Assembly (NCBI GenBank): GCA_019054805.1
Contig: JAHQIY010000005.1
Span: 1 to 64,000, forward strand
Origin: Brachionus manjavacas
Lineage: Eukaryota; Rotifera; Eurotatoria; Ploima; Brachionidae
Direction: 5' to 3'
Length of the DNA: 64,000 bases
In this document: in pieces, positions 1 through 64,000 of the stretch
How the letters are laid out: every line of letters begins with the position of its first letter
How positions within the stretch are numbered: position 1 is the first letter of the stretch
The notes under the pieces: generated by a model
What the model was told of the DNA's origin: nothing
What the model saw: the letters and a program-made list of their open reading frames with translations, nothing else
The model's database searches: none
Made by a program: the position numbers and the translations under genes

Positions 1-3000
1 TTTTCATAATTCGAAAAATTCTTTGCAAAAAACCTATCTGAAAAACGTCAAAAAATGGGTTTTTTGCTCATTTTCGAAGTCGCCTAAAATCTTACCCTTT
101 AAACTTTTCTGACTCCTATAAATTGTATCATGTAGAACTTCTTGAGCTCTTGGATTCGAGCAATTAATCATTATCGAAGCTAAAAAATTGACCATTCTGC
201 ACTTACTTGCAAACTAAGTGACTGGTAATTACTTGCAAGTTTCGCAAGTGCATAACTTTTCGTATCTTTGACCATTTTTTGATCTGTAAATACCAAAGGC
301 AAGAAAATCTCAAGATCTATCAAGTGGTATCTTCAGTTTTTCATAATTCAGAAGTTCATTGCAAAAAACCTATCTGAAAAACTTCAAAAAATGGGTTTTT
401 TGCTCATTTTCAGAGCCGCCTAAAATATTGCCCTTTAAACTTTTTTGATTCCTGTAAATTGTATCATGTAGAACTTCTTGAGCTCTTGGATTCGAGCTAT
501 TAATCATTATCGTAGCTAAAAAATTGACCATTCTGCAGTGACTTGAAATCTAAGTGACTGTTAATTACTTGCAAGTTTCCCATGCGCATAACTTTTCGTA
601 TCTTTGACCTTTTTTTTGATCTGAAAAAGCCAAAGGCAAGAAAATCTCAAGATTTATCTAGTGGTATCTTCGGTTTTCCATAATTCGAAAAATTCATTGC
701 AAAAAACTTATCTGAAAAACGTCAAAAAATGGGTTTTTTGCTCATTTTCGAAGTCGCCTAAAATCTTGCCCTTTAAACTTTTTTGACTCCTGTAAATTGT
801 ATCATGTAGAACTTCTTGAGCTCTTGAATTCGAGCAATTAATCATTATCGAAGCTAAAAAATTGACCATTCTGCACTTACTTGCAAACTAAGTGATTGGT
901 AATTACTTGCAAGTTTCGCAAGTGCATAACTTTTCGTATCTTTGACCTTTTTTTGATCTGTAAAAGCCAAAGGCAAGAAAATCTCAAGATCTATCTAGTG
1001 GTATCTTCGGTTTTTCATAATTCGAAATATTCATTGCAAAAAACCTATCTGAAAAACGTCAAAAAATGGGTTTTGTGCTCATTTTCGAAGCCGCCTAAAA
1101 TCTTGCTTTTTAAACTTTTTTGATTCCTGCAAATTGTATCATGTAGAACTTCTTGAGCTCTTGGATTCGAGCAATTAATCATTATCGAAGCTAAAAAATT
1201 GACCATTCTGCACTTACTTGCAAACTAAGTGACTGGTAATTACTTGCAAGTTTCGCAAGTGCATAACTTTTCGTATCTTTGACCTTTTTTTGATCTGTAA
1301 AAACCAAAGGCAAGAAAATCTCAAGATCTATCTAGTGGTATCTTCGGTTTTTAATAATTCGAAAAATTCATTGCAAAAAACCTATCTGAAAAACGTCAAA
1401 AAATGGGTTTTGTGCTCATTTTCGAAGCCGCCTAAAATCTTGCCCTTTAAACTTTTTTGATTCCTGTAAATTGTATCATGTAGAACTTCTTGAGCTCTTG
1501 AATTCGAGCTATTAATCATTATCGTAGCTAAAAAATTGACCATTCTGCACTTACTTGCAAACTGAGTGATTGGTATTTACTTGCAAGTTTCGCAAGTGCA
1601 TAACTTTTCGTATCTTTGACCTTTTTTTGATCTGTAAATACCAAAGGCAAGAAAATCTCAAGATCTATCTAGTGGTATCTTCAGTTTTTCATAATTCGAA
1701 AAATTCATTGCAAAAAACCTATCTGAAAAACGTCAAAAAATGGGTTTTTGGCTCTTTTTCGATGTCGCCTAAAATCTTGTCCTTTTTTTTTTTTTGATTC
1801 CTGTAAATTGTATCATGTAGAACTTCTTGAGCTCTTGAATTCAAGCTATTAATCATTATCGTAGCTAAAAAATTGACCATTCTGCACTTACTTGCAAACT
1901 AAGTGATTGGTAATTACTTGCAAGTTTCGCAAGTGCATAACTTTTCGTATCTTTGACCTTTTTTTGATCTGTAAATACCAAAGGCAAGAAAATCTCAAGA
2001 TCTATCTAGTGGTATCTTCGGTTTTTCATAATTCGAAAAATTCATTGCAAAAAACCTATCTGAAAAACGTCAAAAAATGGGTTTTTTGCTCATTTTCGAA
2101 GTCGCCTAAAATCTTGCTTTTTAAACTTTTTTGACTCCTGTAAATTGTATCATGTAGAACTTCTTGAGCTCTTGGATTCGAGCTATTAATCATTATCGTA
2201 GCTAAAAAATTGACCATTCTGCACTTACTTGCAAACTAAGTGACTGGTAATTACTTGCAAGTTTCGCAAGTGCATAACTTTTCGTATCTTTGACCTTTTT
2301 TTGATCTGTAAATACCAAAGGCAAGAAAATCTCAAGATCTATCTAGTGGTATCTTCAGTTTTTCATAATTCGAAAAGTTCACTGCAAAAACCTATCTGAA
2401 AAACGTCAAAAAATGGGTTTTTTGCTCATTTTCGAAGTCGCCTAAAATCTTGCTTTTTAAACTTTTTTGATTCCTGCAAATTGTATCATGTAGAACTTCT
2501 TGAGCTTTTGGATTCGAGCAATTAATCATTATCGAAGCTAAAAAATTGACCATTCTGCACTTACTTGCAAACTAAGTGATTGGTAATTACTTGCAAGTTT
2601 CGCAAGTGCATAACTTTTCGTATCTTTGACCTTTTTTTGATCTGTAAATACCAAAGGCGAAAAAATCTCAAGATCTATCAAGTGATATCTTCGGTTTTTC
2701 ATAATTCGAAAAGTTCATTGCAAAAAACCTATCTGAAAAACGTCAAAAAATGGGTTTTTTGCTCATTTTCGAAGTCGCCTAAAATCTTGCCCTTTAAACT
2801 TTTTTGACTCCTGTAAATTGTATCATGTAGAACTTCTTGAGCTCTTGGATTCGAGCTATTAATCATTATCGTAGCTAAAAAAAAGACCATTCTGCACTTA
2901 CTTGCAAACTAAGTGATTGGTAATTACTTGCAAGTTTCGCAAGTGCATAACTTTTCGTATCTTTGACCTTTTTTTAATCTGAAAAAACCAAAGGCAAGAA

Positions 3001-6000
3001 AATCTCAAGATCTATCAAGTGGTATCTGCAGTTTTTCATAATTCGAAAAATTCTTTGCAAAAAACCTATCTGAAAACGTGAAAAAATGGGTTTTTTGCTC
3101 TTTTTCGAAGTCGCCTAAAATCTTGCCCTTTAAACTTTTTTGACTCCTGTAAATTGTATCATGTATAACTTCTTGAGCTCTTGGATTCGAGCAATTAATC
3201 ATTATCGTAGCTAAAAAATTGACCATTCTGCACTTACTTGCAAACTAAGTGACTGGTAATCACTTGCAAGTTTCGCAAGTGCATAACTTTTCGTATCTTT
3301 GACCTTTTTTTGATCTGTAAAAGCCAAAGGCAAGAAAATCTCAAGATCTATCTAGTGATATCTTCGGTTTTTCATAATTCGAAAAGTTCATTGCAAAAAA
3401 CCTATCTGAAAAACGTCAAAAAATGGGTTTTTTGCTCATTTTCGAAGTCGCCTAAAATCTTGCCCTTTAAACTTTTTTGATTCCTGTAAATTGTATCATG
3501 TAGAACTTCTTGAGCTCTTGGATTCGAGCTATTAATCATTATCGTAGCTAAAAAATTGACCATTCTGCACTTACTTGCAAACTAAGTGACTGGTAATTAC
3601 TTGCAAGTTTCGCAAGTGCATAACTTTTCGTATCTTTGACCTTTTTTTGATCTGTAAATACCAAAGGCAAGAAAATCTCAAGATCTATCTAGTGGTATCT
3701 TCGGTTTTTCATAATTCGAAAAATTCATTGCAAAAAACCTATCTGAAAAACGTCAAAAAATGGGTTTTTTGCTCATTTTCGAAGTCGCCTAAAATCTTGC
3801 TTTTTAAACTTTTTTGATTCCTTCAAATTGTATCATGTAGAACTTCTTGAGCTCTTGAATTCGAGCTATTAATCATTATCGTAGCTAAAAAATTGACCAT
3901 TCTGCACTTACTTGCAAACTAAGTGATTGGTAATTACTTGCAAGTTTCGCAAGTGCATAACTTTTCGTATCTTTGACCTTTTTTTGATCTGTAAAAGCCA
4001 AAGGCAAGAAAATCTCAAGATCTATCTAGTGGTATCTTCAGTTTTTCATAATTCGAAAAGTTCATTGCAAAAAACCTATCTGAAAAACGTCAAAAAATGG
4101 GTTTTTTGCTCATTTTCGAAGTCGCCTAAAATCTTGCCCTTTAAACTTTTTTGACTCCTGTAAATTGTATCATGTAGAACTTTCTGAGCTTTTGAATTTG
4201 AGCTATTAATCATTATCGTAGCTAAAAAATTGACCATTCTGCACTTACTTGCAAACTAAGTGATTGGTAATTACTTGCAAGTTTCGCAAGTGCATAACTT
4301 TTCGTATCTTTGACCTTTTTTTGATCTGTAAAAGCCAAAGGCAAGAAAATCTCAAGATCTATCTAGTGGTATCTTCGGTTTTTCATAATTCGAAAAATTC
4401 ATTGCAAAAACCTATCTGAAAAACGTCAAAAAATGGGTTTTTTGCTCATTTTCGAAGTCGCCTAAAATCTTGCCCTTTAAACTTTTTTGACTCCTGTAAA
4501 TTGTATCATGTAGAACTTCTTGAGCTCTTGAATTCGAGCTATTAATCATTATCGTAGCTAAAAAATTGACCATTCTGCACTTACTTGCAAACTAAGTGAT
4601 TGGTAATTACTTGCAAGTTTCGCAAGTGCATAACTTTTCGTATCTTTGACCTTTTTTTGATCTGTAAAAGCCAAAGGCAAGAAAATCTCAAGATCTATCT
4701 AGTGGTATCTTCGGTTTTTCATAATACGAAAAATTCATTGCAAAAAAAATATCTGAAAAACGTCAAAAAATGGGTTTTTTGCTCATTTTCGAAGCCGCCT
4801 AAAATCTTGCTTTTTAAACTTTTTTGATTCCTGCAAATTGTATCATGTATAACTTCTTGAGCTCTTGGATTCGAGCTATTAATCATTATCGTAGCTAAAA
4901 AATTGACCATTCTGCACTTACTTGCAAACTAAGTGATTGGTAATTACTTGCAAGTTTCCCAAGTGCATAGCTTCTCGTATCTCTGACCTTTTTTTGATCT
5001 GTAAAAGCCAAAGGCAAGAAAATCTCAAGATCTATCTAGTGGTATCTTCGGTTTTTCATAATTCGAAAAGTTCATTGCAAAAAACCTATCTGAAAAACGT
5101 CAAAAAATGGGTTTTTTGCCCATTTTCGAAGTCGCCTAAAATCTTGCTTTTTAAACTTTTTTGATTCCTGTAAATTGTATCATGTAGAACTTCTTGAGCT
5201 CTTGGATTCGAGCAATTAATCATTATCGTAGCTAAAAAATTGACCATTCTGCACTTACTTGCAAACTAAGTGATTGGTAATTACTTGCAAGTTTCGCAAG
5301 TGCATAACTTTTCGTATCTTTGACCTTTTTTTGATCTGTAAATACCAAAGGCGAAAAAATCTCAAGATCTTTCTAGTGGTTTCTTCGGTTTTTCATAATT
5401 CGAAAAATTCATTGCAAAAAAACCTATCTGAAAAACGTCAAAAAATGGGTTTTTTGCTCTTTTTCGAAGTCGCCTAAAATCTTGCTTTTTAAACTTTTTT
5501 GATTCCTGCAAATTGTATCATGTATAACTTCTTGAGCTCTTGGATTCGAGCTATTAATCATTATCGTAGCTAAAAAAAAGACCATTCTGCACTTACTTGC
5601 AAACTAAGTGATTGGTAATTACTTGCAAGTTTCGCAAGTGCATAACTTTTCGTATCTTTGACCTTTTTTTGATCTGTAAAAGCCAAAGGCAAGAAAATCT
5701 CAAGATCTATCTAGTGGTATCTTCAGTTTTTCATAATTCGAAATATTCATTGCAAAAAACCTATCTGAAAAACGTCAAAAAATGGGTTTTTTGCTCATTT
5801 TCGAAGTCGCCTAAAATCTTGCCCTTTAAACTTTTTTGACTCCTGTAAAATGTATCATGTAGAACTTTTTGAGCTCTTGGATTCGAGCAATTAATCATTA
5901 TCGTAGCTAAAAAAAAGACCATTCTGCACTTACTTGCAAACTAAGTGATTGGTAATTACTTGCAAGTTTCGCAAGTGCATAACTTTTCGTATCTTTGACC

Positions 6001-9000
6001 TTTTTTTGATCTGTAAAAGCCAAAGGCAAGAAAATCTCAAGATCTATCTAGTGGTATCTTCGGTTTTTCATAATTCGAAAAATTCATTGCAAAAAAAATA
6101 TCTGAAAAACGTCAAAAAATGGGTTTTTTGCTCATTTTCGAAGTCGCCTAAAATCTTGCCCTTTAAACTTTTTTGATTCCTGTAAATTGTATCATGTAGA
6201 ACTTCTTGAGCTCTTGAATTCGAGCTATTAATCATTATCGTAGCTAAAAAATTGACCATTCTGCACTTACTTGCAAACTAAGTGATTGGTAATTACTTGC
6301 AAGTTTCGCAAGTGCATAACTTTTCGTATCTTTGACCTTTTTTTGATCTGTAAAAGCCAAAGGCAAGAAAATCTCAGGATCTATCTAGTGGTATCTTCGG
6401 TTTTCATAATTCGAAAAATTCATTGCACTAAAACCTATCTGAAAAACGTCAAAAAATTGGTTTTTTGCTCATTTTCGAAGTCGCCTAAAATCTTATCTTT
6501 TTAACTTTTTTGACTCCTGTAAATTGTATCATGTAGAACTTCTTGAGCTCTTGAATTTGAGCTATTAATCATTATCGTAGCTAAAAAATTGACCATTCTG
6601 CACTTACTTGAAAACTAAGTGACTGGTAATTACTTCCAAGTTTCGCAAGTGCATAACTTTTCGTATCTTTGACCTTTTTTTGATCTGTATATACCAAAGG
6701 CAAGAAAATCTCAAGATCTATCTAGTGGTATCTTCGGTTTTTCATAATTCGAAAAATTCATTGCAAAAAAACCTATCTGAAAAACGTCAAAAAATGGGTT
6801 TTTTGCTCTTTTTCGAAGTCGCCTAAAATCTTGTCGTTTTAACTTTTTTGACTCCTGTAAATTGACTTACGTAGAACTTTTTGCGCTCTTGAATTCGAGC
6901 TATTAATCATTATCGTAGCTAAAAAATTGACCATTCTGCACTTACTTGCAAACTAAGTGATTGGTAATTACTTGCAAGTTTCGCAAGTGCATAACTTTTC
7001 GTATCTTTGACCTTTTTTTGATCTGTAAAAGCCAAAGGCAAGAAAATCTCAAGATCTATCTAGTGGTATCTTCGGTTTTTCATAATACGAAAAATTCATT
7101 GCAAAAAACCTATCTGAAAAACGTCAAAAAATGGGTATTTTGCTCATTTTCGAAGTCGCCTATAATCTTGCCCTTTAAACTTTTTTGACTCCTGTTAATT
7201 GTATCATGTAGAACTTCTTGAGCTCTTGAATTCGAGCTATTAATCATTATCGTAGCTAAAAAATTGACCATTCTGCACTTACTTGCAAACTAAGTGATTG
7301 GTAATTACTTGCAAGTTTCGCAAGTGCATAACTTTTCGTATCTTTGACCTTTTTTGATCTGTAAAAGCCAAAGGCAAGAAAATCTCAAGATCTATCTAGT
7401 GGTATCTTCGGTTTTTTCATAATTCGAAAAATTCATTGCAAAAAACCTATCTGAAAAACGTCAAAAAATGGGTTTTTTGCTCATTTTCGAAGTCGCCTAA
7501 AATCTTGTCCTTTTATTTTTTTGGGCTCCTGTAAATTGTATCATGTAGAACTTCTTGAGCTCTTGAATTCGAGCTATTAATCATTATCGTAGCTAAAAAA
7601 TTGACCATTCTGCACTTACTTGCAAACTAAGTGACTGGTAATTACTTCCAAGTTTCGCAAGTGCATAATTTTTCGTATCTTTGACTTTTTTTTGATCTGT
7701 AAAAGCCAAAGGAAAGAAAATCTCAAGATCTATCTAGTGGTATCTTCAGTTTTTCATAATTCGAAAAATTCATTGCAAAAAACCTATCTGAAAAACGTCA
7801 AAAAATGGGTTTTTTGCTTATTTTCGAAGTCGCCTAAAATCTTGCCCTTTAAACTTTTTTGACTCCTGTAAATTGTATCATGTAGAACTTTTTGAGCTCT
7901 TGGATTCGAGCAATTAATCATTATCGTAGCTAAAAAAAAGACCATTCTGCACTTACTTGCAAACTAAGTGACTGGTAATTACTTCCAAGTTTCGCAAGTG
8001 CATAACTTTTCGTATCTTTGACCTTTTTTTTATCTGTAAAAGCCAAAGGCAAGAAATTCTCAGGATCTATCTAAAGGTATCTTCGGTTTTTCATAATTCG
8101 AAAAATTCATTGCGAAAAACCTATCTGAAAAACGTCAAAAAATGGGTTTTTTGCCCATTTTCGAAGTCGCCTAAAATCTTGCTTTTTAAACTTTTTTGAT
8201 TCCTGCAAATTGTATCATGTAGAACTTCTTGAGCTCTTGAATTCGAGCTATTAATCATTATCGTAGCTAAAAAAAAGACCATTCTGCACTTACTTGCAAA
8301 CTAAGTGATTGGTAATTACTTGCAAGTTGCGCAAGTGCATAACTTTTCGTATCTCTGACCTTTTTTGATCTGTAAAAGCCAAAGGCAAGAAAATCTCAAG
8401 ATCTATCTAGTGGTATCTTCGGTTTTTCATAATTCGAAAAATTCATTGCAAAAAACCTATCTGAAAAACGTCAAAAAATGGGTTTTTTGCTCATTTTCGA
8501 AGTCGCCTAAAATCTTGCCCTTTAAACTTTTTTGACTCCTGTAAATTGTATCATGTAGAACTTCTTGAGCTCTTGGATTCGAGCAATTAATCATTATCGA
8601 AGCTAAAAAATTGACCATTCTGCACTTACTTGCAAACTAAGTGATTGGTAATTACTTGCAAGTTTCGCAAGTGCATAACTTTTCGTATCTTTGACCTTTT
8701 TTTGATCTGTAAAAGCCAAAGGCAAGAAAATCTCAAGATCTATCTAGTGGTATCTTCAGTTTTTCATAATTCGAAAAGTTCATTGCAAAAAACCTATCTG
8801 AAAAACGTCAAAAAATGGGTTTTTTGCCCATTTTCGAAGTCGCCTAAAATCTTGCTTTTTAAACTTTTTTGATTCCTGCAAATTGTATCATGTAGAACTT
8901 CTTGAGCTCTTGGATTCGAGCTATTAATCATTATCGTAGCTAAAAAAAAGACCATTCTGCACTTACTTGCAAACTAAGTGATTGGTAATTACTTGCAAGT

Positions 9001-12000
9001 TTCGCAAGTGCATAACTTTTCGTATCTTTGACCTTTTTTTGATCTGTAAATACCAAAGGCGAAAAAATCTCAAGATCTATCTAGTGGTATCTTCAGTTTT
9101 TCATAATTCGAAATATTCATTGCAAAAAACCTATCTGAAAAACGTCAAAAAATGGGTTTTTTGCTCATTTTCGAAGTCGCCTAAAATCTTGCCCTTTAAA
9201 CTTTTTTGACTCCTGTAAATTGTATCATGTAGAACTTCTTGAGCTCTTGGATTCGAGCAATTAATCATTATCGTAGCTAAAAAAAAGACCATTCTGCACT
9301 TACTTGCAAACTAAGTGATTGGTAATTACTTGCAAGTTTTGCAAGTGCATAACTTTTCGTATCTTTGACCTTTTCTTGATCTGTAAAAGCCAAAGGCAAG
9401 AAAATCTCAAGATCTATCTAGTGGTATCTTCGGTTTTTCATAATTCGAAAAATTCATTGCAAAAAAACTTATCTGAAAAACGTCAAAAAATGGGTTTTTT
9501 GCTCTTTTTCGAAGTCGCCTAAAATCTTGCCCTTTAAACTTTTTTGATTCCTGCAAATTGTATCATGTAGAACTTCTTGAGCTCTTGAATTCGAGCTATT
9601 AATCATTATCGTAGCTAAAAAATTGACCATTCTGCACTTACTTGCAAACTAAGTGATTGGTAATTACTTGCAAGTTTCGCAAGTGCATAACTTTTCGTAT
9701 CTTTGACCTTTTTTTGATCTGTAAAAACCAAAGGCAAGAAAATCTCAAGATCTATCTAGTGGTATCTTCGGTTTTTAATAATTCGAAAAATTCATTGCAA
9801 AAAACCTATCTGAAAAACGTCAAAAAATGGGTTTTTTGCCCATTTTCGAAGTCGCCTAAAATCTTGCTTTTTAACCTTTTTGATTCCTGCAAATTGTATC
9901 ATGTAGAACTTTTTGAGCTCTTGGATTCGAGCAATTAATCATTATCGTAGCTAAAAATTGACCATTCTGCACTTACTTGCAAACTAAGTGATTGGTAATT
10001 ACTTGCAAGTTTCGCAAGTGCATAACTTTTCGTATCTTTGACCTTTTTTTGATCTGTAAAAGCCAAAGGCAAGAAAATCTCAAGATCTATCTAGTGGTAT
10101 CTTCGGTTTTTCATAATTCGAAAAATTCATTGCAAAAAACCTAAAAACGTCAAAAAATGGGTTTTTTGCCCATTTTCGAAGTCGCCTAAAATCTTTTTAA
10201 ACTTTTTTGATTCCTGCAAATTGTATCATGTAGAACTTCTTGAGCTCTTGGATTCGAGCAATTAATCATTATCGTAGCTAAAAAAAAGACCATTCTGCAC
10301 TTACTTGCAAACTAAGTGATTGGTAATTACTTGCAAGTTTCGCAAGTGCATAACTTTTCGTATCTTTGACCTTTTTTTGATCTGTAAAAGCCAAAGGCAA
10401 GAAAATCTCAAGATCTATCTAGTGGTATCTTCGGTTTTTCATAATTCGAAAAATTCATTGCAAAAAACCTATCTGAAAAACGTCAAAAAATGGGTTTTTT
10501 GCCCATTTTCGAAGTCGCCTAAAATCTTGCTTTTTAAACTTTTTTGATTCCTGCAAATTGTATCATGTAGAACTTCTTGAGCTCTTGGATTCGAGCAATT
10601 AATCATTATCGTAGCTAAAATTGACCATTCTGCACTTACTTGCAAACTAAGTGACTGGTAATTACTTGCAATTTTTGCAAGTGCATAACTTTTCGTATCT
10701 TTGACCTTTTTTTGATCTGTAAAAGCCAAAGGCAAGAAAATCTCAAGATCTATCTAGTGGTATCTTCGGTTTTTCATAATTCGAAAAATTCATTGCAAAA
10801 AACCTATCTGAAAAACGTCAAAAAATGGGTTTTTTGCCCATTTTCGAAGTCGCCTAAAATCTTGCTTTTTAAACTTTTTTGATTCCTGCAAATTGTATCA
10901 TGTAGAACTTCTTGAGCTCTTGGATTCGAGCAATTAATCATTATCGTAGCTAAAAAATTGACCATTCTGCACTTACTTGCAAACTAAGTGATTGGTAATT
11001 ACTTGCAAGTTTCGCAAGTGCATAACTTTTCGTATCTTTGACCTTTTTTGATCTGTAAAAAGCCAAAGACAAGAAAATCTCAATATCTTTCTAGTGGTAT
11101 CTTCAGTTTTTCATAATTCGAAAAATTCATTGCAAAAAACCTATCTGAAAAACGTCAAAAAATGGGTTTTTTGCCCATTTTCGAAGTCGCCTAAAATCTT
11201 GCCCTTTAAACTTTTTTGACTCCTGTAAATTGTATCATGTAGAACTTCTTGAGCTCTTGGATTCGAGCTATTAATCATTATCGTAGCTAAAAAATTGACC
11301 ATTCTGCACTTACTTGCAAACTAAGTGATTGGTAATTACTTGCAAGTTTCGCAAGTGCATAACTTTTCGTATCTTTGACCTTTTTTTGATCTGTAAAAGC
11401 CAAAGGCAAGAAAATCTCAAGATCTATCTAGTGGTATCTTCGGTTTTTCATAATTCGAAAAATTCATTGCAAAAAACCTATCTGAAAAACGTCAAAAAAT
11501 GGGTTTTTTGCTTATTTTCGAAGTCGCCTAAAATCTTGCCCTTTAAACTTTTTTGACTCCTGTAAGTTGTATCATGTAGAACTTCTTGAGCTCTTGAATT
11601 CGAGCTATTAATCATTATCGTAGCTAAAAATTGACCATTCTGCACTTACTTGCAAACTAAGTGATTGGTAATTACTTGCAAGTTTCGCAAGTGCATAACT
11701 TTTCGTATCTTTGACCTTTTTTTGATCTGTAAAAGCCAAAGGCAAGAAAATCTCAAGATCTATCTAGTGGTATCTTCGGTTTTTCATAATTCGAAAAATT
11801 CATTGCAAAAAACCTATCTGAAAAACGTCAAAAAATGGGTTTTTTGCCCATTTTCGAAGTCGCCTAAAATCTTGCTTTTTAACCTTTTTGATTCCTGCAA
11901 ATTGTATCATGTAGAACTTTTTGAGCTCTTGGATTCGAGCAATTAATCATTATCGTAGCTAAAAAAAAGACCATTCTGCACTTACTTGCAAACTAAGTGA

Positions 12001-15000
12001 CTGGTAATTACTTGCAAGTTTCGCAAGTGCATAACTTTTCGTATCTTTGACCTTTTTTTGATCTGTAAAAGCCAAAGGCAAGAAAATCTCAATATCTTTC
12101 TAGTGGTATTCTCAGTTTTTCATAATTCGAAAAGCTATTGCAAAAAACCTATCTGAAAAACTTCAAAAAATGGGTTTTTTGCTCATTTTCGAAGCCGCCT
12201 AAAATCTTGCCCTTTAAACTTTTTTGATTCCTGTAAATTGTATCATGTAGAACTTCTTGAGCTCTTGAATTCGAGCTATTAATCATTATCGTAGCTAAAA
12301 AAATGATCATTCTGCACTTACTTGCAAACTAAGTGATTGGTAATTACTTGCAAGTTTCGCAAGTGCATAACTTTTCGTATCTTTGACCATTTTTTGATCT
12401 GTAAAAGCCAAAGGCAAGAAAATCTCAAGATCTATCTAGTGGTATCTTCGGTTTTTCATAATTCGAAAAATTCATTGCAAAAAACCTATCTGAAAAACGT
12501 CAAAAAATGGGTTTTTTGCCCATTTTCGAAGTCGCCTAAAATCTTGCTTTTTAAACTTTTTTGATTCCTGCAAATTGTATCATGTAGAACTTCTTGAGCT
12601 CTTGGATTCGAGCAATTAATCATTATCGTAGCTAAAAAAAAGACCATTCTGCACTTACTTGCAAACTAAGTGATTGGTAATTACTTGCAAGTTTCGCAAG
12701 TGCATAACTTTTCGTATCTTTGAATCTTTTTGATCTGTAAAAGCCAAAGGCAAGAAAATCTCAAGATCTATCTAGTGGTATCTTCGGTTTTTCATAATTC
12801 GAAAATTCATTGCAAAACCTATCTGAAAACGTCAAAAAATGGGTTTTTTGCTCATTTTCGAAGTCGCCTAAAATCTTGCTTTTTAAACTTTTTGATTCCT
12901 GTAAATTGTATCATGTAGAACTTCTTGAGCTCTTGAATTCGAGCAATTAATCATTATCGTAGCTAAAAAATACCATCCTGCACTTACTTGCAAACTAAGT
13001 GATTGGTAATTACTTGCAAGTTTCGCAAGTGCATAACTTTTCGTATCTTTGACCTTTTTTTTGATCTGTAAAAAACCAAAGGCAAGAAAATCTCAAGATC
13101 TATCTAGTGGTATCTTTCGGTTTTTCATAATTCGAAAATACATTGCAAAAAACCTATCTGAAAAACGTCAAAAAATGGGTTTTTTGCCATTTTTCGAAGT
13201 CGCCTAAAATCTTGCTTTTTTAAACTTTTTTGACTCCTGTAAAATGTATCATGTAGAACTTCTTGAGCTCTTGGATTCGAGCAATTAATCATTATCGTAG
13301 CTAAAAAAAAGACCATTCTGCACTTACTTGCAAACTAAGTGATTGGTAATTACTTGCAAGTTTCGCAAGTGCATAACTTTTCGTATCTTTGACCTTTTTT
13401 TGATCTGTAAAAGCCAAAGGCAAGAAAATCTCAAGATCTATCTAGTGGTATCTTCGGTTTTTCATAATTCGAAAAATTCATTGCAAAAAACCTATCTGAA
13501 AAACGTCAAAAAATGGGTTTTTTGCTCATTTTCGAAGTCGCCTAAAATCTTGCCCATTTAACTTTTTTGATTCCTGTAAATTGTATCATGTAGAACTTTT
13601 TGAACTCTTGAATTCAAGCTATTAATCATTATCGTAGCTAAAAAAATGATCATTCTGCACTTACTTGCAAACTAAGTGACTGGTAATTACTTGCAAGTTT
13701 CTCAAATGCATAACTTTTCGTATCTCTGACCTTTTTTTGATCTGTAAAAGCCAAAGGCAAGAAAATCTCAAGATCTATCTAGTGGTATCTTCGGTTTTTC
13801 ATAATTCGAAAAATTCATTGCAAAAAACCTATCTGAAAAACGTCAAAAAATGGGTTTTTTGCTCATTTTCGAAGTCGCCTAAAATCTTGCTTTTTAAACT
13901 TTTTTGACTCCTGTAAATTGTATCATGTAGAACTTCTTGAGCTCTTGGATTCGAGCAATTAATCATTATCGAAGCTAAAAAATTGACCATTCTGCACTTA
14001 CTTGCAAACTAAGTGATTGGTAATTACTTGCAAGTTTCGCAAGTGCATAACTTTTCGTATCTTTGACCTTTTTTTGATCTGTAAAAGCCAAAGGCAAGAA
14101 AATCTCAAGATCTATCTAGTGGTATCTTCGGTTTTTCATAATTCGAAAATTTTATTGCAAAAAACCTATCTGAAAAACGTCAAAAAATGGGTTTTTTGCT
14201 CTTTTTCGAAGTCGCCTAAAATCTTGCTTTTTAAACTTTTTTGATTCCTGCAAATTGTATCATGTATAACTTCTTGAGCTCTTGGATTCGAGCTATTAAT
14301 CATTATCGTAGCTAAAAAAAAGACCATTCTGCACTTACTTGCAAACTAAGTGATTGGTAATTACTTGCAAGTTTCGCAAGTGCATAACTTTTCGTATCTT
14401 TGACCTTTTTTGATCTGTAAAAGCCAAAGGCAAGAAAATCTCAAGATCTATCTAGTGGTATCTTCGGTTTTTCATAATTCGAAAAATTCATTGCAAAAAA
14501 CCTATCTGAAAAACGTCAAAAAATGGGTTTTTTGCCCATTTTCGAAGTCGCCTAAAATCTTGCTTTTTAAACTTTTTGATTCCTGTAAATTGTATCATGT
14601 AGAACTTCTTGAGCTCTGAATTCGAGCAATTAATCATTATCGTAGCTAAAAAAAGACCATTCTGCACTTACTTGCAAACTAAGTGACTGGTAATTACTTG
14701 CAAGTTTCGCAAGTGCATAACTTTTCGTATCTTTGACCTTTTTTTGATCTGTAAAAGCCAAAGGCAAGAAAATCTCAAGATCTATCTAGTGGTATCTTCA
14801 GTTTTTCATAATTCGAAAAATTCATTGCAAAAAACCTATCTGAAAAACGTCAAAAAATGGGTTTTTTGCTCATTTTCGAAGTCGCCTAAAATCTTGCCCT
14901 ATAAACTTTTCCAATTCCTGGAAATTGTTTCATGTAGAACTTTCTGAGCTTTTGAATTTGAGCTATTAATCATTATCGTAGCTAAAAAATTGACCATTCT

Positions 15001-15861
15001 GCATTTACTTGCAAACTAAGTGACTGGTAATTACTTGCAAGTTTCGCAAGTGCATAACTTTTCGTATCTTTGACCTTTTATTGATCTGTAAAAGCCAAAG
15101 GCAAGAAAATCTCAAGATCTATCTAGTGGTATCTTCGGTTTTTAATAATTCGAAAAATTCATTGCAAAAAACCTATCTGAAAAACGTCAAAAAATGGGTT
15201 TTTTGCCCATTTTCGAAGTCGCCTAAAATCTTGCCCTTTAAACTTTTTTGACTCCTGTAAATTGTATCATGTAGAACTTCTTGAGCTCTTGAATTCGAGC
15301 TATTAATCATTATCGTAGCTAAAAAATTGACCATTCTGCACTTACTTGCAAACTAAGTGATTGGTAATTACTTGCAAGTTTCGCAAGTGCATAACTTTTC
15401 GTATCTTTGACCTTTTGTTGATCTGTAAAAGCCAAAGGCAAGAAAATTTCAAGATCTATCTAGTGGTATCTTCGGTTTTGCATAATTCGAAAATTCATTG
15501 CAAAAAACCTATCTGAAAAACGTCAAAAAATGGGTTTTTTGCTCATTTTCGAAGTCGCCTAAAATATTGCCCTTTAAACTTTTTTGATTCCTGTAAATTA
15601 TTTCATGTAAAACTTTTTGAGATCTTGAATTTGAGCTATTAATCATTTTCGTAGCTAAAAAATTGACCATTCTGCACATGCTTGCAAACTAAGTGACTGG
15701 TAATTACTTCCAAGTTTCGCAAGTGCATAACTTTTCGTATCTTTGACCTTTTTTTGATCTGTAAAAGCCAAAGGCAAGAAAATCTCAAGATCTATCTAGT
15801 GGTATCTTCGGTTTTTCATAATTCGAAAAATTCATTGCAAAAAACCTATGTGAAAAACGTC
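1..15861 (+). repeat. Satellite array, left block, forward orientation (~337-bp monomer)
   Basis: Head-to-tail tandem copies of an AT-rich monomer run from the left edge without interruption, so the array continues outside the window. Landmarks such as the stretch around the GATCTATCTAGTGGTATC motif recur every 335-338 bp, giving about 47 copies by division. Two linked-variant subtypes are interspersed: one reads CCCTTTAAAC then GACTCCTGTAAATT, the other CTTTTTAAAC then GATTCCTGCAAATT. Indels are frequent, for example a shortened copy near 10,131-10,200 and irregular copies at 12,730-12,990. Copies at the far left (about 340-600) are the most diverged. No ATG-initiated conserved reading frame runs through the monomer. 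The array has the features of a satellite DNA; centromeric or other function cannot be judged from sequence. Confidence 0.98.
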
Positions 15862-15905
15862 CTAGGCGACTTCGAAAATGAGCAAAAAACCCATTTTTTG
15901 ACGTT
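15820..15905. other. Inversion junction inside the satellite array
   Basis: The forward monomer is followed to its GAAAAACGTC motif at 15,852-15,861. The next bases, CTAGGCGACTTCG, already belong to the reverse-complement monomer, so the two blocks meet tail to tail. Arms of the same sequence (AAAAACGTC and GACGTTTTT) lie either side of a 37-base spacer, and one C at 15,862 fits neither copy. The copies left and right of the junction do not mirror each other's private variants, so this is not a simple fold-back duplicate. Confidence 0.93.
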
Positions 15906-18900
15906 TTTCAGATAGGTTTTTTGCAATGAATTTTTCGAATTATGAAAAACCGAAGATACCACTAGATAGATCTTGAGATTTTCTTGCCTTTGGCTTTTAC
16001 AGATCAAAAAAAGGTCAAAGATACGAAAAGTTATGCACTTGCGAAACTTGCAAGTAATTACCAGTCACTTAGTTTGCAAGTAAGTGCAGAATGGTCAATT
16101 TTTTAGCTACGATAATGATTAATAGCTCAAATTCAAGAGCTCAAGAAGTTCTACATGATACAATTTACAGGAGTCAAAAAAGTTTAAAGGGCAAGATTTT
16201 AGGCGACTTCGAAAATGAGCAAAAAACCCATTTTTTGACGTTTTTCAGATAGGTTTTTTGCAATGAATTTTTCGAATTATGAAAAACCGAAGATACCACT
16301 AGATAGATCTTGAGATTTTCTTGCCTTTGGCTTTTACAGATCAAAAAAGGTCAAAGATACGAAAAGTTATGCACTTGCGAAACTTGCAAGTAATTACCAG
16401 TCACTTAGTTTGCAAGTAAGTGCAGAATGGTCAATTTTTTAGCTACGATAATGATTAATAGCTCGAATTCAAGAGCTCAAGAAGTTCTACATGATACAAT
16501 TTACAGGAGTCAAAAAAGTTTAAAGGGCAAGATTTTAGGCGACTTCGAAAATGAGCAAAAAACCCATTTTTTGACGTTTTTCAGATAGGTTTTTTGCAAT
16601 GAATTTTTCGAATTATGAAAAACCGAAGATACCACTAGATAGATCTTGAGATTTTCTTGCCTTTGGCTTTTACAGATCAAAAAAGGTCAAAGATACGAAA
16701 AGTTATGCACTTGCGAAACTTGCAAGTAATTACCAGTCACTTAGTTTGCAAGTAAGTGCAGAATGGTCAATTTTTTAGCTACGATAATGATTAATAGCTC
16801 GAATTCAAGAGCTCAAGAAGTTCTACATGATACAATTTACAGGAGTCAAAAAAGTTTAAAGGGCAAGATTTTAGGCGACTTCGAAAATGAGCAAAAAACC
16901 CATTTTTTGACGTTTTTCAGATAGGTTTTTTGCAATGAATTTTTCGAATTATGAAAAACCGAAGATACCACTAGATAGATCTTGAGATTTTCTTGCCTTT
17001 GGCTTTTACAGATCAAAAAAAGGTCAAAGATACGAAAAGTTATGCACTTGCGAAACTTGCAAGTAATTACCAGTCAGATACGAAAAGTTATGCACTTGCG
17101 AAACTTGCAAGTAATTACCAATCACTTAGTTTGCAAGTAAGTGCAGAATGGTCAATTTTTTAGCTACGATAATGATTAATAGCTCAAATTCAAGAGCTCA
17201 AGAAGTTCTACATGATACAATTTACAGGAGTCAAAAAAGTTTAAAGGGAAAAATTTTAGGCGACTTCGAAAATGAGCAAAAAACCCATTTTTTGACGTTT
17301 TTCAGATAGGTTTTTTGCAATGAATTTTTCGAATTATGAAAAACCGAAGATACCACTAGATAGATCTTGAGATTTTCTTGCCTTTGGCTTTTACAGATCA
17401 AAAAAAGGTCAAAGATACGAAAAGTTATGCACTTGCGAAACTTGCAAGTAATTACCAGTCACTTAGTTTGCAAGTAAGTGCAGAATGGTCAATTTTTTAG
17501 CTACGATAATGATTAATAGCTCAAATTCAAGAGCTTAAGAAGTTCTACATGATACAATTTACAGGAGCCAAAAAAGTTAACAGGACAAGATTTTAGGCGA
17601 CTTCGAAAATGAGCAAAAAACCCATTTTTTGACGTTTTTCAGATAGGTTTTTTGCAATGAATTTTTCGAATTATGAAAAACCGAAGATACCACTAGATAG
17701 ATCTTGAGATTTTCTTGCCTTTGGCTTTTACAGATCAAAAAAGGTCAAAGATACGAAAAGTTATGCACTTGCGAAACTTGCAAGTAATTACCAGTCACTT
17801 AGTTTGCAAGTAAGTGCAGAATGGTCAATTTTTTAGCTACGATAATGATTAATAGCTCGAATTCAAGAGCTCAAGAAGTTCTACATGATACAATTTACAG
17901 GAGTCAAAAAAGTTTAAAGGGCAAGATTTTAGGCGACTTCGAAAATGAGCAAAAAACCCATTTTTTGACGTTTTTCAGATAGGTTTTTTGCAATGAATTT
18001 TTCGAATTATGAAAAACCGAAGATACCACTAGATAGATCTTGAGATTTTCTTGCCTTTGGCTTTTACAGATCAAAAAAAGGTCAAAGATACGAAAAGTTA
18101 TGCACTTGCGAAACTTGCAAGTAATTACCAGTCACTTAGTTTGCAAGTAAGTGCAGAATGGTCAATTTTTTAGCTACGATAATGATTAATAGCTCAAATT
18201 CAAGAGCTCAAGAAGTTCTACATGATACAATTTACAGGAGTCAAAAAAATTAAAAGGACAAGATTTTAGGCGACTTCGAAAATGAGCAAAAAACCCATTT
18301 TTTGACGTTTTTCAGATAGGTTTTTTGCAATGAATTTTTCGAATAATGAAAAACCGAATATATCACTAGATAGATCTTGAGATTTTCTTGCCTTTGGCTT
18401 TTACAGATCAAAAAAAGGTCAAAGATACGAAAAGTTATGCACTTGCGAAACTTGCAAGTAATTACCAGTCACTTAGTTTGCAAGTAAGTGCAGAATGGTC
18501 AATTTTTTAGCTACGATAATGATTAATAGCTCAAATTCAAGAGCTCAAAAAGTTCTACATGATACAATTTACAGGAGTCAAAAAAGTTTAAAGGGCAAGA
18601 TTTTAGGCGACTTCGAAAATGAGCAAAAAACCCATTTTTTGACGTTTTTCAGATAGGTTTTTTGCAATGAATTTTTCGAATTATGAAAAACCGAAGATAC
18701 CACTAGATAGATCTTGAGATTTTCTTGCCTTTGGCTTTTACAGATCAAAAAAAGGTCAAAGATACGAAAAGTTATGCACTTGCGAAACTTGCAAGTAATT
18801 ACCAGTCACTTAGTTTGCAAGTAAGTGCAGAATGGTCAATTTTTTAGCTACGATAATGATTAATAGCTCGAATCCAAGAGCTCAAGAAGTTCTACATGAT

Positions 18901-21900
18901 ACAATTTACAGGATTCAAAAAATTTTAAGGACAAGATTATAGGCGACTTCGAAAATGAGCAAAAAACCCATTTTTTGACGTTTTTCAGATAGGTTTTTTG
19001 CAATGAATTTTTCGAATTATGAAAAACCGAAGATACCACTAGATAGATCTTGAGATTTTCTTGCCTTTGGCTTTTACAGATCAAAAAAAGGTCAAAGATA
19101 CGAAAAGTTATGCACTTGCGAAACTTGCAAGTAATTACCAGTCACTTAGTTTGCAAGTAAGTGCAGAATGGTCAATTTTTTAGCTACGATAATGATTAAT
19201 AGCTCGAATTCAAGAGCTCAAGAAGTTCTACATGATACAATTTACAGGAGTCAAAAAAGTTTAAAGGGCAAGATTTTAGGCGACTTCGAAAATGAGCAAA
19301 AAACCCATTTTTTGACGTTTTTCAGATAGGTTTTTTGCAATGAATTTTTCGAATTATGAAAAACTGAAGATACCACTAGATAGATCTTGAGATTTTCTTG
19401 CCTTTGGCTTTTACAGATCAAAAAAAGGTCAAAGATACGAAAAGTTATGCACTTGCGAAACTTGCAAGTAATTACCAGTCACTTAGTTTGCAAGTAAGTG
19501 CAGAATGGTCAATTTTTTAGCTACGATAATGATTAATAGCTCAAATTCAAGAGCTCAAAAAGTTCTACATGATACAATTTACAGGAGTCAAAAAAGTTTA
19601 AAGGGACAAGATTTTGGGCGACTTCGAAAATGAGCAAAAAACCCATTTTTTGACGTTTTTCAGATAGGTTTTTTGCAATGAATTTTTCGAATTATGAAAA
19701 ACCGAAGATACCACTAGATAGATCTTGAGATTTTCTTGCCTTTGGCTTTTACAGATCAAAAAAAGGTCAAAGATACGAAAAGTTATGCACTTGCGAAACT
19801 TGCAAGTAATTACCAGTCACTTAGTTTGCAAGTAAGTGCAGAATGGTCAATTTTTTAGCTACGATAATGATTAATAGCTCAAATTCAAGAGCTCAAAAAG
19901 TTCTACATGATACAATTTACAGGAGTCAAAAAAGTTTAAAAGGACAAGATTTTAGGCGACTTCGAAAATGAGCAAAAAACCCATTTTTTGACGTTTTTCA
20001 GATAGGTTTTTTGCAATGAATTTTTCGAATTATGAAAAACCGAAGATACCACTAGATAGATCTTGAGATTTTCTTGCCTTTGGCTTTTACAGATCAAGAA
20101 AAGGTCAAAGATACGAAAAGTTATGCACTTGCAAAACTTGCAAGTAATTACCAGTCACTTAGTTTGCAAGTAAGTGCAGAATGGTCAATTTTTTAGCTAC
20201 GATAATGATTAATAGCTCAAATTCAAGAGCTCAAGAAGTTCTACATGATACAATTTACAGGAGTCAAAAAAAATAAAGGGACAAGATTTTAGGCGACTTC
20301 GAAAATGAGCAAAAAACCCATTTTTTGACGTTTTTCAGATAGGTTTTTTGCAATGAATTTTTCGAATTATGAAAAACCGAAGATATCACTAGATAGATCC
20401 TGAGATTTTCTTGCTTTGGCTTTTACAGATCAAAAAAGGTCAAAGATACGAAAAGTTATGCACTTGCGAAACTTGCAAGTTATTACCAGTCACTTAGTTT
20501 GCAAGTAAGTGCAGAATGGTCAATTTTTTAGCTACGATAATGATTAATAGCTCGAATTCAAGAGCTCAAGAAGTTCTACATGATACAATTTACAGGAGTC
20601 AAAAAAGTTTAAAGGGCAAGATTTTAGGCGACTTCGAAAATGAGCAAAAAACCCATTTTTTGACGTTTTTCAGATAGGTTTTTTGCAATGAATTTTTCGA
20701 ATTATGAAAAACCGAAGATACCACTAGATAGATCTTGAGATTTTCTTGCCTTTGGCTTTTACAGATCAAAAAAAGGTCAAAGATACGAAAAGTTATGCAC
20801 TTGCGAAACTTGCAAGTAATTACCAGTCACTTAGTTTGCAAGTAAGTGCAGAATGGTCAATTTTTTAGCTACGATAATGATTAATAGCTCAAATTCAAGA
20901 GCTCAAAAAGTTCTACATGATACAATTTACAGGAGTCAAAAAAGTTTAAAAGGACAAGATTTTAGGCGACTTCGAAAATGAGCAAAAAACCCATTTTTTG
21001 ACGTTTTTCAGATAGGTTTTTTGCAATGAATTTTTCGAATTATGAAAAACCGAAGATACCACTAGATAGATCTTGAGATTTTCTTGCCTTTGGCTTTTAC
21101 AGATCAAAAATGGTCAAAGATACGAAAAGTTATGCACTTGCGAAACTTGCAAGTAATTACCAGTCACTTAGTTTGCAAGTAAGTGCAGAATGGTCAATTT
21201 TTTAGCTACGATAATGATTAATAGCTCAAATTCAAGAGCTCAAAAAGTTCTACATGATACAATTTACAGGAGTCAAAAAAGTTTAAAAGGACAAGATTTT
21301 AGGCGACTTCGAAAATGAGCAAAAAACCCATTTTTTGACGTTTTTCAGATAGGTTTTTTGCAATGAATTTTTCGAATTATGAAAAACCGAAGATACCACT
21401 AGATAGATCTTGAGATTTTCTTGCCTTTGGCTTTTACAGATCAAAAAAAGGTCAAAGATACGAAAAGTTATGCACTTGCGAAACTTGCAAGTAATTACCA
21501 GTCACTTAGTTTGCAAGTAAGTGCAGAATGGTCAATTTTTTAGCTACGATAATGATTAATAGCTCAAATTCAAGAGCTCAAAAAGTTCTACATGATACAA
21601 TTTACAGGAGTCAAAAAAGTTTAAAGGGCAAGATTTTAGGCGACTTCGAAAATGAGCAAAAAACCCATTTTTTGACGTTTTTCAGATAGGTTTTTTGCAA
21701 TGAATTTTTCGAATTATGAAAAACCGAAGATACCACTAGATAGATCTTGAGATTTTCTTGCCTTTGGCTTTTACAGATCAAAAAAGGTCAAAGATACGAA
21801 AAGTTATGCACTTGCGAAACTTGCAAGTAATTACCAGTCACTTAGTTTGCAAGTAAGTGCAGAATGGTCAATTTTTTAGCTACGATAATGATTAATAGCT

Positions 21901-24900
21901 CAAATTCAAGAGCTCAAAAAGTTCTACATGATACAATTTACAGGAGTCAAAAAAGTTTAAAGGGCAAGATTTTAGGCGACTTCGAAAATGAGCAAAAAAC
22001 CCATTTTTTGACGTTTTTCAGATAGGTTTTTTGCAATGAATTTTTCGAATTATGAAAAACCGAAGATACCACTAGATAGATCTTGAGATTTTCTTGCCTT
22101 TGGCTTTTACAGATCAAAAAAGGTCAAAGATACGAGAAGCTATGCACTTGCGAAACTTGCAAGTAATTACCAGTCACTTAGTTTGCAAGTAAGTGCAGAA
22201 TGGTCAATTTTTTAGCTACGATAATGATTAATAGCTCGAATTCAAGAGCTCAAGAAGTTCTACATGATACAATTTACAGGAGTCAAAAAAGTTTAAAGGG
22301 CAAGATTTTAGGCGACTTCGAAAATGAGCAAAAAACCCATTTTTTGACGTTTTTCAGATAGGTTTTTTGCAATGAATTTTTCGAATTATGAAAAACCGAA
22401 GATACCACTAGATAGATCTTGAGATTTTCTTGCCTTTGGCTTTTACAGATCAAAAAAAGGTCAAAGATACGAAAAGTTATGCACTTGCGAAACTTGCAAG
22501 TAATTACCAGTCACTTAGTTTGCAAGTAAGTGCAGAATGGTCAATTTTTTAGCTACGATAATGATTAATAGCTCAAATTGAAGAGCTCAAGAAGTTCTAC
22601 ATGATACAATTTACAGGATTCAAAAAAGTTTAAAGGGCAAGATTTTAGGCGACTTCGAAAATGAGCAAAAAACCCATTTTTTGACGTTTTTCAGATAGGT
22701 TTTTTGCAATGAATTTTTCGAATTATGAAAAACCGAAGATACCACTAGATAGATCTTGAGATTTTCTTGCCTTTGGCTTTTACAGATCAAAAAAGGTCAA
22801 AGATACGAAAAGTTATGCACTTGCGAAACTTGCAAGTAATTACCAGTCACTTAGTTTGCAAGTAAGTGCAGAATGGTCAATTTTTTAGCTACGATAATGA
22901 TTAATAGCTCGAATTCAAGAGCTCAAGAAGTTCTACATGATACAATTTACAGGAGTCAAAAAAGTTTAAAGGGCAAGATTTTAGGCGACTTCGAAAATGA
23001 GCAAAAAACCCATTTTTTGACGTTTTTCAGATAGGTTTTTTGCAATGAATTTTTCGAATTATGAAAAACCGAAGATACCACTAGATAGATCTTGAGATTT
23101 TCTTGCCTTTGGCTTTTACAGATCAAAAAAGGTCAAAGATACGAAAAGTTATGCACTTGCGAAACTTGCAAGTAATTACCAGTCACTTAGTTTGCAAGTA
23201 AGTGCAGAATGGTCAATTTTTTAGCTACGATAATGATTAATAGCTCGAATTCAAGAGCTCAAGAAGTTCTACATGATACAATTTACAGGAGTCAAAAAAG
23301 TTTAAAGGGCAAGATTTTAGGCGACTTCGAAAATGAGCAAAAAACCCATTTTTTGACGTTTTTCAGATAGGTTTTTTGCAATGAATTTTTCGAATTATGA
23401 AAAACCGAAGATACCACTAGATAGATCTTGAGATTTTCTTGCCTTTGGCTTTTACAGATCAAAAAAAGGTCAAAGATACGAAAAGTTATGCACTTGCGAA
23501 ACTTGCAAGTAATTACCAGTCACTTAGTTTGCAAGTAAGTGCAGAATGGTCAATTTTTTAGCTACGATAATGATTAATAGCTCAAATTCAAGAGCTCAAA
23601 AAGTTCTACATGATACAATTTACAGGAGTCAAAAAAGTTTAAAGGACAAGATTTTAGGCGACTTCGAAAATGAGCAAAAAACCCATTTTTTGACGTTTTT
23701 CAGATAGGTTTTTTGCAATGAATTTTTCGAATTATGAAAAACCGAAGATACCATTAGATAGATCTTGAGATTTTCTTGCCTTTGGCTTTTACAGATCAAT
23801 AAAGGTCAAAGATACGAAAAGTTATGCTCTTGAGAAACTTGCAAGTAATTACCAGTCACTTAGTTTGCAAGTAAGTGCAGAATGGTCAATTTTTTAGCTA
23901 CGATAATGATTAATAGCTCGAATTCAAGAGCTCAAGAAGTTCTACATGATACAATTTACAGGAGTCAAAAAAGTTTAAAGGGCAAGATTTTAGGCGACTT
24001 CGAAAATGAGCAAAAAACCCATTTTTTGACGTTTTTCAGATAGGTTTTTTGCAATGAATTTTTCGAATTATGAAAAACCGAAGATACCACTAGATAGATC
24101 TTGAGATTTTCTTGCCTTTGGCTTTTACAGATCAAAAAAAGGTCAAAGATACGAAAAGTTATGCACTTGCGAAACTTGCAAGTAATTACCAGTCACTTAG
24201 TTTGCAAGTAAGTGCAGAATGGTCAATTTTTTAGCTACGATAATGATTAATAGCTCGAATTCAAGAGCTCAAGAAGTTCTACATGATACAATTTACAGGA
24301 GTCAAAAAAGTTTAAAGGGCAAGATTTTAGGCGACTTCGAAAATGAGCAAAAAACCCATTTTTTGACGTTTTTCAGATAGGTTTTTTGCAATGAATTTTT
24401 CGAATTATGAAAAACCGAAGATACCACTAGATAGATCTTGAGATTTTCTTGCCTTTGGCTTTTACAGATCAAAAAAAGGTCAAAGATACGAAAAGTTATG
24501 CACTTGCGAAACTTGCAAGTAATTACCAGTCACTTAGTTTGCAAGTAAGTGCAGAATGGTCAATTTTTTAGCTACGATAATGATTAATAGCTCAAATTCA
24601 AGAGCTCAAAAAGTTCTACATGATACAATTTACAGGAGTCAAAAAAGTTTAAAGGGCAAGATTTTAGGCGACTTCGAAAATGAGCAAAAAACCCATTTTT
24701 TGACGTTTTTCAGATAGGTTTTTTGCAATGAATTTTTCGAATTATGAAAAACCGAAGATACCACTAGATAGATCTTGAGATTTTCTTGCCTTTGGCTTTT
24801 ACAGATCAAAAAAGGTCAAAGATACGAAAAGTTATGCACTTGCGAAACTTGCAAGTAATTACCAGTCACTTAGTTTGCAAGTAAGTGCAGAATGGTCAAT

Positions 24901-27900
24901 TTTTTAGCTACGATAATGATTAATAGCTCAAATTCAAGAGCTCAAGAAGTTCTACATGATACAATTTACAGGAGTCAAAAAAGTTTAAAAGCAAGATTTT
25001 AGGCGACTTCGAAAATGAGCAAAAAACCCATTTTTTGACGTTTTTCAGATAGGTTTTTTGCAATGAATTTTTCGAATTATGAAAAACCGAAGATACCACT
25101 AGATAGATCTTGAGATTTTCTTGCCTTTGGCTTTTACAGATCAAAAAAGGTCAAAGATACGAAAAGTTATGCACTTGCGAAACTTGCAAGTAATTACCAG
25201 TCACTTAGTTTGCAAGTAAGTGCAGAATGGTCAATTTTTTAGCTACGATAATGATTAATAGCTCGAATTCAAGAGCTCAAGAAGTTCTACATGATACAAT
25301 TTACAGGAGTCAAAAAAGTTTAAAGGGCAAGATTTTAGGCGACTTCGAAAATGAGCAAAAAACCCATTTTTTGACGTTTTTCAGATAGGTTTTTTGCAAT
25401 GAATTTTTCGAATTATGAAAAACCGAAGATACCACTAGATAGATCTTGAGATTTTCTTGCCTTTGGCTTTTACAGATCAAAAAAAGGTCAAAGATACGAA
25501 AAGTTATGCACTTGCGAAACTTGCAAGTAATTACCAGTCACTTAGTTTGCAAGTAAGTGCAGAATGGTCAATTTTTTAGCTACGATAATGATTAATAGCT
25601 CGAATTCAAGAGCTCAAGAAGTTCTACATGATACAATTTACAGGAGTCAAAAAAGTTTAAAGGGCAAGATTTTAGGCGACTTCGAAAATGAGCAAAAAAC
25701 CCATTTTTTGACGTTTTTCAGATAGGTTTTTTGCAATGAATTTTTCGAATTATGAAAAACCGAAGATACCACTAGATAGATCTTGAGATTTTCTTGCCTT
25801 TGGCTTTTACAGATCAAAAAAAGGTCAAAGATACGAAAAGTTATGCACTTGCGAAACTTGCAAGTAATTACCAATCACTTAGTTTGCAAGTAAGTGCAGA
25901 ATGGTCAATTTTTTAGCTACGATAATGATTAATAGCTCAAATTCAAGAGCTCAAGAAGTTCTACATGATACAATTTACAGGAGTCAAAAAAGTTTAAAAT
26001 GCAAGATTTTAGGCGACTTCGAAAATGAGCAAAAAACCCATTTTTTGACGTTTTTCAGATAGGTTTTTTGCAATGAATTTTTCGAATTATGAAAAACCGA
26101 AGATACCACTAGATAGATCTTGAGATTTTCTTGCCTTTGGCTTTTACAGATCAAAAAAGGTCAAAGATACGAAAAGTTATGCACTTGCGAAACTTGCAAG
26201 TAATTACCAGTCACTTAGTTTGCAAGTAAGTGCAGAATGGTCAATTTTTTAGCTACGATAATGATTAATAGCTCAAATTCAAGAGCTCAAAAAGTTCTAC
26301 ATGATACAATTTACAGGAGTCAAAAAAGTTTAAAGGGCAAGATTTTAGGCGACTTCGAAAATGAGCAAAAAACCCATTTTTTGACGTTTTTCAGATAGGT
26401 TTTTTGCAATGAATTTTTCGAATTATGAAAAACCGAAGATACCACTAGATAGATCTTGAGATTTTCTTGCCTTTGGCTTTTACAGATCAAAAAAAGGTCA
26501 AAGATACGAAAAGTTATGCACTTGCGAAACTTGCAAGTAATTACCAGTCACTTAGTTTGCAAGTAAGTGCAGAATGGTCAATTTTTTAGCTACGATAATG
26601 ATTAATAGCTCAAATTCAAGAGCTCAAAAAGTTCTACATGATACAATTTACAGGAGTCAAAAAAGTTTAAAGGGCAAGATTTTAGGCGACTTCGAAAATG
26701 AGCAAAAAACCCATTTTTTGACGTTTTTCAGATAGGTTTTTTGCAATGAATTTTTCGAATTATGAAAAACCGAAGATACCACTAGATAGATCTTGAGATT
26801 TTCTTGCCTTTGGCTTTTACAGATCAAAAAAAGGTCAAAGATACGAAAAGTTATGCACTTGCGAAACTTGCAAGTAATTACCAGTCACTTAGTTTGCAAG
26901 TAAGTGCAGAATGGTCAATTTTTTAGCTACGATAATGATTAATAGCTCAAATTCAAGAGCTCAAGAAGTTCTACATGATACAATTTACAGGAGTCAAAAA
27001 AGTTTAAAGGGACAAGATTTTAGGCGACTTCGAAAATGAGCAAAAAACCCATTTTTTGACGTTTTTCAGATAGGTTTTTTGCAATGAATTTTTCGAATTA
27101 TGAAAAACCGAAGATACCACTAGATAGATCTTGAGATTTTCTTGCCTTTGGCTTTTACAGATCAAAAAAAGGTCAAAGATACGAAAAGTTATGCACTTGC
27201 GAAACTTGCAAGTAATTACCAGTCACTTAGTTTGCAAGTAAGTGCAGAATGGTCAATTTTTTAGCTACGATAATGATTAATAGCTCAAATTCAAGAGCTC
27301 AAAAAGTTCTACATGATACAATTTACAGGAGTCAAAAAAGTTTAAAGGGCAAGATTTTAGGCGACTTCGAAAATGAGCAAAAAACCCATTTTTTGACGTT
27401 TTTCAGATAGGTTTTTTGCAATGAATTTTTCGAATTATGAAAAACCGAAGATACCACTAGATAGATCTTGAGATTTTCTTGCCTTTGGCTTTTACAGATC
27501 AAAAAAAGGTCAAAGATACGAAAAGTTATGCACTTGCGAAACTTGCAAGTAATTACCAGTCACTTAGTTTGCAAGTAAGTGCAGAATGGTCAATTTTTTA
27601 GCTACGATAATGATTAATAGCTCAAATTCAAGAGCTCAAAAAGTTCTACATGATACAATTTACAGGAGTCAAAAAAGTTTAAAGGGCAAGATTTTAGGCG
27701 ACTTCGAAAATGAGCAAAAAACCCATTTTTTGACGTTTTTCAGATAGGTTTTTTGCAATGAATTTTTCGAATTATGAAAAACCGAAGATATCACTAGATA
27801 GATCTTGAGATTTTCTTGCCTTTGGCTTTTACAGATCAAAAAAGGTCAAAGATACGAAAAGTTATGCACTTGCGAAACTTGCAAGTAATTACCAGTCACT

Positions 27901-30900
27901 TAGTTTGCAAGTAAGTGCAGAATGGTCAATTTTTTAGCTACGATAATGATTAATAGCTCGAATTCAAGAGCTCAAGAAGTTCTACATGATACAATTTACA
28001 GGAGTCAAAAAAGTTTAAAGGGCAAGATTTTAGGCGACTTCGAAAATGAGCAAAAAACCCATTTTTTGACGTTTTTCAGATAGGTTTTTTGCAATGAATT
28101 TTTCGAATTATGAAAAACCGAAGATACCACTAGATAGATCTTGAGATTTTCTTGCCTTTGGCTTTTACAGATCAATAAAGGTCAAAGATACGAAAAGTTA
28201 TGCACTTGCGAAACTTGCAAGTAATTACCAGTCACTTAGTTTGCAAGTAAGTGCAGAATGGTCAATTTTTTAGCTACGATAATGATTAATAGCTCAAATT
28301 CAAGAGCTCAAAAAGTTCTACATGATACAATTTACAGGAGTCAAAAAAGTTTAAAGGGCAAGATTTTAGGCGACTTCGAAAATGAGCAAAAAACCCATTT
28401 TTTGACGTTTTTCAGATAGGTTTTTTGCAATGAATTTTTCGAATTATGAAAAACCGAAGATACCACTAGATAGATCTTGAGATTTTCTTGCCTTTGGCTT
28501 TTACAGATCAATAAAAGTCAAAGATACGAAAAGTTATGCACTTGCGAAACTTGCAAGTAATTACCAGTCACTTAGTTTGCAAGTAAGTGCAGAATGGTCA
28601 ATTTTTTAGCTACCATAATGATTAATAGCTCAAATTCAAGAGCTTAAGAAGTTCTACATGATACAATTCACAGGAGCCCAAAAAAGTTAAAAGGACAAGA
28701 TTTTAGACGACTTCGAAAATGAGCAAAAAACCCATTTTTTGACGTTTTTCAGATAGGTTTTTTGCAATGAATTTTTCGAATTATGAAAAACCGAAGATAC
28801 CAATAGATAGATCTTGAGATTTTCTTGGCTTTGGCTTTTACAGATCAATAAAGGTCAAAGATACGAAAAGTTATGCACTTGCGAAACTTGCAAGTAATTA
28901 CCAGTCACTTAGTTTGCAAGTAAGTGCAGAATGGTCAATTTTTTAGCTACGATAATGATTAATAGCTCGAATTCAAGAGCTCAAGAAGTTCTACATGATA
29001 CAATTTACAGGAGTCAAAAAAGTTTAAAGGGCAAGATTTTAGGCGACTTCGAAAATGAGCAAAAAACCCATTTTTTGACGTTTTTCAGATAGGTTTTTTG
29101 CAATGAATTTTTCGAATTATGAAAAACCGAAGATACCACTAGATAGATCTTGAGATTTTCTTGCCTTTGGCTTTTACAGATCAAAAAAGGTCAAAGATAC
29201 GAAAAGTTATGCACTTGCGAAACTTGCAAGTAATTACCAGTCACTTAGTTTGCAAGTAAGTGCAGAATGGTCAATTTTTTAGCTACGATAATGATTAATA
29301 GCTCAAATTCAAGAGCTCAAAAAGTTCTACATGATACAATTTACAGGAGTCAAAAAAGTTTAAAAGGACAAGATTTTAGGCGACTTCGAAAATGAGCAAA
29401 AAACCCATTTTTTGACGTTTTTCAGATAGGTTTTTTGCAATGAATTTTTCGAATTATGAAAAACCGAAGATACCACTAGATAGATCTTGAGATTTTCTTG
29501 CCTTTGGCTTTTACAGATCAAAAAAAGGTCAAAGATACGAAAAGTTATGCACTTGCGAAACTTGCAAGTAATTACCAATCACTTAGTTTGCAAGTAAGTG
29601 CAGAATGGTCAATTTTTTAGCTACGATAATGATTAATAGCTCGAATTCAAGAGCTCAAGAAGTTCTACATGATACAATTTACAGGAGTCAAAAAAGTTTA
29701 AAGGGCAAGATTTTAGGCGACTTCGAAAATGAGCAAAAAACCCATTTTTTGACGTTTTTCAGATAGGTTTTTTGCAATGAATTTTTCGAATTATGAAAAA
29801 CCGAAGATACCACTAGATAGATCTTGAGATTTTCTTGCCTTTGGCTTTTACAGATCAAAAAAGGTCAAAGATACGAAAAGTTATGCACTTGCGAAACTTG
29901 CAAGTAATTACCAGTCACTTAGTTTGCAAGTAAGTGCAGAATGGTCAATTTTTTAGCTACGATAATGATTAATAGCTCGAATTCAAGAGCTCAAGAAGTT
30001 CTACATGATACAATTTACAGGAGTCAAAAAAGTTTAAAGGGCAAGATTTTAGGCGACTTCGAAAATGAGCAAAAAACCCATTTTTTGACGTTTTTCAGAT
30101 AGGTTTTTTGCAATGAATTTTTCGAATTATGAAAAACCGAAGATACCACTAGATAGATCTTGAGATTTTCTTGCCTTTGGCTTTTACAGATCAAAAAAAG
30201 GTCAAAGATACGAAAAGTTATGCACTTGCGAAACTTGCAAGTAATTACCAGTCACTTAGTTTGCAAGTAAGTGCAGAATGGTCAATTTTTTAGCTACGAT
30301 AATGATTAATAGCTCAAATTCAAGAGCTCAAGAAGTTCTACATGATACAATTTACAGGAGTCAAAAAAGTTTAAAGGGCAAGATTTTAGGCGACTTCGAA
30401 AATGAGCAAAAAACCCATTTTTTGACGTTTTTCAGATAGGTTTTTTGCAATGAATTTTTCGAATTATGAAAAACCGAAGATACCACTAGATAGATCTTGA
30501 GATTTTCTTGCCTTTGGCTTTTACAGATCAAAAAAGGTCAAAGATACGAAAAGTTATGCACTTGCGAAACTTGCAAGTAATTACCAGTCACTTAGTTTGC
30601 AAGTAAGTGCAGAATGGTCAATTTTTTAGCTACGATAATGATTAATAGCTCGAATTCAAGAGCTCAAGAAGTTCTACATGATACAATTTACAGGAGTCAA
30701 AAAAGTTTAAAGGGCAAGATTTTAGGCGACTTCGAAAATGAGCAAAAAACCCATTTTTTGACGTTTTTCAGATAGGTTTTTTGCAATGAATTTTTCGAAT
30801 TATGAAAAACCGAAGATACCACTAGATAGATCTTGAGATTTTCTTGCCTTTGGCTTTTACAGATCAAAAAAAGGTCAGAGATACGAAAAGTTATGCATTT

Positions 30901-33900
30901 GAGAAACTTGCAAGTAATTACCAGTCACTTAGTTTGCAAGTAAGTGCAGAATGGTCAATTTTTTAGCTACGATAATGATTAATAGCTTGAATTCAAGAGC
31001 TCAAGAAGTTCTACATGATACAATTTACAGGAGTCAAAAAAGTTTAAAGGGCAAGATTTTAGGCGACTTCGAAAATGAGCAAAAAACCCATTTTTTGACG
31101 TTTTTCAGATAGGTTTTTTGCAATGAATTTTTCGAATTATGAAAAACCGAAGATACCACTAGATAGATCTTGAGATTTTCTTGCCTTTGGCTTTTACAGA
31201 TCAAAAAAGGTCAAAGATACGAAAAGTTATGCACTTGCGAAACTTGCAAGTAATTACCAGTCACTTAGTTTGCAAGTAAGTGCAGAATGGTCAATTTTTT
31301 AGCTACGATAATGATTAATAGCTCAAATTCAAGAGCTCAAGAAGTTCTACATGATACAATTTACAGGAGTCAAAAAAGTTTAAAGGGGACAAGATTTTAG
31401 GCGACTTCGAAAATGAGCAAAAAACCCATTTTTTGACGTTTTTCAGATAGGTTTTTTGCAATGAATTTTTCGAATTATGAAAAACCGAAGATACCACTAG
31501 ATAGATCTTGAGATTTTCTTGCCTTTGGCTTTTACAGATCAAAAAAAGGTCAAAGATACGAAAAGTTATGCACTTGCGAAACTTGCAAGTAATTACCAGT
31601 CACTTAGTTTGCAAGTAAGTGCAGAATGGTCAATTTTTTAGCTACGATAATGATTAATAGCTCAAATTCAAGAGCTCAAAAAGTTCTACATGATACAATT
31701 TACAGGAGTCAAAAAAGTTTAAAGGGCAAGATTTTAGGCGACTTCGAAAATGAGCAAAAAACCCATTTTTTGACGTTTTTCAGATAGGTTTTTTGCAATG
31801 AATTTTTCGAATTATGAAAAACCGAAGATACCACTAGATAGATCTTGAGATTTTCTTGCCTTTGGCTTTTACAGATCAAAAAAAGGTCAAAGATACGAAA
31901 AGTTATGCACTTGCGAAACTTGCAAGTAATTACCAGTCACTTAGTTTGCAAGTAAGTGCAGAATGGTCAATTTTTTAGCTACGATAATGATTAATAGCTC
32001 GAATTCAAGAGCTCAAGAAGTTCTACATGATACAATTTACAGGAGTCAAAAAAGTTTAAAGGGCAAGATTTTAGGCGACTTCGAAAATGAGCAAAAAACC
32101 CATTTTTTGACGTTTTTCAGATAGGTTTTTTGCAATGAATTTTTCGAATTATGAAAAACCGAAGATACCACTAGATAGATCTTGAGATTTTCTTGCCTTT
32201 GGCTTTTACAGATCAAAAAAAGGTCAAAGATACGAAAAGTTATGCACTTGCGAAACTTGCAAGTAATTACCAGTCACTTAGTTTGCAAGTAAGTGCAGAA
32301 TGGTCAATTTTTTAGCTACGATAATGATTAATAGCTCAAATTCAAGAGCTCAAGAAGTTCTACATGATACAATTTACAGGAGTCAAAAAGTTTAAAGGGC
32401 AAGATTTTAGGCGACTTCGAAAATGAGCAAAAAACCCATTTTTTGACGTTTTTCAGATAGGTTTTTTGCAATGAATTTTTCGAATTATGAAAAACCGAAG
32501 ATACCACTAGATAGATCTTGAGATTTTCTTGCCTTTGGCTTTTACAGATCAAAAAAAGGTCAAAGATACGAAAAGTTATGCACTTGCGAAACTTGCAAGT
32601 AATTACCAGTCACTTAGTTTGCAAGTAAGTGCAGAATGGTCAATTTTTTAGCTACGATAATGATTAATAGCTCGAATTCAAGAGCTCAAGAAGTTCTACA
32701 TGATACAATTTACAGGAGTCAAAAAAGTTTAAAGGGCAAGATTTTAGGCGACTTCGAAAATGAGCAAAAAACCCATTTTTTGACGTTTTTCAGATAGGTT
32801 TTTTGCAATGAATTTTTCGAATTATGAAAAACCGAAGATACCACTAGATAGATCTTGAGATTTTCTTGCCTTTGGCTTTTACAGATCAAAAAAAGGTCAA
32901 AGATACGAAAAGTTATGCACTTGCGAAACTTGCAAGTAATTACCAGTCACTTAGTTTGCAAGTAAGTGCAGAATGGTCAATTTTTTAGCTACGATAATGA
33001 TTAATAGCTCAAATTCAAGAGCTCAAAAAGTTCTACATGATACAATTTACAGGAGTCAAAAAAGTTTAAAGGGCAAGATTTTAGGCGACTTCGAAAATGA
33101 GCAAAAAACCCATTTTTTGACGTTTTTCAGATAGGTTTTTTGCAATGAATTTTTCGAATTATGAAAAACCGAAGATACCACTAGATAGATCTTGAGATTT
33201 TCTTGCCTTTGGCTTTTACAGATCAAAAAAAGGTCAAAGATACGAAAAGTTATGCACTTGCGAAACTTGCAAGTAATTACCAGTCACTTAGTTTGCAAGT
33301 AAGTGCAGAATGGTCAATTTTTTAGCTACGATAATGATTAATAGCTCAAATTCAAGAGCTCAAAAAGTTCTACATGATACAATTTACAGGAGTCAAAAAA
33401 GTTTAAAGGGCAAGATTTTAGGCGACTTCGAAAATGAGCAAAAAACCCATTTTTTGACGTTTTTCAGATAGGTTTTTTGCAATGAATTTTTCGAATTATG
33501 AAAAACCGAAGATACCACTAGATAGATCTTGAGATTTTCTTGCCTTTGGCTTTTACAGATCAAAAAAGGTCAAAGATACGAAAAGTTATGCACTTGCGAA
33601 ACTTGCAAGTAATTACCAGTCACTTAGTTTGCAAGTAAGTGCAGAATGGTCAATTTTTTAGCTACGATAATGATTAATAGCTCAAATTCAAGAGCTCAAA
33701 AAGTTCTACATGATACAATTTACAGGAGTCAAAAAAGTTTAAAGGGCAAGATTTTAGGCGACTTCGAAAATGAGCAAAAAACCCATTTTTTGACGTTTTT
33801 CAGATAGGTTTTTTGCAATGAATTTTTCGAATTATGAAAAACCGAAGATACCACTAGATAGATCTTGAGATTTTCTTGCCTTTGGCTTTTACAGATCAAA

Positions 33901-36900
33901 AAAAGGTCAAAGATACGAAAAGTTATGCACTTGCGAAACTTGCAAGTAATTACCAGTCACTTAGTTTGCAAGTAAGTGCAGAATGGTCAATTTTTTAGCT
34001 ACGATAATGATTAATAGCTCAAATTCAAGAGCTCAAAAAGTTCTACATGATACAATTTACAGGAGTCAAAAAAGTTTAAAGGGCAAGATTTTAGGCGACT
34101 TCGAAAAATACCAAAAAACCCATTTTTTGACGTTTTTCAGATAGGTTTTTTGCAATGAATTTTTCGAATTATGAAAAACCGAAGATACCACTAGATAGAT
34201 CTTGAGATTTTCTTGCCTTTGGCTTTTACAGATCAAAAAAAGGTCAAAGATACGAAAAGTTATGCACTTGCGAAACTTGCAAGTAATTACCAGTCACTTA
34301 GTTTGCAAGTAAGTGCAGAATGGTCAATTTTTTAGCTACGATAATGATTAATAGCTCAAATTCAAGAGCTCAAAAAGTTTTACATGATATAATTTACAGG
34401 AATCAAAAAAGTTTAAAGGGCAATATTTTAGGCGACTTCGAAAATGAGCAAAAAACCCATTTTTTGACGTTTTTCAGATAGGTTTTTTGCAATGAATTTT
34501 TCGAATTATGAAAAACCGAAGATACCACTAGATAGATCTTGAGATTTTCTTGCCTTTGGCTTTTACAGATCAAAAAAAGGTCAAAGATACGAAAAGTTAT
34601 GCACTTGCGAAACTTGCAAGTAATTACCAGTCACTTAGTTTGCAAGTAAGTGCAGAATGGTCAATTTTTTAGCTACGATAATGATTAATAGCTCAAATTC
34701 AAGAGCTCAAGAAGTTCTACATGATACAATTTACAGGAGTCAAAAAAGTTTAAAGGGCAAGATTTTAGGCGACTTCGAAAATGAGCAAAAAACCCATTTT
34801 TTGACGTTTTTCAGATAGGTTTTTTGCAATGAATTTTTCGAATTATGAAAAACCGAAGATACCACTAGATAGATCTTGAGATTTTCTTGCCTTTGGCTTT
34901 TACAGATCAAAAAAAGGTCAAAGATACGAAAAGTTATGCACTTGCGAAACTTGCAAGTAATTACCAGTCACTTAGTTTGCAAGTAAGTGCAGAATGGTCA
35001 ATTTTTTAGCTACGATAATGATTAATAGCTCAAATTCAAGAGCTCAAAAAGTTCTACATGATACAATTTACAGGAGTCAAAAAAGTTTAAAGGGCAAGAT
35101 TTTAGGCGACTTCGAAAATGAGCAAAAAACCCATTTTTTGACGTTTTTCAGATAGGTTTTTTGCAATGAATTTTTCGAATTATGAAAAACCGAAGATACC
35201 ACAAGATAGATCTTGAGATTTTCTTGCCTTTGGCTTTTACAGATCAAAAAAGGTCAAAGATACGAAAAGTTATGCACTTGCGAAACTTGCAAGTAATTAC
35301 CAGTCACTTAGTTTGCAAGTAAGTGCAGAATGGTCAATTTTTTAGCTACGATAATGATTAATAGCTCAAATTCAAGAGCTCAAAAAGTTCTACATGATAC
35401 AATTTACAGGAGTCAAAAAAGTTTAAAGGGCAAGATTTTAGGCGACTTCGAAAATGAGCAAAAAACCCATTTTTTGACGTTTTTCAGATAGGTTTTTTGC
35501 AATGAATTTTTCGAATTATGAAAAACCGAAGATACCACTAGATAGATCTTGAGATTTTCTTGCCTTTGGCTTTTACAGATCAAAAAAAGGTCAAAGATAC
35601 GAAAAGTTATGCACTTGCGAAACTTGCAAGTAATTACCAGTCACTTAGTTTGCAAGTAAGTGCAGAATGGTCAATTTTTTAGCTACGATAATGATTAATA
35701 GCTCAAATTCAAGAGCTCAAAAAGTTCTACATGATACAATTTACAGGAGTCAAAAAAATTGAAAGGACAAGATTTTAGGCGACTTCGAAAAATACCAAAA
35801 AACACATTTTTTGACGTTTTTCAGATAGGTTTTTTGCAATGAATTTTTCGAATTATGAAAAACCGAAGATACCACTAGATAGATCTTGAGATTTTCTTGC
35901 CTTTGGCTTTTACAGATCAAAAAAAGGTCAAAGATACGAAAAGTTATGCACTTGCGAAACTTGCAAGTAATTACCAGTCACTTAGTTTGCAAGTAAGTGC
36001 AGAATGGTCAATTTTTTAGCTACGATAATGATTAATAGCTCAAATTCAAGAGCTCAAAAAGTTCTACATGATACAATTTACAGGAGTCAAAAAAGTTTAA
36101 AGGGCAAGATTTTAGGCGACTTCGAAAATGAGCAAAAAACCCATTTTTTGACGTTTTTCAGATAGGTTTTTTGCAATGAATTTTTCGAATTATGAAAAAC
36201 CGAAGATACCACTAGATAGATCTTGAGATTTTCTTGCCTTTGGCTTTTACAGATCAAAAAAAGGTCAAAGATACGAAAAGTTATGCACTTGCGAAACTTG
36301 CAAGTAATTACCAGTCACTTAGTTTGCAAGTAAGTGCAGAATGGTCAATTTTTTAGCTACGATAATGATTAATAGCTCAAATTCAAAAGCTCAGAAAGTT
36401 CTACATGAAACAATTTACAGGAGTCAAAAAAATTGAAAGGACAAGATTTTAGGCGACTTCGAAAATGAGCATAAAACCCATTTTTTGACGTTTTTCAGAT
36501 AGGTTTTTTGCAATGAATTTTTCGAATTATGAAAAACCGAAGATATCACTAGATAGATCTTGAGATTTTCTTGCCTTTGGCTTTTACAGATCAAAAAAAG
36601 GTCAAAGATACGAAAAGTTATGCACTTGCGAAACTTGCAAGTAATTACCAGTCACTTAGTTTGCAAGTAAGTGCAGAATGGTCAATTTTTTAGCTACGAT
36701 AATGATTAATAGCTCAAATTCAAGAGCTCAAAAAGTTCTACATGATACAATTTACAGGAGCCCAAAAAAATAAAAGGACAAGATTTTAGGCGACTTCGAA
36801 AATGAGCAAAAAACCCATTTTTTGACGTTTTTCAGATAGGTTTTTTGCAATGAATTTTTCGAATTATGAAAAACCGAAGATACCATTAGATAGATCTTGA

Positions 36901-39900
36901 GATTTTCTTGCCTTTGGCTTTTACAGATCAAAAAAGGTCAAAGATACGAAAAGTTATGCACTTGCGAAACTTGCAAGTAATTACCAGTCACTTAGTTTGC
37001 AAGTAAGTGCAGAATGGTCAATTTTTTAGCTACGATAATGATTAATAGCTCAAATTCAAGAGCTCAAAAAGTTCTACATGATACAATTTACAGGAGTCAA
37101 AAAAAATAAAAGGACAAGATTTTAGGCGACTTCGAAAATGAGCAAAAAACCCATTTTTTGACGTTTTTCAGATAGGTTTTTTGCAATGAATTTTTCGAAT
37201 TATGAAAAACCGAAGATACCACTAGATAGATCTTGAGATTTTCTTGCCTTTGGCTTTTACAGATCAAAAAAAGGTCAAAGATACGAAAAGTTATGCACTT
37301 GCGAAACTTGCAAGTAATTACCAGTCACTTAGTTTGCAAGTAAGTGCAGAATGGTCAATTTTTTAGCTACGATAATGATTAATAGCTCAAATTCAAGAGC
37401 TCAAAAAGTTCTACATGATACAATTTACAGGAGTCAAAAAAGTTAAAAGGGCAAGATTTTAGGCGACTTCGAAAATGAGCAAAAAACCCATTTTTTGACG
37501 TTTTTCAGATAGGTTTTTTGCAATGAATTTTTCGAATTATGAAAAACCGAAGATACCACTAGATAGATCTTGAGATTTTCTTGCCTTTGGCTTTTACAGA
37601 TCAAAAAAGGTCAAAGATACGAAAAGTTATGCACTTGCGAAACTTGGAAGTAATTACCAGTCACTTAGTTTGCAAGTAAGTGCAGAATGGTCAATTTTTT
37701 AGCTACGATAATGATTAATAGCTCAAATTCAAGAGCTTAAGAAGTTCTACATGATACAATTTACAGGAGCCCAAAATAAAAAAAAGGACAAGATTTTAGG
37801 TGACTTCGAAAAATACCAAGAAACCCATTTTTTGACGTTTTTCAGATAGGTTTTTTGCAATGAATTTTTCGAATTATGAAAAACCGAAGATACCATTAGA
37901 TAGATCTTGAGATTTTCTTGCCTTTGGCTTTTACAGATCAAAAAAAGGTCAAAGATACGAAAAGTTATGCACTTGCGAAACTTGCAAGTAATTACCAGTC
38001 ACTTAGTTTGCAAGTAAGTGCAGAATGGTCAATTTTTTAGCTACGATAATGATTAATAGCTCAAATTCAAGAGCTCAAAAAGTTCTACATGATTCAATTT
38101 ACAGGAGCCCAAAAAAATAAAAGACAAAATTTTAGGCGACTTCGAAAATGAGCAAAAAACCCATTTTTTGACGTTTTTCAGATAGGTTTTTTGCAATGAA
38201 TTTTTCGAATTATGAAAAACCGAAGATACCACTAGATAGATCTTGAGATTTTCTTGCCTTTGGCTTTTACAGATCAAAAAAAGGTCAAAGATACGAAAAG
38301 TTATGCACTTGCGAAACTTGCAAGTAATTACCAGTCACTTAGTTTGCAAGTAAGTGCAGAATGGTCAATTTTTTAGCTACGATAATGATTAATAGCTCAA
38401 ATTCAAGAGCTCAAGAAGTTCTACATGATACAATTTACAGGAGTCAAAAAAGTTTAAAGGGCAAGATTTTAGGCGACTTCGAAAATGAGCAAAAAACCCA
38501 TTTTTTGACGTTTTTCAGATAGGTTTTTTGCAATGAATTTTTCGAATTATGAAAAACCGAAGATACCACTAGATAGATCTTGAGATTTTCTTGCCTTTGG
38601 CTTTTACAGATCAAAAAAAGGTCAGAGATACGAAAAGTTATGCATTTGAGAAACTTGCAAGTAATTACCAGTCACTTAGTTTGCAAGTAAGTGCAGAATG
38701 GTCAATTTTTTAGCTACGATAATGATTAATAGCTCAAATTCAAGAGTTCAAAAAGTTCTACATGATACAATTTACAGGAGTCAAAAAAAATAAAAGGACA
38801 AGATTTTAGGCGACTTCGAAAATGAGCAAAAAACCCATTTTTTGACGTTTTTCAGATAGGTTTTTTGCAATGAATTTTTCGAATTATGAAAAACCGAAGA
38901 TACCACTAGATAGATCTTGAGATTTTCTTGCCTTTGGCTTTTACAGATCAAAAAAAGGTCAAAGATACGAAAAGTTATGCACTTGCGAAACTTGCAAGTA
39001 ATTACCAGTCACTTAGTTTGCAAGTAAGTGCAGAATGGTCAATTTTTTAGCTACGATAATGATTAATAGCTCAAATTCAAGAGCTCAAAAAGTTCTACAT
39101 GATACAATTTACAGGAGTCAAAAAAGTTTAAAGGGCAAGATTTTAGGCGACTTCGAAAATGAGCAAAAAACCCATTTTTTGACGTTTTTCAGATAGGTTT
39201 TTTGCAATGAATTTTTCGAATTATGAAAAACCGAAGATACCACTAGATAGATCTTGAGATTTTCTTGCCTTTGGCTTTTACAGATCAAAAAAAGGTCAAA
39301 GATACGAAAAGTTATGCACTTGCGAAACTTGCAAGTAATTACCAGTCACTTAGTTTGCAAGTAAGTGCAGAATGGTCAATTTTTTAGCTACGATAATGAT
39401 TAATAGCTCAAATTCAAGAGCTCAAAAAGTTCTACATGATACAATTTACAGGAGTCAAAAAAAATAAAAGGCAAGATTTTAGGCGACTTCGAAAAAGAGC
39501 AAAAAACCCATTTTTTGACGTTTTTCAGATAGGTTTTTTGCAATGAATTTTTCGAATTATGAAAAACCGAAGATACCACTAGATAGATCTTGAGATTTTC
39601 TTGCCTTTGGCTTTTACAGATCAAAAAAGGTCAAAGATACGAAAAGTTATGCACTTGCGAAACTTGCAAGTAATTACCAGTCACTTAGTTTGCAAGTAAG
39701 TGCAGAATGGTCAATTTTTTAGCTACGATAATGATTAATAGCTCAAATTCAAGAGCTCAAAAAGTTCTACATGATACAATTTACAGGAGTCAAAAAAAAT
39801 AAAAGGCAAGATTTTAGGCGACTTCGAAAATGAGCAAAAAACCCATTTTTTGACGTTTTTCAGATAGGTTTTTTGCAATGAATTTTTCGAATTATGAAAA

Positions 39901-42900
39901 ACCGAAGATACCACTAGATAGATCTTGAGATTTTCTTGCCTTTGGCTTTTACAGATCAAAAAAAGGTCAAAGATACGAAAAGTTATGCACTTGCGAAACT
40001 TGCAAGTAATTACCAGTCACTTAGTTTGCAAGTAAGTGCAGAATGGTCAATTTTTTAGCTACGATAATGATTAATAGCTCAAATTCAAGAGCTCAAAAAG
40101 TTCTACATGATACAATTTACAGGAGCCCAAAAAAAAAAGGACAAGATTTTAGGCGACTTCGAAAATGAGCAAAAAACCCATTTTTTGACGTTTTTCAGAT
40201 AGGTTTTTTGCAATGAATTTTTCGAATTATGAAAAACCGAAGATACCATTAGATAGATCTTGAGATTTTCTTGCCTTTGGCTTTTACAGATCAATAAAAG
40301 GTCAAAGATACGAAAAGTTATGCACTTGCGAAACTTGCAAGTAATTACCAGTCACTTAGTTTGCAAGTAAGTGCAGAATGGTCAATTTTTTAGCTACGAT
40401 AATGATTAATAGCTCAAATTCAAGAGCTCAAAAAGTTCTACATGATACAATTTACAGGAGTCAAAAAAGTTTAAAGGGCAAGATTTTAGGCGACTTCGAA
40501 AATGAGCAAAAAACCCATTTTTTGACGTTTTTCAGATAGGTTTTTTGCAATGAATTTTTCGAATTATGAAAAACCGAAGATACCACTAGATAGATCTTGA
40601 GATTTTCTTGCCTTTGGCTTTTACAGATCAAAAAAGGTCAAAGATACGAAAAGTTATGCACTTGGGAAACTTGCAAGTAATTACCAGTCACTTAGTTTGC
40701 AAGTAAGTACAGAATGGTCAATTTTTTAGCTACGATAATGATTAATAGCTCAAATTCAAGAGTTCAAAAAGTTCTACATGATACAATTTACAGGAATCAA
40801 AAAAAAAAAAAGGACAAGATTTTAGGCGACTTCGAAAAAGAGCAAAAAACCCATTTTTTGACGTTTTTCAGATAGGTTTTTTGCAATGAATTTTTCGAAT
40901 TATGAAAAACCGAAGATACCACTAGATAGATCTTGAGATTTTCTTGCCTTTGGCTTTTACAGATCAAAAAAGGTCAAAGATACGAAAAGTTATGCACTTG
41001 CGAAACTTGGAAGTAATTACCAGTCACTTAGTTTGCAAGTAAGTGCAGAATGGTCAATTTTTTAGCTACGATAATGATTAATAGCTCAAATTCAAGAGCT
41101 TAAGAAGTTCTACATGATACAATTTACAGGAGCCCAAAAAAATAAAAGGACAAGATTTTAGGCGACTTCGAAAAATACCAAAAAACCCATTTTTTGACGT
41201 TTTTCAGATAGGTTTTTTGCAATGAATTTTTCGAATTATGAAAAACCGAAGATACCACTAGATAGATCTTGAGATTTTCTTGCCTTTGGCTTTTACAGAT
41301 CAAAAAAAGGTCAAAGATACGAAAAGTTATGCACTTGCGAAACTTGCAAGTAATTACCAGTCACTTAGTTTGCAAGTAAGTGCAGAATGGTCAATTTTTT
41401 AGCTACGATAATGATTAATAGCTCAAATTCAAGAGCTCAAAAAGTTCTACATGATACAATTTACAGGAGCCCAAAAAAGTTTAAAGGGCAATATTTTAGG
41501 CGACTTCGAAAATGAGCAAAAAACCCATTTTTTGACGTTTTTCAGATAGGTTTTTTGCAATGAATTTTTCGAATTATGAAAAACCGAAGATACCACTAGA
41601 TAGATCTTGAGATTTTCTTGCCTTTGGCTTTTACAGATCAAAAAAAGGTCAAAGATACGAAAAGTTATGCACTTGCGAAACTTGCAAGTAATTACCAGTC
41701 ACTTAGTTTGCAAGTAAGTGCAGAATGGTCAATTTTTTAGCTACGATAATGATTAATAGCTCAAATTCAAGAGCTCAAAAAGTTCTACATGATACAATTC
41801 ACAGGAGTCAAAAAGTTTAAAGGGCAATATTTTAGGCGACTTCGAAAATGAGCAAAAAACCCATTTTTTGACGTTTTTCAGATAGGTTTTTTGCAATGAA
41901 TTTTTCGAATTATGAAAAACCGAAGATACCACTAGATAGATCTTGAGATTTTCTTGCCTTTGGCTTTTACAGATCAAAAAAAGGTCAAAGATACGAAAAG
42001 TTATGCACTTGCGAAACTTGCAAGTAATTACCAGTCACTTAGTTTGCAAGTAAGTGCAGAATGGTCAATTTTTTAGCTACGATAATGATTAATAGCTCAA
42101 ATTCAAGAGCTCAAAAAGTTCTACATGATACAATTTACAGGAGTCAAAAAAGTTTAAAGGGCAAGATTTTAGGCGACTTCGAAAATGAGCAAAAAACCCA
42201 TTTTTTGACGTTTTTCAGATAGGTTTTTTGCAATGAATTTTTCGAATTATGAAAAACCGAAGATACCACTAGATAGATCTTGAGATTTTCTTGCCTTTGG
42301 CTTTTACAGATCAAAAAAAGGTCAAAGATACGAAAAGTTATGCACTTGCGAAACTTGCAAGTAATTACCAGTCACTTAGTTTGCAAGTAAGTGCAGAATG
42401 GTCAATTTTTTAGCTACGATAATGATTAATAGCTCAAATTCAAGAGCTCAAAAAGTTCTACATGATACAATTTACAGGAGTCAAAAAAGTTTAAAGGGCA
42501 AGATTTTAGGCGGCTTCGAAAATGAGCAATAACCCATTTTTTGACGTTTTTCAGATAGGTTTTTTGCAATGAATTTTTCGAATTATGAAAAACCGAAGAT
42601 ACCACTAGATAGATCTTGAGATTTTCTTGCCTTTGGCTTTTACAGATCAAAAAAAGGTCAAAGATACGAAAAGTTATGCACTTGCGAAACTTGCAAGTAA
42701 TTACCAGTCACTTAGTTTGCAAGTAAGTGCAGAATGGTCAATTTTTTAGCTACGATAATGATTAATAGCTCAAATTCAAGAGCTCAAAAAGTTCTACATG
42801 ATACAATTTACAGGAGTCAAAAAAGTTTAAAGGACAAGATTTTAGGCGACTTCGAAAATGAGCAAAAAACCCATTTTTTGACGTTTTTCAGATAGGTTTT

Positions 42901-45900
42901 TTGCAATGAATTTTTCGAATTATGAAAAACCGAAGATACCACTAGATAGATCTTGAGATTTTCTTGCCTTTGGCTTTTACAGATCAAAAAAAGGTCAAAG
43001 ATACGAAAAGTTATGCACTTGCGAAACTTGCAAGTAATTACCAGTCACTTAGTTTGCAAGTAAGTGCAGAATGGTCAATTTTTTAGCTACGATAATGATT
43101 AATAGCTCAAATTCAAGAGCTCAAAAAGTTCTACATGATACAATTTACAGGAGTCAAAAAAGTTTAAAGGGCAAGATTTTAGGCGACTTCGAAAATGAGC
43201 AAAAAACCCATTTTTTGACGTTTTTCAGATAGGTTTTTTGCAATGAATTTTTCGAATTATGAAAAACCGAAGATACCACTAGATAGATCTTGAGATTTTC
43301 TTGCCTTTGGCTTTTACAGATCAAAAAAAGGTCAAAGATACGAAAAGTTATGCACTTGCGAAACTTGCAAGTAATTACCAGTCACTTAGTTTGCAAGTAA
43401 GTGCAGAATGGTCAATTTTTTAGCTACGATAATGATTAATAGCTCAAATTCAAGAGCTCAAAAAGTTCTACATGATACAATTTACAGGAGTCAAAAAAGT
43501 TTAAAGGGCAAGATTTTAGGCGACTTCGAAAATGAGCAAAAAACCCATTTTTTGACGTTTTTCAGATAGGTTTTTTGCAATGAATTTTTCGAATTATGAA
43601 AAACCGAAGATACCACTAGATAGATCTTGAGATTTTCTTGCCTTTGGCTTTTACAGATCAAAAAAAGGTCAAAGATACGAAAAGTTATGCACTTGCGAAA
43701 CTTGCAAGTAATTACCAGTCACTTAGTTTGCAAGTAAGTGCAGAATGGTCAATTTTTTAGCTACCATAATGATTAATAGCTCGAATTCAAGAGCTCAAGA
43801 AGTTCTACATGATATAATTTGCAGGAGCCCAATAAAATTAAAGGACAAGATTTTAAGCGACTTCGAAAATGTACAAAAAACCCATTTTTTGACGTTTTTC
43901 AGATAGGTTTTTTGCAATGAATTTTTCGAATTATGAAAAACCGAAGATACCACTAGATAGATCTTGAGATTTTCTTGCCTTTGGCTTTTACAGATCAAAA
44001 AAAGGTCAAAGATACGAAAAGTTATGCACTTGCGAAACTTGCAAGTAATTACCAGTCACTTAGTTTGCAAGTAAGTGCAGAATGGTCAATTTTTTAGCTA
44101 CGATAATGATTAATAGCTCAAATTCAAGAGCTCAAAAAGTTCTACATGATACAATTTACAGGAGTCAAAAAAGTTTAAAGGACAAGATTTTAGGCGACTT
44201 CGAAAATGAGCAAAAAACCCATTTTTTGACGTTTTTCAGATAGGTTTTTTGCAATGAATTTTTCGAATTATGAAAAACCGAAGATACCACTAGATAGATC
44301 TTGAGATTTTCTTGCCTTTGGCTTTTACAGATCAAAAAAGGTCAAAGATACGAAAAGTTATGCACTTGCGAAACTTGCAAGTAATTACCAGTCACTTAGT
44401 TTGCAAGTAAGTGCAGAATGGTCAATTTTTTAGCTACGATAATGATTAATAGCTCAAATTCAAGAGCTCAAAAAGTTCTACATGATACAATTTACAGGAG
44501 TCAAAAAAGTTTAAAGGACAAGATTTTAGGCGACTTCGAAAATGAGCAAAAAACCCATTTTTTGACGTTTTTCAGATAGGTTTTTTGCAATGAATTTTTC
44601 GAATTATGAAAAACCGAAGATACCACTAGATAGATCTTGAGATTTTCTTGCCTTTGGCTTTTACAGATCAAAAAAAGGTCAAAGATACGAAAAGTTATGC
44701 ACTTGCGAAACTTGCAAGTAATTACCAGTCACTTAGTTTGCAAGTAAGTGCAGAATGGTCAATTTTTTAGCTACGATAATGATTAATAGCTCAAATTCAA
44801 GAGCTCAAAAAGTTCTACATGATACAATTTACAGGAGTCAAAAAAGTTTAAAGGACAAGATTTTAGGCGACTTCGAAAATGAGCAAAAAACCCATTTTTT
44901 GACGTTTTTCAGATAGGTTTTTTGCAATGAATTTTTCGAATTATGAAAAACCGAAGATACCACTAGATAGATCTTGAGATTTTCTTGCCTTTGGCTTTTA
45001 CAGATCAAAAAAGGTCAAAGATACGAAAAGTTATGCACTTGCGAAACTTGCAAGTAATTACCAGTCACTTAGTTTGCAAGTAAGTGCAGAATGGTCAATT
45101 TTTTAGCTACGATAATGATTAATAGCTCAAATTCAAGAGCTCAAAAAGTTCTACATGATACAATTTACAGGAGTCAAAAAAGTTTAAAGGGCAAGATTTT
45201 AGGCGACTTCGAAAATGAGCAAAAAACCCATTTTTTGACGTTTTTCAGATAGGTTTTTTGCAATGAATTTTTCGAATTATGAAAAACCGAAGATACCACT
45301 AGATAGATCTTGAGATTTTCTTGCCTTTGGCTTTTACAGATCAAAAAAAGGTCAAAGATACGAAAAGTTATGCACTTGCGAAACTTGCAAGTAATTACCA
45401 GTCACTTAGTTTGCAAGTAAGTGCAGAATGGTCAATTTTTTAGCTACGATAATGATTAATAGCTCAAATTCAAGAGCTCAAAAAGTTCTACATGATACAA
45501 TTTACAGGAGTCAAAAAAGTTTAAAGGGCAAGATTTTAGGCGACTTCGAAAATGAGCAAAAAACCCATTTTTTGACGTTTTTCAGATAGGTTTTTTGCAA
45601 TGAATTTTTCGAATTATGAAAAACCGAAGATACCACTAGATAGATCTTGAGATTTTCTTGCCTTTGGCTTTTACAGATCAAATAAGGTCAAAGATACGAA
45701 AAGTTATGCACTTGCGAAACTTGCAAGTAATTACCAGTCACTTAGTTTGCAAGTAAGTGCAGAATGGTCAATTTTTTAGCTACGATAATGATTAATAGCT
45801 CAAATTCAAGAGCTCAAAAAGTTCTACATGATACAATTTACAGGAGTCAAAAAAGTTTAAAGGGCAAGATTTTAGGCGACTTCGAAAATGAGCAAAAAAC

Positions 45901-48900
45901 CCATTTTTTGACGTTTTTCAGATAGGTTTTTTGCAATGAATTTTTCGAATTATGAAAAACCGAAGATACCACTAGATAGATCTTGAGATTTTCTTGCCTT
46001 TGGCTTTTACAGATCAAATGAAGGTCAAAGATACGAAAAGTTATGCACTTGCGAAACTTGCAAGTAATTACCAGTCACTTAGTTTGCAAGTAAGTGCAGA
46101 ATGGTCAATTTTTTAGCTACGATAATGATTAATAGCTCAAATTCAAGAGCTCAAAAAGTTCTACATGATACAATTTACAGGAGTCAAAAAAGTTTAAAGG
46201 ACAAGATTTTAGGCGACTTCGAAAATGAGCAAAAAACCCATTTTTTGACGTTTTTCAGATAGGTTTTTTGCAATGAATTTTTCGAATTATGAAAAACCGA
46301 AGATACCACTAGATAGATCTTGAGATTTTCTTGCCTTTGGCTTTTACAGATCAAAAAAAGGTCAAAGATACGAAAAGTTATGCACTTGCGAAACTTGCAA
46401 GTAATTACCAGTCACTTAGTTTGCAAGTAAGTGCAGAATGGTCAATTTTTTAGCTACGATAATGATTAATAGCTCAAATTCAAGAGCTCAAAAAGTTCTA
46501 CATGATACAATTTCCAGGAGTCAAAAAAAGTTAAAAGGACAAGATTTTAGGCGACTTCGAAAATGAGCAAAAAACCCATTTTTTGACGTTTTTCAGATAG
46601 GTTTTTTGCAATGAATTTTTCGAATTATGAAAAACCGAAGATACCACTAGATAGATCTTGAGATTTTCTTGCCTTTGGCTTTTACAGATCAAAAAAAGGT
46701 CAAAGATACGAAAAGTTATGCACTTGCGAAACTTGCAAGTAATTACCAGTCACTTAGTTTGCAAGTAAGTGCAGAATGGTCAATTTTTTAGCTACGATAA
46801 TGATTAATAGCTCAAATTCAAGAGCTCAAAAAGTTCTACATGATTCAATTTACTGGAGTCAAAAAAGTAAAAAGGACAAGATTTTAGACGACTTCGAAAA
46901 TGAGCAAAAAACCCATTTTTTGACGTTTTTCAGATAGGTTTTTTGCAATGAATTTTTCGAATTATGAAAAACCGAAGATACCATTAGATAGATCTTGAGA
47001 TTTTCTTGCCTTTGGCTTTTACAGATCAAAAAAAGGTCAAAGATACGAAAAGTTATGCACTTGCGAAACTTGCAAGTAATTACCAGTCACTTAGTTTGCA
47101 AGTAAGTGCAGAATGGTCAATTTTTTAGCTACGATAATGATTAATAGCTCAAATTCAAGAGCTCAAAAAGTTCTACATGATACAATTTACAGGAGTCAAA
47201 AAAGTTTAAAGGGCAAGATTTTAGGCGACTTCGAAAATGAGCAAAAAACCCATTTTTTGACGTTTTTCAGATAGGTTTTTTGCAATGAATTTTTCGAATT
47301 ATGAAAAACCGAAGATACCACTAGATAGATCTTGAGATTTTCTTGCCTTTGGCTTTTACAGATCAAAAAAAGGTCAAAGATACGAAAAGTTATGCACTTG
47401 CGAAACTTGCAAGTAATTACCAGTCACTTAGTTTGCAAGTAAGTGCAGAATGGTCAATTTTTTAGCTACGATAATGATTAATAGCTCAAATTCAAGAGCT
47501 CAAAAAGTTCTACATGATACAATTTACAGGAGTCAAAAAAGTTTAAAGGGCAAGATTTTAGGCGACTTCGAAAATGAGCAAAAAACCCATTTTTTGACGT
47601 TTTTCAGATAGGTTTTTTGCAATGAATTTTTCGAATTATGAAAAACCGAAGATACCACTAGATAGATCTTGAGATTTTCTTGCCTTTGGCTTTTACAGAT
47701 CAAAAAAAGGTCAAAGATACGAAAAGTTATGCACTTGCGAAACTTGCAAGTAATTACCAGTCACTTAGTTTGCAAGTAAGTGCAGAATGGTCAATTTTTT
47801 AGCTACGATAATGATTAATAGCTCAAATTCAAGAGCTCAAAAAGTTCTACATGATACAATTTACAGGAGTCAAAAAAGTTTAAAGGGCAAGATTTTAGGC
47901 GACTTCGAAAATGAGCAAAAAACCCATTTTTTGACGTTTTTCAGATAGGTTTTTTGCAATGAATTTTTCGAATTATGAAAAACCGAAGATACCACTAGAT
48001 AGATCTTGAGATTTTCTTGCCTTTGGCTTTTACAGATCAAAAAAGGTCAAAGATACGAAAAGTTATGCACTTGCGAAACTTGCAAGTAATTACCAGTCAC
48101 TTAGTTTTCAAGTAAGTGCAGAATGGTCAATTTTTTAGCTACGATAATGATTAATAGCTCAAATTCAAGAGCGCAAAAAGTTCTACATGACACAATTTAC
48201 AGGAGTCAAAAAAAATTAAAGGACAAGATTTTAGGCGACTTCGAAAAAGAGCAAAAAACCCATTTTTTGACGTTTTTCAGATAGGTTTTTTGCAATGAAT
48301 TTTTCGAATTATGGAAAACCGAAGATACCACTAGATAGATCTTGAGATTTTCTTGCCTTTGGCTTTTACAGATCAAAAAAAGGTCAAAGATACGAAAAGT
48401 TATGCACTTGCGAAACTTGCAAGTAATTACCAGTCACTTAGTTTGCAAGTAAGTGCAGAATGGTCAATTTTTTAGCTACGATAATGATTAATAGCTCAAA
48501 TTCAAAAGCTCAAAAAGTTCTACATGATACAATTTACAGGAGTCAAAAAAATTAAAAGGACAAGATTATAGGCGACTTCGAAAATGAGCAAAAAACCCAT
48601 TTTTTGACGTTTTTCAGATAGGTTTTTTGCAATGAATTTTTCGAATTATGAAAAACCGAAGATACCACTAGATAGATCTTGAGATTTTCTTGCCTTTGGC
48701 TTTTACAGATCAAAAAAAGGTCAAAGATACGAAAAGTTATGCACTTGCGAAACTTGCAAGTAATTACCAGTCACTTAGTTTGCAAGTAAGTGCAGAATGG
48801 TCAATTTTTTAGCTACGATAATGATTAATAGCTCAAATTCAAGAGCTCAAAAAGTTCTACATGATACAATTTACAGGAGTCAAAAAAGTTTAAAGGACAA

Positions 48901-50905
48901 TATTTTAGGGGACTTCGAAAATGAGCAAAAAACCCATTTTTTGACGTTTTTCAGATAGGTTTTTTGCAATGAATTTTTCGAATTATGAAAAACCGAAGAT
49001 ACCATTAGATAGATCTTGAGATTTTCTTGCCTTTGGCTTTTACAGATCAAAAAAAGGTCAAAGATACGAAAAGTTATGCACTTGCGAAACTTGGAAGTAA
49101 TTACCAGTCACTTAGTTTGCAAGTAAGTGCAGAATGGTCAATTTTTTAGCTACGATAATGATTAATAGCTCAAATTCAAGAGCTCAAAAAGTTCTACATG
49201 ATACAATTTACAGGAGTCAAAAAAAATAAAAGGACAAGATTTTAGGCGACTTCGAAAAAGAGCAAAAAACCCATTTTTTGACGTTTTTCAGATAGGTTTT
49301 TTGCAATGAATTTTTCGAATTATGAAAAACCGAAGATACCACTAGATAGATCTTGAGATTTTCTTGCCTTTGGCTTTTACAGATCAAAAAAAGGTCAAAG
49401 ATACGAAAAGTTATGCACTTGCGAAACTTGCAAGTAATTACCAGTCACTTAGTTTGCAAGTAAGTGCAGAATGGTCAATTTTTTAGCTACGATAATGATT
49501 AATAGCTCAAATTCAAGAGCGCAAAAAGTTCTACATGACACAATTTACAGGAGTCAAAAAAAATAAAAGGACAAGATTTTAGGCGACTTCGAAAAAGAGC
49601 AAAAAACCCATTTTTTGACGTTTTTCAGATAGGTTTTTTGCAATGAATTTTTCGAATTATGGAAAACCGAAGATACCACTAGATAGATCTTGAGATTTTC
49701 TTGCCTTTGGCTTTTACAGATCAAAAAAAGGTCAAAGATACGAAAAGTTATGCACTTGCGAAACTTGCAAGTAATTACCAATCACTTAGTTTGCAAGTAA
49801 GTGCAGAATGGTCAATTTTTTAGCTACGATAATGATTAATAGCTCAAATTCAAGAGCTCAAAAAGTTCTACATGATACAATTTACAGGAGTCAAAAAAGT
49901 TTAAAGGGCAAGATTTTAGGCGACTTCGAAAAATACCAAAAAACCCATTTTTTGACGTTTTTCAGATAGGTTTTTTGCAATGAATTTTTCGAATTATGAA
50001 AAACCGAAGATACCATTAGATAGATCTTGAGATTTTCTTGCCTTTGGCTTTTACAGATCAAAAAAAGGTCAAAGATACGAAAAGTTATGCACTTGCGAAA
50101 CTTGCAAGTAATTACCAGTCACTTAGTTTGCAAGTAAGTGCAGAATGGTCAATTTTTTAGCTACGATAATGATTAATAGCTCAAATTCAAGAGCGCAAAA
50201 AGTTCTACATGACACAATTTACAGGAGTCAAAAAAAATAAAAGGACAAGATTTTAGGCGACTTCGAAAAAGAGCAAAAAACCCATTTTTTGACGTTTTTC
50301 AGATAGGTTTTTTGCAATGAATTTTTCGAATTATGGAAAACCGAAGATACCACTAGATAGATCTTGAGATTTTCTTGCCTTTGGCTTTTACAGATCAAAA
50401 AAAGGTCAAAGATACGAAAAGTTATGCACTTGCGAAACTTGCAAGTAATTACCAGTCACTTAGTTTGCAAGTAAGTGCAGAATGGTCAATTTTTTAGCTA
50501 CGATAATGATTAATAGCTCAAATTCAAGAGCTCAAAAAGTTCTACATGATACAATTTACAGGAGTCAAAAAGTTTAAAGGACAAGATTTTAGGCGACTTC
50601 GAAAATGAGCAAAAAACCCATTTTTTGACGTTTTTCAGATAGGTTTTTTGCAATGAATTTTTCGAATTATGAAAAACCGAAGATACCACTAGATAGATCT
50701 TGAGATTTTCTTGCCTTTGGCTTTTACAGATCAAAAAAAGGTCAAAGATACGAAAAGTTATGCACTTGCGAAACTTGCAAGTAATTACCAATCACTTAGT
50801 TTGCAAGTAAGTGCAGAATGGTCAATTTTTTAGCTACGATAATGATTAATAGCTCAAATTCAAGAGCTCAAAAAGTTCTACATGATACAATTTACTGGAA
50901 TCAAA
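15862..50905 (-). repeat. Satellite array, right block, inverted orientation (~337-bp monomer)
   Basis: The same satellite monomer as the left block, in reverse complement, in an unbroken head-to-tail run of roughly 104 copies. Spacing of shared rare variants is always close to a multiple of 336.8 bp. The block is visibly more homogeneous than the left block and is almost entirely of the CCCTTTAAAC/GACTCCTGTAAATT subtype. A variant with an A-rich stretch (AAAAAAAATAAAAGGACAAG) is concentrated between about 36,740 and 41,150 and again from about 48,200 to 50,250. The last copy breaks off at about 50,905 after TTTACTGGAATCAAA. Confidence 0.98.
17029..17124 (-). repeat. 48-bp tandem duplication inside one monomer
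   Basis: The segment 17,029-17,076 (from GATACGAAAAGTT to CCAGTCA) is repeated directly at 17,077-17,124, so this monomer is about 48 bp longer than its neighbours. The second copy ends CCAATCA instead of CCAGTCA. I saw no other copy with this duplication. Confidence 0.9.
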
Positions 50906-51277
50906 GTAAGCAAGTGGTTTCTTCGTTTTTCCATAATTCGAATTATTATTAGAAAAATCTAATCTGAAAAACGTCGATAAATTGATAATTTGCTCTATTT
51001 TGAAGTCGCATTTAATCTTGTCAAATTAATTATTTAGCATTCTATATATTAATCATGTAGAACTTTTTGAGTTTTTGATTTGAACTTTTAATCATTATCG
51101 TTGTAAAAAATTGACTTTTCTGAAGTGACTTGAAAGCTAAGTGACTTGTAATTACTTGCAAGAATCCCATGTGCATTACTTTTCGTATCTTTGACCTTTT
51201 TTTGATCTGTAAAAGCCAAAGGCAAGAAAATCTCAAGATCTATCTTAGGGTTTTCATAATTCGAAAAATTTATTGCA
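50906..51277 (+). repeat. Diverged satellite monomer in forward orientation at the array edge
   Basis: After the inverted block ends, a single degraded copy of the monomer appears in the orientation of the left block. The order of matching motifs is the same as in the monomer: AAGTGGTTTCTTCG, CCATAATTCGAA, CTGAAAAACGTC, TTTTGAAGTCGC, TCATGTAGAACTT, TTAATCATTATCG, CTAAGTGACTTG, then ATTACTTGCAAG. Much of it differs from the array consensus at roughly a quarter to a third of positions by eye. The section 51,178-51,244 matches it exactly, and a second start of the monomer (TTTTCATAATTCG) at 51,251 fades out by 51,277. Confidence 0.9.
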
Positions 51278-51610
51278 TTCTTTTTCACTTCAGAGTTTTA
51301 ATATGAAAATGCTTGCAATTTCAACTTTAAATTATTGTCTTTTAAAAACTGAAAAAAATATTTTAAACATCGCACTTTTTCAATGTTATTTCAACAACCA
51401 TATTAAGTCATCTTTATTTTTAAAAATTTGAAAATTGAATAGTTGATTTGATATAAATTTAGTTTTAGAATAGTATCCTAGTGTATTTTTAGCTTTTTAA
51501 GACAGAAAGTGTACAAAAAAGGGCTCGAAAAGATAATTTATAAATACCTTTTTTTTTAAAGAAAATTATTTTTTCAATTTTATAATGAATATTTATCCAA
51601 ATTTTCCTGT
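51278..51610. other. AT-rich spacer between satellite edge and first gene
   Basis: AT-rich sequence with no reading frame, repeat or recognisable element that I can support. It separates the last satellite fragment from the 3' end of the first minus-strand gene. Confidence 0.6.
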
Positions 51611-51616
51611 TTTATT
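51611..51616 (-). promoter_or_regulatory. Candidate polyadenylation signal (AATAAA)
   Basis: On the minus strand an AATAAA hexamer lies 24 nt past the stop codon of the 106-aa gene. Position and form fit a eukaryotic poly(A) signal, although such hexamers are common by chance in AT-rich DNA. Confidence 0.45.
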
Positions 51617-51639
51617 AACAATAATTATTTACAAATTAT

Positions 51640-52018
51640 TCAAATAACTTGTGGTTTCAATTCCCAGTATCCAAGAGCTAAACTGTAATTTATTTCATTT
51701 TGACTTTTACAAAACAGACATTCGTTAGCAGTTAACTTGATTAGTATATTTTTCCTGGAATTTTTTAATAAAACCGTTTGATCATCTTCCGAAGAAACTA
51801 GCTTGTACTCGCTTCGTTTTTTGGTACCTTTGTATTCGAACCATGAATCACTACATAAATAATTTTCCATGTGCCATGATTTGTCCGAACTAACCCATTT
51901 GGCGTTCAAAATAGTTTCTAAAAAATTAAATTAAAAATTTTATAAAATGATATCAGAATATTAAATTAATTTTACCATTAATTGGAGGAAATATTTTTGT
52001 TCTGAAAATTTTTCCCAT
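51640..52018 (-). CDS. Unrecognised 106-aa protein, two exons
   Basis: I do not recognise this protein. Exon 1 is 52,018-51,976 and starts with ATG (MGKIFRTKIFPPIN); exon 2 is 51,917-51,640. The 58-bp intron begins GTAAAATT and ends TTTTTTAG, and the phase-1 junction keeps the frame open, giving a predicted 106 aa. The exon 2 frame has no ATG of its own at its left end, which supports the spliced start. The protein has no signal peptide or membrane segment that I can see. It is rich in aromatic residues and has short alternating hydrophobic stretches (EYKLVSSEDD, TVLLKNSRKNILIKL), suggesting a small beta-rich fold. Two cysteines form a C-L-F-C pair near residues 86-89 (LTANECLFCKSQ). A candidate poly(A) signal follows the stop. 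The gene is the closest one to the satellite edge, about 360 bp away. Expression is not shown; the intron is the main evidence that it is real. Confidence 0.62.
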
Positions 52019-52620
52019 TTTTTTCACAACTAGTTATGCTATTTTTTTAACAAAAATAATAGCAACTAAAATTTCTGATATTTTTTCTGTTTCTTCGCAA
52101 TAAAAAATACACAGAGTTCTGAATGAACAATACTTGCTTTTAAAAAAAAAATAAAAAAGAATGATGTTTAAAATTATGTATGAAATGATTATTTCTCATG
52201 AGTTAAATTTCAAATCATTTAAAATTATTTATTACAGACGATAAAAAGGGTGTTTAAAGCCTTCACTATGTCTTTACTCATGATGTTATAAAATATTACA
52301 CAGTACATGATAATTGATGTTAATTTAAAACTATTCAACAAAAATTTCTTTTGAATCACTTCTATTTTTACTTTGATTCAAATTTTTTGAACTAAGTAGT
52401 TCCAAAGAACTTATTCTCTTTTAACTTGTTTAAAATTGGTTAGATTAGAATATTTTTACAAAATAAGCTTACGGTTTTCATTAACTTATGAGAGTGTTAG
52501 TTTACTAAAGCATAAAATTTAAAAAAAAAAAAAAAAAAATTAATTTAAGAAATTAATTATTCAAACTTGTATTAGAATCTTAACAAATGAAAAAAAGGTA
52601 TCCAATCCAACCGACAAGAA
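52019..52620. other. Intergenic AT-rich DNA
   Basis: Upstream side of the 106-aa gene. It contains an uninterrupted A run near 52,520-52,539 and otherwise AT-rich sequence. I see no gene here; any promoter of the minus-strand gene would lie in the first part. Confidence 0.5.
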
Positions 52621-52920
52621 CTCTGTATAAATTATTCTAAGATATAGTAGTAGTGGTAGTAGTAATAGTAGTTTAATAAAATGCAACTTAGAGCAATGTC
52701 CAAGCAAAGCTCTAATGAGTTATAGCAGTCGTTTCATTTTGTTTCATTTGTTCTTTCGGCATCCAAACATCTAGTTTCGCTTTGAAGCTATTCAAGCTTC
52801 TCGTAGTCACAATATCTTCCGGCAACTTATTCCAGTTGTTGACAACTCTTTTAGTCAAAAAATTAAATCTTACTTGTTCCCAATGAAGGCTCTTGCTATA
52901 TCTCCTAGGTTCATATCTTT
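52621..52920 (-). mobile_element. 3' end of a CR1/L2-like non-LTR retrotransposon, with microsatellite tail
   Basis: On the minus strand, about 52,918-52,712 encodes the C-terminal tail typical of CR1/L2-type endonuclease/reverse transcriptase proteins. The motif order is RYEPRRYSKS, FLTKRVVNNWNKLPEDIV, then SLNSFKAKLD, and it ends at TAG (52,714-52,712) without a stop in between. After the stop, a short hairpin (TTAGAGC / GCTCTAA arms) is followed by a run of TAC/ACT-type triplets at about 52,645-52,672, the sort of short tandem repeat that ends many CR1/L2 copies. The rest of the element is missing on the 5' side, as in an ordinary 5'-truncated insertion. It lies between the 106-aa gene and the 3' end of the p53-family gene. 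Confidence 0.85.
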
Positions 52921-52956
52921 GATTTTAAATAAATAAACAAATTATTTTAAATAGGT

Positions 52957-52962
52957 TTTATT
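52957..52962 (-). promoter_or_regulatory. Candidate polyadenylation signal for the p53-family gene
   Basis: An AATAAA hexamer on the minus strand about 130 nt past the stop codon at 53,096. It lies before the retrotransposon fragment, so the 3' UTR could end here. In sequence this AT-rich it is only a candidate. Confidence 0.35.
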
Positions 52963-53095
52963 TTAAAAAAAAATCGCTCCAAAATTAATTTGATTTAATA
53001 GGCTTATTATTTTTAATTGACATATTTTAAATTAAAAAAACACGGTCAAAAAATTTATAAAAGAATAATAACATTTAACACTTGAATTTACAAAA

Positions 53096-56000
53096 TTATT
53101 GGTTATGACCCAGAGTATATTTTACTTGATACTTGGACAGTCTAATGTATTTGTCAGTATTTGGGTTTAGAAACGAATCAGTTATTAAATTAGACTGGTT
53201 AAAGTCAAAATTTCCTATTGAATTAAATGATTCGGAATTGTTGGTTTTCGTTCTTTTAAATGAATCATTTTTTTGGCTGTTTTTAAAAGCTTGAATTGAA
53301 TTCCACAATTTGTTGGTATCACTTTGGCTTATTTTAAGTGAATTGAGCTTTTTCTTGTTCGATGCTAATAGACTTGGCAAGTCTTTGATACCTTTGGAAA
53401 TAATTGTATTGTAATATGCACTCATATCGACATTTTCTAGAAACTCTTCCAATGTTTTGATGCTTTCAAATTTTCGCTTGCCAATTTCGCTACTCTTTTT
53501 TACCAAAATCGAACCTGTTTTAATTAATTGTCCATTTGGATTATCATTTTTTTTTATTCTTGTATACAAATCCTGAACTCTAAGCGCTTCATTTAAATTT
53601 TTAAGAATTTCATAATTTTTGCGACCCTTAATAACCAAGGTGAAAATTTCCCCATTGTCGTCTTGATGATTTAAAAAGGAATTTTTTTTATCCTTGTCAG
53701 TACTGTTTATTAATTTGACACTTTCTGATTTAACAGGTACTTTTTCTACACCAAGTTTTTTATTTTTGTTATATTTATTCTCATCAGTAGCTCTGTCTCG
53801 TCCAGGACAGGCACATATCTTGATTTCAAATGAGCTACGACCCAAAATTTCGCCACTAAAATTTTAAAATAAATTTAATCTAAACTAAGGACACTAGTAG
53901 TATCACTAATCTTCACTTATTCAATAGACCCTCATCATGGTCAAAAGTCAAAGTATGATTTTTTGAAAAAAAATAATATACAGCATATGGCAGATTTTTT
54001 TTTGGAAGCTCCAATTTGTTTCGACCATAAAAAAATCATCTTATTTAATTCAAATCAATAATAAATTTTAATTTTAGGATAATGAAAGAAAAATTTTTTT
54101 TTTAATTTTCTTTTTAAAAAAAAATTTTTGACCATTTTCGTGTAACTATATATTTGAAAGTAAAAATGAAAACAATGTTTCATGAAAATACGGAGCCTTA
54201 GTTTAGGAATTCAGATATATTGAAGTTTAGAAAATAATTAGTTAAAACTAAAATAAAAAATTAAACTATTAATTAATTTATATCTTAAATTTAATTCTTG
54301 TAAAGTACAAAATTATAAAAAGGAAGATGTTTTTTTAATAGTTAAATGTTTTTGTAATAAAAAAAAAAGAGCTGTTCTGGAAACAGTTAATACAGTAAAC
54401 CTACCAACACTACAAAATAAAACTAGATAGTGAAAAAGGGGTCAAAATTTGTCAAAATTGATCCAACGAGATGAAAAAAATACTAATTTTTTTGTTCGAA
54501 AGGATACAAAAAAAAAAGAAAAGTAAACAAACTATTAATTCCTTTCTTTTACAGTATTGTCGAGATTTTCCGTTTTTACTAAATTTTATGAAAATTACTT
54601 AATATCCCATGATTTAATGTAAAATTACTAAAGTATAATTTAGTCAACTTATCGGATTAAAATTATAATTATAAATTAGCTAAGCGTTGGTAAATTTTTT
54701 TATTTTTTATTTGTGTGTTTTTGCATTACGGAATTTTTCGTAAATTTTGATAAAAATAGAAAATCATAGCCCATTTATTTGGTGAGTTAATTAATTAATT
54801 TCTAGATAAATTAATTTTTTTTGATAATATTCTGCGAAATAAAATTTTTTTTTAGGCATATTTGCTAAAATATTTAATATTTGTGGAAGGTCTACTGAAA
54901 CAATTAGTAAAAAATTAATTCAAGTTTTTTTGATCTCTAATTAAATAAGAATTGTGAATTTTAGGATTTTTCATACTTATATTCCAGAGTTAAGACGATC
55001 CTGAGTTGTTTTTGGCTGCCTCCAACACAACTGCTGTAGCACATGAATTGATATAAAATAGTCGAATAAGCAGAGCCAGCTTAAAAACGGCTTTATTTTT
55101 TTTTTAATTTTATAATTATTTACTTTGAGGTTTTTCAAATGGTACTGTGACACTTTGTCGACGAGTGATTACTTCTTCTTCATAAACTGCTTGAGAATGA
55201 CGACATCTGATGAAGTGACTTAGAGCTGATTCAAGAAGGTCTTTATAAAAATGATTATTTTTTTATAATGTTTTTAGATCTTTAATTAAATACCATCGGA
55301 ATCAAACTCTTTGCTTTTCTTGTGGTTTTCACAGCGAGTTACAATTTGCTCAATGTGTTCATATTTGGAAAAAACTGGCGTAGCTCGAACAATTGATCCC
55401 GAAGGAGGGAGGCTTGAAACAGAGACATCAATCGGACAAGCTACGTTCGGATGACAATAAAGTTTATTTAATTTGTGTGAAAACTTTAAAAAATAATTTT
55501 TTAAATTTTTATAAAAAAAACAAAAAACTAACAGTCCAGGAAGTTGATTTTTTAACTGGAGCTTCGGAGCTAAGTATACTTATATTGAAATTATAAGGAC
55601 CAGAGAAGCTATCACTAAATAAACAATTTTAAATAAGCATTTTTAATTTTTAAAAGGTTACATTGATGGAAGATTAGAAGTGGGAGGTCCACTGTCAATC
55701 GGTGAAACGATATTTTGAAAAGCCTAGATTTATTTTTTAATCATTTTTAGTTGAAGATTTTATTAAAATTTTTTTACATCAAACTCAATAAGGGGTTCAT
55801 TTGTATTTAAATATGAATTGAGCTAAAAGTTTATGAATTTTAGTTTTTAATAATTTTTAACTTAATTACCACTTGTGAAATTGAAGTTTGAGGTACCAAA
55901 AGGTGTGTTCCAATAACCTCTACATTATTGCTTGATGAGTCCTCACTGTGTTCAGCTAATTCAATAGTTGTGGGCAAATCTTTGGCTATATCATAAAATT

Positions 56001-56108
56001 CGCTATGAAAATTAATAATAAATATAATTGAATTCAATTTCTTATTTTAAAGATCAATTACTTTGGATCGAATCTTGATAGAAAGCTAAGCCCGCTATTT
56101 TGAGCCAT
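53096..56108 (-). CDS. p53/p63/p73-family transcription factor with SAM domain (nine exons)
   Basis: A sequence-specific nuclear transcription factor of the p53 family, with p63/p73-like architecture. Exons (minus strand): 56,108-56,062; 56,002-55,870; 55,822-55,778; 55,723-55,662; 55,614-55,533; 55,483-55,294; 55,240-55,124; 55,079-54,977; 53,855-53,096. All introns are GT-AG, phases match at every junction, and the product is 512 aa. Residues 17-26 ([10 protein letters not shown]) align with the p53 transactivation/MDM2 box. The DNA-binding domain spans about 97-285, with KLYC (130-133), RATPVF (156-161), MCYSSCVGG (238-246) and CACPGRDR (274-281). Zinc ligands are C174, H177, C239 and C243. 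The tetramerization domain is about 326-360 ([20 protein letters not shown]) and the SAM domain about 380-440. Human K120, R175, G245 and R282 equivalents are kept; R248 and R273 equivalents are lysine, and the R249 equivalent is glutamine. ATG context is AACATGG. Seven introns are 44-59 bp; the eighth is 1,121 bp. Start and first two exons are less certain than the rest. Confidence 0.93.
53856..54976 (-). other. Long last intron (1,121 bp) of the p53-family gene
   Basis: It begins GTATGAAA and ends AAAATTTTAG on the minus strand and joins codon bases AA and T to give one asparagine, in frame on both sides. Its content is AT-rich with long A and T runs, and I found no further exon or recognisable mobile element in it. 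It is about twenty times longer than the gene's other introns. Confidence 0.8.
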
Positions 56109-56475
56109 GTTTTTCCAAAATGGTAAAAATTTATTTTTAGAAATTATGAAAATTTTTCTCTATTTACCGAACAAAATCATAATTACTTGAAAAAAAATTA
56201 ACTTTTAAGCAACAAGTCTTCGATTACTTAAAAAAAAATTATTATAATTATTCATTAAATTATTTGAATTCTTTTGTTATATAATTAAAAATTTGAATTT
56301 TTTTTAATTTACTTAACTAAATTTACAAAAAAAAATTAGAAAGTGGCCGAATTTTTCTATCTACTATGAAAAAATGTTAGAAAAGTAAACAATAAAAACT
56401 ATCAGTGATACAATGAAAATTCAAATTAAATTGAAATCTATGACTATTAGCGGATAATTATACCGGTTTACTAGT

Positions 56476-56508
56476 AAAAAATACTTAAGATCATCTTAAG
56501 CATTTTTT
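56476..56508. repeat. Short inverted repeat (16-bp arms, 1-bp centre)
   Basis: Arms AAAAAATACTTAAGAT (56,476-56,491) and ATCTTAAGCATTTTTT (56,493-56,508) pair at 15 of 16 positions around a single C. The run of T at the end makes it resemble a hairpin terminator, but in an animal genome it is more likely a cruciform-prone or MITE-derived sequence. It lies about 370 bp upstream of the p53-family start codon. Confidence 0.8.
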
Positions 56509-56709
56509 CTTAGTTAATTTGAATGGCTCTAGAGTTTGAAAGATAAAATATTTTTTTTTATAATTAAATAATTGTGGCATTTGAGTGTTAATAATAATAA
56601 GCTACAGAAAGAGTAACCCAATTCCTATCAGTTTGGTAAGGCCGGTTGTTTCGTTTTTTTTCAACTTAAATAATGAGAATACCAAAGCAAAAATTCACAA
56701 ATTTACGGT

Positions 56710-56771
56710 AATTTACGTTAATTATCAATTTATCGTAAATTTTAGTCAAATTACGGATATTAACGTAAATT
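56710..56771. repeat. Inverted repeat with 13-bp perfect arms
   Basis: AATTTACGTTAAT (56,710-56,722) and ATTAACGTAAATT (56,759-56,771) are perfect reverse complements separated by 36 bp. Further TTACGG and TTATCG motifs lie in and around them. It could be the remains of a small non-autonomous transposon; there is no coding sequence inside. Confidence 0.7.
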
Positions 56772-57113
56772 TTGGTAAAATCCTTTTATCGTAGCCGCAC
56801 TGTAAATTCAGATTTTTTTAACATTGTGAAATCTTAAGGGTCTACCTAGTCCGCACCAACAAATCAATAACTTTTCCGCACAAAGTAAAAAAACTTCTGA
56901 GCAAAAATTTTTTAATATTTATTAAAAACTTCCACTAAATTTTTTAGATAATAAAATGCCTATGATTTTACGTAATGACTTATACTAAAAAATATTTTAT
57001 TCTGATACTAAAAAAAAATGATACTAAAATTCATACTACTGATACTTAAAAAAAAATTAAATGATACTAATTTTAATTTATGTTATACTATCAAATTGAT
57101 ATCAAATAATTAA

Positions 57114-57470
57114 TCAAATAAAAATAATTGTTAATTTTTTTTCAAAATCATATTTCTGTTCATATTTTATCAGTCTTAATGCTTCTTCACTTATTTCAAT
57201 ATTTGAATCATCATGTAACAAATCGTATTTCATTCTCATTGCTGATCCATGATGGACTAGAATAAGCTCTTTATACAGCTCAATTCTTTTCTCGCCTCTT
57301 TGTTGCTTTGATGGCTCATAGTGATTATGTTCACTTACTTTTTTCCAATGAACATCAATGTAACTATCGTTTGGATTCGGCTTAAAAAATATGTTAAAGG
57401 TGTATTTGCAAACGTTTTGTTTAGAACAAAGTTGACAATTGGCAACGATACGAACATGTGTGGTCCATCT
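57114..57470 (-). pseudogene. Zinc-finger fragment, FLYWCH/MULE-associated type, frame-broken
   Basis: The minus-strand frame from 57,470 to the TGA at 57,116-57,114 is open for 118 codons but has no convincing start: a TAG lies immediately before it. It carries a C-x2-C-x4-C cluster (CQLCSKQNVC), a tryptophan, and HNHYEP, the cysteine/histidine pattern of FLYWCH-like fingers often linked to Mutator-like transposases. A charged helical tail follows (EEALRLIKYEQKYDFEKK). In the neighbouring frame just upstream, EKARDGPHMFVSLPI reads like the preceding part of the same protein, so a one-base frame change near 57,440 seems to separate them. It is most likely a degraded transposon-derived gene. 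An unseen exon upstream could rescue it, so pseudogene status is not certain. Confidence 0.45.
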
Positions 57471-57690
57471 CTAGCCTTTTCTGTATATAAGACCGCATTT
57501 TTTTAAATTAAAATTAGACTTTAATGAAAAATTTTATTAAAAAAAAGAATCACAAGAAATAAATTAAAAAATATACCGAAAGTCGAGATTTTCGCATTTT
57601 TGAATTTTAGTTTGAAATACCGACAATATTGGTTTTGCTTTTATATTAAAAAAAGATGATTGTTCGAACACAGTAATACAATTGTCAGTT

Positions 57691-57741
57691 ATATTTTTGT
57701 ATTCGTTTCGGGAAATTGGATTGAAACGAATACAAAAATAT
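57691..57741. repeat. Perfect inverted repeat, 19-bp arms and 13-bp loop
   Basis: ATATTTTTGTATTCGTTTC (57,691-57,709) is the exact reverse complement of 57,723-57,741, around a 13-base loop. A transcript would form a strong hairpin. It lies about 220 bp beyond the zinc-finger fragment and might be a structural end of the same decayed element. Confidence 0.88.
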
Positions 57742-57960
57742 TTATTTATTTGATTGTTTTCAATGATTTATTTTATTTATAGTATAATTTAAGGAAGTTT
57801 TCCTTCCCAAGGCTACTCAGAATGGATCTTAGTCCTTCTTCTCAGCCTAATAAATCGTTCTAATATAAAACAGTCGAACGTTATTAAAGTAAAGTTTAAA
57901 ATATATTTTATTTTAGTATAAAAAGAAAGAACATTTTTGTCATTTAAAAACATTTAAGAA

Positions 57961-58062
57961 TTCTTAGTTGTTCTTAGATGTTCTTAGAAGTTAAACATCT
58001 AAGAATCCCAATTTTTTTTTCTTAGAAAACTTCTAAGATCTAAGATTTCTAAGAACTAAGAA
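57961..58062. repeat. TTCTTAG repeat cluster forming an imperfect inverted repeat
   Basis: The left part (57,961-57,992) has three TTCTTAG copies in one orientation. The right part (58,028-58,062) has several CTAAG copies in the opposite orientation, and the two arms are close to reverse complements of each other. An inner ATCTAAGAATCCC lies between. It looks like a foldback element or locally expanded short repeat. No coding capacity. Confidence 0.7.
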
Positions 58063-58289
58063 TATTCTTAACGTAGGTAAATATTTTTGCTTAGGAAATA
58101 TAGCTTTTGATCTTGAGAAAAGATAAATTCGAATTTTAAAAACAAATCGTTTTCTAAAAAATTTATTTTAATTTAAATTTATTTTAAAAAACTTGGCTTT
58201 TTATAAATTTACATTAGAATAAGATACGAAAATAAAGTGGTGAGTGATTAAATTTCACTCCAATTAATCAAGACAAATCCACCACAAAT

Positions 58290-58295
58290 TTTATT
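58290..58295 (-). promoter_or_regulatory. Candidate polyadenylation signal for the lactonase gene
   Basis: AATAAA on the minus strand, only 8 nt past the TAA/TGA end of the reading frame at 58,304. If used, the 3' UTR would be extremely short. Confidence 0.35.
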
Positions 58296-58303
58296 AATAA
58301 ATA

Positions 58304-61300
58304 TCAAAATTCTACCGCAATAATTGCCAAAGGCAGTCCTATATTCATGGGACCAAATAGCTTAGTTAAACTTCCGTCCAAATTAATTTTAAATGAGAAA
58401 GCATTAGCCGAGTTTTGATTAAGTACAATTACATGTTCCTTTAAAACGTAAAAATCCCTCGGAACTTTACCAAATGTATCATAAGTTCCAATATAACTCA
58501 ATTGACGTCCATTTTCTAAAATTCTAAATGCACTTATGCTATTTGTGTTGCCTCTATTCGAAACATAAAGAAACTTTTGATCTAACGAAATTCGAATTGC
58601 ACCAGCCGATTGACCATCAGAAGAAATACTCGGTGGCAATGTGCTTATTTTTTCGAAAACAATGCTTAATGTGCCACTAGAAGAATCTATGGATAGAATG
58701 CTTATATCATTTGAAAATTCATGAACTATGTATGCAAAAAGACCATTTGGATGAAATGCTAGATGCCTTGGTCCTCTTTCTGTACTAAGTCCATCGGGTT
58801 GGTTAGGATTCTGAATACACTCGCCTGTTAGTTCATTAGATTCATAGTTTAGTATTTTATTCTGGCCAAGGTCTGGTGCATAAATAAATTTATTTTTAAA
58901 AGAATAAACACTATGTAAATTTCCGCTATTAAAATTGTCCAAAAAAACTCTTGGTCCGATTGAGCCATCACAATTTCTTTTATAAACACTTAATGCACCT
59001 CCGTCACTGTAGTGAGCAATGTAAAGGAAATTTTCGTTTTCATCAAGTGAAATATGAACAGCATTTTGACCACCAGTACCTTGGACAGAATTTATTTTGA
59101 CTAGCTCTCCATTATTTTTTTTGTCAATTCTAAATGATATGACATTTGATTCTTCATTAGTTCCGATAAGACTATTAACTGAATAGAGATAGTCACCACT
59201 CTTGGTAGTAGTCATGTAGATAGAATTTTCACCCACGTAATCTGACAAATATTGTTTAAGTAGTCTCAAAGAGCCATCGGTCTTTCTAAATTCATAAGCT
59301 TGAATTGAATAATTAGAAGCTTTTCCTTGTAACCATTCGCCTTCGGGTCTATCCGAATAGCTTCCGACATAGACAATAGTTTTTGCACCATTTAATAGCA
59401 TGGTATCTGTTGTATCTTGAAATTTTTAATTAAATTAAACAATTATTAAGTTAAATAAGCATGACGAAATTCTGACTGTCCTTTTTTTTGTTATTAAAAT
59501 TTAAAAGTTATTAAAAAAAATGAAGGATCAATCTAAAGTACGACTGAATATACCTTTTTGAGGATTTTTTTTTAAAGAAAAAAGGTTTTAGTTGACATAT
59601 TTTGAAAATAATTTTCCGCAGATAAAAAAGTCAAAAACATTATCTAATAAAAAAATTGATTTTTTTTACAACCAAAACAATAAAATGGATGTTAAAAATA
59701 TCAAAATTTTAATCGAAAAAAAAATTTGAAATAATTTAGGTTTTGATATTGGGATATTTTCTTAAAGATCTTAACGAGCTCAACCTTAAAATATCAAAAA
59801 TCTGAAAATCGTAATTTTCTTTAAAAATGTTTAGAAGCTTAAAGATTTAATCAAAATGGTAATTTCTTGGTCAATTTTTAAGATACTTTTTTTGATTTTT
59901 TTTATACAGTCAAAACAAAGATAGCAATTAAAACAGAAATTCAGGGTTTGCTGCTGTTTGAGACTCTCAATTATGTAAATATGTAAATTAATCACTTTAA
60001 CAAATAAATAAAATATACTCTAAAAAATTTGTAGAAATTTTGATTGTTTTTTCATATTTCCGCTTATTATTTGTAAAAAGATAGAAAACAGGTTTATTTT
60101 CCAGACAATTATGGCTAAAAAAATATTAAATATTAAGATTCTTTACTAGGGAATTTTTGAGATCACCCGAGTAGGTTTATATAATTGAAAAAATTAACTT
60201 TTCACACATTTTTTTCAGTATACCGTATTCTTTGTTGGATATTGCAGACTCATAATCCCTAAGCTCTTATGCATGCAACAAACACCATTTCGTCCATGTT
60301 AAAACTATCTTAATTTACACTTCGAGTTCTAAAGATCTTTTTTAAGCATTTAGCCCGCCTTAAAATCCCGTTTTTTAAGTTTAATGCGGTATTAATCTTA
60401 AAAAACTTGATTTTAATTCGACTTTTTAATTTTGAAATTTAGAAAATCTACATAAATTCTATCATTTTCATTTTTTCATCATAATTTTTAGACACTAGCA
60501 TTTTCATTTGATCTTATGCTATGGACTTAAATTAAAGATTAGATAAAAGAAAATTAAAAAATTTGGATTTTTACATTATGGCTCTCTAATTTCTAAATAA
60601 AAATTTTAATTTCTTTTTTTAATTTTCAACATTATTTTTAACTTTTTAGAATAATGAACAGAAATTAGCACAAAAAGAAAAATTTTTAAACAAAAAAAAT
60701 ATGTATAAAACGATGGGCATGTTCAATGTTTGATAATTTTCGAAAACGTGTTTAAAAATTTAGATGTTTTTCACTTTTTTAAACTTATGTTATTGAACTT
60801 TCTAAATTAAAAATTAATTTAAAGAAGAAAAAAAATTTACTCCAAAAAAACTTTTTAAATTAACCTAATAAGATTTTTTACTGTGATTTCTAAATTCTTT
60901 ATTTTATGAGATTCATTTTTAGTGAAGACATTTTTGACATTTGAAGAAAAGTTTTCGGTTAATTTGGAAGAAACTTTTCATATGTTTGTAAGAAATAAAA
61001 AAAATCTAAAGCTTGTCTTTTATTAAGAACCCTATAACTTAATTATATTTCGAGATATTTCTTTAATTTATAAAGTTTAAAATTTTTCTCATCTCTAATT
61101 TTTCTAATATAATTCAAATTAAATGTTTTTTATTTTAACTTTTCTAATCAATGCTTTTCAAAATTTTGAAAATAATATTACACACCTGATGCATAAGTAA
61201 ACTTTTGATAAACGGTTTCGGGTTTTCCAAAATAAGTAGCTAAAATCGAACCAGCGAATAAAAACGAAATAACAACTGCTAAAAATATGGCATGACTTTT

Positions 61301-61384
61301 TTTTAAGAAAAAACCTTCGTTTGATTTTTTTTTATTTGAAAAATTGTTAGATTTCGCTTCAATTGATTCGGTTTTCGGTGTCAT
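58304..61384 (-). CDS. Membrane-anchored lactonase-type seven-bladed beta-propeller protein (two exons)
   Basis: Exon 1 is 61,384-61,186 and exon 2 is 59,415-58,304; the 1,770-bp intron starts GTGTGTAATA and ends TTTCAAG. The split codon G+AT reads Asp in frame, giving 436 aa. Exon 1 encodes a lysine-rich N-terminus (KKK at 18-20, KK at 28-29) and one hydrophobic segment (about 32-52, IFLAVVISFLFAGSILATYF), the layout of a type II signal anchor with the propeller outside the cytosol. Residues about 78-436 match the Lactonase_2 family, known from bacterial 6-phosphogluconolactonase (Pgl/YbhE) and fungal carboxymuconate-cyclase-like enzymes. Recognisable motifs are YVGSYSD, HISLDENENFLYIAHY, GPRHLAFHPNG (281-291) and FLYVSNRG; repeated blade ends read DGSL. 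Pgl-type enzymes hydrolyse 6-phosphogluconolactone, but the substrate here is unknown and an extracytosolic site makes that one unlikely. Without the intron, exon 2 could start at its own ATG (59,401, 365 aa, soluble). Confidence 0.85.
59416..61185 (-). other. Intron of the lactonase gene
   Basis: AT-rich sequence with no open frame or recognisable element. It separates the anchor exon from the propeller exon. The GT/AG ends and the in-frame phase-1 join support it, but no transcript evidence is available; if the join is wrong, exon 1 would be an unrelated small gene. Confidence 0.65.
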
Positions 61385-62539
61385 TTGTTTCTAATAATAA
61401 TCTTAAATAATTGATCAATATCTATTAGATTTTTAAGATTAATGATGTTTTGAAATTTGCTGGAAAAAAAATGTCAGCTACAAAAATTTTAAAAATTTAC
61501 TTTTTGTAATTTTTTTTTCTTTTATTTTTTTAATTAAGCCTCATTTTTTTCCACACTTTTTGATAATTTGACTAATCTAAAAAAAAAACTAGCATCTAAA
61601 TTTTAAAATTTAAATTCTTTGTCTTCATTATTTTATTATCTAAGCGATAAAAAATTGTTTTTTACAGCAATTTTCTTTTATCCAGAAAATTTTAATTTTT
61701 TTTAAAAATAATTGATTGATTTAAAAATGACTTCAGAGTGCTTTTAAAAATTGAAATAGAAAATAAATAAATTTACGATTATGGTGGATTAAATAAACTT
61801 TTCAAATGAAAATAACAAAAAGGCATGCTTTAATTCAAGATAGTTTTGAATTTGTTGTCTTTTACTTATTTTAATTTTTCTACATATTGTGAAACTTTGC
61901 TTTCTAAATAATTAAAAAATAAAAATAATTCTTTATGGCAATTCTTAAATTTATTACTTTAAACAAATATCAAAAATATCTAATTTAATAATAACTTAAA
62001 AAGAGATAAAAAAATTCATGTAAAAGTTACTATTTATCAGTGATTAAATGCAGATTATATTTTTATTTTCTTATCGCTTCTAAGCTAAAATTTTTATTTA
62101 AAAATGGCAAGCAAAAATTATCTTGAATATTTGTTTGGTCCTAGAATTAAAAAAAAATAAAAAATAAGCAAAAAACCCTTTGGAAAAAAAAAAAAAATAA
62201 AAAAATAATTGATTTATTTGCATAAAAAGGGACTTGGACCAAATAAAAAGGATTGGGACTCGGACATTTTATTTGACCAAATGAATGGAACTTTTTACAG
62301 AAAATAAAATTTTCTTTTTTAATATCTTAAATAAACAAAAAATCAAATTATAAAACTTTTGAAGAAATTTTAATAAATTTATGAAAAATATTTGTCAAGT
62401 TCTGTCGATTTATTGTAGTTTTTTAAATTTTAATTTTTAAACACTAAAAAAAAGAAGAAAACTAATTGAAGAAATGCAAGTCTCTGCCTGGACTAAGAAG
62501 ATGGAACTAAGACCGAACCATTTTTTTTATCAAACACTG
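61385..62539. other. Upstream flank of the lactonase gene
   Basis: Very AT-rich, with long A and T runs and no gene that I can support. Around 62,220-62,290 the motif GACTTGGACC / GACTCGGACA occurs twice in near-repeat. No distinctive promoter element is visible. Confidence 0.5.
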
Positions 62540-63500
62540 GAGATTTTTAGCGGTGTACCATAAGGGTCAGTGATTGGTCCACTTTTGTTCGTTTTGTATA
62601 TCAATGATCTACCAAAAGGAATAGAGAATCTTGTCAAAATGTATGCAGACGCTACTAAAATATTCTCACAAAAGGTATCAGAAATAAGCGCAGTGAAACT
62701 ACAATCAGATTTAGATTAAATTTTCAAGTGGACTCAAGATTGGCTTCTTCTCTTCAACACATCAAAATGTGTAGTTATGCATTATGGTCATAAAACAAAG
62801 AATTCTCTTATTTTATCAATGGTAAGTAGTTATCAACGTCAGAAGCCGAAAGAGATCTTGGAGTTATTTTCAATTCAAATCTTAAATGGAAAAATCAAGT
62901 GATAGAGGCTACAAACAAAGCAAATCAAATGTTGGGTCGCATCAGGAAATTATTCGCGCGTTTGATTGTAAGTTATTAAGATCATTGTTTTAACTTATTT
63001 TCGTCCTCTTTTGGAATTTGCGGTGCCTTTATGGTCTCCAATTCTTAAGTCGGACTGTGAGAATGTTGAAAGGATTCAATGTAGAACTACGAAATTTGTT
63101 TCTTCAATTAGAAACAAACCGTATGAAAGCAGATTGAAAGCTTTAAACATTCCAAATCTGGTGGAAAGAAAAAAAAGAGGTTATCTAATTCAATTATACA
63201 AGTTCATGGATGAAATAAAATTGTTTGAAAAAGCAACAATTATAATGTGACAAAAATTCAAGGAAAAGGTCACTGCTTCAAATAATCACAAAGAAATTTC
63301 GAGGCTCCAACATAGAGATAACTTTTTTTTCAACAGAACTGCTAACATAAAGAACTCGCGGCCAAATCAATTAGTTGAAGCCCTCAATGTTAACAGCTTT
63401 AAAGCAGGCATTGATTGCTGGATGCGCAGCAATCGATCACATCAGCTGTCATAGTGTGCCTTATCAGCACACTCGCTGGCTAGGCTTTTAAGTTTAAATT
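62540..63500 (+). mobile_element. Degraded CR1/L2-like non-LTR retrotransposon (reverse transcriptase remnant and 3' end)
   Basis: Pieces of a reverse transcriptase occur in order: GVP-stop-GSVIGPLLFVLYINDLPKG (from about 62,550), MYADATKIF (about 62,640), FKWTQDWLLLFNTSKC, ERDLGVIFNSNLKW, then FRPLLEFAVPLWSPILKSDC (about 63,000) and LVERKKRGYLIQLYKF. Near 63,385 come LNVNSFKAGIDCW and a stop. The family's GVPQGS motif has a stop in place of Gln (TAA for CAA), a second stop interrupts near 62,716, and the catalytic YADD box reads YADA, so the second Asp is lost; frame changes separate the blocks. After the last stop a 7-bp hairpin (AGTGTGC / GCACACT) precedes an A/T-rich tail near 63,490-63,525. 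The element is inactive. Confidence 0.9.
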
Positions 63501-63855
63501 AAATAAAACTCAAGAAAAATTAACAGAATTACAACGATTTAAAAAAAAATTTGCTATTTTTGAATATTTTTTCATACTATTTAAATTTTCAAAATTGATT
63601 TTAATGATAATTCGACAGCTAAAATTATTAAATAATTTGAAAAATTTTAATTTTAAATCATTTTATATTTCAAGAATTATTTTTTAGCATTTTGTAAAAT
63701 TAAAATAATATCTAAGAAGCGTTATGAAACATTATTATAGAATAATAATAACACTTCTGAAAGCGATAAGATGGATTTTTAAAATTGTACTTTGTTAGCT
63801 TAGCTTATTGAATAAATAATTGATTTACTCAATTTATCATCTTCCTTTTTTAACT
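63501..63855. other. AT-rich spacer between two retrotransposon remnants
   Basis: No gene or repeat that I can support. The part next to 63,855 (minus strand) is probably the 3' untranslated tail of the element that continues beyond the right edge. Confidence 0.45.
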
Positions 63856-64000
63856 TCAACTTTTTGTGGAACATAAGACGTTCCCACATCCTCTCCATTC
63901 TTTTCTTAAATTGGCAGCAATCCCTAGTTTCCATGTGAGTTTCATCTCTTCAAGCTCTCTTTCAACTAAATATTCAGATCTTCGGGATTCTCTATCTAGC
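63856..64000 (-). mobile_element. C-terminal end of a second non-LTR retrotransposon, cut by the window edge
   Basis: A minus-strand frame is open from the right edge to TGA at 63,858-63,856. Its product ends LTWKLGIAANLRKEWRGCGN followed by VLCSTKS. This matches the C-terminal pattern of another class of invertebrate endonuclease/reverse-transcriptase proteins, in which a W...A...R..WR segment is followed by a terminal LCS. It is distinct from the CR1/L2-like tails at 52.7 and 63.4 kb, which end in NSFKxxLD. Only about 47 codons are visible, so neither the family nor intactness can be settled. Confidence 0.6.

Follow-up and report, generated by a model that had tools for sequence, protein, structure and literature searches.

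R248 and R273 of human p53 are its most familiar contact hotspots. Among the described members of the family, Drosophila p53 comes closest to the protein considered here. Lys259 of the fly protein occupies position 273, its loop L3 carries a deletion and Arg249 has no equivalent, with DNA-binding specificity being preserved (PMC2807882). A further study scores the fly protein as having Lys at both 273 and 249 with Arg248 conserved, and describes native Drosophila p53 as weakly active in yeast, its activity rising when a human activation domain is supplied (PMC4323202). The same source reports that CEP-1 of C. elegans keeps Arg248 and Arg273 and displays Asn and Leu at two of the zinc-ligand positions. 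The p53 homologue of Alvinella pompejana keeps Arg248, Arg249 and Arg273, and the annelid Capitella as well as molluscs possess a p63/p73-like layout including a SAM domain (PMC8901663). As for rotifers, p53 is reportedly missing from the bdelloid Adineta vaga, whereas Brachionus koreanus has one (PMC10809525). A construct carrying the R273K change is also listed in PMC10600207.

The window analysed here is a stretch of 64,000 nucleotides from the rotifer Brachionus manjavacas (assembly GCA_019054805.1, contig JAHQIY010000005.1, positions 1 to 64,000). It includes a p53-family gene on the minus strand, at 53096-56108, constituted of eight exons, all bounded by GT-AG signals and mutually consistent in phase, which encodes a product of 497 residues with no internal stop. 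Its features are the following.

56062..56108, minus strand: exon 1, with the presumed ATG start at 56106-56108 and a GT donor whose phase fits exon 2
55870..56002, minus strand: exon 2, N-terminal region with a TAD-like stretch at 55972-56001, AG/GT borders
55662..55723, minus strand: exon 3, AG/GT borders
55533..55614, minus strand: exon 4, start of the DNA-binding domain, loop L1 with the Lys aligned to K120
55294..55483, minus strand: exon 5, DNA-binding domain with the equivalents of C176, H179 and R175, Gln replacing the acid at 171
55124..55240, minus strand: exon 6, DNA-binding domain
54977..55079, minus strand: exon 7, equivalents of C238 and C242, loop L3
55006..55017, minus strand: L3 codons AGC CAA AAA CAA (Ser-Gln-Lys-Gln), where the references have M/L-N-R-R-P, one codon being absent
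53096..53855, minus strand: exon 8, strand S10, recognition helix, tetramerisation motif, SAM-like tail and stop codon TAA
53819..53821, minus strand: AAG codon, Lys at the human R273 position by alignment

The p53 DNA-binding domain (Pfam PF00870) is recognized at residues 83-272 with an E-value of 4.2e-56 and spans positions 4-192 of the 193 of the profile, so that the match to the p53 family is not due to chance. The nearest solved chain is human p63 (1.1e-57 in a PDB search), with 7pc6 and p73 close behind, and identity over the domain reaches 47% with human p63 and 45% with 7pc6 in the MAFFT alignment. Chain 7pc6, presumably the Alvinella pompejana p53 described in PMC8901663, also has a p63-like DNA-binding domain, but its loop L3 is of full length. 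CEP-1 does not appear among the best 60 of the 102 matches of a PDB profile search performed with an alignment including the window protein (alignment A1).

A tetramerisation motif (PF07710, E 1.1e-9) is found at residues 310-341. It matches p53 oligomerisation chains of the PDB from 4e-6, the top match being a designed protein with two p53-like stretches (1.5e-9). At the equivalents of M340, A347 and L348, presumably the interface residues in human numbering, the rotifer product displays Ile, Ala and Leu, whereas CEP-1 forms dimers and carries charged interface residues. The motif also distinguishes it from the predicted p53 of Helobdella robusta (T1EE77), which lacks an intact tetramerisation domain and in which a key contact residue, unnamed in the accessible part of the source, is changed (PMC8901663). 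The C-terminal tail suggests a SAM-like region, as the SAM_1 profile scored 18.2 bits (E 0.0033, below the Pfam cut-off of 23) and, in a further Pfam search, 19.7 bits (E 0.0011), the best PDB match being a SAM domain (0.017). A structure prediction from exon 8 alone gave a pLDDT of 32. This putative SAM-like tail would set the rotifer protein apart from fly p53; CEP-1, likewise a divergent invertebrate p53, has a SAM domain.

A single p53 locus was found in the whole assembly (114 Mb, 61 contigs): four candidates were scored, three of them matched, and all are exons of the present gene, no second copy being found. Because exon layout, Pfam and PDB matches and whole-assembly search agree, the gene is real, intact in its layout and single-copy within this assembly. 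Relatives were also looked for in other sequence collections. With the DNA-binding domain as query, two stretches of viral contigs fitted the pattern and neither was a relative; with alignment A1 as query, no relative was present among 70 stretches of viral contigs or 24 stretches of genome contigs.

Several elements surround the gene or were met along with it. The stretch at 55972-56001, which we take to resemble the human p53 activation motif, misses the tryptophan of that motif. A 337-bp satellite fills positions 1-50905 of the window, i.e., the contig up to 50.9 kb, with about 151 copies; it switches strand at 15861/15863, and its edge lies about 2.2 kb from the end of the p53 gene. Related copies occur at least on contigs C16, C22, C24 and C37, the four scored of 249 candidates, and the available part of a satellite study (PMC8447722) makes no mention of a 337 unit length. 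Upstream of p53 and on the same strand, a single ORF of 373 residues (58304-59425, minus strand) matches the Lactonase (7-bladed propeller) family with an E-value of 2.5e-63 and was possibly acquired horizontally. On the plus strand, a frame at 62972-63250 resembles by eye the end of a non-LTR reverse transcriptase, with no Pfam match. Elsewhere in the genome, the sole SWIB match (G000:C5:213009-213191) appears SMARCD-like and not MDM2-like, as judged by eye and without an MDM2 positive control. The sole COX1 match (L005, G000:C21:120555-121901) is a gene for a 661-residue bacterial-type oxidase in an operon-like setting, and contig C21 of the assembly may therefore be of bacterial origin.

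Most of the DNA-binding domain is conventional. All four zinc ligands (C176, H179, C238 and C242) and the equivalents of R175, G245, R280 and R282 are aligned by both HMMER and MAFFT, which bears out the initial annotation with regard to the zinc ligands, R175, G245 and R282, and the ICACPGRDR stretch matches the references letter for letter. When the base contacts are taken from PMC2807882, the equivalents of K120, A276, C277 and R280 are all present, the L1 Lys falling in an invariant Lys column. Fly p53 differs in this respect, as its L1 is shorter and A276 is replaced by Thr, whereas the rotifer protein has a full-length L1 and keeps Ala276; fly and human p53 share 24% identity (PMC2807882), as against the 47% between the rotifer domain and human p63.

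At the position of human R273 stands a Lys (AAG, 53819-53821), in a block that is ungapped in both the HMMER and MAFFT alignments, and the lysine formerly reported there as K272 is thus confirmed without alignment ambiguity. The interval then assigned to the domain, 53840-55079, leaves out the CACPGRDR stretch (53792-53821) and stops about 20 bases short of the lysine codon. Residues formerly numbered K249, Q250 and K272 become K234, Q235 and K257 in the present gene model; their spacing is unchanged, and the uniform shift of 15 residues arises because the gene start was modelled differently.

The assignment of positions 248 and 249 depends on where loop L3 is shortened. Between its second Cys and the LE of strand S10, the rotifer protein is one residue shorter than human p53, p63, p73 and 7pc6. 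MAFFT places the missing residue at 246. When 18 gap places were enumerated, 246 was also the best under BLOSUM62, BLOSUM45, BLOSUM80 and PAM250, and a gap at 250, which yields the pairing of the initial annotation, ranked second. Codon parsimony over 11 gap places, summed over the four references, requires 40 nucleotide steps at 246, 44 at 247 and 48 at 248-252. HMMER sets the gap as MAFFT does against 7pc6, whereas against p63 and p73 position 248 falls opposite the gap. Residue 246 is most likely the missing one, by a modest margin, which would make position 248 a Gln (CAA) and position 249 a Lys (AAA); under each placement considered, neither carries an arginine. Thus, the first reading of this loop, with Lys at R248 and Gln at R249, was right in reporting the loss of arginine but probably exchanged the two residues, because first letters were paired ungapped despite the shorter loop. 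Likewise, the claim that both contact arginines are replaced by lysine holds at 273, whereas 248 is better read as Gln (Lys or a gap in other alignments). From that observation as a whole, the peptides of exons 7 and 8, Lys273 and the zinc ligands stand, and the 248/249 pairing and the interval have to be revised.

Arg248 and Arg273 are therefore both absent, although they are not strictly family-defining since fly p53 is devoid of Arg273. The rotifer and fly proteins have in common Lys273, a shortened L3 and no Arg249 equivalent, and as fly p53 keeps its specificity, DNA binding is known to tolerate Lys273 and a shorter L3. As a precedent, the fly protein is exact in two respects only, Lys273 and the shorter L3 devoid of Arg249, since it conserves Arg248 (PMC4323202), which the rotifer protein lacks. 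This precedent makes the initial observation less surprising. The accompanying statement that the arginines are kept in most members overlooked Drosophila p53 but agrees with CEP-1 and Alvinella, which keep Arg248 and Arg273; among the invertebrates compared (the fly, C. elegans and, for the spiralians, Alvinella), Lys or Gln at these sites is encountered at 273 in one arthropod only. While Lys273 with a short L3 is known from the fly, its combination with a position 248 devoid of Arg was not found in the accessible parts of the literature, and titles and abstract openings of the rotifer literature contained nothing on these p53 residues.

Conservation in the rest of the domain helps to weigh these changes. 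The rotifer protein keeps 70 of the 107 columns that are identical in p63, p73 and 7pc6. Seven of the ten columns that are Arg in these three proteins are kept, the lost ones being 248, 249 and 273 (a descriptive count, too small for a statistical test), so that the changes cluster at the DNA edge and no general Arg-to-Lys shift is seen. The view that this is not simple decay is upheld, the losses at the R248 and R273 equivalents being located within an otherwise well-kept domain. A further change concerns position 171, which is Gln in the rotifer protein, Glu in p63 and 7pc6 and Asp in p73. In human p53, E171 pairs with R249, and the change of both 171 and 249 fits what is expected if the L3 anchor was rebuilt.

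With a probability of about 0.68, the gene would encode a functional single-copy p53-family factor whose contacts with the minor groove and the backbone have been remodelled, broadly as in the fly; its expression, fold, tetramer, binding and specificity we infer from sequence. It is probably a natural variant rather than a broken gene. The major-groove reading head (equivalents of K120, A276, C277 and R280) is kept along with the zinc site, and the protein would for this reason most likely still read CWWG-centred p53 half-sites as a tetramer, the predicted assembly reaching the CWWG core via the major groove and retaining hydrophobic interface residues. The minor-groove and backbone grip would be remodelled by an L3 one residue short, most likely at 246, by the putative replacement of the minor-groove Arg248 by Gln, by that of Arg249 by Lys together with the lost acid at 171, and by a conservative change of the backbone contact Arg273 to Lys. 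Contact through the minor groove and backbone is predicted to be weaker or differently tuned. Gln at 248 is a known loss-of-contact change at a human hotspot, so that DNA binding could be much weaker, and altered specificity or weaker binding, as initially proposed, is possible.

It is conceivable, albeit unlikely, that AT-biased mutation simply caused Arg to drift to Lys with little functional effect. Indeed, GC content is 25-26% around the gene (about 26% for the p53 region), the protein contains 47 Lys and 17 Arg, and AAA and AAG are one G-to-A step away from AGA and AGG; genes of Brachionus-like rotifers have 26-29% GC (PMC6555955). However, with seven of the ten invariant Arg columns unchanged, the replacement is not general, and drift leaves the L3 deletion and the change at 171 unexplained. 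Slightly less probable again is that canonical sequence-specific binding was lost, the protein being a weak or non-specific binder that acts via other surfaces or on different sites. The replacement of Arg248, Arg249 and Arg273 together points in this direction, as do the use of the human R273H domain as a binding-deficient control and the impaired binding of R249S (PMC8901663). Sites can also co-diverge with the protein, CEP-1 being inactive on ten sites and active on its own AAACATGTTT site (PMC4323202). Against such a loss, the zinc site and the major-groove contacts are kept, and fly p53 retains specificity with Lys273 and a shortened L3 (PMC2807882).

Recoding that returns arginine in the mRNA is very improbable, since a restored arginine would still leave the L3 residue missing and since, when all six frames of the window were scanned with a small set of p53 motif patterns, a single L3-type exon and a single CACP-type exon came up, with no alternative L3-type exon in the large intron 7 or elsewhere. 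A-to-I editing could turn CAA, AAA and AAG into Arg codons, and the genome includes genes with adenosine-deaminase domains (seven matches in three places, ADAR and ADAT not being distinguished). The best duplex at the L3 and S10 sites was equalled by none of 40 random sites, a control biased by its composition as 1494 of the 3201 bases of the stretch are exonic and about half are non-exon. Of 45 exon-only sites, two reached the strength of the L3 site and three that of the S10 site, in a coarser scan that scored S10 at -29.8 instead of -32.9; most of the signal was gone, and RNA editing is not supported as an explanation.

The reading of the gene as a functional, remodelled p53-family factor can also be pushed further. 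In this stronger form, which we consider doubtful, selection would have produced a protein combining an R248Q equivalent and a one-residue L3 deletion with R249K, the lost acid at 171 and R273K, independently of the fly, DNA being read almost wholly via the major groove and site preference being shifted. If true, this would show that a classic cancer-inactivating change can be bypassed in a viable way. More generally, a working p53-family protein without either Arg248 or Arg273 would offer a natural test of which contacts are indispensable. Together with fly p53, it would suggest that a protein can rebuild its grip on the minor groove and the backbone, and it may be relevant to DNA recognition by p53 in a genome rich in AT.
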